DNA from: a virus
Length of the DNA stretch: 50,484 nt
IMG/VR virus record: IMGVR_UViG_3300025435_000028
Coordinates: 1 to 50,484 of that record
Strand: one strand, 5' to 3'
The position numbers were made by a program, and so were the translations under genes. Of this stretch, positions 1-50,484 are shown piece by piece. Below the pieces are notes generated by a model that had not been told where the DNA came from, did not search any database, and worked only from the letters and a program-made list of their open reading frames with translations. Each line of letters opens with the position of its first letter. Position 1 is the first letter of the stretch.

Positions 1-515
1 CCGTCACTAACCAAGTTGGTATATGGTCCATTCCGCTTAATGTCGTTAACCCAAGTACTACTAAAAGCTGGGTTGCAGTAACTACAAGCAAACTGACAAG
101 TCCTATCAAAGGCAATTTCCAGTGTTTGTAAGTTGACGTCGTTGCTTGCTGGGGTACGAAATGCTGCATTTAAATCCTCATCTGAATAAATTACTGTTTT
201 GTATACACGGTCACTGATGCTGTCCCGCCCCATGTCTTCAATCTTCCAGCAGTATTCACAACCGCTAGGACGTTCACCCTTTTGCATCTGCTCACGCTCC
301 ATCTTTTTCTTTTGCGTGTTATGAAGTGCCTTAGGGTTGCGCTGTACATCGTCTAGGTCAATGGCGTGTGGCAATGGATGATGGCAGCTGGTTGTTTGTC
401 CGCTGCCAAGCCATATGGTTGCGTTGTACCATTTGGCTGCACAGAATGATTCACTTTTGATGTCAATTACTCTGCGTTTGTATTCTAAGTCTGTTTCGTT
501 ATTGATTTTGGGCAT
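1..515 (-). CDS. Radical SAM protein with N-terminal twitch-like Cys region (partial, C-terminus beyond window)
   Basis: The reading frame is open from an ATG at 515 to the window edge, about 171 codons, so the C-terminus is missing. The protein starts MPKINNETDLEYKRR. A Cys-rich N-terminal part (CAAKW, SCHHP, RPSGCEYCW) is followed at about residues 145-152 by CQFACSYC, the CxxxCxxC motif that binds the radical-SAM 4Fe-4S cluster. The same arrangement occurs in the gene just upstream (499-1884), so the two are paralogues. The start overlaps that gene's 3' end by 17 bp, suggesting translational coupling at the end of the accessory operon. Radical SAM enzymes cleave S-adenosylmethionine to a 5'-deoxyadenosyl radical. 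The substrate here is unknown; modification of a glycan or peptide alongside the neighbouring glycosyltransferases is an inference. Confidence 0.8.
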   Translation of the reverse strand, partial: MPKINNETDLEYKRRVIDIKSESFCAAKWYNATIWLGSGQTTSCHHPLPHAIDLDDVQRNPKALHNTQKKKMEREQMQKGERPSGCEYCWKIEDMGRDSISDRVYKTVIYSDEDLNAAFRTPASNDVNLQTLEIAFDRTCQFACSYCNPAFSSTWVNDIKRNGPYTNLVSD

Positions 516-1884
516 GGTATCTACACTCTTCCCAGAACTCTTTCATCTGTGGGAATGTTGCTAAAAAGTCTGTGTGTCTACGTTTATCGTGTTCATTAAA
601 GAAGCGATAGAAGTCTGCACGTTGTAGTTTAACATAATCAGGATCAAGTTTGCTACCAGCTCTCATCCAATCTATGTCACGGCGCAGGCGTTGTATCTCG
701 TAGTCTTTGAATCCTACGTAGCCATCTTCGGGCATGAGATTTAGTTCCATCCAATCTGCTACACGTTCCAATCGGTCAGCATAGACAGCGGGCAGTATTT
801 GCAGACTTTGCCATGTAGGTGTGCGTAGCAGGGGTGTGTCAAACCAAACTCGTTGATATGTTTTACTGTAGAGTCTGCGTAGTTCCAGAATCCATTGCAG
901 TAGATTTTGCAGTCCTAGTACACTGAGATTGTTCATTGTGATGATAAATGTAAGGCTATTGCGATTGGGGATCTTGTCTAGAAAACGGTGTACATTTTCA
1001 AACAAGCGATTGTAGACCAAGCCATCGCGAACGTATTCAGCGTGTTCGTGTATGCCTGTATCCAAACTTACATACTGCATGAAGTGTTCGATTTGTGTAT
1101 CGCACAAGCGTTTAACATAGTCGTGGTATTTGTCATACAGTTTAGGTTCTACGCTGAAATTACTTGTGACATTTAAGTGCAAGTCTGGCTTGGGCAAGGC
1201 CAACACATAGTCAAAAACTCGATAGGTATTCCGGTCCATGAGTGGTTCACCACCAGTCATGCGAAAATGTTTCAGTTGAGGATACAGAGTCGGGAACCAC
1301 TCCCAAAACGCTTCCACATACGGATTGTACTCTCGGGCAGGTATGGGTCGTCTCTGGCCCACAAAATAATCAGGTGAGTTGTGAGGTACGCTAGTAGGAT
1401 ATGCGCCGTAACGACTGGACTCGTCGGCCCAGCTAGAACTATACTGAGGACTGCAATAACTGCAACGTAGATTGCAAGCACTACTGAAGTTGACCTCCAC
1501 GTAGCTAGGAACAACATCGTCTTCGACTCCTGTACTGTTTTTAATTGTGGCATAGTGTTCTGCGGCCCAAGGTTCGCCGCTCCTGTAATGTCTGTCGCTT
1601 AGGTTGCCTAAGTCTTCTTGTGTCCAGCAATAGTTACATTCGCTCGGGCGTTCATTCTTCAGCATTATGACACGCTGTTGTTTCTTGTGCTCGGTATTGT
1701 GTAGTGCGCCAGGATTTGTTTCGAGTGGCTCAACTGGAATTTGATGCAGGGGTGGATGATAGCAACTGTTTGTCAGTCCAGTGGGCAAATGCAAACTGAC
1801 TTGTTGCCATTTAGCCAAGCACAGTGCTGGACCTAGTTTATCCCGCATATCCTCTGCACTTGACATAAAATCGCTTTTACTCAC
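499..1884 (-). CDS. Radical SAM protein, twitch-type, Cys-rich N-terminus
   Basis: This is a 461-residue protein. The motif CNLRCSYC at about residues 136-143 is the radical-SAM cluster loop, and FRMTGGEPL near residue 210 matches the family's GGEP motif. The N-terminal 90 residues carry CLAKW, SCYHP, an ALHNT segment and RPSECNYCW. This looks like the auxiliary-cluster (twitch/SPASM-like) segment that normally lies C-terminal to the barrel, so the order may be permuted. The frame opens with GTG at 1884 inside the upstream stop region; an ATG at 1866 is a possible shorter start. It sits between a glycosyltransferase-like gene and a paralogous radical SAM gene. The radical SAM assignment is firm from the motifs; the substrate is unknown. 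Confidence 0.87.
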   Translation of the reverse strand: MSKSDFMSSAEDMRDKLGPALCLAKWQQVSLHLPTGLTNSCYHPPLHQIPVEPLETNPGALHNTEHKKQQRVIMLKNERPSECNYCWTQEDLGNLSDRHYRSGEPWAAEHYATIKNSTGVEDDVVPSYVEVNFSSACNLRCSYCSPQYSSSWADESSRYGAYPTSVPHNSPDYFVGQRRPIPAREYNPYVEAFWEWFPTLYPQLKHFRMTGGEPLMDRNTYRVFDYVLALPKPDLHLNVTSNFSVEPKLYDKYHDYVKRLCDTQIEHFMQYVSLDTGIHEHAEYVRDGLVYNRLFENVHRFLDKIPNRNSLTFIITMNNLSVLGLQNLLQWILELRRLYSKTYQRVWFDTPLLRTPTWQSLQILPAVYADRLERVADWMELNLMPEDGYVGFKDYEIQRLRRDIDWMRAGSKLDPDYVKLQRADFYRFFNEHDKRRHTDFLATFPQMKEFWEECRYHAQNQ

Positions 1885-2782
1885 GAATCATTATCCCTTG
1901 ATTTTTGAAGTTGCTCTTGTAGTGATGTTTGAAGAAACGACTTTGCTCTGCATTTAAAGATGTAACGGGTAACCCAAGTCTGGTTTTTAGTGCAGTATCA
2001 ACTTCAAATGTAAAGTCTTCGCACATATATTCTACTGCACTGTATTTGTTCCATAGTCGTTCGAGCTTGGCGAAGTCTTGGACTTCTGTGTAGTCCCAGT
2101 CTGTAAGCATTGTGAGATAAGTGCCCAGTCTGGCACCGTGTATAGCCATGTGCCCGTTGTCCACGTCTTGCCCGACTGTCTGCCAGATACAAAGATTGTC
2201 ATAGTTTCTTGAGACCACCCTAGAGTTGAACTCAGCGAGACTTGGTCGGGCGCCTCTGTCCAAACACATCTTAACACCCTCACGAAATCCTGCACGCCAG
2301 GCTTGGAATGGAGATCCATTTGGATACGTAGTGGAGAAACAGTCCGCCATTGCCCAGTACTGTGGGTGAAAGCAAAATTCCACAAGCGTTTCAGCGGACC
2401 CGTCGGAGGCTTCGTGAGTCCGCATGTTACGAACAAAATCCTTAGTCCACGAGCTAAGTCCGCCATTTCCATACTGTAGTCCATTTATCGTGTTACGTGC
2501 TCGCCATCTAAAAACACAGTCGCGAGTATTGTCATCCAACACCAACTGCTGATTAAAAAATGCTGGATCGGGTATGTTGTCACCATCAATGAGGATAAAT
2601 CGAGCTGTATCGCTTGCATCAGCGGCAGCTTTATGCGCCGCGTCTGATCCCAATACGCCATCGACTCTTTTCGCCCATGGTACCATGTTTTGGATAGTGG
2701 CCCAGAATTCTTCTTTTTTTGGTTCATCATAGGTTAAGAATATTACATCTAAGTCTGCTACATCAATCTTTTCTATACTCAT
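1877..2782 (-). CDS. Glycosyltransferase-like protein (GT-A type)
   Basis: About 301 residues if started at the ATG at 2782, which has GGA eight bases upstream; a second in-frame ATG at 2794 lacks a ribosome-binding site. The N-terminal segment DLDVIFLTYDEP followed about 60 residues later by FILIDGDNIPDPAFF looks like the Rossmann-like nucleotide-sugar fold with a DxD-type metal motif (DGDN). No transmembrane segment is evident. It overlaps both neighbours slightly and belongs to the operon that starts at 5009. A role in sugar transfer, to host envelope or virion glycans, is inferred from the fold motif and from the two other glycosyltransferase-like genes nearby. The specific donor and acceptor cannot be told. 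Confidence 0.72.
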   Translation of the reverse strand: MSIEKIDVADLDVIFLTYDEPKKEEFWATIQNMVPWAKRVDGVLGSDAAHKAAADASDTARFILIDGDNIPDPAFFNQQLVLDDNTRDCVFRWRARNTINGLQYGNGGLSSWTKDFVRNMRTHEASDGSAETLVEFCFHPQYWAMADCFSTTYPNGSPFQAWRAGFREGVKMCLDRGARPSLAEFNSRVVSRNYDNLCIWQTVGQDVDNGHMAIHGARLGTYLTMLTDWDYTEVQDFAKLERLWNKYSAVEYMCEDFTFEVDTALKTRLGLPVTSLNAEQSRFFKHHYKSNFKNQGIMIRE

Positions 2783-3107
2783 AGTATTCCACATGTGGGT
2801 AGTCGTCTTCGACTACAAGGCTGGCATGTCCGTTAACAACACGATAGCCAACCGTACTCTTACGTAATTGTACACGATAGCCGGCATCGCGGTCAATCTT
2901 TTTTAATTTGTCATTGACTACACAGTAATCAAAGTATCTGTCGTATTCATCTCGAGTGACTACCAAATAGTCAGTACCCGGGGGATGGTTCTGCATGGTG
3001 CAGAGATAAATCTCACCTTGCTCGTTGTAGTGTACTCTGTACTCTATGGCTTCCAGAATTGTTGTATCTAGAAGTGAGTTGACCTCAGCCCAAAACTCGT
3101 TGCTCAT
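2763..3107 (-). CDS. Hypothetical protein, about 114 aa
   Basis: I do not recognise this protein. It starts MSNEFWAEVNSLLDTT at the ATG at 3107; an in-frame TTG at 3116 is less likely. It is rich in Tyr and charged residues (RDEYDRYFDYCVV, VEYYEYRKD) and looks like a small soluble alpha/beta protein with no signal peptide or membrane segment. It overlaps the glycosyltransferase-like gene downstream by about 20 bp and the one upstream by about 23 bp, which supports it being translated as part of the cassette. A partner or chaperone for a neighbouring enzyme is possible, but nothing in the sequence shows this. Confidence 0.72.
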   Translation of the reverse strand: MSNEFWAEVNSLLDTTILEAIEYRVHYNEQGEIYLCTMQNHPPGTDYLVVTRDEYDRYFDYCVVNDKLKKIDRDAGYRVQLRKSTVGYRVVNGHASLVVEDDYPHVEYYEYRKD

Positions 3108-3936
3108 AATATTCAATCAATTCTTTAGTTGCGTATGACTTGTCATAGTAGTGTACAGGTGCATACTGATTTAGGTTGTTGATGCGTATAACATCGCCGT
3201 CACGTTCGTTCAAGACAGTTTCAATCCAACTGCGTGTGTCACTCCAACCATTGAACTCAGACTTCATGTGTACAAAGTTGATAAAGTCCATGCTAGGCAT
3301 TGTTACTGTTTCTCTGCCCATGATTTCTGCTGCGATAGCATAGACTACATCTGTGCTGGGTACTATAGTGTCAAACTGTCGTAGCTCTTGCGATATCATG
3401 ACCCAGTTGTGAAATACGCTGTTTGCTATTGAAAAGAAGTCGGTGCTTTCTCTACTGTATCTAAAATACATAAGCCCGTTATAGACGTCGGGCAAACTGT
3501 TAGCATCCAATGCTTCTCGGTATTTGCGAACTGTGCTTCTAACACCTGTAAAATTTTTTGCACCAGTACTAAGACAAACATTCTTGAGTCTAAAAGCGGT
3601 CCACCAGTGGTCAATGCTCTGTGTAAACAATAGATCACTTTCCAGTTTGATGGTTTCTTTAAATGGAGTATAGTGATTGACCATGGCCTCGTAACCAAAG
3701 GGTATGCCAAAAATATGGCTTATGTCACCCATAACAATCACATAGTCAAACACTTGACGGTGTTGATCTGTGATTAATTCACTAGTGGCGTTGTCTACAA
3801 TCACAGCATAACTATTCTGTTTTTGTGTTGCTTTGACGTTCAGGCACTGTAGATATGCTAGTTCAAGATAGTTAGTATCTTTAGTATTGACTGCAAAGGT
3901 TACAAAACCCTGTTGTTCTTTAAATTGTGAGCTCAT
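3085..3936 (-). CDS. Glycosyltransferase-like protein (GT8-like fold), degenerate DxD
   Basis: This is a 283-residue protein beginning GFVTFAVNTKDTNYLELAY, the same style of N-terminal beta-strand and helix as the neighbour encoded at 3920-4729 (GVVVFAFNTQIDYVAIAD), so the two are probably distant paralogues. At residues 96-103 it has IKLESDLL where the neighbour has LDTDYLV. The metal-binding motif is therefore ExD rather than DxD, which may mean altered chemistry. A later segment, VYNGLMYFRYS, resembles the acceptor-side strand of GT8-type enzymes. The assignment rests on motif layout, not on a database match. Starts overlap stops by about 17 bp on both sides, as expected in a coupled operon. 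Confidence 0.62.
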   Translation of the reverse strand: MSSQFKEQQGFVTFAVNTKDTNYLELAYLQCLNVKATQKQNSYAVIVDNATSELITDQHRQVFDYVIVMGDISHIFGIPFGYEAMVNHYTPFKETIKLESDLLFTQSIDHWWTAFRLKNVCLSTGAKNFTGVRSTVRKYREALDANSLPDVYNGLMYFRYSRESTDFFSIANSVFHNWVMISQELRQFDTIVPSTDVVYAIAAEIMGRETVTMPSMDFINFVHMKSEFNGWSDTRSWIETVLNERDGDVIRINNLNQYAPVHYYDKSYATKELIEYYEQRVLG

Positions 3937-4729
3937 TGACCAGTTCCCTAAAGTTATCAGTTTGTAAGTATGCTTTGTCCATAACGTGTATATTTTGATA
4001 TGGTAGTACCAAGGCCTTGTCGGCTAGGTGTACATGTATCTGTGTGTCTGTAGCTACTATACGTTCTATCGGGCTAGACACAGTAAACATGCGCCAAGGT
4101 ATGCCCTGTTGTTCGTTAACGTGATATCCGCTCATGATAATATTGGCAATAGCAAAGGCATAGTCATTACGATAGTTGCCTTCTCTAATGTTGTAGAGCA
4201 AGCGATAATAGTTGTAGTTGCGTTGTATCTTACCTACTAGCTCAAACAACATTTGGGCTCGAGGGCTTTTTCTAAATAACACCACTGTGGCCCAAATGAA
4301 TGGCAAACTGGTATTGCCCATCTGTTCATAGCTAGGCCCATTCTCATCACTGTTGTGGTGCATGAGTCTATAGTCCCAATCTGTATCAAATAATTTGAGC
4401 AGGCTGTCGTCAAGCACAAGGTAGTCTGTGTCTAGTACAATAGTTTCATCGTAGGGACTGAGTTCGTAGGCAAGATAACGACCAAAGTTACGCCACTGTA
4501 CACTGGCATCTTCTGTGCGGTAAGTTGCGCCCTGCGGATCAACTCGCACAATTTGATCGTAGGCAAACACAGGCACAGCATCGTGATCAGTAACCAGTGT
4601 AATGGGCAAGCCTAAGTTCTTATCAATTAGTCTGCAGGTTTGGTCAGCAATGGCCACATAGTCAATTTGCGTATTAAACGCAAAGACCACAACACCTTTA
4701 GACTTTGCGGATACGTTTGAGTTCGTCAT
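3920..4729 (-). CDS. Glycosyltransferase-like protein (GT8-like, DxD motif)
   Basis: This is a 269-residue protein. The N-terminal strand GVVVFAFNT, the nucleotide-binding-like ITLVTDHD near residue 45 and the clear DTD motif (residues 100-102, in IVLDTDYLV) are the order expected for a GT-A fold enzyme of the GT8 type. The segment LPFIWATVVLFRKS near residue 145 fits the acceptor-binding side. No membrane anchor is seen. It lies second in the operon behind the 5016-5044 promoter. It probably transfers a hexose from a nucleotide sugar; the acceptor is unknown. Confidence 0.7.
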   Translation of the reverse strand: MTNSNVSAKSKGVVVFAFNTQIDYVAIADQTCRLIDKNLGLPITLVTDHDAVPVFAYDQIVRVDPQGATYRTEDASVQWRNFGRYLAYELSPYDETIVLDTDYLVLDDSLLKLFDTDWDYRLMHHNSDENGPSYEQMGNTSLPFIWATVVLFRKSPRAQMLFELVGKIQRNYNYYRLLYNIREGNYRNDYAFAIANIIMSGYHVNEQQGIPWRMFTVSSPIERIVATDTQIHVHLADKALVLPYQNIHVMDKAYLQTDNFRELVNELTI

Positions 4730-5009
4730 GTGCTTGATGCCAACGGTTCATTACTTTGTGGTAGTGTTGTTGTGCCTGTGCCAAAAATACCTGTCGATCA
4801 ATCTCTACAGGATTTTGGTATGTGTCTTCTAGATATAGTTCGTCAATGGGCCAAGTGGCTACAAATGCCAACAGCTCGGGGGTGACTTTGAACAAGCCTC
4901 CATTGTGGGCAAAATGTAAGTCAGTTTGGATTTTCTCTCGCAGAATCTGTTTATTCTGCTGATAGCTTGTAGCTTGTCGGATTTGGGAAACTAATTGTTC
5001 GGTACTCAT
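4698..5009 (-). CDS. Hypothetical protein, 103 aa, first gene of the accessory operon
   Basis: The start is ATG at 5009, beginning MSTEQLVSQIRQATSY. The protein is mostly helical and soluble, with a central WPIDELYLEDTYQNP segment and a basic C-terminus ending HDELKRIRKV. I do not recognise a family. The initiation codon lies exactly where the strong sigma70-like promoter at 5016-5044 predicts the first transcribed base, so the mRNA may be leaderless. The 3' end overlaps the next gene by 32 bp. As the first gene of an operon of sugar-transfer and radical-SAM genes it could be regulatory or structural; there is no direct evidence. Confidence 0.75.
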   Translation of the reverse strand: MSTEQLVSQIRQATSYQQNKQILREKIQTDLHFAHNGGLFKVTPELLAFVATWPIDELYLEDTYQNPVEIDRQVFLAQAQQHYHKVMNRWHQAHDELKRIRKV

Positions 5010-5037
5010 CTACACAGTATAACGCGATACTGCGTAG
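5010..5037. repeat. Imperfect 11-bp inverted repeat over the early promoter
   Basis: CTACACAGTAT (5010-5020) and ATACTGCGTAG (5027-5037) are reverse complements with a single mismatch and a 6-bp spacer. The left arm contains the -10 element of the minus-strand promoter. It may be a repressor-binding operator, or a by-product of a back-to-back -10-like sequence. Confidence 0.5.
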
Positions 5038-5044
5038 ATGTCAA
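5016..5044 (-). promoter_or_regulatory. Host sigma70-type promoter for the accessory cassette
   Basis: On the minus strand TTGACA (5044-5039) is separated by exactly 17 bp from TATACT (5021-5016), close to the bacterial sigma70 consensus. The predicted +1 falls on the A of the ATG at 5009. The -10 and spacer lie in an inverted repeat (5010-5020 against 5027-5037, one mismatch), which could be an operator. This makes the cassette an early or middle transcription unit, distinct from the late fibre genes upstream. Confidence 0.75.
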
Positions 5045-5049
5045 GTCAA

Positions 5050-6039
5050 TTAGGAGATAGTTACCGCGCCCCAAACGTTGCTGAGGTTGGTTGTTTCTGG
5101 ATAGATTACATCAATGCGATGGTTGACTGTAACGTTGATAGTATCGTTAACAACTGTGTTGGTAGTTGTTGAACCTGTCCCTGGTGGGTTAGCAGGAGGA
5201 GCAGGCAATGTCGGACGTGCTGCACTGAACATGTTTAGTACAAATGAAATTGCACTACCATTATCGTTATTGCTACCTTGCAAACCGTTAGTTTTTACAG
5301 CAATGTTAGCATAATCGCTAGTATAACCACTTGTGGTACTGGTAATCTGTTGTATAGTAACGTTGCTGGTTGTTAGTCCGTAATATCCAACCCCAGTATT
5401 GTTGGTGTTTGATGTGCCGCCTGTGCCAGTGCGTCCGCCGTTTGTGTTGGCACGGAATGCAGTTAATCCGCCTAAGTTAGTAGCAACCAATGTTACCATG
5501 TCGCCACTACGACTTGTAGCATCATTGTTTGTTACACCGGAAATAACAAAGTTCAACTGTCCACCTGCGTTAAAGAAATAACGTGCCTGATCTGCACTGG
5601 CAAATGTTGCTGTACGAACAATAGCAAATTGTGCTGCGGCTTGCAAGTTACTATATGTTTCGGCTGGAGAATATGTGCCGCCTGTTACTGTAGAACCTTG
5701 AGCAGTATAAGTCAATGCGCTTGAGTATGCTGTGTTAACACTAGTTTGAAATGTGCTCAAATATGCCACCAAGCTACCTGAAGTAGGAGCGCCAATGCCT
5801 GTGCCTGTACCTGTTTGGTGAGTTTTAATGGTGTTCAGTGTGTTAATTGCTGTGGCCCATTGTGTGGCGGTAACAACACCTGCACTACTAACTTGACTTA
5901 GGGCAGTTTGTCCGTATCCCCAAGCACCACTGCCAGTTGACCAAACTGTGTTAATTCTGTTTGCTACGCCGCTGGGACTAGTACCAATGATGGAATTATA
6001 GTCTGTTGCTGCAATTAATCCGCCTGATGCGTATGACAT
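5050..6039 (-). CDS. Virion structural protein, probable tail fibre-associated
   Basis: This is a 329-residue Ser/Thr/Gly/Asn-rich protein without charged clusters, typical of phage beta-structured fibre or decoration proteins. It starts MSYASGGLIAATDYN and has a Pro-rich break near residue 280 (RPTLPAPPANPPG) followed by a Thr/Val-rich C-terminal strand region. It is the last gene of the fibre group, 12 bp behind the 418-aa fibre, and shares its composition. I cannot assign it to a specific T4 gene. The start at 6039 has a weak GGA upstream. Structural role: likely; exact position on the virion: unknown. Confidence 0.75.
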   Translation of the reverse strand: MSYASGGLIAATDYNSIIGTSPSGVANRINTVWSTGSGAWGYGQTALSQVSSAGVVTATQWATAINTLNTIKTHQTGTGTGIGAPTSGSLVAYLSTFQTSVNTAYSSALTYTAQGSTVTGGTYSPAETYSNLQAAAQFAIVRTATFASADQARYFFNAGGQLNFVISGVTNNDATSRSGDMVTLVATNLGGLTAFRANTNGGRTGTGGTSNTNNTGVGYYGLTTSNVTIQQITSTTSGYTSDYANIAVKTNGLQGSNNDNGSAISFVLNMFSAARPTLPAPPANPPGTGSTTTNTVVNDTINVTVNHRIDVIYPETTNLSNVWGAVTIS

Positions 6040-6051
6040 TTTCTTTTATCC

Positions 6052-7308
6052 TTACGAATTTAATTTAACGACAGCTTCTACTACACCTTTGCCGTCTGTA
6101 TCTTTGTTCTCTAAACTACGTCCAATGACGTTCCACGCGGTAATTTCACTGCGTTGTCCTGCACGAGCGTATCCGTTGCCTGCACTTACTAAACGATCAC
6201 CTTTGCGAATTTTACCCATTACCTTAACTGGTACACGTCCTTGAACTGCAATTGGAGGGTGGGTTGAATTGTCGCCTGCTCGGCTATTCATCACGAAAGC
6301 TGCATTAGTACTTATGACCCCAAACACTTCTTCGCTTAATTCACTTGATACTGCTGTAATTTCAGCAGATCCGCCCAATTCAACCACTGTACCAGAATCA
6401 TACTCGGCATCTGCTTCAAATCGTTCTGCCAAGTCAGCGTATTGTGCATGAACGCTGGTTCCGTAGATATTATTCCACCAATTGGTAGTAGAACCAATAT
6501 TGTACGACAAATTGGCGCTGGGTACAAGATTACTGGTAAGACTGTTTAGATTTAAGTTTTGAGTTGATGGGAATGTGATATTTCCTGTGAAATTGACATT
6601 TCCGCTGAAAGTTGCGCTGCCTGCAGAAAGACTGCCTGTTGTAACAATATTACCTGCCGAGACGTTTCCTGTTGCAGTTATAGCAGTGGTTTGCAGGTTT
6701 GCCACGTTGGCATTGCCAAGTGCTGTTAGGCCGGCGACTAGATTCAATCCTGGATTGATTATAGTTAGTCCCGAAACTGGAGCAGCCGGAGCAAATGCTG
6801 TGCTGTCTGAGCTGAATACCCCGCTCAGTTTGTTGTTAACTGTAACGTTACCAACATAGTGAGTTGTTGTGCCATCGCTGACACTGTTGGCTTGCAAAGA
6901 AGTAACTGCTGCGCCCACAGACAAGAACGGGCCAATAGAAATCCATTGTGTACCGTTGTAGACGTTGAACTGACTACTGGCTGTATTCCACCAAAAATCC
7001 CCAGTAACTGGCGATGCAGGAGCTATAGATCCAGTCTGGCTGCTGCTGATGACTTTCCAGTTGGTGCCTTGCCAAACGCTCAAATGTTTGTTATTGCTGT
7101 CCCACCAAAGTTGCCCGTTTAAGGGGTTGGTTGGTGCTGTTGAACTGGCAAAGTTTTCCAGTAACTTGATAAAGTTTTCGTTTAGGAATCCGCCAAATCC
7201 CGCAAAATTTCGTCCAACAAGGGATAGACTTGTGGTTGTCGAATCCTGTGTACCGTCAGCCAGTGTCAACAGTGGGGTTCCATTTGTAAGCGTAAGTGAA
7301 TATGGCAT
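6052..7308 (-). CDS. Tail fibre protein with N-terminal LWWD module and C-terminal DLAE-type domain
   Basis: This is a 418-residue fibre protein. Residues 1-125 contain ENFIKLLENFASS and repeated GQLWWDS / GDFWWNT plus NVYNGTQW motifs, also found in the 393-aa fibre at 11450-12631. The middle (about 150-280) is a low-complexity Ala/Gly/Asn/Thr shaft with NVS and GNIT-type strand repeats. Residues 285-418 (NNIYGTSVHAQYADLAERFEAD, then GRVPVKVMGKIRKGD) match the C-terminal domain of the 331-aa fibre at 13314-14309. A late promoter box lies at 7331-7338. The role is probably host recognition or a fibre segment; attachment site and receptor are unknown. Confidence 0.8.
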   Translation of the reverse strand: MPYSLTLTNGTPLLTLADGTQDSTTTSLSLVGRNFAGFGGFLNENFIKLLENFASSTAPTNPLNGQLWWDSNNKHLSVWQGTNWKVISSSQTGSIAPASPVTGDFWWNTASSQFNVYNGTQWISIGPFLSVGAAVTSLQANSVSDGTTTHYVGNVTVNNKLSGVFSSDSTAFAPAAPVSGLTIINPGLNLVAGLTALGNANVANLQTTAITATGNVSAGNIVTTGSLSAGSATFSGNVNFTGNITFPSTQNLNLNSLTSNLVPSANLSYNIGSTTNWWNNIYGTSVHAQYADLAERFEADAEYDSGTVVELGGSAEITAVSSELSEEVFGVISTNAAFVMNSRAGDNSTHPPIAVQGRVPVKVMGKIRKGDRLVSAGNGYARAGQRSEITAWNVIGRSLENKDTDGKGVVEAVVKLNS

Positions 7309-7330
7309 CTACTAATTCCGTTTCTTTACT

Positions 7331-7338
7331 TATTTATG
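7331..7338 (-). promoter_or_regulatory. T4-type late promoter box (CATAAATA)
   Basis: CATAAATA on the minus strand. Counting 13 bp from its first base puts +1 near 7325, 17 nt before the fibre start at 7308, the same spacing as at other late boxes in the window. Confidence 0.5.
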
Positions 7339-7343
7339 CTATA

Positions 7344-7592
7344 TTACCCGTTGCCCCAAACCAATACCACAGCACCAGGACTGCCGTCAATTCCTGTTAC
7401 TGCCCCTGCATCTCCACCTGTCCCGCCCTGTCCAAACGGGCCATATACTTGATTGCCAGCGGTTATAGTTGCGCGGTTATTGCCTCCGGCGCCGCCACCA
7501 GCATAGTTTGTTGTGCCCTGCGCCTGTACTGTGCCTGTTGCACCACTTGCGCCATTGGGGCTTCCGCCTGCTCCACCTGCTCCACCTGCCAT
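7344..7592 (-). CDS. Small glycine-rich protein, 82 aa
   Basis: The start is the ATG at 7592, preceded by GGGAG at a good distance; the frame extends further upstream but that part overlaps the previous gene and is not Gly-rich. The product begins MAGGAGGAGGSPNG and ends PGAVVLVWGNG, so it is nearly all Gly/Ala/Asn/Thr with a hydrophobic terminal strand. The composition matches the glycine-rich segments of the 1051-aa fibre at 8291-11446, whose glycine blocks also run into hydrophobic strands. It may be a small fibre tip or adhesin, or a detached piece of such a domain. It follows the preceding gene by one base. Confidence 0.7.
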   Translation of the reverse strand: MAGGAGGAGGSPNGASGATGTVQAQGTTNYAGGGAGGNNRATITAGNQVYGPFGQGGTGGDAGAVTGIDGSPGAVVLVWGNG

Positions 7593-7593
7593 G

Positions 7594-7824
7594 TTATTCT
7601 CCCTGTTGATCAGCTCGCCACTGTTTGAAAGCTGTAATAATAGGGCCGTGTTGATCTGCTGGCACTGCGGCTTCACCGTAGGCCGCATACTTGACCAGTG
7701 GCAATTGAGGAGCGAGCTGTTTGTAGATATCAATGTTTGAGTGCAACTCACTAAAAACTTGATTCTGTTTGTCTTGATCTAAATTGTTAAATTTTGCTGT
7801 TAAATCTGCTAATGAGTAAAACAT
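7594..7824 (-). CDS. Hypothetical protein, 76 aa
   Basis: It starts at the ATG at 7824 (MFYSLADLTAKFNN), with AAGGA six bases upstream; an in-frame TTG at 7830 sits too close to that site. The product is small, mostly helical and soluble, ending FKQWRADQQGE. It is not recognised. It lies between a permuted papain-like hydrolase and a small Gly-rich protein in the fibre operon, with gaps of 2 bp and 1 bp, so it may help assemble or process the fibres. Nothing in the sequence proves this. Confidence 0.7.
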   Translation of the reverse strand: MFYSLADLTAKFNNLDQDKQNQVFSELHSNIDIYKQLAPQLPLVKYAAYGEAAVPADQHGPIITAFKQWRADQQGE

Positions 7825-7826
7825 AT

Positions 7827-8294
7827 TCAATCCTTTCTAGGTATTTCTGTGGCTTTTGAACTTAATCGAATTCTGTTCAGCAAGTCTGCTGGGGTGATTT
7901 TGGCAAAGTCGTCTGGGAACAATTTTATTCCGGCTAGGTCTAGCCCCATTGCACAAAACTCGCTACACATCCAACGCGCATCATCTTTCCACTGTTTCTT
8001 GGTTCTAGGAATCAGTACGTTAAATGGTGCCAGTGCCGTGTAGTCATAGGGCTTACCAATTTGGCTGTAGGCCCAAGCACGTACTTGACCTTCTTCATCC
8101 GCCGTAAGATCTAGTTCGTAGTGTATTTCATTTCTGTAGTTGGTCTTTGTCATGATAATGTGACCATTTTCCATTGCTGGATAAATGCTCATACCATCAT
8201 CAAATACTAGTTCACAATGACTAGCTGGACTCATTGTATAGAGTCTACACAGTATAGAAAAGGGCAGTAGATTAGATGTAAATTTTATTTTCAT
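7827..8294 (-). CDS. Permuted papain-like (NlpC/P60 superfamily, YebB/YiiX type) hydrolase
   Basis: This is a 155-residue protein. His26 in MSPASHCELVF comes before Cys110 in ARWMCSEFC, with GKPYDYTAL at about residues 80-88 between them. His before Cys is the circularly permuted order of the YebB/YiiX-like branch of NlpC/P60 enzymes, which act as amidases, peptidases or acyltransferases. There is no signal peptide. It overlaps the stop of the Hint-domain fibre gene (ATGA), so the two are probably translated together. Likely roles are cutting cell-wall peptides during infection or processing the neighbouring fibre. The family call is fairly firm from motif order; the substrate is unknown. Confidence 0.75.
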   Translation of the reverse strand: MKIKFTSNLLPFSILCRLYTMSPASHCELVFDDGMSIYPAMENGHIIMTKTNYRNEIHYELDLTADEEGQVRAWAYSQIGKPYDYTALAPFNVLIPRTKKQWKDDARWMCSEFCAMGLDLAGIKLFPDDFAKITPADLLNRIRLSSKATEIPRKD

Positions 8295-11200
8295 TTTCTA
8301 AACAACTTTTTAACAATGTAGTTTCTCAAGCGTGTGTTAACCCACCATACTAATGGTTTTTCAATTGTGCTGCGATGTTTAATACCCCAAGCAACCAGTC
8401 TTCCTACTGTTCTACTTGTAACAGTATCATGAGTCAATACATATTGCGCCACTGCTTGCAGTCCATTAAAGAACATTTTCTGTACATGAACAGGCATCTG
8501 CTGGTTTTGTAAGTTGTAGACCCAAGACTCGTAAGTGTCTTGATCCATTAGTCCTTTGTGTACCATTACCCAAGCACCGCCGTTCTTAACGATGTTGTTT
8601 ACTCTTAGTCCATTGGCGTAATGGCTTTCTCCAGTAGACAGCATCAAATTGTAGACCATTACTGGATTTGACAGCTTGACTTTGTTTGCGACTTCAACAA
8701 TTTTTACATCGCCCAACCATGGTGCTTGTTCTGTACACAATGTGCTTATAGCACAAAGTTGGTCATCGTCATTGTACCATGGATGTTCTTCTGTGATGTA
8801 AGGAGTTTCGTCCTCACCAAGTGCAAATACCCATTTGCCAGTATCATGCTCTCGAGTTTTAACTCCAATGACCATTGTTGGTTTATTAGTTAATGCTTCA
8901 ACAATCATGTCTCCAACTTGTATAGTACTGATTGGTTTTTCAGTACCGTCGGCCATTCTAATTAGTGTATGCGGTAAGAAGCATCCGCCACCGCCACTAG
9001 CTTCACCGTCATCATCATCGGTGTCGTAACCGCCACCGTCATATCCACTGTTGCCAGGTGCTGAACCATCGTTATAAGCACTACCTCCAGGTGAGCCACC
9101 GCCCACAGTAATAGTACCAAAACTACCGCTGATAGTGGTAGATTGTCCAGTTTGTCCTGCACCAGGATCTAGTAGTGTTCTTGTATCCCATATTATGGTA
9201 TTAGTAGAGTCTTGTACTGTTACAGCAAATCCGCCAATGCCGCCAGTATTGGTTGCACGGAATGCAAGCGATCTTGTACCAGGCGCTAAGAATACGTTGG
9301 CAGTTGTACTAGTAGCCGCACTATTTGAAGTTATTATAGGATAACCATCAACTAGAACTTTTACAATATTGTCTGCTTGGGCAGCAAACGTATAGTATCC
9401 TGCTGTAGGAACAATTAACACCCTATTAGATAGATATTCTGTGTTGAGCGGACTAATACCGTCAGGGCTGACCCAGACAGCGTGACTATTCATGAACGAG
9501 CTCCAACTGCTGCTAGTGGCTGTATAGTATTTGACTTGTCCAATACGTCCAGTAGTACCAGCATCCCCAACAGTAATAGTCAATGTTTCTCCAGGCGTTA
9601 CTGCAACATCCGTTGATGTAGAATATCCGCCAGATCCACCACCACCGCCTCCCCCACCTTGGAGGACAACGTTGTTGGATACGCCACCACCACCGCCTCC
9701 GCCGCCAGCTACAGCAAACATGGTAATGCGATGTACATGGTCAGGCACCGTCCAATAGTGTACGCCTGGTGTCTCAAATACGTTATGACCACTAGGGCGT
9801 ATTACATTGATTGTAACTGGTATTTTAAGAGCACGTGCATTTTGTGCGTCACTGTTGATAATAATAGTGTCTGTGTAGGTTTTGCTTGGCATGGCAATTG
9901 GTGCAACAACCATTGTTGTTGTATTGCCAGTGCGAGTGTCCCAATTAAATCCAATATTGGTGTTGGCCAGGCTTACAACCTGTACATAACCGTTTGCAGT
10001 AGTTACATTGGCTATATTGAGATCAGCACCGTTGCCGCTGTTTGTAATAGTAATAGTTTGTTCAGCACTGGCTACATAACCGTATTCAACTACGCTTGCG
10101 GAACCTGCGCCACCTGCGACAGCAACGCCGCCGCCGTTATTGGATCTGCTTGAAGTCCAACCACTTGGCACAAGATCTGCACCATCGCTGCCACTGTAGG
10201 CACCATTATCTCCATCAACCAAAGATCCAGCTTGTCCGCCATATTGGCCACCACCCCCACCGCCAGCACCGCCACCATCGCCGCCTTTGTATGCTCCTGC
10301 TCCGCCGTAGGTTGTGCCGTTACTTGCGTAGCCAACTTGTCCTTTGCCAGTTCCCGATGTTTTATCAGTAATGTAGACTGGTTGATAATAATTGATAGCA
10401 AAATCACTTGTGTCGGATGTTTGTTCGTAGCCTAGGAAAATTCTTCCGTTACCACCGCCACCACCACCACCACCTCCGGCAGCTACAGCAATGATTGTAC
10501 CGTTCTTTTTAAGTACAGTGGCTGCTCCACCGCCACCACCTGATCCCGATGATCCTGCAGGACCGGCATTGCCACCAGCTCCGCCACCATAACCATCAGC
10601 ACTATAACCGCCAGCCCCGCCACCGTTGCCAGATCCAGTATAGCCATTACTACCACCGTCACCAACATAGATCTGTATAGTATCACCGGTGCTCACTGCC
10701 AAATTGCCAGTTACTGCATGACCTGCATAACCCGTATGACCTAACTGACTATCATTACCACCACCACCGCCTCCCCCACCAACAAGAGTTACTGCAATAT
10801 AATTGGTGCCGCTGGGAATAGTGAAAGAATATGAACCAGGGCTTGAATAACTGTAGTTGGTTGTACCTTCATATTCGTAGTAGTACAAATTAGCCAAAGT
10901 TGTTGGATTGGTTGCAATACCGTTATAGTCAGGGCGCACGGTGACATTCACTGGCAGGCTGACGTTAGAATATCCAAAATACCCAATGTAGTTTGTAAAA
11001 TACAAGTTGCCTGCGAACGAACCAACTGTGGATCCATATATAGTTGTGGATATATTAGTTGACTGATTTGGCGCTAGAGTAATTGGCAATGATGGAAATT
11101 GATGTGCAAAGGTACTGTAGTTACCTGTGCTATCATTGATGACAATATTATTGATAGTTAAGTCGTAATCGCCAGTGTTTAGAATATTAACTACTTTAGG

Positions 11201-11446
11201 GGTGTCGGTATAGCGTTGATAAGGAATAGCATTAATAGCCGCAACGTTGGGAGTAAATATGCCTTTTGGAGTTGGATAGATTCTTTCCCATGTGCCATCA
11301 TCATGACATACCCAGCCTGTTTTAACTGGCGCCCAAGTGCCGTCAGACTGCTCGATCCAGGCACCTTTAAGAGGTTTATAAGTGCCAGAATCTTTTATGT
11401 ATGTTACGCCCAGTCCATACTTAATTGCGGAATTAGGTATTGTCAT
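8291..11446 (-). CDS. Glycine-rich tail fibre/adhesin with PA14-like domain and C-terminal Hint domain
   Basis: This is a 1051-residue mosaic protein. Residues 1-60 carry two DGTW-type repeats. About 60-170 looks like an ASH / choice-of-anchor-D beta-sandwich (VVNILNTGDYDLTINNI). About 195-460 is a glycine-rich adhesin segment with runs of 8 or more Gly, then a second beta-sandwich (TITITNSGNGADLNI) and a second Gly-rich block near 560-630. About 640-760 resembles PA14 (AGYYTFAAQADNIVKVLVDG). Residues 822-951 form a Hint domain: it opens with Cys822 (GGCFLPHTLIRMADG), has a TxxH block (TEEHPWY) and closes with NLMLSTGESHYANGLRVNN. The last 100 residues are basic and hydrophobic and not recognised. 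Poly-Gly sandwiches bind receptors in the gp38 adhesins of T2-like phages. Confidence 0.85.
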   Translation of the reverse strand: MTIPNSAIKYGLGVTYIKDSGTYKPLKGAWIEQSDGTWAPVKTGWVCHDDGTWERIYPTPKGIFTPNVAAINAIPYQRYTDTPKVVNILNTGDYDLTINNIVINDSTGNYSTFAHQFPSLPITLAPNQSTNISTTIYGSTVGSFAGNLYFTNYIGYFGYSNVSLPVNVTVRPDYNGIATNPTTLANLYYYEYEGTTNYSYSSPGSYSFTIPSGTNYIAVTLVGGGGGGGGNDSQLGHTGYAGHAVTGNLAVSTGDTIQIYVGDGGSNGYTGSGNGGGAGGYSADGYGGGAGGNAGPAGSSGSGGGGGAATVLKKNGTIIAVAAGGGGGGGGGNGRIFLGYEQTSDTSDFAINYYQPVYITDKTSGTGKGQVGYASNGTTYGGAGAYKGGDGGGAGGGGGGQYGGQAGSLVDGDNGAYSGSDGADLVPSGWTSSRSNNGGGVAVAGGAGSASVVEYGYVASAEQTITITNSGNGADLNIANVTTANGYVQVVSLANTNIGFNWDTRTGNTTTMVVAPIAMPSKTYTDTIIINSDAQNARALKIPVTINVIRPSGHNVFETPGVHYWTVPDHVHRITMFAVAGGGGGGGGVSNNVVLQGGGGGGGGSGGYSTSTDVAVTPGETLTITVGDAGTTGRIGQVKYYTATSSSWSSFMNSHAVWVSPDGISPLNTEYLSNRVLIVPTAGYYTFAAQADNIVKVLVDGYPIITSNSAATSTTANVFLAPGTRSLAFRATNTGGIGGFAVTVQDSTNTIIWDTRTLLDPGAGQTGQSTTISGSFGTITVGGGSPGGSAYNDGSAPGNSGYDGGGYDTDDDDGEASGGGGCFLPHTLIRMADGTEKPISTIQVGDMIVEALTNKPTMVIGVKTREHDTGKWVFALGEDETPYITEEHPWYNDDDQLCAISTLCTEQAPWLGDVKIVEVANKVKLSNPVMVYNLMLSTGESHYANGLRVNNIVKNGGAWVMVHKGLMDQDTYESWVYNLQNQQMPVHVQKMFFNGLQAVAQYVLTHDTVTSRTVGRLVAWGIKHRSTIEKPLVWWVNTRLRNYIVKKLFRK

Positions 11447-11449
11447 GTA

Positions 11450-12631
11450 TTAAACTTGGAACCAGAAATCACCAGGATTGCCAATTCCGTTAGTAGGTAA
11501 GTTTGTGCTCACTGTCTTTTGACTTCCTAGCCAAGGTGCAGTATTTCCGTTAGTAATGGCGTTTTGTACAGATGCCATTGTTGCAACCTGTGCAGTATTT
11601 GCACTGGCCAAGGCAACGTTTGGTGCTGTAGGAATACCCACGAGCGCTGGACTTGCTAGCGGTGCCAATGGTGATATAGCCACTGCAATACTGTTATCGC
11701 TGTACTGTTTAGTGACTACACCCAACGCACTAGTTGGATTTTGGTTAGTTGTAACTTCACCTGTTGAGCCGTTTATTGACAATAGTCTTGTGCTTGCACC
11801 ACTTAGGTTAGCGTAAAAACTAACGTTGCCGCTCAGTACGCTGTTAATAAATCTACTAGAGCCAACTCCGCTGTTTGTTGATATTACAAGATTGCCGCCA
11901 CCAATAGTTACATTACCATAGAAGGTGTTGTCAATATCATTGCGAGCATAGTTAATTGCAGCAATGTTACCCAAGTTCAATGCGTTAGTAGCAGTGCCTG
12001 TAAACAGGTTATTGTTGCCAGTTGCTAGAGTCAAACCCGGGTGAATTGTTGTAAAACCTGCAATAGGATTTGCAGGACTTAGTGTAAATTCTTGATCGTT
12101 ACTGCTGATAGCTGTGACATTGTTATTGTGATAAAACTTGATGATTGTATGAGTTACTGCCACAGTATCAAGCACGTCTTCAACAATAGCACCGCTCTTG
12201 CCATCGGGTGCTTTCCAAGACGGACCAATCAAACTCCAACCACTGCCATTGTACATGTTCAGCTGATAGTTGGTACTGTCCCACCATTGTGCGCCAACTT
12301 GTGTTGTAGTAGGTGCCGTTGGTGATACCCAAACAGGAGTTACAGGTAACCATTGTGTACCATTGTAAATTCTCAATATGTAGTTGCCGGATACGCTAAG
12401 GTCGTACCACAGCTCACCCTGCAAGGGAGTTGCTGGGGCAGTTGTGCTGGCAAAATTTTGCAGCAACTTGATAAAGTTTTCGTCTAAGTATTGACCGTAT
12501 AAGGGATAGTTTTTACCAAACAGATCCAGGTCGGCAACGTTCTGACCCGGGTTAATATCTGGGCCATCTGCTGTACCGTCAAGTAGCGTAATTAGTAATT
12601 CGCCAGTTGTTTTATTAAGAGAGTATGACAT
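11450..12631 (-). CDS. Tail fibre protein with N-terminal LWYD/QWWD module
   Basis: This is a 393-residue protein. Residues 1-130 (LDENFIKLLQNFASTTAP, GELWYD, YNGTQWLP, GAQWWDSTNYQLNMYNGSGW) are clearly homologous to the N-terminus of the 418-aa fibre at 6052-7308. The rest is a beta-rich shaft ending GIGNPGDFWFQV; it lacks the DLAE-type C-terminal domain of the other two fibres. It follows the 215-aa structural gene by 3 bp and has no promoter of its own. The shared N-terminus suggests both fibres attach to the same baseplate partner, or assemble with one another. Confidence 0.78.
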   Translation of the reverse strand: MSYSLNKTTGELLITLLDGTADGPDINPGQNVADLDLFGKNYPLYGQYLDENFIKLLQNFASTTAPATPLQGELWYDLSVSGNYILRIYNGTQWLPVTPVWVSPTAPTTTQVGAQWWDSTNYQLNMYNGSGWSLIGPSWKAPDGKSGAIVEDVLDTVAVTHTIIKFYHNNNVTAISSNDQEFTLSPANPIAGFTTIHPGLTLATGNNNLFTGTATNALNLGNIAAINYARNDIDNTFYGNVTIGGGNLVISTNSGVGSSRFINSVLSGNVSFYANLSGASTRLLSINGSTGEVTTNQNPTSALGVVTKQYSDNSIAVAISPLAPLASPALVGIPTAPNVALASANTAQVATMASVQNAITNGNTAPWLGSQKTVSTNLPTNGIGNPGDFWFQV

Positions 12632-12634
12632 CTA

Positions 12635-13282
12635 TTATCCAATCGCGCTCAAGTTAGTTAATGTTTGAATACGCACTGTGTAGTCTACTTGAATAAGTCT
12701 GTTCAATGATTTTTGTACAGGATGGAAAACAACGTGTGTCAACATGGGTCCTGTGGTTGTTAGTCCACTAGTTCCATCGGTGCTGCGTCCAAATAGTCCC
12801 AACTCGTCAAATGTGTAGGTATCTGTTAGTGTTTGGCTGTTATCAAATGCACTTTGTCCACTGGGTTCACCGTAGTCTAGCAAACAACTTACTAGAATGT
12901 CTGTGTAGACTTGCCCGGGAATGTGACGTACTTGAATATAGTTTTGACTTGGGTTGCCGTTTGCAGCCGCTGTATCGTCAACGACCTTACTGTAGGTTGC
13001 GCTGTACAGGTTACTGCTTTGTCCTGTGGTGTTTGGTGGCAAGTAAGTGATAACGCCAGTTGGGTCAACACTGGTTCCGCCGTTGCCAAAGTGCATTTCA
13101 TAAATGAAATTCTGTCCTTTGTTGGCCAGCATATAGGCTAGGGCACTACTGATATTCTCATAGTGAATAGCGTTGCGTTTGTTGACAAAAACTTCTCCAG
13201 ATTCTGGATTGAAAATTTTGATATGTCCTGCAACATAAATTCCACTTAGATCATCTGGCTGACGTACTGTATCTTTACTCAT
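12635..13282 (-). CDS. Virion structural protein, 215 aa
   Basis: This is a 215-residue protein starting MSKDTVRQPDDLSGIYVAGHIKIFNPESGEVF. It contains FIYEMHFGNGGTSVDPTG and TYTFDELGLFGRSTDG, patterns usual in tail or baseplate-associated structural proteins of cyanophage-like myoviruses. It has no catalytic motif or membrane segment. It starts a short transcription unit, with a late box (GATAAATA) at 13305-13312 giving a 17-nt leader, and is followed closely by a fibre gene. A fibre-attachment or baseplate-periphery role is inferred from location. Confidence 0.72.
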   Translation of the reverse strand: MSKDTVRQPDDLSGIYVAGHIKIFNPESGEVFVNKRNAIHYENISSALAYMLANKGQNFIYEMHFGNGGTSVDPTGVITYLPPNTTGQSSNLYSATYSKVVDDTAAANGNPSQNYIQVRHIPGQVYTDILVSCLLDYGEPSGQSAFDNSQTLTDTYTFDELGLFGRSTDGTSGLTTTGPMLTHVVFHPVQKSLNRLIQVDYTVRIQTLTNLSAIG

Positions 13283-13304
13283 GGTTGGTTCTCTGGTTAT
13301 TCTA

Positions 13305-13312
13305 TATTTATC
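13305..13312 (-). promoter_or_regulatory. T4-type late promoter box (GATAAATA)
   Basis: GATAAATA on the minus strand, predicted +1 near 13299, 17 nt upstream of the 13282 start. It matches the T4 late consensus TATAAATA at seven of eight positions and lies in the only gap between the two fibre units. Confidence 0.6.
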
Positions 13313-13313
13313 G

Positions 13314-14309
13314 TTAGATTCTGCCGACTACTACTTCTATCATGTCCACAGTTGATCCAGTATGTGTGCCAAGGGCTTTACCAATTACTGTACCAATTGC
13401 TGGTGCGCTGCTGGCCATTGCCACGCCTGGGATAGAGCTGGTCACCATCAAATCTCCTCGTTTTACTTCGCCTGTTACTTGACAAGGCACACGTCCCTGC
13501 AGGGCAACATCAACACCGTCAACACCAGCATTCATGGTATAAGCAGGATTTGTACTTACTACCCCTGCAACACGAGGATCATTGGCCTGTTTACTTGCTG
13601 TTACTTCTGTGTCTGTTCCAAATACCACAACTGTACCTGGCGTGTATTGACTATCGCTAGTATAACGTTCTGCCAAGTCAGCATATAGTGCGTGAATTGC
13701 TGTACCGTATACGTTGTTAAACCAAGAACCAGTAGAGCCAATGTTAACCGCTGCTGCGTTGCTGGTTGGCAAAATCGCGCCGCCGTGTACACTGATACCT
13801 GTGATAGACAGGTTGCCCCCGGCAATGTTAGCGTTAGCTGTCAGTTTATCTAGTGTGATTGTACCTAAGTTAGTAATGTAAGGCTGATTTGGATATGTGA
13901 CATAGGCTGTCAAGTTACCAATAATAACGCTACCGCCCGAAGAAGGACTCTGTACGTTACCTATTAACGTACCTGTTACGTTACCAATCAAATTACCAAT
14001 AAAGCCCGGTGCTGATATGTTGCCCCCAACGCTTTCTAGACCAACAATGATCAAGTTTCCGCCAATGACCACATCGCCTGTGGTGGCTACACTAGAAGCA
14101 GTAAATGCACCTGAACTCAATGTACCTGCCACAGTAGTTGGGCCAAGTGTTGCGCTAGATGCAGCGATTGAAGTTAGTGTAGCTGAACTAATGTAGTTTT
14201 TAATTGAAGTTGCAGCAATATGCCCCGTGACTCCAGCAGTTTCCACTGGGATCAGCGTTGTATCTAGTACGGTTCCCTGTAAGGGTAACGCGGTAATTGT
14301 AATTGTCAT
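13314..14309 (-). CDS. Tail fibre protein with C-terminal DLAE-type domain
   Basis: This is a 331-residue protein. The N-terminal 190 residues are a low-complexity beta-strand shaft (GNVTGTLIGNV, GNLTAYVTYPNQP). Residues about 195-331 (NNVYGTAIHALYADLAERYTSD, VAGVVSTNPAYTMNA, GRVPCQVTGEVKRGDLM) match the C-terminal domain of the 418-aa fibre. The second half of that domain looks like a small beta-barrel around the GRVPxxVxGxxxxGD motif. It has its own late box at 14333-14340, overlapping the stop codon of the giant upstream gene. It is probably a trimeric fibre tip; the receptor is unknown. Confidence 0.78.
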   Translation of the reverse strand: MTITITALPLQGTVLDTTLIPVETAGVTGHIAATSIKNYISSATLTSIAASSATLGPTTVAGTLSSGAFTASSVATTGDVVIGGNLIIVGLESVGGNISAPGFIGNLIGNVTGTLIGNVQSPSSGGSVIIGNLTAYVTYPNQPYITNLGTITLDKLTANANIAGGNLSITGISVHGGAILPTSNAAAVNIGSTGSWFNNVYGTAIHALYADLAERYTSDSQYTPGTVVVFGTDTEVTASKQANDPRVAGVVSTNPAYTMNAGVDGVDVALQGRVPCQVTGEVKRGDLMVTSSIPGVAMASSAPAIGTVIGKALGTHTGSTVDMIEVVVGRI

Positions 14310-14332
14310 GTTAAATCTCTAGGCCTTTTGTA

Positions 14333-14340
14333 TATTTATT
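14333..14340 (-). promoter_or_regulatory. T4-type late promoter box (AATAAATA)
   Basis: AATAAATA on the minus strand, predicted +1 near 14327, 18 nt before the start at 14309. The box overlaps the TAA stop of the 4134-aa gene. Confidence 0.5.
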
Positions 14341-17300
14341 TAGGTTAAACCTCTGATGAAAACTGCTTGTACAGTACTTGAGTTTTCTAGTCCTCGTCCG
14401 TCTGTTACAGCACCAGCTGTCTGTCCAGTAGTTGTAAGCACATTTCCGGTATTATCCACAATCTGTGTACCAAAATTGTCTGTAATCTGCTGTGCTCCGC
14501 CCACTGGTAAATTCAACCAAGTAGTGGTGTGAACATCAGTTCCGCCAGGAATCAATTCTGGCAAGTTTGCTTCAACTACACTAGATCCTGCTGCCTGTAC
14601 AGCGGGTGCGCCTGTGCCATCTACAGCTCTGCGGATGTTGAAAAGTACATTATTGACAGTATCAATGCCCCAGAACACAATCTTTTCACCATTGATGAAT
14701 ACTGTACCCGGGATCAGTTTGGCTGCGTTAGGTGCAGTCAGTACGCTGGCATTTGTAACATGTATATTGCTGTCAGCGATATTCAAGTTTGCACTCAGCG
14801 TAGTGGTGTGAGTTGGGCTAATACCATAGTATTTGGGCCACAGTTCAGTATTAGAACTTGCTACATTACAGGTCATGTCATGTTCAATTCTGTAGGTAGC
14901 GCTGGTCGAACCGTTGTTGAACTTGGTTGTTACCAACATGTTCAAGTTGTCATAGGTTACACCAGGTACTAGTTCTTCAGGTGCGTGGCTACTATAGGTA
15001 TCATAGTAAGCACCGCCATCTAGGTTAACTGCTGTATTGCCTGTGGTATAGTTGCTTTGAATAATACTGTCTAGGTAAGTTGGATTGTTGAAATCATAGT
15101 ATTTCAACGCTAGATTTGCACCAACGTTGATTGTTGGAGGTAATCCAGTTACCAATATTCTCCAAGGTTCAATACTGGTAATAGTCAAATTGTACTCAGT
15201 ATTTGCATCTTTGTTTATCAATACCAATGGTTGACCTGTGCTGTAGTTTAATGCAGTGAAGTCAACCAAGTTTTGATTGGTTACCTGTGTAAAGCTGGCA
15301 GTTGTTGACACTGTGGTGTTCAAGTTGCCGTACTCTGCAGATAAGTAATATCCAGGCAAGAATGTGCCAACCACATTGGTCAATATCATTGTAGTTCCAG
15401 TGCTGGTGCTGTAGACAGTACCAGTTGCACCTGTAACGGCCTGTGTGATAACGTTGCCTGTATAGACAACTGCCGATGCTTGAGTTGTAACAGTCAAACT
15501 TGGGATAGTAACGTTGGCACTAAAGATAGCTGTGTTAGCTGCTCTAGTGTAGATCAAGTTGCTGCTGAATATTGAGCTGTTGGCGTTGTAGGTAACACCG
15601 CTTACTTCAACTCCTGGGTACTCAACTCCGCTCATCAACTGTGCTAGATCTTTACCAGGCATTCCGCTAGTAGGACTGTAGTATGACTGTATACGATCTG
15701 CTGCTGTACCAACTTGGGTTGAAGTTAGTGCTTGATATTTTGTATAGTCAAACAGGTTGTTAACAACTACAGGACGTACATTTGCATCAATACCGTTGAC
15801 ACGAATATTTCCGCTGCGGCGTTGATAGTTGTTGGTAATATTTGCCACAGTAATCAATTGATGATTACTTGAAATTGCAATTATTCGTGCGTTGGCTGTA
15901 GTGTTTGCCTGTGTTACATAATCGCCAATGTTAGCAGAAGCATTTCCACTCAGTGTTAAAATTGCTGTGCTGTAGACATTAGCCAATGCTTTGTAGGCTG
16001 TACTGTTGTAGCTCACATAAGAGTTAGCAGTTACAGTAATGTTTGGTTGCCAAGCAATAATATTGCTACTATAGCTGACACGATCAAAGTTTAGTGTAAC
16101 ATCCAAGTTTCTAGCCGTGTTGTAGCTCTTGTTGATAAACTGTGTATGGCTAGTAATGCTGGTTACGTTTGTGTGTAGGTTCGCAGCATCACTATAGATA
16201 TACTCTGTAGTGTTGAAAGTACCTACAGTATCAATCAATGTGATGGTGTTTCCAGTTCCGGCTGTGTAAACAATGCCTGTTGCACCAGTATTGGCCTGTG
16301 TAATAATGTTGCCCACATAGGTAGTAACATTGCTATTGGCTGTCAATACTGTAGTTGGCAAACTGTCAATTATGTAATGGTTCTTCAACTTGGCGTAACC
16401 AGTTGCTCCTGTACCTGTACCATTGATAAAGATGGTTGGCTGGCTAGTGTATCCACTGCCAGGTTTAACAACTTCAAATCCAGTAATAGTTTCATTGCCA
16501 AAATCAACAATGGCGTTGACAACTGCACCCGATCCGCCCCCACCAACTACTGTTACCGTAGGTGTTAGCGAGTAGTTTGCACCAATATTGGCAACCAACA
16601 CTTCACTGATACCAAATGTGTAGTTGTTGTACCATTGGCTGTACTGTGGCAATGTGCTTAACCAAATTGAGTCACGTGCATCTGTGCCGTTTGGACTACG
16701 ATAAGCGCCGTATGCACTAATGAATGTGCTAGGAATGTCAAAGTCTGAAGTATCGCCCAAGTATTCATCGTTACCTTGATAGTCAATCAAGTAGTCACGA
16801 ATGCTGGTTCTGTATGGCTTGACCTCGTTAATGTACTGCTCATAGTAGTTTTGGTTGTCAGGTGCATAGTTTGCAGGCTGATCAAGTTTACGCAACTTGT
16901 GTAAGATGCTGATAAAGCTGGTTTTAAACGCCCAATCAACATTTGGCTGTTCTGTCAAGATATAGTTGATCAAGACAAAGAACATGTTGTTGAAGTTGAC
17001 CTTCAGTGTGTCAACAAAGATACTGTCTTTGATTGCATTAAAGATAATGCGAATTTCGTTGGCTGCAACTGTGGTTGTGTACAGGTTGTTGTTCAACTGT
17101 ATAGTACCGTTTTGTATACCAACTAGACTTACTGTGCTGTCACTATTAACTCTGTAGACATTGAACTGGCTGTTACCATTGTTCAATACTTTAACTGTAT
17201 CGCCAGTTGTTAGAGATAGAGTAGCAATATCAACTGTAGTTGCAACCACGTGAGTAGGCAATGTTGTTGAGTCGTAGGTACTATCATACCAATCTGCTTT

Positions 17301-20300
17301 GCTCCAGTAGAATGGAGTGTAGTAGCTCTGCTTGCTGGTAAATGTCCAAGCAGTACCGTTCCAAGTGTAGGTGCTCCATAGTCCACTTAGTGTTTCATCT
17401 GCTAGGACTAGAGCAACATAACTTGAAGATATCTTTGTAGTCTCTACATAGTCCAATTCTGCACGAGTAGCAACCTCAACATCATATGTTGAAATATCTG
17501 GTAGTGGTGCAGAATCGTACAAAGCGTTGATGTTGAATTCTTCAACAATTGGGTACTGTATCAATATGCCATTGACATATTCTACCCAGTTTTTAATTGC
17601 CGCTAGTCTGTCAACAAACAGGGTTTGATTTGGATATACCCCAAGACCAATGCGACTTTGTGGTGCCAGTGATGTGTCAGGTACTGCTGCACCGTTGAAG
17701 TCAACGCCGCTCAAGCTGTCAACGAGTTTTTCAACAATACGTACAGGAATTGTGCTGCTGCTGTTGCCTTCTTGCACCAGCTGGAATTCACTGTGTATGA
17801 CATTGGTATTTTTCAATGTGTCATAGTCACTGTGGAATATTGTGCTGTTGCCGCTTAGGTAAGTGCTGATACCGTGTAAGCTGATTGTATCGTCACGTAA
17901 TACTGCTGCGTAAGGAATGTTCTGTGCCTGCGGATTAGCAATAATCTCTTGGATTGTTTTAACTGTGTTGATATGCACACTGTCAAGTTCAACAGTATTT
18001 TTATCAATTACCCAGTAGTAGTACTTGCTAGTAGCCAGCTTGCTGTTAGGGTTGATTACTGTTTCAACAACATAGGCGCTGTTATCTGGATAGAGTGCTG
18101 TACCTGGTCCAGGATATGCGCTCGGAGGCATGTCGCTTTCAACCCATTCTGCAACTTGAATTTTGCTGCCCGGGAACATTCTGCCCCAGTTGTTGGCACG
18201 ATAAACTAGATCGCCTTGCTCGTAATCAACATAGCGCATAGACCCAGTGTTCCACCAAGTCTTGGTTTTTTGCTCTGGGCCCCAGTGGAAGTCTACGCTG
18301 TTGGCAAGATTAGGAGTGCTGTCTACACCACCAACTACGTTGTAAACTGCTGGGTCGTAGGCTGTGATAAAGTCCAAATCTTCTTGGGCTGCACCCAACA
18401 ACTTGCCTTTGGCAGGGTCAATGTAGTCTAGAGGAGTTGAAATAATATTGGTATTTGCATTGAACAAGTACATTCTACCAACACTGTTGATATCAACTTT
18501 TGGCGATTGTTGTTCAATTACATCCCAGCCAACATTGCCTGTAAAGTTGTTGTAGGTATAATAAGTACCTGCACTTGGGATAGGTGTGTAGACACCGCTG
18601 ACGGGGTCAAATGTCATTGTGTTGCTGTCACCAGGGGCGCCAACCAACATGGTCTTAGCGTTCATTGCAACGCTGTAACCAAATTGATCATTTAGACTTA
18701 GCTTGTTGTTTTGCAGACGTTGTACCAATACATATTGATCTTGTGCTGTAGTTGAGAATGTACCGTTTACAAGTCCGTAAACGTATACCATGCCTGAACC
18801 CTCAATAGTATCAACAAAGATTGCTGTGCTGATATCAAATGTAGTTGTATTGCTATCAAATGTGGTGCTATTTTCAGTGCTACCACCGTTGGCTGCAATT
18901 ACTAGACTTGCGCTGTCTGGGCTTGCAATCACTTGGCTACCATATTGATTTACATCATCACTTGCCGGATGCTGTAGAGTCTGTACATTGTTGTAGACCA
19001 TCATGCCCAAGTTGGCCAACAAACTGGTTGAACCTGAGCTCAATACCAGTTTCTGATATGGAGTTACTACATTGCTGGTTAGTGTCAGTCCACCATAGCT
19101 TTGTGCAATAGCAGTAATGCCAGGAATGTTTGCGCTGTTAACCGCCGCTGCAACGTTGGCAACTGTGTTACCTGTTACACTAATGTTGAAACCGTTAATA
19201 CGGAAGTTATCGCCTGTGTTGATCACAGGTGTGTAGTTTGTGCTGGTAATTGTACCGTAGCTGGCGCCTTGGTTTACAAAGCGATATACAATACCGCTGT
19301 AGTAGCCAGGAACGCTGTAACCAGGACTTGCAACATAGACATCTGCATCGTTACCGGCAATGTAAGTTGTTGTACCAAATGCTGCACCACTCTTTGGAAC
19401 TGGCGCTGTTAGTGTTTCAAGCAACTGAATCTTGTTAGTTTCAACTGCAATCAAGCTGCCAACAACAGGAGCGTTAGTAAATGTCAATGTTGTAGTGCCA
19501 GCACCTGTGTAGCCCGTAGACACGATGTTACCATTTACAGTTACGCGGCTAGTAGAACCAATAGTGTATTGAGTTGTGTATGTAGTGCCGTTGGCAATAA
19601 ACGATTCAATGCTGCGATCAAATACGTAGACTGCACCTGCTGCACTTACACCGTTTACTGCTTGGTAAGGTGCGCTGACAGCAACTTGGCGGCCATCGCT
19701 GGTTGTTTTAACAGTTAATCCAAACTGTGCTGCTGTGCTGCTACCAACTGTGATTGTATTGGCGTATGTGTAGACGCTGGTTGCATTGGCTTGATAAACG
19801 TAGACGTTACCTGAATTTGGTGCAGAAACATACAGCCAAGTGCCATCAGCACTGGCATCAACGCTGGTACCAAATGCATCGCCTGTGTTGCTACTCCAAG
19901 GACTAGACAGTGTTTGTATCCAAGGGAAGCCAACATTGCCATCAAATTGGTGAATGTGTAAACGACCGTACTGTGATCCAGTTCCAGGGTTGCCAATGTA
20001 GAGTAAGTTACCTGCTGTGGCAAGACTTGCACCAAAGCGAGCAACGCTGTTTCCTGGACGTGCGCCAATGTTTGCAACCTGTGTAAGCACATTGCCGTTG
20101 GTGACGTTGGCTACAAATGTAATCACGTTGCCAGTGTTTAGTGTAGGCAATCCTGCTGCTGCAAAAGTACCTGCTGTGTTGATTGTGGTTACTGTACCAA
20201 ATCCTGTACCTGTTGCATAGCTGTTTGCTCCCAGTTTCATGCTGGGGTTTAGCGGGCTAACATTGCCTGTCCAAGGTGTGCTCTTGTTGTATACTGCCCA

Positions 20301-23300
20301 GCCTCCAGTGATGTCATCATTGTCAACCCACAGCTTGTCGTTGTCAATCCAGCCATGTGCAGGAGTAATACTGTTCAAATCAGTAGGTGTTTTGATACGA
20401 ACGCTTTGTAGTTTGTACAAAGGACCTGTGCTGTTGATCTTGATAGCGCTCTTAATTTGATCAGCTGTTTGTCCGTAGAATACTATACCAAATGTATAGG
20501 CATCAACAATGTTGTAGACTCGGTAGAATCCATCAACTCGTGCATCAAATCCCTTGATTGCAACGATACTGTTAAATGTCAAGCCGTGTGGTTTAACTGT
20601 TGTAACAGTGCCAATATTGTCAACGCTATAGGCTACGGTAGTGATTGTATTGTCAGTTTCGTTGACACGATAAACGTTCCAATCGCCGCCAGCATCGTTT
20701 GCACACCATACAGTTGATCCTAGTCCAACTTGTCCAAGATTAGCGCTTAGTCCAGCTAGATTGCTGATATTAAATACAGTGGTTGTGACATCATTGATAT
20801 CAACATAACCTGCTGTTTGTATGTCGTTTTCGTAGACGCTGCTTGCATCACGATTCAAGTAGATGTTGGGTGTGTAAGCACCTTCTGTGCGATATAACTG
20901 ATAGGGTTGTACACCAATGATGCCGGATACGCTAGAACCATTGTTAGGCAATAGTGTGAATGTTACAGGATCGCCGTTGAATGTACCTTCGGTTAACACT
21001 AGGTCAATACTGCGGTTGTTGTGTAGAGCACCGTATTCGCCAACACGCATACCCCATTCTTCGTAGACTGTGATGTCACTAGTAATGCCGTTAAAGCCCG
21101 CTGCTGTAAACGCATTAACTGCGTTCATAGTGCCTTTTTCACGGATATAGCCTTGATAGAACTTGGCCTGTGTAACCTCGTCAATACCAAAGTTTGTCAA
21201 ATAGTCACGTGGCTGGAAGCCAATCGCGCTGTCACTGTATAGATGGAAGTCACCTAGTAGCTCAGGATTGTCAATATCGTTGAAGCGATTGAACTTTTCT
21301 GCATTGTAGGTAAAGTTAGGCAACAAGCCTGTTTTAAGCTCTTGTGCGGTAATCTGTGCCCACTTGGTTGTGTCAAATGCTGTGGATGCAATTACATCTT
21401 GTAGTGCTGTATAGTTGTTGTTTTTGTAGCGTACTAAGCTGCCCATCAGGTAGTCTTTACCAGGTTGCCATGCGTCAACTGTGGTGTTGTTGAATACAAA
21501 GCCAGCTGGGTTCATAGCACCAGTCCAAGAACCAGTTTTCTTACCAACTAGTTTTAGACGATACTGTCTGTTGCCCAACTGCGGAACATAGATAACATCA
21601 TTGAAAATGTCCACATTGTCAAATATCATGACATGTTCATATTCAACTACATCTAGTTTAACCAAGGCCAATGTTTGTCCTGCGTTTGCAGTTAGTGTAA
21701 ATGTGTTGCCTGTAGCCAAGCTGGTTCTGTTTACACTCATTTGGCTATACTTGACAAAGTTATAGTTAGTGTCTAGAACACGGCTTTGGTTAGGGTGGTT
21801 CTGTATCTTGTCAACAACACCACTGCTTGTAAACAATGTCGCACGGTTCAATATTGGGCTTAGTACCAATACACTGCTGGCTTGCCAGCCCTGTTGTACC
21901 CATGTTAAGAATTCCTTAACGCTCAACAACCAATCACGTTGTGTTCCTAGATCAGGATCAACGTCTGTAAAGCGGAAGCCAATGCCACGTAGGTAACGTT
22001 GATGGCTGACCAAGAAGTCAACTACCTGTTGGCGATTGGTAAATTCAAATCCATAAGGAATAGTAATCTTGTACTTTTGATAGTCTTGATAGATTACACC
22101 TTTTTCGTTAAGCACAGACAAACTGTAGCTGTTATTATTAGCAATACTTGGGATAATAGTAAAGTAAGGAGCTTCTGTGTCATATCCGCTGACTGTGTAC
22201 CCAGTTGCTGTGCGTTCAATGATAACTGCACTATAGGCAACTGTTTTAGTTGGAGTTGATTTGTACAGCTCAATCTTGTAACTCTCGTTGGGAATTACCA
22301 CACCGCTGTTGGTGCTAGTTGGACTGCTTTGTTCAGCAATTACCTGCATCAAACTTTGATCTGTAAATCCTGCCATTTTGTAGGCAAGTTGGATTGACAA
22401 TCCAGCAAAGTATCCGTTGAGTTTTGCGCTAGGATCGATACCTTGATTGCGTAGATATTCTGCGATCCAGTTTAGATAACCGGCTGCACGAGCAATAACA
22501 TATCCCTCGTTTTCTTCGCTTAGATCAACAACACCGTTGATGTCAATGTCGTATGGACTAATACGTTGTAGTGTTTCAGTATAGACGTATTGGTTTAGAT
22601 CTGTGTTTTTGTAGTAGTGTCCAACATTTAGCAAGCTACCAAAGTAGAATGCAGGTTTAGCCAATGCCAGTGCTTGTTGTACTGCAAATGGATAATCGCT
22701 GCTGCGTCTCCATGCTGTTTCTACAGGACCTTGATCACCAACTTTGAAACTGCCGCTAGCATCATTGCTGTTAAAGTTCTTGACTAGAATATCGTTAGGA
22801 GGCAATAGCGCACCTGTGTAGTCAACAGGAATAAATGTGGTTAAGTTTGGACGTACAAAACGCTCATCAACATAACTGCTGCCGTTGTTCCAAACAAGAC
22901 CAGCTTCTAGGTCACCCCACAACACATTGTTACCACTGGTGTAAGGTGCTGGACCGTAACGGTTTTCCCACCATGCAGGCATAGAAGAAAATCCCAACAT
23001 TTCCCAAGGATGTGTGTGAGGACGATCTGTATCGTAGAAATACTTATAGATGGCACGCCAGTAACCTAGCAGTCTAGATCCGTCAACTGTGTCAACAAAC
23101 TTGTTGTAGTTCCAAGTAAATGGTTCGCTGGCAACAAATGTAGTATTAGACACATAGTCAACACGAGTTCCTCCAACCCAAGTCAAAAAGCTGTCAGTCA
23201 GCAACTGCGTGAATTCTGTATTACTGTATTCTGTTGTTCTAAATTTACCCGGAACATAATCATATAAATCCAGTGCAAATTTAGATGCGTCCAACTTGAT

Positions 23301-26300
23301 GTTGTTGTAGATGCGTTTTTCAAATTCCAACAACAGATCATCGCGGTAGTCGCCAAAACTTGGAGTAATACTACCGTCGTGTCCTTGTATCACATAGATA
23401 GGTGTTGCATAGGTTGTATCGTAGTACTTTTGTGGAGTAAATTTAGGATACAAGCCCAGTTTAGTAGGAGTTTCTGGAATGTAGTTGCCATCAGTATCAC
23501 TGTACTCGTTAATGGTCAATACATCACCAACTGTCAATGCAGTTAAGAATGTGATACCTGCACGATTAGTGTCAAATTCATAATCAACATCTTTGGTCAA
23601 TTGAACATTGTTTTTGTAGACCAATACTGCTCGGTTACTTAAACGCTTGTCATTGAAAATGCTGCTGATCTCGTAGTCAACAATTTCACTGTTCAATACA
23701 GTATAGCTAAGTGTAGTTTTGATATCTCCATACGGCACCATATCACTATAGTACCAAGCAAATGTTTTATTCTTAACTCCGTTGATATTTTTTAGTAACG
23801 TGTCAAGCAGTGCAGGAATATTGGTGTAATCAAGACCCGGTGTTCTTAGACTTAGTTCAAGAATTTTATTTTTAACTTTGCTGTATTCATGACGAGCCAA
23901 AGACAGTGCGTCAATAAAGTTGGCATCGCTGTCTACTAGGAAAAGTTCACTGTAAAGTACAGGACTTGCGTGTTGCAGTATGCTACCGCCTTGCGCTTTG
24001 ATATAAGTGTCACGTAGATTACTTGCGCCAGGGAAGCTGCCGGTAATTTGGTTACTGTTAGCAACCATTGTGCTCACATGGTTACGTAGTTGTCCCAGTG
24101 TTAGACTGCTGAAGTTGTCGTTTTGACTGTTGAAGTCCAAGTTCTTAGGAACTTCGTAGTATCCCAAACTGCTAACACTCTTGTCGTTATAGATCAAGAT
24201 ATCAATTTGATCACCAGTGGTTAAACTTGAATCTGTAATGTGTACGTAATCAATGACGCCAACTGTTACAATTTCCCAGGCTGTAATCTGTTTGGCATTT
24301 TTGTAGACACGGAAATAGGGCACAGTAACTTCTGTGCTGTTGATAATATCAATCTTAAAGTAGCTGTTATTACCATCGTAAATTCCGCTGATTACTTGGA
24401 ACTGTTTGCTTTGTTCAACGTTAGTAGTCCAACTGTTACGTAGTTTGTAAGCAGTCAAGCTGGTATTTTGTTGTAGTGTGCCCAGGCTGTTGATGTTAGT
24501 CGCAGTCTGTGCAGCACCAGTACCGTCAGTGTAATTGACTGTGTCTGTGTCAAAATTGTTAGTAAACTGAATATCACCAATTTGGTTAAAGTTTCTATAG
24601 CTGAGAGGGAAACCCAACACAGGATCGTTTACACCTGTGCCTACACTGTAGCTAAAAATCTTTGTGCCAGCAAATGTGCTGTTAGTATAGGTGCCAATAC
24701 TGACACCAGTACTGTCAATTACATCAAATAGCGGTGCTTGGTTTATACCAGTTTTTTGTTGTCCGGCGATCCAAGTACCGTTGTAGTAGTATTCAACACC
24801 TTTATTAGGGCCGTTTAGCACAACCAAATTGTTGTTGGTATCAACTGTGGAATCATCTGCTAGTGCAAGGTTAATGATATTGCCGCCTAGTCCTGGAGCA
24901 TTAACAATGTTAACAACGAATATCTTGTTACGCACAGTTGGGTCAAAGTCATTGGCAAAAACGACTCGCATACCTTGTGCCAAAGTTACACCGCTGATAG
25001 CATATCCAGCTGGTTGCAATTCAACAATATTGCGACTGTCAGTAATTGTAAAGTCTAGTAGGTCAACTGGAGTCTTGGCCACACGACCAAAGTTGTATAG
25101 TTGTACGTTAGGCTCAAATTCAATGATTGGACGGTTAGCACGTAGGTTTTGATCCAACAAGGGAGTGACTCCATTGTAGGCTGCTGTTGCGTTGATAACA
25201 TCAATGTGGAACCAACGGTTGCTGCGTGTCCAAGGATTCAAGTCTTGACTTGCACGGCTAATGGTAATATGATCTTGGCTTGCTAGTCCATTGGCTGCAT
25301 AGGTTTCTGGGGTCACAAAATCATTGATATCAATCAACTTGATAGCAGATCCCACACCTTCAACATAGTAGGTATTTCCAGAATAGCTACTAGGGTTAGC
25401 ACTAGCATCAAACGTTACTTTAAGTCCGTTAGTGAATACAACACCATTTGGACTCTTGTAATTTTTAGCTCCAACAATGTCAGTGTCAACGTTAACAACG
25501 ACTGACGTAGGATCTAATAGGTCTATTTGCCCAACATAACTAGAGCCAACGCCATCTTGATAGAACAAGTTAGTCAACGGGGCAGTAAGGTCTGGCATTT
25601 GATTAAACAAGTTCAACAACAGGTAATCGTTTGCTAGATAGTAGGTATATTCAGAACGTGCTGCGCCGCCCTTGACGAAAACTTTTTGTAACGCACCAAT
25701 TGTAAATGCCTGTAACAAGGGATTCAATGTTATAATGGGATCAGTGTCATTGCTGAGTGTAATTTGCCAAGCATTACGACGTTGCGCCACAGGAACTGTA
25801 ACTCCGTTCACTGTCCATTGAGCATTGTCAAGATCTTTGTTGACAAAAATTAACGATTTCAAGTTGAGCTGGTTAACTGCACTAACGCCATCAATGCCGT
25901 TTTCAAAGCCGGCTGTGATTGCACTCAGTCTCTTACCTTGAACTTGTGTGTAGCTCAATGCTGTACTCAAATCAGCACTGCCCGCAAGTGTCATACGAAC
26001 ATAGAAATCTTGTGCTGTTGGTTGTGGTACTTTGAATGTTACTGTACCAACATCAATACCGTTATTGGTTACACCCAATACATCACGGCTTGACAAGTTT
26101 GTTTGTCGATCTTTAGTACCACTGACTCCGGCACTGGCTTGTATCCAGAATGGGAATCCAGGTTGGTTAACTACAAACTTGTAAGTACCACCGTAAGCTA
26201 AACGCACAGTAGGATTTTCAACCCCTTCAGCATTGCTGAAACGATATGTTCCAGTTGTAGTGTCGCGGTTAACAGTGAATGTTTCTGTAGTTGGAACTAC

Positions 26301-26744
26301 ACTGCCAAATACTTGTACAGCATCGGGGCCGTCTGTTAACCAGTAATATTGGTTAAAGTTGATGAACTTGTCAAAGTCAAACAGGCCGTTGTAGCTGTAG
26401 CTTTCTCCAGCAAATAGACGTGTTTGATTATTAGTCAATCCACCATAGTGACCAACTTGATTTAGCAGGTCAATGTAACTGCTAAAGAACTCAGTCTCGC
26501 CTGTGATTTTGTTTTTAATAACAACACTGGGTTCTAGCTGATAATTTTGACGTAGGGCACTGGGTTCAGGTTGATAGTTATCTGTACTCTTAAAAGTAGG
26601 GGCAAACTTACGACCAATATAACCGTTGACGTTTCTTAGGTCGGGCTGCGTTACTAGCTGATCCATTGTAGCATTTAAAAACTTTTGGTTAGTTTCGGTT
26701 CTAAATGCTTCGGGTAAGAAATTGCTTGTCTTAATTTGTGCCAT
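14340..26744 (-). CDS. Giant virion structural protein, 4134 aa, with FG-GAP-like repeats
   Basis: An uninterrupted 12.4-kb frame. It begins two bases after the gp6 stop, in the position where T4-like genomes place gp7/gp8, so it is probably a baseplate wedge-associated protein. The N-terminus (SNFLPEAFRTETNQKFL, NGYIGRKFAP, RQNYQLEPSVV) is followed by long beta-rich stretches. About residues 2230-2710 carry FG-GAP-like blades (RFGASLATAGNLLYIGNPG, AFGTSVDASADG, QFGYSVAMNAKTMLVGAPGD), the unit of an integrin-type beta-propeller. About 3460-3535 and 3750-3820 contain a duplicated module (VGNIITQANTGATGIVY / TGNVITQAVTGATGTVY). There is no enzyme motif. Its length points to an elongated peripheral baseplate or fibre element; homology to gp7 is not demonstrated. 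Confidence 0.85.
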   Translation of the reverse strand: MAQIKTSNFLPEAFRTETNQKFLNATMDQLVTQPDLRNVNGYIGRKFAPTFKSTDNYQPEPSALRQNYQLEPSVVIKNKITGETEFFSSYIDLLNQVGHYGGLTNNQTRLFAGESYSYNGLFDFDKFINFNQYYWLTDGPDAVQVFGSVVPTTETFTVNRDTTTGTYRFSNAEGVENPTVRLAYGGTYKFVVNQPGFPFWIQASAGVSGTKDRQTNLSSRDVLGVTNNGIDVGTVTFKVPQPTAQDFYVRMTLAGSADLSTALSYTQVQGKRLSAITAGFENGIDGVSAVNQLNLKSLIFVNKDLDNAQWTVNGVTVPVAQRRNAWQITLSNDTDPIITLNPLLQAFTIGALQKVFVKGGAARSEYTYYLANDYLLLNLFNQMPDLTAPLTNLFYQDGVGSSYVGQIDLLDPTSVVVNVDTDIVGAKNYKSPNGVVFTNGLKVTFDASANPSSYSGNTYYVEGVGSAIKLIDINDFVTPETYAANGLASQDHITISRASQDLNPWTRSNRWFHIDVINATAAYNGVTPLLDQNLRANRPIIEFEPNVQLYNFGRVAKTPVDLLDFTITDSRNIVELQPAGYAISGVTLAQGMRVVFANDFDPTVRNKIFVVNIVNAPGLGGNIINLALADDSTVDTNNNLVVLNGPNKGVEYYYNGTWIAGQQKTGINQAPLFDVIDSTGVSIGTYTNSTFAGTKIFSYSVGTGVNDPVLGFPLSYRNFNQIGDIQFTNNFDTDTVNYTDGTGAAQTATNINSLGTLQQNTSLTAYKLRNSWTTNVEQSKQFQVISGIYDGNNSYFKIDIINSTEVTVPYFRVYKNAKQITAWEIVTVGVIDYVHITDSSLTTGDQIDILIYNDKSVSSLGYYEVPKNLDFNSQNDNFSSLTLGQLRNHVSTMVANSNQITGSFPGASNLRDTYIKAQGGSILQHASPVLYSELFLVDSDANFIDALSLARHEYSKVKNKILELSLRTPGLDYTNIPALLDTLLKNINGVKNKTFAWYYSDMVPYGDIKTTLSYTVLNSEIVDYEISSIFNDKRLSNRAVLVYKNNVQLTKDVDYEFDTNRAGITFLTALTVGDVLTINEYSDTDGNYIPETPTKLGLYPKFTPQKYYDTTYATPIYVIQGHDGSITPSFGDYRDDLLLEFEKRIYNNIKLDASKFALDLYDYVPGKFRTTEYSNTEFTQLLTDSFLTWVGGTRVDYVSNTTFVASEPFTWNYNKFVDTVDGSRLLGYWRAIYKYFYDTDRPHTHPWEMLGFSSMPAWWENRYGPAPYTSGNNVLWGDLEAGLVWNNGSSYVDERFVRPNLTTFIPVDYTGALLPPNDILVKNFNSNDASGSFKVGDQGPVETAWRRSSDYPFAVQQALALAKPAFYFGSLLNVGHYYKNTDLNQYVYTETLQRISPYDIDINGVVDLSEENEGYVIARAAGYLNWIAEYLRNQGIDPSAKLNGYFAGLSIQLAYKMAGFTDQSLMQVIAEQSSPTSTNSGVVIPNESYKIELYKSTPTKTVAYSAVIIERTATGYTVSGYDTEAPYFTIIPSIANNNSYSLSVLNEKGVIYQDYQKYKITIPYGFEFTNRQQVVDFLVSHQRYLRGIGFRFTDVDPDLGTQRDWLLSVKEFLTWVQQGWQASSVLVLSPILNRATLFTSSGVVDKIQNHPNQSRVLDTNYNFVKYSQMSVNRTSLATGNTFTLTANAGQTLALVKLDVVEYEHVMIFDNVDIFNDVIYVPQLGNRQYRLKLVGKKTGSWTGAMNPAGFVFNNTTVDAWQPGKDYLMGSLVRYKNNNYTALQDVIASTAFDTTKWAQITAQELKTGLLPNFTYNAEKFNRFNDIDNPELLGDFHLYSDSAIGFQPRDYLTNFGIDEVTQAKFYQGYIREKGTMNAVNAFTAAGFNGITSDITVYEEWGMRVGEYGALHNNRSIDLVLTEGTFNGDPVTFTLLPNNGSSVSGIIGVQPYQLYRTEGAYTPNIYLNRDASSVYENDIQTAGYVDINDVTTTVFNISNLAGLSANLGQVGLGSTVWCANDAGGDWNVYRVNETDNTITTVAYSVDNIGTVTTVKPHGLTFNSIVAIKGFDARVDGFYRVYNIVDAYTFGIVFYGQTADQIKSAIKINSTGPLYKLQSVRIKTPTDLNSITPAHGWIDNDKLWVDNDDITGGWAVYNKSTPWTGNVSPLNPSMKLGANSYATGTGFGTVTTINTAGTFAAAGLPTLNTGNVITFVANVTNGNVLTQVANIGARPGNSVARFGASLATAGNLLYIGNPGTGSQYGRLHIHQFDGNVGFPWIQTLSSPWSSNTGDAFGTSVDASADGTWLYVSAPNSGNVYVYQANATSVYTYANTITVGSSTAAQFGLTVKTTSDGRQVAVSAPYQAVNGVSAAGAVYVFDRSIESFIANGTTYTTQYTIGSTSRVTVNGNIVSTGYTGAGTTTLTFTNAPVVGSLIAVETNKIQLLETLTAPVPKSGAAFGTTTYIAGNDADVYVASPGYSVPGYYSGIVYRFVNQGASYGTITSTNYTPVINTGDNFRINGFNISVTGNTVANVAAAVNSANIPGITAIAQSYGGLTLTSNVVTPYQKLVLSSGSTSLLANLGMMVYNNVQTLQHPASDDVNQYGSQVIASPDSASLVIAANGGSTENSTTFDSNTTTFDISTAIFVDTIEGSGMVYVYGLVNGTFSTTAQDQYVLVQRLQNNKLSLNDQFGYSVAMNAKTMLVGAPGDSNTMTFDPVSGVYTPIPSAGTYYTYNNFTGNVGWDVIEQQSPKVDINSVGRMYLFNANTNIISTPLDYIDPAKGKLLGAAQEDLDFITAYDPAVYNVVGGVDSTPNLANSVDFHWGPEQKTKTWWNTGSMRYVDYEQGDLVYRANNWGRMFPGSKIQVAEWVESDMPPSAYPGPGTALYPDNSAYVVETVINPNSKLATSKYYYWVIDKNTVELDSVHINTVKTIQEIIANPQAQNIPYAAVLRDDTISLHGISTYLSGNSTIFHSDYDTLKNTNVIHSEFQLVQEGNSSSTIPVRIVEKLVDSLSGVDFNGAAVPDTSLAPQSRIGLGVYPNQTLFVDRLAAIKNWVEYVNGILIQYPIVEEFNINALYDSAPLPDISTYDVEVATRAELDYVETTKISSSYVALVLADETLSGLWSTYTWNGTAWTFTSKQSYYTPFYWSKADWYDSTYDSTTLPTHVVATTVDIATLSLTTGDTVKVLNNGNSQFNVYRVNSDSTVSLVGIQNGTIQLNNNLYTTTVAANEIRIIFNAIKDSIFVDTLKVNFNNMFFVLINYILTEQPNVDWAFKTSFISILHKLRKLDQPANYAPDNQNYYEQYINEVKPYRTSIRDYLIDYQGNDEYLGDTSDFDIPSTFISAYGAYRSPNGTDARDSIWLSTLPQYSQWYNNYTFGISEVLVANIGANYSLTPTVTVVGGGGSGAVVNAIVDFGNETITGFEVVKPGSGYTSQPTIFINGTGTGATGYAKLKNHYIIDSLPTTVLTANSNVTTYVGNIITQANTGATGIVYTAGTGNTITLIDTVGTFNTTEYIYSDAANLHTNVTSITSHTQFINKSYNTARNLDVTLNFDRVSYSSNIIAWQPNITVTANSYVSYNSTAYKALANVYSTAILTLSGNASANIGDYVTQANTTANARIIAISSNHQLITVANITNNYQRRSGNIRVNGIDANVRPVVVNNLFDYTKYQALTSTQVGTAADRIQSYYSPTSGMPGKDLAQLMSGVEYPGVEVSGVTYNANSSIFSSNLIYTRAANTAIFSANVTIPSLTVTTQASAVVYTGNVITQAVTGATGTVYSTSTGTTMILTNVVGTFLPGYYLSAEYGNLNTTVSTTASFTQVTNQNLVDFTALNYSTGQPLVLINKDANTEYNLTITSIEPWRILVTGLPPTINVGANLALKYYDFNNPTYLDSIIQSNYTTGNTAVNLDGGAYYDTYSSHAPEELVPGVTYDNLNMLVTTKFNNGSTSATYRIEHDMTCNVASSNTELWPKYYGISPTHTTTLSANLNIADSNIHVTNASVLTAPNAAKLIPGTVFINGEKIVFWGIDTVNNVLFNIRRAVDGTGAPAVQAAGSSVVEANLPELIPGGTDVHTTTWLNLPVGGAQQITDNFGTQIVDNTGNVLTTTGQTAGAVTDGRGLENSSTVQAVFIRGLT

Positions 26745-26745
26745 A

Positions 26746-29700
26746 TTAAATTACGATTCCCAATCCTGCTAGGGTTTGATTAATTTGTGCTGCTGTGATT
26801 GCGCTGATAATCTGTACATTATCTGCTGTTGCTGCGCTGACCATAACTTCGTTAGGGTTACTGTTGATCTGCAACAATCCACCAAAGGCAATATCTGTGC
26901 TGTTAGGCACGATAATGATACTGGCTACATTTGGTGCTAGTGCGTTGTGCAAGTAAGTGCTGAGTTCACTGAAATAGAATGTGTCGCCAAAGTTCCAATT
27001 GGCTGTGTCAAAGTACTTGTTTAATGCGGCAATTACACCCGACTTGATGTCATTGTCACTGACGTTGACGTTGGGGTTTTTAACAACTTTGAATGTTGCC
27101 TGTAGACTTGGATCGGCTTTAGCACCAAATAGTGGTTTGTATTTGCCCGGATTGTACACAATAGTATCGCTCAATGCTTTGTACTGTTCAAGGCTGGTAG
27201 CACCAGTGCCGTACTCGGTCTTTAACTCATCGTTTGTAGGCAAACTTGGCTGTGCTACTGTGCCAGTGGTGTCCTGAATCCATGCCAAATAGTCTGCGCT
27301 GTACTGTGTAGTCAAGATATACAAGTCCATGATGTTGTTTGGTGCTGGATCAATACGACGATCATTTGGGCTGCTGTGGCGATATTGGAATTGTAATCCT
27401 TCTCGTCCTACTTCAGCAACATAGTTTGTTAGCTGTGTTAGGCTACGTACATTACTTCTATTGATTGTTAATTGATAGAAGTTGCCTTCTGTGGTAGCGT
27501 AGAAGATCTGTCCACTGATATACAAGTTCCAATTGGCAGTTATGGCGTTCTTGTTAGCGTAGGCTGTTACAATGGTTGCACTGTCAACCGGCGCTGTTGT
27601 TAAGAAATTGTTGCCTTGTGTTACCTGTTGGAAGAACACATATTTCTTAGTTGGGTTAACTGTAGGAGCAATGATATTGGTAAACAAATCAGGATCGTCT
27701 GGAATACCGTCATTGTTGGTCATTGGGAAAGTTACCAAGACCTGTGTGTTGTCAACATAACCATCTGGGTTGATGATGTTGTTGTAAATGTACCATGACT
27801 GATCTTGTCCGATTGGACTTGCACTGTCAGGCTGGCTGTTGGTTTTCAGTACTCGGATTTGATCGTTAACTGTCAAGCCAGTTTTACTGTCAAATGTCTT
27901 AACGTCTGGATCAAAGTAGAAACGTGTTTCGCCTGCGCTTTGGAACACATATTCAATACCACGGTGAGCAATGTTATAGCTGATACCGTTGTAGGTAAAT
28001 GCCACTAGCCAGCTGCTGTCTAGACCGCTGCCAGTTAAGTCACCTTGGTTAGTTAGGCTAAATGCGCCCAAGTTCAAATCTTGTGGCAATATGATTTGCC
28101 ATGCTTGTTTTGTGCTGTTGTAGCTCAAGCCAATGTTTTGATAGCTTTGTAGCAAACGCACCACTTGTGCAATAAATGTACCGCTTGGTAGTGCATTTTT
28201 AAACACAGGGATAACTGTATCTGCTACTGCGCCTGTAGGAATATTTTGACTTAGTTGTACGCTGTAGCCGCTGTTAGAACTGACTACGCTAGCCCAGATA
28301 TAGTTTTTCTCACTAGGATAAGTTGCTGTACCAGTCTGTATTTGATTCTGTGCGTCAAAGTAGTTTCCTGCACCTGCATTGAAACGTACCATTGATCCAA
28401 TGGCTATGTACTTTAAGTTGCTGCTTACACCCAAGCCAATTTGTTGTACTTGGTTGCTGCCGTTGACAAAATAGCCTGTGCTGTTATTGCCTGTGGCGCT
28501 GCTGCGGCTCCATGCTGTTACACTTGGAGGAGTATAGCGCGGATAGTTGGCATAGTAGTACTGCAACACTGGCTTGCTGGCAATTAAGGGAGCCACTGTA
28601 TTGTAGATAACTTGATAAATGTCAGTCGCAGTTACAAAACTAAATGTACTGCTGCTAGTTGGTGCTTGGCTGTACAAGATGCCATCGCTGGCAAAAATGT
28701 TTGTGCTGCTGTACTTGCCAGTTACGTCTAGCACGTCTAAGAAACGACTTGTGCCGCTGCTTTGACGGTTAACTGCTTTAACTTTTAAGATGCTGCTAAA
28801 GTTTGTGTATGGGAACAGGCTGTAGTCTTCGCCTGTGATCATACGGTTTTGTGTGTAGTAGTTGGCAGGAGCTTTGGTACGAATATCGTCAATGCTCTCA
28901 CGTGGTTGGCTGTTTGATACTGTGTAGTTCAAGCTCACAGTAACAGTCAATGTTTCAACTGCGTTGTTGCGGCTTACATAAGGGAAACTTAGTGTAATGC
29001 TCTGCATTTCATCAGGCGTAATCTTGTAAGTTGCACCATTGCTGGTTCTATAGTACAAGCGATAGATACCTTGTGGAATGTTGGCAAATGCACCGTCACC
29101 AAACACTAGATCAATTTGGTCATTGCTGCGACTGTTGATCTGATATAGGTTACGATTGCTGCTTTGATTGTAGATAACGTTGATACCAGCAACCGCAGGA
29201 ACTGCTGCCCAGTAGACAGCAGGATTGCTGCTTACATCTAGTTGATACAACCATGTGTCATCATTGTTGATGTCATTTACGTTTACGCTGACCACACGAT
29301 TAGGCAAACTTTGATTCAAGTTAAAATCTTGGGTTGTCAGTTTACCTTGTTTAAAATAAACAAAATAACCAGTATTGACACTGTTGTTACCTAGATTGTC
29401 ATTGCGATACAGGATATTGAATTTACCTGTAGGAACAGGTGCAGGTTCGTAGATGTAACTTTTTCCTGCACTGCTGGCGCTGACTGCTTCAAAATCCATT
29501 TTGCTGTTTTCAACAATGGCGCTAAAGGCTCTGCGAGGAATAACCCCCGGAGTCAAGTTGATACTGTATTCATCTGTTAGAATACCGTTGATGGTATTGG
29601 TGCTGCCAGGTTTACCAACAACTTGGTTGCTGATTAGGGCAGCATTTAGAATAGTAGTAAACTGTTCTTGCCAGTCTGGGTTAGCAGTATCGTTCCACGA

Positions 29701-30126
29701 AATTAGTAGATTGCTGAGGTTTAGACCATTGCTGTCAAAGAGATTTTCTGTTGTGCTGAGACTGTCAATTTTCAAATAGCCGCTGGCGCCAATATTGCGT
29801 TTTGGGCTGTAGCTGATTAGACGTGCTAGTTTTAGGATGCTGTCGCGACGTTCTGCTGTGTCAAAAAAGTTTTCACGTGCATTCATGTCACCACGGAATG
29901 CCAAGCTCTGTCCCAAGAAAGCAATAAGGTCAATTAAGGCAATGTATTCGCTAGATTCTGTAAAGTCATTGAAATCTTCAGGATAGTAGTTACGCAAGTA
30001 ATCGATCATGGTCTTGCGTAGAGTTTCAAAATCGTAGCTCTGGAAGTCTGCTTGCTTAAAGGTCTGGTACAGCTGAGTCCAGTCCTGGTTTACCAATAGG
30101 TTAGTCTGACGTGTAGTGATTGACAT
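26746..30126 (-). CDS. 6: Baseplate wedge protein gp6-like
   Basis: This is a 1126-residue protein. The N-terminal 120 residues (YDFETLRKTMIDYLRNYYPEDFNDF, LIDLIAFLGQSLAFRGDMNARENFFDTA, LISYSPKRNIGASG) are characteristic of T4 gp6, whose dimers form the inner ring of the baseplate. The central QIDLVFGDGAFANIPQG and the ITGEDYSLFP segment also belong to the gp6/gpJ-like wedge fold. T4 gp6 is about 660 residues, so roughly 460 extra residues are inserted, mostly in the C-terminal half (about 520-960). The gene has a late box at 30148-30155 and sits between gp25 and the giant protein, the usual wedge order. Confidence 0.9.
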   Translation of the reverse strand: MSITTRQTNLLVNQDWTQLYQTFKQADFQSYDFETLRKTMIDYLRNYYPEDFNDFTESSEYIALIDLIAFLGQSLAFRGDMNARENFFDTAERRDSILKLARLISYSPKRNIGASGYLKIDSLSTTENLFDSNGLNLSNLLISWNDTANPDWQEQFTTILNAALISNQVVGKPGSTNTINGILTDEYSINLTPGVIPRRAFSAIVENSKMDFEAVSASSAGKSYIYEPAPVPTGKFNILYRNDNLGNNSVNTGYFVYFKQGKLTTQDFNLNQSLPNRVVSVNVNDINNDDTWLYQLDVSSNPAVYWAAVPAVAGINVIYNQSSNRNLYQINSRSNDQIDLVFGDGAFANIPQGIYRLYYRTSNGATYKITPDEMQSITLSFPYVSRNNAVETLTVTVSLNYTVSNSQPRESIDDIRTKAPANYYTQNRMITGEDYSLFPYTNFSSILKVKAVNRQSSGTSRFLDVLDVTGKYSSTNIFASDGILYSQAPTSSSTFSFVTATDIYQVIYNTVAPLIASKPVLQYYYANYPRYTPPSVTAWSRSSATGNNSTGYFVNGSNQVQQIGLGVSSNLKYIAIGSMVRFNAGAGNYFDAQNQIQTGTATYPSEKNYIWASVVSSNSGYSVQLSQNIPTGAVADTVIPVFKNALPSGTFIAQVVRLLQSYQNIGLSYNSTKQAWQIILPQDLNLGAFSLTNQGDLTGSGLDSSWLVAFTYNGISYNIAHRGIEYVFQSAGETRFYFDPDVKTFDSKTGLTVNDQIRVLKTNSQPDSASPIGQDQSWYIYNNIINPDGYVDNTQVLVTFPMTNNDGIPDDPDLFTNIIAPTVNPTKKYVFFQQVTQGNNFLTTAPVDSATIVTAYANKNAITANWNLYISGQIFYATTEGNFYQLTINRSNVRSLTQLTNYVAEVGREGLQFQYRHSSPNDRRIDPAPNNIMDLYILTTQYSADYLAWIQDTTGTVAQPSLPTNDELKTEYGTGATSLEQYKALSDTIVYNPGKYKPLFGAKADPSLQATFKVVKNPNVNVSDNDIKSGVIAALNKYFDTANWNFGDTFYFSELSTYLHNALAPNVASIIIVPNSTDIAFGGLLQINSNPNEVMVSAATADNVQIISAITAAQINQTLAGLGIVI

Positions 30127-30147
30127 CTAAATACATCCGTTATTATG

Positions 30148-30155
30148 TATTTATT
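30148..30155 (-). promoter_or_regulatory. T4-type late promoter box (AATAAATA) for gp6
   Basis: AATAAATA on the minus strand, predicted +1 near 30142, 16 nt before the gp6 start. It lies in the 48-bp gap between gp25 and gp6. Confidence 0.55.
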
Positions 30156-30174
30156 CTAATCAAAATCTACGTAG

Positions 30175-30561
30175 TTAATAAGTTGCGTTTGTGGTCAACT
30201 TGCTGCTGTTGGCGTCAAAGTTCAAGCTCATCTGTGTTGTTTGATTGGTAGGAATAAACACAAGATCTAGTTCAATTTGTATGCCATGCTCTTGGCCAGT
30301 GATAGTGATGTTTTGCAGTCCCAATCGTGGATCATAGCCCACAATCTTTTTAACATCATTGACAATTAGATCGTTTACATGATCTGTCAAGGGTTCAAAC
30401 AATAGGCTCCATATGATACTGCCAAAGTTAGGCTGCATCAATTTTTCACCTTTGCGTATGTTGAAATGATTCAACAGGTCCTGTTTAACCAAATCAATAT
30501 CGCTAGTGCGAAACTTCTTGCTGCGATTTATTGTACTGAAACCCTTGTATAGTATTGCCAT
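30175..30561 (-). CDS. 25: Baseplate wedge protein gp25-like
   Basis: 128 residues, close to T4 gp25 (132). The motif IRKGEKLMQPNFGSIIWSLLFEPL is the signature of the gp25/TssE family, which joins the wedge to the central hub and nucleates the sheath. It is sometimes called lysozyme-like, although the fold is not catalytic. The start at 30561 coincides with the +1 predicted by the late box at 30566-30573, so a transcript from that box would be leaderless; read-through from gp5 is the alternative. Order gp5-gp25-gp6 as in other T4-like phages. Confidence 0.92.
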   Translation of the reverse strand: MAILYKGFSTINRSKKFRTSDIDLVKQDLLNHFNIRKGEKLMQPNFGSIIWSLLFEPLTDHVNDLIVNDVKKIVGYDPRLGLQNITITGQEHGIQIELDLVFIPTNQTTQMSLNFDANSSKLTTNATY

Positions 30562-30565
30562 AGTG

Positions 30566-30573
30566 TATTTATT
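30566..30573 (-). promoter_or_regulatory. T4-type late promoter box (AATAAATA) for gp25
   Basis: AATAAATA followed by CACT and the ATG of gp25. With T4 spacing, +1 falls at 30560-30561, on the start codon. The layout is nearly the same as at 50044-50051 (TATAAATA, ACACT, ATG). Confidence 0.45.
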
Positions 30574-33500
30574 GTAGTGGTGCGCTCAATAATTGTACGT
30601 GTACGGCGTCAGGTTTGCTGAATGTGCCGCCCCAACGTAGTCCGTATTGTGCAAAATCAACTGTACGTGCAATCAATGCCATCTGCCCGCTGTCAATTGC
30701 CATACCATCATTGTGTGCGCTGTGCTTGAGCGACGGTGTAGTAATGCCACCAGCGGTGGGATTATTAGGGCCGCCACCTGCTGCATGCCAACGATCAATC
30801 AATGATTGCTGATCTGCTAGGCTACGATAAGCGCTGGTAATAGTAATCTTAGCACCAGATTTTGCCTTAAAGTCCTGTGCCATTTTGAGTACAGCATCTT
30901 TAAAGTCACTGCTTAGTTGATCAAATCCTGCTCGTGTTCCGGTGCCACTTGCGGCAAATGTAAACACATCATCAGGGTTGATACCTGTGGTATTTGCACC
31001 GCTTAACCCAACTGCTTGTGCTACACTACCTACAGCACCGCCAGCTGCTAGAATGTCAATCGCATAGCGTCCGTGATTGTAGTAGACTGAGCCATCTTGT
31101 CCCTGTGCATCAGCGACTGTACCTGTATCGCGCCATTTTTTAGCTGCTGCGCTGCTACGCATCTGATAAGCTACCAACATCATACCTGCTGCGGTACAAA
31201 CATCATCTGTAGACACAATACCACTGTTTCCAACTAGTTCTTTATAGTAGGTACTTAAGGCTGCATACATGATAGCGTCTTGTAGTGCTGGACTGTTAAA
31301 GAAGTCGTCTTGACTTGTTATGCCATCTTTGCCTGCCCATGCAACTGGCTTACTCAGTGTGTTAACTCCAAATGTGTTAATCGCATCAGGTTTGATATAG
31401 CCGTTTGTGGCCAAGAACTGTGCATCCATGCCATACTTGCCAATGCGTGTACGATCATCGCTAACATAGCTGTAGTTGAATTGACTGATAAAGTAGCCCA
31501 ACTCTGCCATGACTGCTTTGGCTTGTACGGTACTCATGTTAGGGCTAGTTGCCCCAAAGTTGCCAGTTGGAGCGTAGGTTGTAGTCTTGGCCAAGAACTC
31601 TGCAGGGCAAGTTGGTGCCTGTACAGTTTGTCCTGACGCTTTGGTAATGCCCATGTCCTTAGATGTTGCGGATCCACTCATGATAGGTTTGCCGCTGCCA
31701 TCTGTGATTGGTGTGCCTGTACCCGATGTTATTGCTCCTGCAGGTGCTGCTGGTGCTTGGCTTGACTCTCCTGCGTTTGCCAGTGCCTGTTGTATAACCG
31801 GAAGCCATTTGGCTGCTGCTGCCCCAACGCTGGCACAGGTAATGCTACCGTTAGCTGAACGTAGTCCGGCATTTTGCTGTGCTTGTTTGCTGTCTGCTGC
31901 GTTGACAATAAAGTCATCAGGTTTGCCAACTGCTGCCGGCCAATAGATACATAGGTATAAGTCTTGCAGTTTAGGAGTAGGAGCTTTCTTGTTTAATCCC
32001 AAACTTTGGAAGAATTTCAGCACCCAATCCATTTGATCCACACGACTTAGATCTTTTAGTGCGTCTGTAGTTGTGCCAAGTCCCTTGGCAGTATTAGGTA
32101 TAAATTGTATTAAGCCAGTAGCACCAATACTGTTTACAATTCCTGGATCAAACGTGGCACCAGTCTCGTTGGCCATACAGGCTAGAAGGTCAATATAGTT
32201 GGCATTGATTGTTGATGCAACACTCTTGACCTTGTCAATGAATGCTTTGTCTGTGCTCCACGGAGTTGGTACACCTTTGACTGTACCTTTATCTTTACTG
32301 TTGCCGTTGGGCGCCGGCAAGTTATAACTTGCAGGAGTTCCTGCTGTTTTAGGAGCGCAAACGCTGCTGGCCACAGATTTAGTTGTTGGTGCAGGTTTGC
32401 CTGTGCGTGTCCAAGGTTCGTGACTTGGCAGTATAGTTACAACGCTGTCCACGCTTTGTGGTACACTGGTCCACAATTTAGTAACTTCACTGTCGTAAGT
32501 GGTGTCTGCAAGTTTGTTTTTACTCAGTGTTGGATAGCTGATACTGTTACCACCTGATCCGCCGTTGATGTCAATAGTGCTACCGCTGACTGTCATAGCG
32601 CCTCCGCTGCTGACTGTAAGTTTACCATCTGCACTCATGACTAGCTGACCAGCGCCAATGTTGGTTTTGGCTCCGTATAGCAACAAGTTTTCGCTGCCGC
32701 CTAGCTTGACTGCGGCACTGTTAACCGTAAATGATTCGTCGCTGGCAATATTGATAGCCCCGCCACTTTGTATGTTGATGTCTTTGTCTGCGTGTAGGTT
32801 AAAATTGCCCTCGCTACGTATGCTCATGTCGCCGGCTGTGTAAATTTTAATACCAGTCTCGTCAATTTCAACCCAGCTGGTGCCATCCTTGTGGTTAACG
32901 TAGATTACATTTTGATCATCGTTCATTAAAATTTGATGACCATTGGCAGTACGCAGGCGAATTAGATTGTCTTTGCCGTTTACATCGCCATCGTCCATGA
33001 CAAATGTGTGTCCACCTTTGCGTGTAGGAACGCTGTATTGATCTGCTGTGATACCACCTGCTGCTACTTTGGCAGCATAGCCCGGATCATCTGCTGGATC
33101 TTTTGTCAGCGCACGTCCTGGTGTGCTGATACCAAATACATGGCTAGGAGTTTCACGTTGGCTGCTACTACTGATTGCTCCACGAGTAGGGTCACGATCT
33201 AGACCCTGTTTGAACAAGATGTTGGCCTGAAACTCGTGGATGGGTTTCTTGTTTGTGTAGAATGTGCTGTTAACTGTACCATCAACGTTTTCGTTAAATT
33301 CAGTAACAGGCAGCACCTGTGGAGGTGTATGATCATCAGGCAACAAGCTGGGTTTGATATCAACACTGGCAGTGGACTTGTCTACATTGGTACTAGAACC
33401 AATTGCCGGCAACATCCAGTTACTGAGTACTCCGCTAACACAAGCAAACCAAAAGCCACGTTCGGGGTCACCGTTGACAAAGGTACATAACACTTGGTTA

Positions 33501-33811
33501 CCAATGTCAGGTGGAGTCATCCACATACCATAGCTGTGAACTACACCAGTGTAGTTGTTGTTCAAGCTATTACTAGGTTGGTAGGTTGTGCCCATGTAGG
33601 GGCTTGCATAGTTTACTGTACGCCAAAAGCTGGGATTGGTTTCATCGCCGCCCATGTCTGGAATCCATACACGCAAACGTCCGTCACGTGCCGGGCTGAT
33701 ATTGTCTTTAACAATGCCCAACATAGTGGCTGTATCAAAACGTACCCCAGGGATGCTGTCTCTGTTATAGAGTTTTGATATCTTACTACCTGATACTTTA
33801 TCCTGTGCCAT
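30569..33811 (-). CDS. 5: Baseplate hub/tail spike gp5-like with lytic transglycosylase and M15 peptidase domains
   Basis: A 1080-residue protein at the T4 gp5 position. An OB-fold lies at about residues 25-130 (DNISPARDGRLRVWIPDMGGDE). A VgrG/gp5C-like beta-helix with short repeats lies at about 305-420 (IKIYTAGDMSIRSEGNFNLH). At about 515-670 there is a transglycosylase-like domain with the candidate catalytic Glu549 (MANETGATFD) and the GATGLIQF motif. An unassigned helical domain follows (about 740-940). At about 940-1080 there is a VanY/M15-type Zn peptidase (TSAYRS, KHSAHNDGMAID, DAVHVQ). T4 gp5 (575 aa) has a single lysozyme domain. This one could cut both glycan strands and peptide stems of peptidoglycan as the tail penetrates. 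Confidence 0.88.
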   Translation of the reverse strand: MAQDKVSGSKISKLYNRDSIPGVRFDTATMLGIVKDNISPARDGRLRVWIPDMGGDETNPSFWRTVNYASPYMGTTYQPSNSLNNNYTGVVHSYGMWMTPPDIGNQVLCTFVNGDPERGFWFACVSGVLSNWMLPAIGSSTNVDKSTASVDIKPSLLPDDHTPPQVLPVTEFNENVDGTVNSTFYTNKKPIHEFQANILFKQGLDRDPTRGAISSSSQRETPSHVFGISTPGRALTKDPADDPGYAAKVAAGGITADQYSVPTRKGGHTFVMDDGDVNGKDNLIRLRTANGHQILMNDDQNVIYVNHKDGTSWVEIDETGIKIYTAGDMSIRSEGNFNLHADKDINIQSGGAINIASDESFTVNSAAVKLGGSENLLLYGAKTNIGAGQLVMSADGKLTVSSGGAMTVSGSTIDINGGSGGNSISYPTLSKNKLADTTYDSEVTKLWTSVPQSVDSVVTILPSHEPWTRTGKPAPTTKSVASSVCAPKTAGTPASYNLPAPNGNSKDKGTVKGVPTPWSTDKAFIDKVKSVASTINANYIDLLACMANETGATFDPGIVNSIGATGLIQFIPNTAKGLGTTTDALKDLSRVDQMDWVLKFFQSLGLNKKAPTPKLQDLYLCIYWPAAVGKPDDFIVNAADSKQAQQNAGLRSANGSITCASVGAAAAKWLPVIQQALANAGESSQAPAAPAGAITSGTGTPITDGSGKPIMSGSATSKDMGITKASGQTVQAPTCPAEFLAKTTTYAPTGNFGATSPNMSTVQAKAVMAELGYFISQFNYSYVSDDRTRIGKYGMDAQFLATNGYIKPDAINTFGVNTLSKPVAWAGKDGITSQDDFFNSPALQDAIMYAALSTYYKELVGNSGIVSTDDVCTAAGMMLVAYQMRSSAAAKKWRDTGTVADAQGQDGSVYYNHGRYAIDILAAGGAVGSVAQAVGLSGANTTGINPDDVFTFAASGTGTRAGFDQLSSDFKDAVLKMAQDFKAKSGAKITITSAYRSLADQQSLIDRWHAAGGGPNNPTAGGITTPSLKHSAHNDGMAIDSGQMALIARTVDFAQYGLRWGGTFSKPDAVHVQLLSAPLQ

Positions 33812-33817
33812 ATTTTA

Positions 33818-36800
33818 TTATCCTGCTTGAGCCGCTGCTAAATCAGACTGAGCGTTTGCTAACTGTGCTTGACTGTCGGCAAGAAATGCTGTCTCATCAA
33901 AATCAGCTGGTAAAGTACCTGCTGCTCGTTTTTTTGCAATTATAGCCAATCTAGAGTTTAATCCTGCTTGTGCTCTATCTACTGCTATTTGCTTTCTCAC
34001 TACCTTATCTGATACTACTGCTGCTGCTGGTGTTGCTTGAACTGCTACTGTACTACCATCGCCGCTGGTTGCTTCTTGAACTGTTTGTGCAGGTGCAGGA
34101 GAGTCAGCAACTGCTGCAAGTTGTTGGTCTTCTTGCGTATTAGGTACATCTCCTGCATAGGCTGCGTCAAGATCACTTCCTGTTGCGCTGCCTACATTGA
34201 CTACATCTGCATCTTCAGTTTTTGTTACTGTTTGAGTTGGGGTTTCTGGGGCATCAGTACGTGCAACATCGCTGCCACTAACGGCAGGATTATTTGACTT
34301 ATCTGTCATTTCTGCGTCTGTTGACCCTTCTTGTCCAGCACGACCGCCATCTGCTGTGGTTACTGTTGCAGGCTTGTTAACTGCTTCTTGTTTAGGTTGA
34401 CGAATTAACTCAAGCGTTTGCATGAATTTGCCACCTTTAAATTCACTCTCAACTCGTATAACTCTGTAATATCCACTGAATTCACTGACTGCATATTTGT
34501 TGGTACTTTTTAAATCGTAAAGTCCTGTAGTGTCACTGAAATCGCTTGGAGTTTTAAAAGTTACCCAACAGTAGATTTCTCCGCTGTCCATATTCAAACT
34601 GCCTGTCTTGCCAGCATATTTAGAACTGCTATCAACTAGTCTTGGATTTAAGAATAAATCATCTTGTTTGATAAATTCAGGATCGCCAAGTATTTGTAAT
34701 TTTAACTGGACCATGTCACCGCCAGCACTGGTGTATTGACTTTGTACTGCACTGGCTGCGTTTTGTGCATCACTGCGCTGTATTGATCCGCCAGCAGTAG
34801 TCTGCATAGTACCAGAATTTGGTTCGTTGGTATTTTGATCTATACCCTGTTGGCGCTCGTTGTCGGTTTTATCTTTATTTTTGCCTTCGTCAGTGGTTTG
34901 CGCCGCACCAGTTGCTGCTGAACCGTTGCCACGGTCGGCGTTGAATGCAGTAAAGTAGAGAGCATTAAAGTCAATGTCAAAGTTTATGATGCTTTTATTA
35001 TGACCAGTATAGAGCCAATCATAGCGTTTAACTGGAGCGGGTGGTTGACTACGTGGAAGGCGACTGTCACGTTTTTGATACACATCATAACTGTTGATGT
35101 GGAATGTAATGGTCTTGCCCCACTTGTTGCGACTAGCATCAAAATCGCCAAGTTCTATACTGGGCACAATCTTCCACATTTTAACAGGTTTGTCTTCCTC
35201 GGCAGCATTGGCTGTGTCTTTGGTACCTGAATCAACTGTTTTGTTTTGAGTAGTTGGGTCTATAACCTGCTTTTGAAAGTACTGACTATTGGTTAATACT
35301 AGATTTATAACATCATTGACAGCGGTGCCGGCTTCAAGGCTGTGTACAGTCTGTTGGAAGTCTGCTGTTGTCGCAGGTGTACTGCTGTTAGGATCTGCTT
35401 TAGAGTTGGTAGTAGCATCAGTTTCAGCAACTTTACGAGAAGGATTTTTCTTATCTTCAACAATAGAACTATTGGCAATCTCTGGATCTAAAAAATTAAA
35501 TTGTATTCTGTCAGCGAATCTCACATTGTTATTTTTAAGTTCGTATTGATTCCAAGCATTGTAAGCCGCTGTAAAACTTTTTGTTTTTAACGATATAGGA
35601 GTGTCTGGAACTCCTGGGTCTGTTGGCGTTACTGTTTCTGGAGTACGCACCCCTGGGTTGCCATTGACAATGCTATCAGCTTCGCTGGCACCACTTTGAT
35701 CACCTTCTTCTGCTTTTTTATTTGCTGCTTCTTGTCTAGCGGCAGTGTCTGCTGCTGCGTTTTTAATTTTTTCTTTACGAACACTATCTTCATTCATGGC
35801 CGCAGCCACTGCGTTTTGTGTTGCAGTGTCACTAGTGCTAGAAAAATATTCAGCAACTGTTCCGGCAGTAACTTCAAAACGAGTCTTGATTGCCTGTACA
35901 GTTTCAAGGTTAGCCGAGTGGTTAAATGGTACCGCCTCTACATCATATTCGGCACCTTTAATACCAGCTTTGATTTTGAAACCAATAATCCTAATAGGGA
36001 ACCATTTGGTTTGATCAGATATTATTCCCAGCTTGCCTGTATCATCTGCTCCAAAGAAGTTTAGCTCAAGCAGGTAGGGCATGTCAAGATAGTTCTTGCC
36101 ATTTAGCCCTGCATTGTTAACGTGCATCAAACGATCCAACAGTGTCATACCGTAGGGCTCAATGATACTGAATTTAAAACTGATGCCGTTGGTGCCACGA
36201 TTGTTTGCATTAAGTCCAATGATAGTTTCTAGTTTAAAACTGTCAAAGTAAAAATCAACATCAAACTCTGGATCTCTAATGTTTTGGTAACGAGATGCTG
36301 AACTGATCAGCGTTTTAGTTGGTGTGAAGTCATAGGGGTTTTTGACCATATTATTATAGTCTTCACGAGTCAACACATGCAAACTCAAACCATATGTGTA
36401 ACTGGGGTAGGCATCCAATGGATTGTCACTGGATGCGGTATCTTTTGATTTTGGCCCAGCGACCTGTGTGGCCGGAGGTGTTTGCGACACATCGCTTTTG
36501 CTTTCAACTACTGTTTTGGGCGTTAGTGCCGGCGTAGTAGTATCGTTGCCGCTGTCGTTGTTATCGTCTTGATTCTTTTGTTCTTCTTGAGTTACGGGTT
36601 CAGAACGATCTGTGCTGTCTGTGCCAGTGTTTTGTGTTGCTGGATCAGTGTTAGGCCCAGCTGCATCACCAGCCGTTTCGCTACTTGCATATTGTTTTTC
36701 AGTACCACTAAGTCCAGCATTGAGTTTGTTCGCTGCTGCTCGTGCTTCTGCTTCACTGTTATAACCTTTGAGTGTTGGACCCCCACCAGCTGTATCTACA

Positions 36801-36853
36801 ATTTGCCATTGACCAGGACCAATTTGGAAAGCCGAGTAAGCGTATACTGTCAT
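33818..36853 (-). CDS. Baseplate central hub protein, gp27-like, with long disordered segments
   Basis: This is a 1011-residue protein between gp53 and gp5. A short N-terminal domain (AFQIGPGQWQIVDTAGGGPT) is followed by a low-complexity linker (about 55-145). A folded region at about 150-360 (YTYGLSLHVLTREDYNNM, FDVDFYFDSFKLETIIG, YDVEAVPFNH) comes next, then another linker. A later region ends near residue 820 with GYYRVIRVESEFKGGKFMQTLELIRQ, the style of the C-terminal barrel of gp27/gpD-type hub proteins. The last 180 residues are Ala/Thr/Asp-rich and probably disordered. The gp27 role is inferred from position next to gp5 and from that C-terminal pattern. Confidence 0.62.
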   Translation of the reverse strand: MTVYAYSAFQIGPGQWQIVDTAGGGPTLKGYNSEAEARAAANKLNAGLSGTEKQYASSETAGDAAGPNTDPATQNTGTDSTDRSEPVTQEEQKNQDDNNDSGNDTTTPALTPKTVVESKSDVSQTPPATQVAGPKSKDTASSDNPLDAYPSYTYGLSLHVLTREDYNNMVKNPYDFTPTKTLISSASRYQNIRDPEFDVDFYFDSFKLETIIGLNANNRGTNGISFKFSIIEPYGMTLLDRLMHVNNAGLNGKNYLDMPYLLELNFFGADDTGKLGIISDQTKWFPIRIIGFKIKAGIKGAEYDVEAVPFNHSANLETVQAIKTRFEVTAGTVAEYFSSTSDTATQNAVAAAMNEDSVRKEKIKNAAADTAARQEAANKKAEEGDQSGASEADSIVNGNPGVRTPETVTPTDPGVPDTPISLKTKSFTAAYNAWNQYELKNNNVRFADRIQFNFLDPEIANSSIVEDKKNPSRKVAETDATTNSKADPNSSTPATTADFQQTVHSLEAGTAVNDVINLVLTNSQYFQKQVIDPTTQNKTVDSGTKDTANAAEEDKPVKMWKIVPSIELGDFDASRNKWGKTITFHINSYDVYQKRDSRLPRSQPPAPVKRYDWLYTGHNKSIINFDIDFNALYFTAFNADRGNGSAATGAAQTTDEGKNKDKTDNERQQGIDQNTNEPNSGTMQTTAGGSIQRSDAQNAASAVQSQYTSAGGDMVQLKLQILGDPEFIKQDDLFLNPRLVDSSSKYAGKTGSLNMDSGEIYCWVTFKTPSDFSDTTGLYDLKSTNKYAVSEFSGYYRVIRVESEFKGGKFMQTLELIRQPKQEAVNKPATVTTADGGRAGQEGSTDAEMTDKSNNPAVSGSDVARTDAPETPTQTVTKTEDADVVNVGSATGSDLDAAYAGDVPNTQEDQQLAAVADSPAPAQTVQEATSGDGSTVAVQATPAAAVVSDKVVRKQIAVDRAQAGLNSRLAIIAKKRAAGTLPADFDETAFLADSQAQLANAQSDLAAAQAG

Positions 36854-36856
36854 TTA

Positions 36857-37165
36857 TTAGAGTCCTAAATTGGCTGCTAGAGTAGTTTTCTTAGGTATCA
36901 TAATACTGGTACCTGCACGAAAATCAAACACAGGATCGTCAATCACGTTGGGATTGCGAGCACGGAATACCCACCATAGTGCGCTGTCGCCATACAAGTC
37001 AAATGCCAATAGGTCTGGACGGAACTCGTAGATTTTGTCAATGCTGTAGTTAACATCGTCTGCCTGTTTGTCAATTGCACGATATACTAGCGAATCTAAA
37101 AACTTGCCGCCACCAAAAGTATTGGTTTTAAAATAAGGACTGGCCTTTGAGTATTCTGCGGTCAT
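36857..37165 (-). CDS. 53: Baseplate wedge protein gp53-like (LysM-like)
   Basis: This is a 102-residue protein. RPDLLAFDLYGDSALWWVFRARNPNVIDDP followed by FRAGTSIMIPK is the conserved core of the gp53/LysM-like wedge family, in which the C-terminal part resembles a LysM fold. T4 gp53 is longer (about 196 aa); this short form keeps the core only. The start at 37165 has a strong GGAGGA and overlaps the stop of the tube-cap gene by 4 bp, indicating coupling. In T4, gp53 binds gp25 and gp6 and helps join wedges around the hub. Confidence 0.82.
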   Translation of the reverse strand: MTAEYSKASPYFKTNTFGGGKFLDSLVYRAIDKQADDVNYSIDKIYEFRPDLLAFDLYGDSALWWVFRARNPNVIDDPVFDFRAGTSIMIPKKTTLAANLGL

Positions 37166-38040
37166 AGGAATCCTCCATTGCCTTTAAGCAGTTGTCCTTG
37201 ACTGAATTTGCCCAATGTCATGTTGTTGTGTACATTCTTTCTACTGTAGACTGGTTGTAGTGTTATGCTGATTTGGCTTGTTGTTGGCAAGCGGGCAATC
37301 TGTTGACTTGTTGAACTTACAGCACCGTCGCTCTCAGCAAAATTTTGTCCACCTGCGTAGAATTCAACATAGTCGACATCTGCAGGCATTGTGTGCTGAA
37401 AACTAGTAATAACGCAGGGCACTTCAGGAAAGTAAAAATCCCCGTAACCGTTGAGTGTAACAATGGGCGGCGGATTACCTGCTAGATCATCTTGGCCAAA
37501 GAACATTTTTGTACAGGTTCTAAAGAAATAGATTGCACCCAGCAAGTAGACTGCATCATCGTGATTTTGTACTGTAAAGTCTCCGCTGATGGTAATGGCT
37601 GCAACATCGCTGCCTTCGTAAAAGTAGTTCTTGTAGTTGCTGTGTGTTAGCGCTTGTTCTTGATAACGTGCATTGTGTGTCACGCTAATATTGGGAGTGT
37701 AGGGAAATACTACTCCGTTTGTCTTGGATACCAAGGGTGCAAACAGTTGGTTGTTGCTAAACGGGCTCCAGTCTAGCATGCCTATTCGTATGCGCCAATC
37801 CTTTTTAAGAGAGTTGGTAGGATTGTTGCTAGTGGTTATGTTTACTCCCGGACTAGAGTTTCTATTGAACAGCGATGCAACGCCACCGCTGAACAGCCCT
37901 GCTACTTTCATGCGTATGCCCGAAGGATCAATGATTCCCAATAGGGAGTCTACAGAAGTACCTGCTGTTTTGCCGCCTGTGATACCACCATTGTTTACGG
38001 TAGGATCATAGCTGCCTGCTGATGGTAAAAGTTTTCCCAT
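37162..38040 (-). CDS. Baseplate tail-tube cap protein (gp48/gp54-like)
   Basis: This is a 292-residue protein. WRIRIGMLDWSPF, GVVFPYTPNISVTHNARYQ, LTHSNYKNYFYEGSDVAAITISGDFT, TKMFFG, PPPIVTLNGYGDFYFPEVPCVITSF and DVDYVEF give the order seen in tail-tube initiator proteins of T4-like phages. In T4, gp48 and gp54 cap the hub and template tube polymerisation. Only one such gene is seen here; which of the two it represents is uncertain. It is the first gene of the minus-strand baseplate operon, behind a late box at 38063-38070 with a 17-nt leader. Confidence 0.68.
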   Translation of the reverse strand: MGKLLPSAGSYDPTVNNGGITGGKTAGTSVDSLLGIIDPSGIRMKVAGLFSGGVASLFNRNSSPGVNITTSNNPTNSLKKDWRIRIGMLDWSPFSNNQLFAPLVSKTNGVVFPYTPNISVTHNARYQEQALTHSNYKNYFYEGSDVAAITISGDFTVQNHDDAVYLLGAIYFFRTCTKMFFGQDDLAGNPPPIVTLNGYGDFYFPEVPCVITSFQHTMPADVDYVEFYAGGQNFAESDGAVSSTSQQIARLPTTSQISITLQPVYSRKNVHNNMTLGKFSQGQLLKGNGGFL

Positions 38041-38062
38041 AAGTAATAATATCCGTTTGTAG

Positions 38063-38070
38063 TATTTATT
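38063..38070 (-). promoter_or_regulatory. T4-type late promoter box (AATAAATA) of the baseplate operon
   Basis: AATAAATA on the minus strand, predicted +1 near 38057, 17 nt before the ATG at 38040. It lies in the divergent gap opposite the sigma70-type promoter of gp55. Confidence 0.6.
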
Positions 38071-38102
38071 ACCAATAATAAAGTGCTAATATTATAAAAA
38101 GG

Positions 38103-38131
38103 TTGACAAACTCTGCAAACTTTGTTATTAT
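38103..38131 (+). promoter_or_regulatory. Host sigma70-type promoter for gp55
   Basis: TTGACA (38103-38108), a 17-bp spacer and TATTAT (38126-38131) form a near-consensus bacterial promoter. Predicted +1 is near 38138, followed by AGGAG at 38144-38148. This fits a late sigma factor gene that must be transcribed by host polymerase before the late genes. Confidence 0.75.
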
Positions 38132-38143
38132 TGTTCAAGTATT

Positions 38144-38158
38144 AGGAGATCTAAAATT
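38144..38158 (+). promoter_or_regulatory. Ribosome-binding site and AUU start of gp55
   Basis: AGGAG (38144-38148) is followed seven bases later by ATT (38156-38158), in frame with gp55. No ATG, GTG or TTG lies in frame between this site and the ATG at 38258, and that ATG has no Shine-Dalgarno sequence. The residues encoded right after ATT match the T4 gp55 N-terminus in pattern, so ATT is probably the real start, or a sequencing variant of ATG. Confidence 0.6.
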
Positions 38159-39034
38159 AAAACCAACTACCTCAACAACAAGGATATCTTAAAAGAAATC
38201 CATAAAAGCAAGACAACATACTGCACTTATACACAACCCGAGTATGCAGACTATGACATGATCCTGCCCGATGTTAGCAAAATCAACAAGAAAAATACAC
38301 TAGAAGCACGTAGACTCCGTGCAGAGCGCTTGGCTAAAGTGGCGCACGAGGCTGCAACCAGCGATGGTACCAAACGTAAACTGGACGAATTTGAAATCAA
38401 ACTCAAAGATGTCAAAGATACGGATGTGGTTTTTAGGGTAATGACTTGGGAACACGTACCACTTGACAATATCAAAACTCGCAAGGCACGTATGGCAGCA
38501 CTGGAAATTGATGACGAGGAAGATCCCTTGATTGTAGAGTTTGACGAGGACGATACTGCTCATAACAAGTATGTTAAGGTCAATTTTCCGCCCTTCTTTC
38601 ATTATAAATTAGACAAAGAAGGCAATTCCTACATAGTGGGCAAGAGTCATTGGCGCGGTGCTTTGGACGCAGGCGAGTTCTCAAAGGATCACGGCAAGTT
38701 AACCAACAAGCTGGCCAACATGTTTATCAAGCTGTGCGAACGCTATGCTACACGTAGTAACTGGCGCGGATACACATACAATGATGAGATGCGGGCACAG
38801 GCATTGCTACAGTTGACTTACATTGGGTTACGGTTCGACGAGAGTAAGAGCCAAAACCCATTTGCCTATTATACAGCGGCAGTTACCAACAGTTTCACTC
38901 GTGTGCTGAACGTTGAAAAGCGCAATCAAAATCTGCGTGATGACATACTAGAAATGAATGGCCTAAATCCCAGTTACACACGGCAGGGCATGGGCGGCGG
39001 TTATGTTGCAGTTGATGGTGGGCACGACGACTGA
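38156..39034 (+). CDS. 55: Late transcription sigma factor gp55, apparent AUU start
   Basis: 292 residues counted from ATT at 38156; the first ATG (38258) would remove 34 residues. The N-terminus KTNYLNNKDILKEIHKSK parallels T4 gp55 (NYVNNKELLQAI), which supports the upstream start. Residues about 190-280 hold the sigma2-like core: TNKLANMFIKLCERYATR, WRGYTYNDEMRAQALLQL, FDESKSQNPFAYYTAAVTNSFTRVLNVEKR. T4 gp55 has 185 residues; the extra length is a charged insert at about 40-150, including an acidic EIDDEEDPLIVEFDEDD stretch. gp55 directs RNA polymerase to TATAAATA late promoters, many of which are seen in this window. It is transcribed from a host-type promoter and leads the recombination operon. 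Confidence 0.85.
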   Translation: MKTNYLNNKDILKEIHKSKTTYCTYTQPEYADYDMILPDVSKINKKNTLEARRLRAERLAKVAHEAATSDGTKRKLDEFEIKLKDVKDTDVVFRVMTWEHVPLDNIKTRKARMAALEIDDEEDPLIVEFDEDDTAHNKYVKVNFPPFFHYKLDKEGNSYIVGKSHWRGALDAGEFSKDHGKLTNKLANMFIKLCERYATRSNWRGYTYNDEMRAQALLQLTYIGLRFDESKSQNPFAYYTAAVTNSFTRVLNVEKRNQNLRDDILEMNGLNPSYTRQGMGGGYVAVDGGHDD

Positions 39035-39046
39035 GCAAATTGATCG

Positions 39047-39076
39047 TTGCTCTAGGGCAACGGACTTTGCTATACT
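39047..39076 (+). promoter_or_regulatory. Sigma70-like promoter for gp47
   Basis: TTGCTC (39047-39052), an 18-bp spacer and TATACT (39071-39076). Predicted +1 is the A of the gp47 ATG at 39083. Bases 39071-39089 are identical to 19 bases at the minus-strand promoter and start of the 5009 gene. The -35 lies in a 6-bp inverted repeat (39045-39050 / 39057-39062) that might be an operator or hairpin. Confidence 0.6.
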
Positions 39077-39082
39077 GTGTAG

Positions 39083-40099
39083 ATGAGTAACTTATTTAAA
39101 AAAGCGGCAATCTTTACTGATATACATTTTGGGCTTAAATCAAACAGTCAACAACACAACGAAGACTGTTTAAATTTTGTCAAGTGGGCAACTGCTAAAG
39201 CAAAGGCAGAAGGCTGCGAAACAGCCATGTTTCTTGGTGACTGGCACAACAATCGTGCCAGCATCAATATTGTTACACTCAACTACAGCCTACGGGCCCT
39301 GGAACACTTAAATGATAATTTTGAACGTGTTTTCTTCATTCCTGGCAATCATGATCTCTATTATCGCGATAAACGTGATATCCAATCAGTTGAATGGGCT
39401 CGTCACCTCCCGAACATTCAAATTGTTAACGATTGGTTTGTTGACGATAATGTGGTTATCGCTCCTTGGCTGGTCGGAGACGACCACAAACGATTGCACA
39501 AACTCAAGGGACAATACATCTTTGGTCACTTTGAGTTACCCGGCTATTTGATGAATGCCATGGTGGCCATGCCAGATCATGGTGAGGTCAAACGCGAAGA
39601 CTTTAGTCACTTTGGACATGTTTTTACCGGACACTTTCACAAACGACAAACCAAAAACAATGTGACCTATATTGGCAATGCGTTTCCGCATAACTATGCC
39701 GATGCCGGGGATGACGAACGTGGACTTACCATATTGGAATGGGGCAAGCCGCCCGAGTATCACGCTTGGCCAGATCAACCTCGCTATCGTGTGTTCCAAC
39801 TTAGCGATGTGCTAAAGAATACCGAAGTCATGTTGCAGCCTAACATGCACATTCGTGTAAATTTGGACATAGACATCAGCTACGAAGAAGCTAGCTTTAT
39901 TAAAGAAACTTTTGTAGGACAGTACAATCTACGTGAGCTTACGCTAATCCCTGCTAAGGTCACTGACTTGACCGAATACGAAATACAGGGCAATATTGAA
40001 TTTGAAAGTGTAGACCAAATTGTTACAGGTCAACTTACTACGCTGGAAAATGGCAAATTTAATAAGAATCTCTTGTTGGATATCTATAGAAATCTATGA
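39083..40099 (+). CDS. 47: Recombination endonuclease subunit gp47 (SbcD/Mre11 family)
   Basis: 338 residues, equal to T4 gp47 (339). The calcineurin-like phosphoesterase motifs are all present: FTDIHFG (Asp13, His15), FLGDWHNNR (Asp53, His55), PGNHD (88-91), FGHFELPG and FTGHFHKR, which bind the two catalytic metals. With gp46 it forms a Mre11-Rad50-type complex that resects DNA ends for recombination-dependent replication. The stop overlaps the ATG of the next gene (ATGA). The ATG sits on the predicted +1 of its own promoter, so initiation may be leaderless; no Shine-Dalgarno sequence is visible. Confidence 0.93.
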   Translation: MSNLFKKAAIFTDIHFGLKSNSQQHNEDCLNFVKWATAKAKAEGCETAMFLGDWHNNRASINIVTLNYSLRALEHLNDNFERVFFIPGNHDLYYRDKRDIQSVEWARHLPNIQIVNDWFVDDNVVIAPWLVGDDHKRLHKLKGQYIFGHFELPGYLMNAMVAMPDHGEVKREDFSHFGHVFTGHFHKRQTKNNVTYIGNAFPHNYADAGDDERGLTILEWGKPPEYHAWPDQPRYRVFQLSDVLKNTEVMLQPNMHIRVNLDIDISYEEASFIKETFVGQYNLRELTLIPAKVTDLTEYEIQGNIEFESVDQIVTGQLTTLENGKFNKNLLLDIYRNL

Positions 40100-40935
40100 T
40101 TCTAATCAGTTATCCGTCGGGCGGATTTGGTAATTTTTTATATCACGTACTGACCGAGTTTGCTAGTAATACATACAAGCCCAATAATAGCAACTTCAAA
40201 TTTGATACCAGGGGCACTAGTCACGACACTGCAAAATATACAGAAATTTATTTTCATGATCCGTTGGATTACCGTTTGGCTTTGCCCAAAACAGATTTGG
40301 AATGTTTAATACTGTGCGACAACGGTATAGCAAACGATTCATATACACAGGTGCATAAACATTTTCCAGGAGCCAAAATTGTTCGAGTAACGGTAGATCC
40401 CTTAGTTAGACCAGTAGTCTACAAAACTTGTGTAATTAAAGCACAAAAAAGTGATCCAATTTCTGTAACAGAGCTACAAGTTTCTACAAACTGGACCGAT
40501 AACAACGAACCCTATGCTGCTCGAGAAAATTTTACCTTGTTGTATCATAACTGGCCGTTTAAATGGGATCCAATGGATGGATGTTTGAACATAAGTTTAG
40601 AGCAGTTAATGTTGAATCCTGCTGGTGTCATTACACAAACAATAAATGCCCTAGGCGGTTCGGTATTGCACCAGGACAGGTTAACAGATTTTTGTAGTAG
40701 TTGGCAAGTACAGAATCAACAGTACTTTAAAATATATCACGATTGGCTACGCATAGGCCAAGCATTGGTATATTGTAAACACATAGACCTAAATGATATC
40801 ACCGATCTACACGATCAAGGTTATATTAACTATTGCATTGAGAAGATGTATAATGTTACAATACCTGTATACGACTATCGGCACTGGTTTACTAACACAG
40901 CCGAAATAGAAGAAATGATTAAATGTTTAAAATAA
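40096..40935 (+). CDS. Unknown protein between gp47 and gp46, P-loop-like N-terminus
   Basis: This is a 279-residue protein starting MILISYPSGGFGNFLYHVLTEF. The strand-loop-helix with SGGFGN at the extreme N-terminus resembles a phosphate-binding loop, such as the 5'-phosphosulfate loop of sulfotransferases, but lacks a classical GxxxxGKS/T. The rest (WDPMDGCLNISLEQLMLNPAGVITQTINALGG) could be the C-terminal helix pair of such a fold. No confident family can be named. It overlaps gp47 by 4 bp and gp46 by 13 bp, so it is translated with the recombination complex although it need not act with it. Confidence 0.75.
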   Translation: MILISYPSGGFGNFLYHVLTEFASNTYKPNNSNFKFDTRGTSHDTAKYTEIYFHDPLDYRLALPKTDLECLILCDNGIANDSYTQVHKHFPGAKIVRVTVDPLVRPVVYKTCVIKAQKSDPISVTELQVSTNWTDNNEPYAARENFTLLYHNWPFKWDPMDGCLNISLEQLMLNPAGVITQTINALGGSVLHQDRLTDFCSSWQVQNQQYFKIYHDWLRIGQALVYCKHIDLNDITDLHDQGYINYCIEKMYNVTIPVYDYRHWFTNTAEIEEMIKCLK

Positions 40936-42692
40936 AAGATCTCGCAGTTAAAAATTTCATGAGTGTGGGTAATGCTACACAGGCCGTAAACTTTGATCGT
41001 AATGACTTAACTCTTGTGCTGGGTGAAAACTTGGACTTGGGCGGAGATGACAGCGGAGCACGTAACGGTACAGGTAAGACCACAATTATCAATGCGCTCA
41101 GTTACGGACTTTATGGACAGGCTCTAACTAACATCAAGAAAGACAACTTGATCAACAAGACTAATGGCAAGGGCATGATGGTCACAGTTGATTTTGAAGT
41201 CAATGGCATTAACTATCGCATTGAACGTGGACGCAAGCCCAACGTGATGAAGTTCTTCATTGATGATACTGAACGTGAGATCACAGATGAAAGTCAAGGC
41301 GATAGTAGAGAAACACAGGCTGACATTGAACGCATGTTGGGCATGAGCCACGAAATGTTCAAACATATTGTGGCACTCAACACCTACACTGAGCCGTTCC
41401 TTAGTTTGAAAAGTAATGATCAACGACTCATGATTGAACAGTTGTTGGGCATTACACTACTAAGTGAAAAGGCAGAACGACTAAAAGAACTGGCCAAAGC
41501 CACAAAGGATGCTATCACTGCTGAAGAATTTAGAATTAAAGCAGTAGGCGATGCAAACCGACGTATACAGGATCAAATCGATGCACTCTTACGACGCCAG
41601 AATTTATGGAACAGCAAAAAGACAAACGATGTTGCAGCGTTGCAGACAGCTTATGATGAACTTGCTAAACTCGACATTGAAGCTGAACTATCTGCACACA
41701 AGGCACTAGCCGACTATAATGTCAAGCGCAAGGCCATTAATGATCTCAACAGCTGGATCAAACGCTGCGAGCTGGATGAAAAGCGTGAACTGAAAGAAAT
41801 TGACAAGCTCAAGAATGACATTGCAGCCTTAGAAAATCATACCTGTCACAGTTGTGGACAAGCGTTCCACGATGACAAACAAGTGCAGTTGCTAGAGGAA
41901 AAGCGCAAGGCACTACAGGAAGCCGCATTACAAGCACTAGCAACCAACACACAGTTGATGGAACATACCGACACATTGGCGGCACTGGGAGAGCTAGGTA
42001 CGATGCCAAAGGTGTTTTATGATAACGAAGCAGATGCCTTTGAACATCGTAGCAGCATGGGCAGTGTGTTGGCGCAACTTACAGCCAAGCAAAATGAAGC
42101 GGATCCCTATGTTGATCAAATACGTGAGATGCAGGAGCAGGCGTTAGAGGAAATTGACTTTGCAGTCATGAACGAGCTAGATGAGCTGCGTACACACCAA
42201 GACTTCTTGCACAAACTGCTGACCAACAAGGATAGCTTTATCCGTAAACGTATTATTGATCAGAACTTGAGCTACTTGAATGCTCGCTTAGGACAATATT
42301 TAGATCGCATTGGTCTGCCGCATACTGTAAAATTCAACAACGACCTAACTGTAAGCATTACAGAACTAGGGCGCGACTTGGACTTTGACAACTTGAGCCG
42401 CGGTGAGCGCAATCGACTTATCTTGAGCTTGAGCTGGGCATTCCGCGATGTGTGGGAAAGTCTATATCAGCCCATTAACTTGCTGTTCATCGACGAGCTC
42501 GTTGACAGCGGTATGGATAGCAGTGGTGTTGAAAACGCACTGGCTATTCTCAAGAAGATGAGTAGGGATCACAACAAGAGTATTTGGCTCGTGAGTCACA
42601 AAGACGAGCTAGCCGGACGTGTAAATAACACGCTCAAGGTTGTAAAAGAAAACGGCTATACCAGCTACGACACAGATTTAGAAATAACTTAA
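40923..42692 (+). CDS. 46: Recombination endonuclease subunit gp46 (SbcC/Rad50 ATPase)
   Basis: 589 residues (T4 gp46: 560). The Walker A motif GARNGTGKTT is at residues 45-54. A coiled coil is interrupted by a zinc hook, CHSC (Cys308/Cys311). The ABC signature LSRGERNRLIL is near 490-500 and Walker B NLLFIDEL near 518, with SHKDEL as the switch His. It is the ATPase partner of gp47: ATP binding clamps DNA ends for processing. The 13-bp overlap with the upstream gene and the TAATG junction with the downstream radical SAM gene indicate one tightly coupled operon. Confidence 0.94.
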   Translation: MFKIKDLAVKNFMSVGNATQAVNFDRNDLTLVLGENLDLGGDDSGARNGTGKTTIINALSYGLYGQALTNIKKDNLINKTNGKGMMVTVDFEVNGINYRIERGRKPNVMKFFIDDTEREITDESQGDSRETQADIERMLGMSHEMFKHIVALNTYTEPFLSLKSNDQRLMIEQLLGITLLSEKAERLKELAKATKDAITAEEFRIKAVGDANRRIQDQIDALLRRQNLWNSKKTNDVAALQTAYDELAKLDIEAELSAHKALADYNVKRKAINDLNSWIKRCELDEKRELKEIDKLKNDIAALENHTCHSCGQAFHDDKQVQLLEEKRKALQEAALQALATNTQLMEHTDTLAALGELGTMPKVFYDNEADAFEHRSSMGSVLAQLTAKQNEADPYVDQIREMQEQALEEIDFAVMNELDELRTHQDFLHKLLTNKDSFIRKRIIDQNLSYLNARLGQYLDRIGLPHTVKFNNDLTVSITELGRDLDFDNLSRGERNRLILSLSWAFRDVWESLYQPINLLFIDELVDSGMDSSGVENALAILKKMSRDHNKSIWLVSHKDELAGRVNNTLKVVKENGYTSYDTDLEIT

Positions 42693-43702
42693 TGTTAGCA
42701 ACTTGGCATTTTCACATTGAGATTAGCAGCAAGTGTACCTTGCGCTGCCCTCGCTGTGCTCGACAAGAAGTGCCCGACACGCTGGTCAACACTGAACTAG
42801 ATCTAGAGTTTTTCAAACGCAACTTTACTCCTGAGTTTATACAAGCGAATGTAGAAAAGATCACATTCTGTGGGGATGACGGTGACCCTATCTATGCACA
42901 CGATCTCATACCTGTTATACAGTACATCAAAAGCATCAAGCCCGTTGAGATTGTGATTGTTACAAATGGATCACACAAAAAGATCACTTGGTGGATTGAA
43001 CTAGGCAAAACCCTAACTGAAATTGACAGCGTACATTTTAGTATTGACGGCTACGATAATTACAGTAATAACATCTATCGCGTCAACAGCGACTGGGACA
43101 GTATCATTGCCGGGCTACAAACCCTGCGAGCTACCAGCCGCTGCATGATTGTATGGGCGGCCATTGCATTTAAATTTAATGAGCACCGGTTAGATTTTAT
43201 GCAACGATTCGCAAAACAGTTGGGCGTTGATAGATTTCAACTAACAAAGAGTACAAAATTTGGCTCAATATACAATTCTTATGGCACAGACGATACCCTT
43301 GAACCTAGTAGAGATTTAATTAGCTCTACCCACAGATTCGAGAGAGAAGTCACTGATTTAACAGATCAAGCATCATGGCACATTATTCCCTTAACAAACT
43401 TAAAACTCCACAATAAATTAATCAACTCAGCACCAATTAAACCCCTTTGCGCTATTGGTAACAAGGGGCTATACATTGATGCACAGGGAAGATTGTTTCC
43501 CTGTTGTTGGGTTGCAAATAGATATAGTCACAATAACGAATGGCAAATACTGGCAGAACAATTTAATTTAAATCATACAACACTAGAACAAGCATTGGCA
43601 CACAAATTTTGGTCAGAAGATTTTCAGAGCTTTCGTTGGCAGGAATGCCAAACCAAATGCTCAAGCGCTGTAGTTGATGAAAAATACGCCACTGAGTGGT
43701 AA
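42692..43702 (+). CDS. Radical SAM protein with SPASM-like C-terminus
   Basis: This is a 336-residue protein. Cys15, Cys19 and Cys22 (KCTLRCPRC) bind the SAM-coordinating cluster; FCGDDGDPIYA near residue 60 replaces the common GGEP. The C-terminal cysteines (PLCAIGNKGLYIDAQGRLFPCCWVANRYS, then CQTKCSS) fit a SPASM/twitch auxiliary cluster. The order is the standard one, unlike the two enzymes at 1-1884. SPASM enzymes often modify peptides or sugars; no precursor peptide is evident next to it. Coupling to gp46 by a TAATG junction places it in the early recombination operon. Substrate unknown. Confidence 0.85.
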   Translation: MLATWHFHIEISSKCTLRCPRCARQEVPDTLVNTELDLEFFKRNFTPEFIQANVEKITFCGDDGDPIYAHDLIPVIQYIKSIKPVEIVIVTNGSHKKITWWIELGKTLTEIDSVHFSIDGYDNYSNNIYRVNSDWDSIIAGLQTLRATSRCMIVWAAIAFKFNEHRLDFMQRFAKQLGVDRFQLTKSTKFGSIYNSYGTDDTLEPSRDLISSTHRFEREVTDLTDQASWHIIPLTNLKLHNKLINSAPIKPLCAIGNKGLYIDAQGRLFPCCWVANRYSHNNEWQILAEQFNLNHTTLEQALAHKFWSEDFQSFRWQECQTKCSSAVVDEKYATEW

Positions 43703-43721
43703 AGTCATAACTATATGTGCA

Positions 43722-44156
43722 ATGACATGGTATTATCAAGGAACCCCTGTAGAAACTCTACCCGACGACTGTGTTGGTTTTGTTTACATTATTGTCAATA
43801 ATCTATCTGGCAAAAAGTACATAGGCAAAAAACTAGCGAAATTCGCAAAAACCACTTATAAAACAGTAAAACTCAAGAACGGCACAAAAAAGAAAAAGAA
43901 GATTCGATCAAAGATCGACAGCGATTGGCTTACCTATTATGGCTCAAACGATCAATTAAACCGAGACGTTCAAACTCACGGCACCGAAAACTTTACCAGA
44001 GAAATACTTTACTATTGCAAATCAAAAGCGGAATGTAGTTACATCGAAGCTCGAGAACAATTCACACATAGAGTATTAGAATCAACAGATTATTATAACG
44101 GACAGATCTCAGTCCGTGTGCATGGCTCCCATATTATAAACAAACTGAACGGATAA
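43722..44156 (+). CDS. GIY-YIG endonuclease, free-standing (Seg-like)
   Basis: 144 residues when started at the ATG at 43722 (MTWYYQGTPVETLPDDCVGFVYIIVNN); the frame is open upstream but overlaps the radical SAM gene. GFVYIIVNNLSGKKYIGKK is the GIY-YIG motif (VYI...YIG), followed by SDWLTYYGSNDQL, FTREILYYC and the presumed metal-binding Glu in CSYIEAREQF. A Lys-rich insertion (KLKNGTKKKKKIRSK) may contact DNA. Such Seg/homing-type nucleases spread by cutting genomes that lack them. It lies next to a hairpin-rich non-coding region and a separate NUMOD3 remnant, suggesting a hotspot for mobile nucleases. Confidence 0.85.
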   Translation: MTWYYQGTPVETLPDDCVGFVYIIVNNLSGKKYIGKKLAKFAKTTYKTVKLKNGTKKKKKIRSKIDSDWLTYYGSNDQLNRDVQTHGTENFTREILYYCKSKAECSYIEAREQFTHRVLESTDYYNGQISVRVHGSHIINKLNG

Positions 44157-44160
44157 CGAC

Positions 44161-44369
44161 TCGTACAGGTCTTAAAACGTGTACCTAGCGACAACCTGAT
44201 AAAAAGGGGGACGGAAGACTCTGCGCCGTACAGAGCACTCATCTACTATCCTTAACCGGACGACGACTGCAAATGCCGCAGTTTAGATGTTTGAACAGAA
44301 TTTTTATGGCTGAAAAGACGCTACAGTGATGTAGCAGGTTAATATAGTATGCTGGCGTATGTTATATTA
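44161..44369 (+). ncRNA. Candidate structured RNA downstream of the GIY-YIG gene
   Basis: Paired segments read directly from the sequence: GTACA/TGTAC (44163-44167 / 44180-44184), CTCTG/CAGAG (44219-44223 / 44231-44235), ACTGC/GCAGT (44266-44270 / 44278-44282), a perfect 6-bp stem with a GTGA tetraloop (44320-44335), and TAATATA/TATATTA (44340-44346 / 44363-44369). A long-range AACCTG/CAGGTT pairing (44193-44198 / 44335-44340) would close a multibranch loop around the middle hairpins. No protein frame of note exists here. I cannot match it to a named RNA family. Strand is assigned from the upstream gene. Confidence 0.4.
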
Positions 44370-44389
44370 GCTGCCGTTGTGATAAGAAC

Positions 44390-44590
44390 TAAGCTCGAGG
44401 TACCGGACAACCGCCTCTGTAATTGCTTTAACGCTCAGTGACTGCGAGACTCGGATGAAATCGCTATTCATTTTTGCCCTGTGCGGGCAAAGTGTGACTG
44501 GTTGATCTGGATGAACAGTATATATCGCTTCGCTCAAGTCGCTCCGCTCTAGTAACAATGAAAATACAGTTATGAGCGCAAGCGAAATAA
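44390..44590. other. Hairpin-rich non-coding segment
   Basis: No credible gene. It contains GAGG...CCTC around a CGG-ACAA-CCG stem (near 44397-44418), TTTGCCC/GGGCAAA with a 5-nt loop (44473-44479 / 44485-44491), and an 11-bp helix with one bulge formed by TCGCTTCGCTC (44525-44535) and GAGCGCAAGCGA (44574-44585). It may continue the structured RNA or be relic sequence from a lost mobile element. Confidence 0.45.
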
Positions 44591-44591
44591 C

Positions 44592-44610
44592 AGATGTTCG
44601 TAGAACATCT
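44592..44610. terminator. Possible bidirectional terminator hairpin between convergent genes
   Basis: A perfect 8-bp inverted repeat AGATGTTC-GTA-GAACATCT just beyond the stop of the NUMOD3 remnant on the minus strand and facing the plus-strand operon. T-rich sequence follows only weakly on either strand, so intrinsic termination is plausible but not strong. Confidence 0.45.
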
Positions 44611-44822
44611 TAACTTGATGATAATTTTTTTCTTGCTTTAGCTTCTAATATTGCTTTAATGTGTTCTGGTGATTTAGGTTTACGCATTTTAGCTTTGTGT
44701 TCCTCTGACTTAGGTTTACGCATTTTAGCTTTGGTTTCTTCTGTGCGTAAGCCATTGGATTTACCGGTAAAATATTCTGATAGCTTTTGTTTGTGTTCTT
44801 CAGACTTGGGTTTGCCGTTTTT
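44610..44822 (-). pseudogene. NUMOD3-repeat remnant of a homing endonuclease, in frame behind gp51
   Basis: Immediately after the gp51 TAA the same frame continues for 70 codons to a TAA at 44610-44612. It encodes repeated NUMOD3-type DNA-binding units: KPKSEEHKQKLSEYFTGKS, ...RTEETKAKMRKPKSEEHKAKMRKPKSPEHIKAILEA. NUMOD3 modules form the DNA-binding tail of HNH and GIY-YIG homing endonucleases. No start codon or nuclease domain precedes it, so it is probably the 3' relic of an inserted nuclease gene. Two exact 24-nt copies (44674-44697 and 44710-44733) lie 36 nt apart. A stop-codon read-through product with gp51 is possible but unproven. Confidence 0.7.
44674..44733. repeat. 24-nt direct repeat, 36-nt period, in NUMOD3 remnant
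   Basis: Identical 24-bp copies at 44674-44697 and 44710-44733 encode successive KAKMRKPKS units on the minus strand, showing recent duplication of one NUMOD3 unit or strong sequence conservation. Confidence 0.75.
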
Positions 44823-45041
44823 TTAGAAGAAGGGGAGGCCGCTTTTTTTCGTTGTCTCTAAGTTTTCTTTGACTATTTTACCTATGATATCACGTTCATT
44901 TGCACTTAGCATGAATACGTCGTCATAGCTGAGTCCACCGCGCATGTACCAACAAAATCTCAGGGCTTCTTCTTTTAAGGCTTTTGAATCTTTATCAAAT
45001 TGATTGATCATTGCGACAATCTCATCGTTGCCCAGACTCAA
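44823..45041 (-). CDS. 51: Baseplate hub assembly protein gp51-like
   Basis: This is a 72-residue protein ending FCWYMRGGLSYDDVFMLSANERDIIGKIVKENLETTKKSGLPFF, the short form I associate with the gp51 slot next to gp26 in cyanophage-type genomes. T4 gp51 is needed for hub assembly but is not in the virion. The frame opens at a TTG (45041) overlapping the gp26 stop, so initiation is probably coupled; no ATG gives a comparable length. Its stop codon is followed without interruption by the NUMOD3 remnant in the same frame, with a run of seven A at the junction. Confidence 0.72.
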   Translation of the reverse strand: MSLGNDEIVAMINQFDKDSKALKEEALRFCWYMRGGLSYDDVFMLSANERDIIGKIVKENLETTKKSGLPFF

Positions 45042-45913
45042 AAGCCTTTGCCGAAAAAACTTGAATAATCAAATGCAATGCTCAATGAAAAGTCTTTACC
45101 GCATTCTGTACAATTGACTGCTAGGGGTTTGATTGCAACAGTATCAGCAAACTCTTTGACTTTATCTTGAATCTTACGCACCACACTGGTTTCGGCATTT
45201 AAGTAATATTCTTTGATAAAGTTAGAATCAGTTACACGTTCTACGCTGTTCAATATAACCGCTTCAGTACCATACACAATATTGTTGAGATTCAATTCAA
45301 CAAGTTTTTCAAGGTGTTTGGTATATTGCTGTTTCTTTTCATCTTCAGAAGTATCGCTATTGGCCAAGGACTGGATATAGCGTTGTTCTTCAAATGCAGC
45401 ACTACCTGCACGGCTAACCTGCAAGTATGTTAGTGGACGTAGTTTAACGGTAACTTCTTGATCAATACGCACTTCTTGATCATAGTTGGGCAGTTGCAAA
45501 CGATCAAGTATACTGCTGAGATCCACATCGTAATTGTGTTCGTGCTTGCAATGCGGGCAAGTACTTTCAATTTCCATTGTGGGACCGTAACTGGCAATAC
45601 GCACAGCAATCAGCACAGCATCAACATCCACGCTGGGCATTTCCCAAGCATTTTTGATATTTGGGCAGCAGCTCTGTACTACACTAACAACACTGGTTCC
45701 GTCAATTAGGGCGTCTGGTGTTTTCAGCGTTATCTCGTCACGTGTAGTCATAGGATACACTGGAATCTTACCAGTCACGGGTAAATCTAGTGAGCCATCG
45801 GGCCAGTATTTGCCACCGCTGACCAAGCGTGTAAAAATAGCAGGTTGTCTAAAATGCTTGGTTAAAGGGTTCCCGTTGGGTGCCGGATTTGCTTGAGGGA
45901 CAAATTGTGTCAT
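45038..45913 (-). CDS. 26: Baseplate hub assembly protein gp26-like, zinc-binding
   Basis: This is a 291-residue protein. Cys119/Cys122 (STCPHCKHEH) and Cys268/Cys271 (NCTECGKDF) can form one zinc site bridging the middle and the C-terminus. The layout, with ITLKTPDALIDGTSVVSVVQSCCPNIKNAWEMPSVDVDAVLIAVRIASYG before the first pair, is that of gp26-type hub proteins. It is longer than T4 gp26 (208 aa). It is transcribed from the minus-strand half of a divergent late promoter pair, with an AGGA before the ATG. In T4, gp26 and gp51 belong to the hub assembly set together with the tape-measure protein encoded next door. Confidence 0.82.
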   Translation of the reverse strand: MTQFVPQANPAPNGNPLTKHFRQPAIFTRLVSGGKYWPDGSLDLPVTGKIPVYPMTTRDEITLKTPDALIDGTSVVSVVQSCCPNIKNAWEMPSVDVDAVLIAVRIASYGPTMEIESTCPHCKHEHNYDVDLSSILDRLQLPNYDQEVRIDQEVTVKLRPLTYLQVSRAGSAAFEEQRYIQSLANSDTSEDEKKQQYTKHLEKLVELNLNNIVYGTEAVILNSVERVTDSNFIKEYYLNAETSVVRKIQDKVKEFADTVAIKPLAVNCTECGKDFSLSIAFDYSSFFGKGF

Positions 45914-45920
45914 GTTTTTT

Positions 45921-45956
45921 CCTATAAATATACTTGATATACTACATATTTATAGG
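45921..45956. promoter_or_regulatory. Divergent pair of T4-type late promoters (palindromic TATAAATA)
   Basis: TATAAATA occurs on the plus strand at 45923-45930 and on the minus strand at 45954-45947, embedded in a perfect 11-bp inverted repeat CCTATAAATAT / ATATTTATAGG (45921-45931 / 45946-45956). Predicted starts are near 45936 (plus, 27 nt before the tape-measure ATG) and 45941 (minus, 28 nt before the gp26 ATG). Both boxes match the T4 late consensus exactly. Confidence 0.82.
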
Positions 45957-45962
45957 TACTAA

Positions 45963-48290
45963 ATGGCTGATAAGAATGATTCTGGGCTAACGCCTGAGGA
46001 AAAGAAACGGCAAGAAGATTTTGCCAAGTGGCTTAAAAAATCTGGACTGTCTCTAAAAGACTGGGACGATAGATTAGTCACGTCCGAAGAACTAATGGAA
46101 GAGGCCGTTGACAAACTGGTTGGAACCATTGGCGGTACTGTGGTCAAGGGATTTACTAGAGTCGCAACCACAGCACTGAACTCGGGAGACGCATTCCAAT
46201 CGGCTACAGCACTGATGAAAACTCAGCTGGAGTTTTTGGGAGATAGTATCAAAGTTGGCGCCGACTCATTGGTCAAGGCCGGCGAGCAAATGGCCCGCAA
46301 TGGTGACAAGTCAGGACAAAAACTCGCAGTACTTGGCCAAGCAGTTGGCGTTGCAGTTGGTGCAATTACACAGCTGGCTGAATCTGGCATGGACTTCTTG
46401 CTCAAGCAAGTAGATACCTCAATCAAATCATTTCAAACACTAAGTCAATCGGGTGCAGTACTGTCGGGATCTATGTCAGATTTAATGACCATGTCGTCAA
46501 ATGCTGGCCTGACACTAGAACAGTTCAGCGGAGTAGTTAAGGCCAATACTGCTAACTTTGCACAAATGGGCATGGGCGTTACTGAAGGCACCAAGCGTTT
46601 AGCATCAGTTATGAGTGACGGTCCGGGTGCGAAGAAACTCAAAGACGGAATGTATGCTCTAGGCATGAGCGCAGAAGAGCAAGGCGATGCAGTTGCACAT
46701 ACCATGGCATTGATGGCAGGTCCCAGTGGACAACTAAAGGCCAGCAACGCAGAAGTACAAGCAACCACACGAGAATATGCAGCAAACTTAAAGTTAATCA
46801 GTGATATTACAGGTCAAGATGCCAAAGCGCGAGAAGAAAAGCTACGCCAAGAAAATGATACGTTGGCATTTAACAGTTATCTAAACGGTCTTGATGAGAA
46901 AGAACGCTTTAGAACTATTGAAGCCATGAAGCTGATGAGTGCTGAAGATCAACGTGCCTTCCGCGAAAAACAAATTTATGGTACAGTTGTTAGTCAAGAT
47001 TTAAACATCGCAAGAGCAACTAACGATGGTATACGTAAAGCACAAGACGAGCAGTTTGCAGCGGCGCAACAGCATAATCTTAATATTCAAACAGTTGCTG
47101 ATGCTTACGAAAGAAACAGTAAAGAAGCGCTAGAAGCAAATAATAAACTAGGTAAATCAATTGGCTTGGCTACGCAGGGTCCTGCTGCTGAAGCAGCCAA
47201 GGCACTAAATTCAGCAGGTCAATACATGGCCAAATTTGGTAATGCAAGCAAACGTGCCGCAGCAATACAAGAACAACAAAATAAAGGCACACAACCTGGC
47301 ACTGCTGGGGACATGATGGCACAACAGCAAGACTTTGCTATAGGACTGCAACAGATTGCACAGGAGCAATTGCCTGCGTTTTCTGACGCACTGAAGAGCT
47401 ATGCCAACAACGTCAAAGGTGCTCTCAGTGTGTTTGCTGGTGGTGGCTCAGCACTGATGAGTATTTTCAGTGGTTGGGGTAGTGTTATTGCAAGCGTTAT
47501 TGCACCAGTAATTGGTATAGCTTTATCGCAGTATGCAGCAGGTAAACTTGGCAAAGGTGTCGCAGCCAAAGGTGTTGAAGCTCTTGGAGAGAAAGCACTG
47601 GGCGGCGGAATGTCAGCATTAGGTAAAGGTGCAGAAGAGCTGGGCGGTGGTGTTTCAAAGGGTGCTAAGATATCATTATTCTTAACAGAGCTAGCTGAAG
47701 GACTAACAGCGTTAACACCTGCTATTCCAGTTATATTGACACTAACCGCAGCGGTTGTGGGGCTTGGTTTTGGCCTTAAACTAGCGGCCCCGGCTTTTGA
47801 ATCTATTGGTAAAGCAGTTACACTCATTGTTGGTGGTGTTGCAGACGCACTGATTAAAATGGCAACAGAAGTAAATCCCTTAAAGTTGTTGGCAATCGCA
47901 CCGGGCATTGCAGCAATTGGTATAGCCATGTTGCCGTTTGGTGTTGGCGGAGCACTAGCCGGAATTGTTGGTGGTACAGGTGGGTTTGATGCTGTAGTAG
48001 CAGGTATTCAAAAGTTTGAACAACTGAGTCCAGAAAAACTAACAGCGGTCGCTGGCGCCATGAAAAAGATCAATGAGAGCTTGCCTACAGCAGCAGATCT
48101 AGCAAAAATGGCAGTTGTAAGCGGTCTAGATCACCTATTGGGCGGGGGTAGCACAAGTAAAACTGGTGGCGCAGGAGAGACTGATACTGCTAAACTCATG
48201 ACAGAGATTGTAACTCAACAAAAGCAAATGGTAGCTTATCTCAAAGAGAACGTTGATTACAGTAAGAAACTTCTGCACGTATCATCATAA
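45963..48290 (+). CDS. Tail tape-measure-like protein (gp29 candidate)
   Basis: This is a 775-residue, Ala/Gly/Met-rich, mostly helical protein. A charged N-terminus (TPEEKKRQEDFAKWLKKSGLSLKDWDDRL) is followed by long amphipathic helices (about 80-480). Hydrophobic, glycine-zipper-like segments lie at about 486-670 (GGSALMSIFSGWGSVIASVIAPVIGIAL, TPAIPVILTLTAAVVGLGFGL). Such a mix is typical of tape-measure proteins, which set tail length and help DNA cross the inner membrane. Its place beside gp26/gp51, part of the same T4 hub set as gp29, supports the call. T4 gp29 has 590 residues, so the tail may be longer. Sequence homology to gp29 itself is not evident. Confidence 0.65.
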   Translation: MADKNDSGLTPEEKKRQEDFAKWLKKSGLSLKDWDDRLVTSEELMEEAVDKLVGTIGGTVVKGFTRVATTALNSGDAFQSATALMKTQLEFLGDSIKVGADSLVKAGEQMARNGDKSGQKLAVLGQAVGVAVGAITQLAESGMDFLLKQVDTSIKSFQTLSQSGAVLSGSMSDLMTMSSNAGLTLEQFSGVVKANTANFAQMGMGVTEGTKRLASVMSDGPGAKKLKDGMYALGMSAEEQGDAVAHTMALMAGPSGQLKASNAEVQATTREYAANLKLISDITGQDAKAREEKLRQENDTLAFNSYLNGLDEKERFRTIEAMKLMSAEDQRAFREKQIYGTVVSQDLNIARATNDGIRKAQDEQFAAAQQHNLNIQTVADAYERNSKEALEANNKLGKSIGLATQGPAAEAAKALNSAGQYMAKFGNASKRAAAIQEQQNKGTQPGTAGDMMAQQQDFAIGLQQIAQEQLPAFSDALKSYANNVKGALSVFAGGGSALMSIFSGWGSVIASVIAPVIGIALSQYAAGKLGKGVAAKGVEALGEKALGGGMSALGKGAEELGGGVSKGAKISLFLTELAEGLTALTPAIPVILTLTAAVVGLGFGLKLAAPAFESIGKAVTLIVGGVADALIKMATEVNPLKLLAIAPGIAAIGIAMLPFGVGGALAGIVGGTGGFDAVVAGIQKFEQLSPEKLTAVAGAMKKINESLPTAADLAKMAVVSGLDHLLGGGSTSKTGGAGETDTAKLMTEIVTQQKQMVAYLKENVDYSKKLLHVSS

Positions 48291-48295
48291 TACAT

Positions 48296-48303
48296 GGTAA
48301 ATA
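48296..48303 (+). promoter_or_regulatory. Late promoter-like box (GGTAAATA) for gp20
   Basis: GGTAAATA between the tape-measure stop and gp20; predicted +1 near 48309, a 15-nt leader containing AGGA before the ATG at 48324. Two mismatches to TATAAATA. Confidence 0.45.
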
Positions 48304-48323
48304 TTGCACAGTAGGAACATATA

Positions 48324-50036
48324 ATGGCCGGATGGAAAAAGTATTTTAAGACAGGCAACTTTCAAGGACAAACTAGTCCAATTGGTAGCCCAAGTCAAAC
48401 AGTAAACCCTGCATATCGTGCTACAGCCAGCACGTTACCTGAGGTTTACATCGGACACCCAAACCGTATTGAGCGTTATAATCAGTACGAACAAATGGAC
48501 ATGGACAGTGAAGTTAACGCTGCTCTAGATATTTTGGCTGAGTTCTCGACACAAAAGAACGACGAAAATCTCAGCGCATTTGATCTGCACTTTCACGAAA
48601 AACCCACAGACAACGAAGTCAAGATCATCAAAGAGCAGCTACAACAGTGGATCACACTGAACGAATTTAACAAGCGTATCTTCAAAGTTTTTCGTAACAC
48701 AATCAAGTACGGAGATCAAGTATTCCTACGTGATCCAGAAACGTTCAAACTGTTCTGGGTTGAAATGAGCAAAGTTACCAAAGTTATTGTTAACGAGAGT
48801 GATGGTAAAAAGCCTGAGCAGTATGTTATCAAAGACATTAACCCCAACTTCCAAAACATGACTGTGACTGCAGTCAGTACTAGCGATACATTTACTAACC
48901 ATCCGCAAGTTGGCGGACCTAGTGGTGCCTATGTACAACCCCGTACTCCCTACAGTGGTGGTTCGCGTTTTAGTCATGCACAGAACGAGGCAGTGGTTAA
49001 TGCAGAACACGTAGTACACTTGAGCTTGACTGAAGGTCTTGACATCTTCTGGCCATTTGGTAACTCAGTATTAGAAAACGTTTTCAAAGTATTCAAACAA
49101 AAAGAATTGCTAGAAGACAGTATCATTATCTATCGTGTACAACGTGCTCCTGAACGCCGCATGTTCAAAATTGACGTGGGCAACATGCCAACGCACATGG
49201 CCATGGCCTTTATTGAACGTATCAAGAACGAGATCAACCAAAGACGTATTCCTACACAGACACAGGGTGGCCAAAACATGATGGACGCCACCTACAATCC
49301 ATTGCAGACTAACGAAGACTTCTTCTTCCCACAGACTGCTGACGGACGTGGATCTAGTGTTGAAATCTTGCCAGGTGGACAAAACTTGGGCGAGATCACA
49401 GACTTGAAATTCTTTACTAACAAACTATTCCGTGGACTACGTATCCCTGCTAGTTACTTGCCAACAGGCGTTGATGACGGAACACAGGCAGTTAGCGACG
49501 GTAAAGTAGGTACAGCTCTTATACAAGAATGGCGTTTCAATCAGTACTGTAAGCGTCTACAGAGCATGGTTATTGACAAATTGGATCAAGAGTTCAAGAT
49601 GTTTATGCGTTGGAGAGGCATCAACATTGACGGACAGATCTTTGAACTGCACTTTAACGAACCACAAAACTTTGCACAGTACCGCCAAGCAGACATTGAC
49701 AGTGCAAAAATTGCCACATTTACACAGCTTGAACAGTATCCTTACCTAAGTAAACGTTTCTTGATGAAGCGCTATTTGGGACTAAGCGAGATGGAAATGA
49801 GCGAAAACGAGATGATGTGGGCCGAAGAAAAAGGCAAAGCAGAGACACAAGATGCTGGACAAGCCAACTTGCGTAACGTTGGTATTACTCCTGGCGGACT
49901 TGCTAACGACTTGTCTCAAGTTACACCACCTGAGGGAGCCGAAGGCGCTGGAGGCGCACTAGACACAGGTGCAGGATCCGAAGCAGGAGCACCCGGTCAA
50001 ACAGCAGCACCAGCCAGCCCACCCGGTGTAATGTAA
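48324..50036 (+). CDS. 20: Portal vertex protein gp20
   Basis: 570 residues (T4: 524). YNQYEQMDMDSEVNAALDILAEFST, the WPFGNSVLENVFKVFKQKELLEDSIIIYRVQRAPERRMFKIDVGNMP segment and FFFPQTADGRGSSVEILPGGQNLGEITDLKFFTNKLFRGLRIPASYLP are hallmark gp20 blocks. The dodecameric portal nucleates prohead assembly and passes DNA during packaging. The C-terminal 60 residues are Gly/Ala/Pro-rich and probably disordered. It is followed by a small unknown gene and prohead core gp67, the T4 head-cluster order (20-67-68-21-22-23). Confidence 0.95.
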   Translation: MAGWKKYFKTGNFQGQTSPIGSPSQTVNPAYRATASTLPEVYIGHPNRIERYNQYEQMDMDSEVNAALDILAEFSTQKNDENLSAFDLHFHEKPTDNEVKIIKEQLQQWITLNEFNKRIFKVFRNTIKYGDQVFLRDPETFKLFWVEMSKVTKVIVNESDGKKPEQYVIKDINPNFQNMTVTAVSTSDTFTNHPQVGGPSGAYVQPRTPYSGGSRFSHAQNEAVVNAEHVVHLSLTEGLDIFWPFGNSVLENVFKVFKQKELLEDSIIIYRVQRAPERRMFKIDVGNMPTHMAMAFIERIKNEINQRRIPTQTQGGQNMMDATYNPLQTNEDFFFPQTADGRGSSVEILPGGQNLGEITDLKFFTNKLFRGLRIPASYLPTGVDDGTQAVSDGKVGTALIQEWRFNQYCKRLQSMVIDKLDQEFKMFMRWRGINIDGQIFELHFNEPQNFAQYRQADIDSAKIATFTQLEQYPYLSKRFLMKRYLGLSEMEMSENEMMWAEEKGKAETQDAGQANLRNVGITPGGLANDLSQVTPPEGAEGAGGALDTGAGSEAGAPGQTAAPASPPGVM

Positions 50037-50043
50037 GCAAACA

Positions 50044-50051
50044 TATAAATA
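50044..50051 (+). promoter_or_regulatory. T4-type late promoter box (TATAAATA)
   Basis: Exact TATAAATA. With T4 spacing, +1 is 50057, the A of the next ATG, predicting a leaderless message like the gp25 box at 30566-30573. Confidence 0.6.
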
Positions 50052-50056
50052 ACACT

Positions 50057-50299
50057 ATGTTTGTAACCGACTTATTTGAAACTATTGAGCCAGCAAAGCC
50101 TGGCTACCAAAGCGAAAAAGACGATAATACCGTCATGAAATTGTCGGATCTACGCAAGACAAGACTAACACTAGCACACCTGAATCGCTTGAGAATGGCA
50201 AACGATGTGCGTAAATTTGAGTTTGAGAAGAAGATGAAAGACACACAAGAACAGTACGGAGCCAGTGCTGAACCAGCTGCGGGGGCTGGTGGTCTATAA
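50057..50299 (+). CDS. Small protein of the head gene cluster, 80 aa
   Basis: This is an 80-residue protein starting MFVTDLFETIEPAKPGY, with a basic helical middle (KLSDLRKTRLTLAHLNRLRMANDVRKFEFEKKMKD) and a short Gly/Ala tail. It is not recognised as a T4 protein. A position between portal and prohead core suggests a capsid or scaffold accessory role. No Shine-Dalgarno sequence is visible, and the ATG sits at the predicted transcription start of the late box at 50044. Confidence 0.75.
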   Translation: MFVTDLFETIEPAKPGYQSEKDDNTVMKLSDLRKTRLTLAHLNRLRMANDVRKFEFEKKMKDTQEQYGASAEPAAGAGGL

Positions 50300-50327
50300 G
50301 TATCACTTCAAAAACGTCTAAAAAACA

Positions 50328-50350
50328 CGCATAAAACCCCGAAATATGCG
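50328..50350 (+). terminator. Weak hairpin in the gap before gp67
   Basis: CGCATA (50328-50333) and TATGCG (50345-50350) form a 6-bp stem with an 11-nt loop. No T run follows. It may reduce read-through into gp67, which has its own late box. Confidence 0.25.
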
Positions 50351-50356
50351 CTGTTA

Positions 50357-50364
50357 TGTAAATA
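50357..50364 (+). promoter_or_regulatory. Late promoter-like box (TGTAAATA) for gp67
   Basis: TGTAAATA, predicted +1 near 50370, leaving a 30-nt leader with a strong AAAGGAG (50386-50392) before the ATG at 50400. Confidence 0.45.
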
Positions 50365-50399
50365 ATACTACAAAGCCAAACATTTAAAGGAGTTCCTAA

Positions 50400-50484
50400 A
50401 TGAACAAATACGAACAACTCATTGAGCACATTCTTAATGAGGACGAACAAGCAGCTCGTGCGCTATTTCACCAATTGGTGGTTG
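50400..50484 (+). CDS. 67: Prohead core protein gp67-like (partial, C-terminus beyond window)
   Basis: 28 codons are visible (MNKYEQLIEHILNEDEQAA, then RALFHQLVV) before the window ends. The pattern parallels the start of T4 gp67 (LIEAIKSNDLVAARKLFAEAM). gp67 (PIP) is a scaffold component of the prohead core that is cleaved by the gp21 protease. An AAAGGAG seven bases before the ATG and the position after gp20 support the call. Only the N-terminus can be judged. Confidence 0.7.
   Translation, partial: MNKYEQLIEHILNEDEQAARALFHQLVV

Follow-up and report, generated by a model that had tools for sequence, protein, structure and literature searches.

Hint domains with a helical extension and, in one clade, a linked papain-like gene in predicted tail-region proteins of uncultivated phages

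Hint domains are known for protein splicing, hedgehog lipidation and toxin release. In phage virion proteins, they are known from annotation alone, and a search of the open-access literature, with most subscription papers outside its scope, found no study of them. The annotated cases include the "Hint domain containing protein" entries of uncultured Caudovirales in BFVD, which share with the locus described here the presence of Hint in environmental phage proteins, one match being named for collagen repeats. Two characterized systems transfer a protein to an acceptor. In Hedgehog, cholesterol, held by the helical C-terminal region, attacks the thioester (PMC7906309), and the sterol recognition region (SRR) of Hog comes after Hint (PMC7906309, PMC2362128). 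BIL2, from the Tetrahymena BUBL1 locus, joins a ubiquitin-like domain to lysine through an isopeptide bond (PMC8616854). BIL domains without a +1 nucleophile mainly cleave (PMC7664689, PMC7765530).

The Hint gene analyzed here comes from an uncultivated giant-type phage, a 50,484-base IMG/VR virus record that, at its full length, is referred to below as the window. The gp6-like baseplate wedge protein encoded in the window is nearest to those of the very large myoviruses Sinorhizobium phage Phosso, Atu_ph07, K64-1 and RaK2 (34% over 96-99%), and a 4134-aa virion protein and a portal protein are encoded as well. The Hint gene lies among tail-fibre-like genes, and a neighbouring one (6052-7308, minus strand) gives a sub-threshold match to Peptidase_G2, an autoproteolytic intramolecular chaperone (E = 6.5e-5). 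The carrier ORF (8291..11446, minus strand) encodes 1051 amino acids and consists of an Ig-like/choice-of-anchor region, with a weak choice-of-anchor D match, two glycine-rich parts (PF21722, E = 2.4e-9), a weak PA14-like stretch that stays below threshold, the Hint domain and a C-terminal helical domain. The carrier is likely a tail-region surface protein.

With a single sequence as the query, the evidence for Hint was weak: the Pfam families Hint, Vint and Hom_end_hint all remained below threshold, and the top PDB match had E = 0.018. With eight homologues, it became strong. A profile built from eight relatives, L002-L008 being drawn from IMG/VR (41-63% identical), matched the structure of the Tetrahymena BIL2 Hint domain (6y75/6tmm) with E = 3e-7, and Vint and Hom_end_hint were detected in all eight family members, yet under the Pfam cut-offs. 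In a Foldseek comparison of the AlphaFold model (pLDDT 78, pTM 0.75) with the PDB, the top matches were all Hint structures (E down to 1e-7, probability 1.00), namely, BIL2, Vint, the gp41-1 and MchDnaB inteins, and a BIL domain of C. thermocellum. The fold is thus established: residues 822-951 (8594..8983, minus strand) are a true Hint domain, far beyond chance. The first-pass annotation, which had proposed such a domain in a glycine-rich phage adhesin, is borne out as to the domain and supported in part as to its interpretation, a self-processing, possibly self-attaching, receptor-binding protein. Of the span it gave, 8581-8983, the upper end coincides with Cys822, and the lower end overshoots Asn951 by about four codons.

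The family assembled here comprises more than 40 uncultivated phage proteins, about 40 loci having been added by a scan with relatives that lack the terminal Asn (A3), in which one of the patterns used, VYNLWVD, was independent of Cys1. IMG/VR contigs are fragments, some with frame breaks, and the collections may omit near relatives of the window. The family was found in none of 50,697 phage records. Searches of phage isolates with five family members gave no match to Hint and tail at full length; partial matches of L020 to phage isolates covered at most 54% of the query and were mostly to helicase and terminase genes. The sequence patterns applied to GTDB genomes yielded no bacterial homologues. 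The phylogenetic tree splits the family, with 100/100 support, into clade G1 (the window and nine others), in which the terminal Asn is kept and followed by Ile or Met, and clade G2 (n = 33), in which the sequence ends TTS-Ile and the C-terminal residues, including this Asn, are lost.

The residues of N-terminal chemistry are strictly conserved. The Hint domain of the window starts with Cys822-Phe, where Cys822 (8981..8983, minus strand) is the Hint Cys1, the predicted nucleophile of the N-to-S acyl shift. In the untrimmed alignment, Cys1 followed by Phe occurs in all members whose sequence reaches this position; this alignment was the one used for Cys1, because the rows of the 42-sequence alignment were trimmed at Cys-Phe, so that invariance there is partly by construction. 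Immediately ahead of Cys1, Gly818-Gly821 (8984..8995, minus strand) correspond to a poly-Gly stretch found in most of the G1 clade, with Ser or Glu at position -1 in a few members. Thr885 and His888 of the block B sequence TEEH (8783..8794, minus strand), the VYN-Leu motif and Trp910 of the PWLG signature (residues 909-912; 8711..8722, minus strand), which joins the two clades, are invariant in 42 of the 42 sequences at a median pairwise identity of 37%. The TxxH block reported previously holds up as T885-E-E-H888, and the second TxxH of the window (T864-H867) is not conserved across the family. These invariant columns bear on the possibility that the domain is catalytically dead and has no function other than that of a rigid module for structure or binding. 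The degenerate C-terminal splice residues are what such a module might be expected to show, but the catalytic Cys1, Thr and His are among the invariant columns at this level of divergence, and we consider loss of catalysis very unlikely. Retention of Cys1, Thr and His with loss of the terminal Asn and His in 33 of the 42 members fits, instead, the use of the N-to-S acyl shift alone.

The C-terminal end of the domain differs between the clades. In the window, block G ends in Asn950-Asn951 (8594..8599, minus strand; the Asn951 codon is 8596-8594), followed by Ile952; the earlier identification of Cys at position 1, Asn at the penultimate position and Ile after the terminal Asn is confirmed from the translation. 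Asn951 is invariant in G1 and replaced by Ser/Thr in G2, so that the terminal column holds Asn in 9 and Ser/Thr in 33 of the full-length members. The next residue is Ile in 39, Leu in two and Met in one of the 42. The penultimate residue in G1 is Asn, Ser or His, the pair being Asn-Asn in the window, Ser-Asn in L005/L006 and His-Asn in L008. Compared with a class 1 intein, the window has the terminal Asn and lacks the penultimate His, both of which are present in L008, and the +1 Cys/Ser/Thr is replaced by Ile952 in the window and by Ile, Leu or Met family-wide. An active intein is rejected as unlikely because of this +1 residue and the absent penultimate His, in agreement with the first-pass view that splicing is unlikely: there is no canonical splicing end, and the residues for N-terminal chemistry (Cys1, TxxH) are intact. 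Two other Hint classes are not supported. The window scores 14.7 bits against the PT-HINT family (PF07591; cut-off 27.7), and, no toxin family being matched in the tail by Pfam, a polymorphic toxin reading was rejected; against Vint (PF14623), it scores 18.3 bits (cut-off 27), and the carrier has no VWA match.

The BIL domains of types A and B resemble the phage family in their occurrence in variable proteins, in the lack of a +1 nucleophile and in fold (2lwy, E = 4.5e-5). The His-Asn end of type A is replaced in the window by Asn-Asn, and G2 is without the canonical C-terminal motif; unlike BIL domains, the phage domain belongs to a cassette with a partner gene. A BIL-type double cleavage, at Cys1 and after Asn951, could release the helical tail as a separate peptide that may resemble an effector, and the papain-like protein encoded next to it would then be a second effector or a partner. 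The invariance of Asn951 in all readable G1 members, with Ile or Met at +1 in a BIL-like end, is compatible with this scheme, as is the full His-Asn of L008, but most G1 members lack the penultimate His, G2 keeps the tail although the Asn is wholly lost, and the tail matches no toxin family. We therefore regard double cleavage as quite unlikely. Nevertheless, the invariant Asn951 suggests that C-terminal cleavage may matter in G1, which counts against a reading restricted to N-terminal chemistry.

By both profile (E = 3e-7) and fold (E = 1e-7), the best match is the BIL2 Hint, with Cys1 and the block B His common to both. At about 20% identity, the phage family differs in its structural carrier, its helical tail, its thiol enzyme partner and its replaced penultimate His. 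The helical tail (8294..8593, minus strand), an alpha-helical region of about 100 amino acids, follows Hint in all full-length members, as judged from the alignment, with helicity taken from AlphaFold. This order, with some 100 helical residues C-terminal to Hint, recalls Hog, and the G2 residues fit N-terminal thioester chemistry only. However, the model resembles 1at0 only weakly (E = 0.015), the carrier is unrelated, and Pfam and Foldseek searches detected no homologue of the sterol recognition region in the tail, which counts against the autoprocessing reading favored below. A similarity of the tail to FrpD/FrpC (Pfam FrpC, E = 0.012; PDB 5edj, E = 0.36) was found in only one of eight members and was attributed to chance.

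In the G1 clade, the Hint gene is accompanied by a gene for a predicted thiol enzyme. In the window, this gene (7827..8294, minus strand; 155 aa) starts within a four-base overlap with the end of the carrier ORF, at its stop codon. In all eight G1 loci found first, a papain-like gene of 154-164 codons lies directly downstream of the Hint gene, from a four-base overlap to a few bases apart. The modeled protein matches E. coli YiiX (2if6) and B. cereus PPNE (3kw0) with probability 1.00 and TM scores of 0.66 and 0.63-0.65, respectively; its fold is the permuted papain type of YiiX/YaeF enzymes, in which His precedes Cys, and His26 and Cys110 are invariant in eight aligned homologues. The partner shares the fold and the His-then-Cys order with YiiX/BcPPNE but is 16% identical, encoded by phages and linked to a Hint gene. 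PPNE enzymes, whose pockets are lipid-lined, have lipid-amino acid amides as their proposed substrates (PMC3142127), and a relative of theirs in S. aureus is involved in lipoprotein N-acylation (PMC7387801). In a search from the papain-like protein, which brought in new loci, the close homologues (at least 47% identity) with readable upstream sequence were all preceded by a G1 Hint. The linkage is established: the order of G1 Hint gene and papain-like gene is found in 10 of the 10 loci with readable upstream sequence, including the window, L164 and L167 (the latter, with a frame break inside Hint that was left as is, counted for gene order only; L170, which starts at a contig end, is outside this count), although part of it could reflect inheritance because G1 is a single clade. 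The partner was found in none of the G2 loci, those cut soon after Hint being uninformative. A third gene, encoding a small helical protein (76 aa in the window; 7594..7824, minus strand), is present after most G1 enzymes, with a clear homologue in six other G1 loci, a diverged one in L005 and none in L008. The helical domain, the papain-like gene, the small third gene and the swappable nature of the cassette were all absent from the first-pass annotation.

The carriers of G1 Hint domains fall into three groups: those of the window and L002, a set of shorter glycine-rich proteins, and the DUF4815 proteins of L008 and L167. The L008 carrier shares 57% identity over 1329 aa with the DUF4815 carriers of L102/L103 and 53-54% with those of L107, L109 and L110; these five loci have a G2 Hint and no papain-like gene, whereas L008/L167 have a G1 Hint and the enzyme. 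What follows the papain-like gene in L008 corresponds to the gene directly after Hint in L102. DUF4815 carriers that are 53-57% identical bear either a G1 Hint together with the enzyme or only a G2 Hint, and so the cassette moves as one piece; the papain-like enzyme goes with the type of Hint rather than with the carrier. Carriers of the DUF4815/VrlC family are common among phage isolates, two of their parts matching 850 and 1281 records, and among these isolates the family queries gave no full Hint-tail match.

The association with different carriers can also be read as assembly-time maturation, with Hint and the tail serving as a chaperone or assembly module at the C-terminus that removes itself after fibre formation, as autocleaved C-terminal chaperone domains do in other phage fibres and spikes. 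The Hint-tail sits at the C-terminus of tail-region proteins, one Hint-tail type occurs on different carriers, and the Peptidase_G2 match in the neighbouring gene (see above) implies that the genome may already use such domains. This reading, however, leaves the obligatory thiol enzyme partner of G1 unexplained and gives no account of why Hint would take the place of the usual S74/G2 domain, and the structural matches of the model are to Hint proteins, not to chaperones; it merits some weight but appears unlikely.

The residue pattern, the precedents of Hedgehog, BIL2 and BIL domains, and the proposed PPNE chemistry jointly favor cleavage at Gly821/Cys822 with hydrolysis or transfer. From these, we infer the reaction, its product and the role of the partner enzyme. 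Cys822, aided by Thr885 and His888, would convert the Gly821-Cys822 peptide bond into a thioester, which could be resolved by hydrolysis or by passing the glycine-rich carrier C-terminus to an outside nucleophile, an amine or a lipid, as in Hog and BIL2; splicing would not occur. The helical tail and the adjoining thiol enzyme would, most likely, set the site or the acceptor of the reaction. That Hint and the tail constitute a C-terminal autoprocessing cassette of phage structural proteins, with N-terminal chemistry only and with the tail and the thiol enzyme guiding it, is, in our estimate, an even call. A more specific version is speculative and rather doubtful: on or after assembly, the Hint-tail might act as a Hog-like ligase, transferring the C-terminal poly-glycine of a virion protein to a lipid or lysine on the virion or host surface, with the papain-like enzyme as a second transferase, acceptor or editor. 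If so, phages would possess an ATP-free system of covalent attachment that uses two enzymes and is swapped as a cassette among tail proteins. A family that strictly keeps the residues of N-terminal chemistry, has lost those of C-terminal chemistry and comes with its own helical extension and a thiol enzyme gene alongside offers a concrete, testable case of predicted self-processing in phage fibres; phages may process or attach fibres chemically by a route so far unstudied, possibly also yielding a new protein ligation tool.

Several other features of these loci were recorded. Two to four tandem Hint domains are present in L012, L014, L098, L028, L058 and L070, several of which are DUF4815 structural proteins; in tandem-Hint phage proteins, the upstream copies often end in His-Asn, have no +1 nucleophile and are spaced by a few residues. 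Several G2 members (loci such as L086, L087, L096 and L097) contain Cys-Gly repeats (CGCGC, NCNCNC) immediately ahead of Cys1. In L002 (2497-6693, plus strand), the closest relative of the carrier, an S8 subtilase-type peptidase domain (Pfam, E = 2.9e-16) and Big_2 are fused ahead of the glycine-rich Hint protein. Elsewhere in the window, a baseplate hub protein (30569-33811, minus strand) has a VanY/M15-like cell wall peptidase domain fused at its end, two radical SAM proteins are encoded at 499-1884 (minus strand) and 42692-43702 (plus strand), one with a SPASM-like part, and a gene at 43677-44153 (plus strand) encodes a SegE-like GIY-YIG homing endonuclease (Pfam, E = 2.9e-32).
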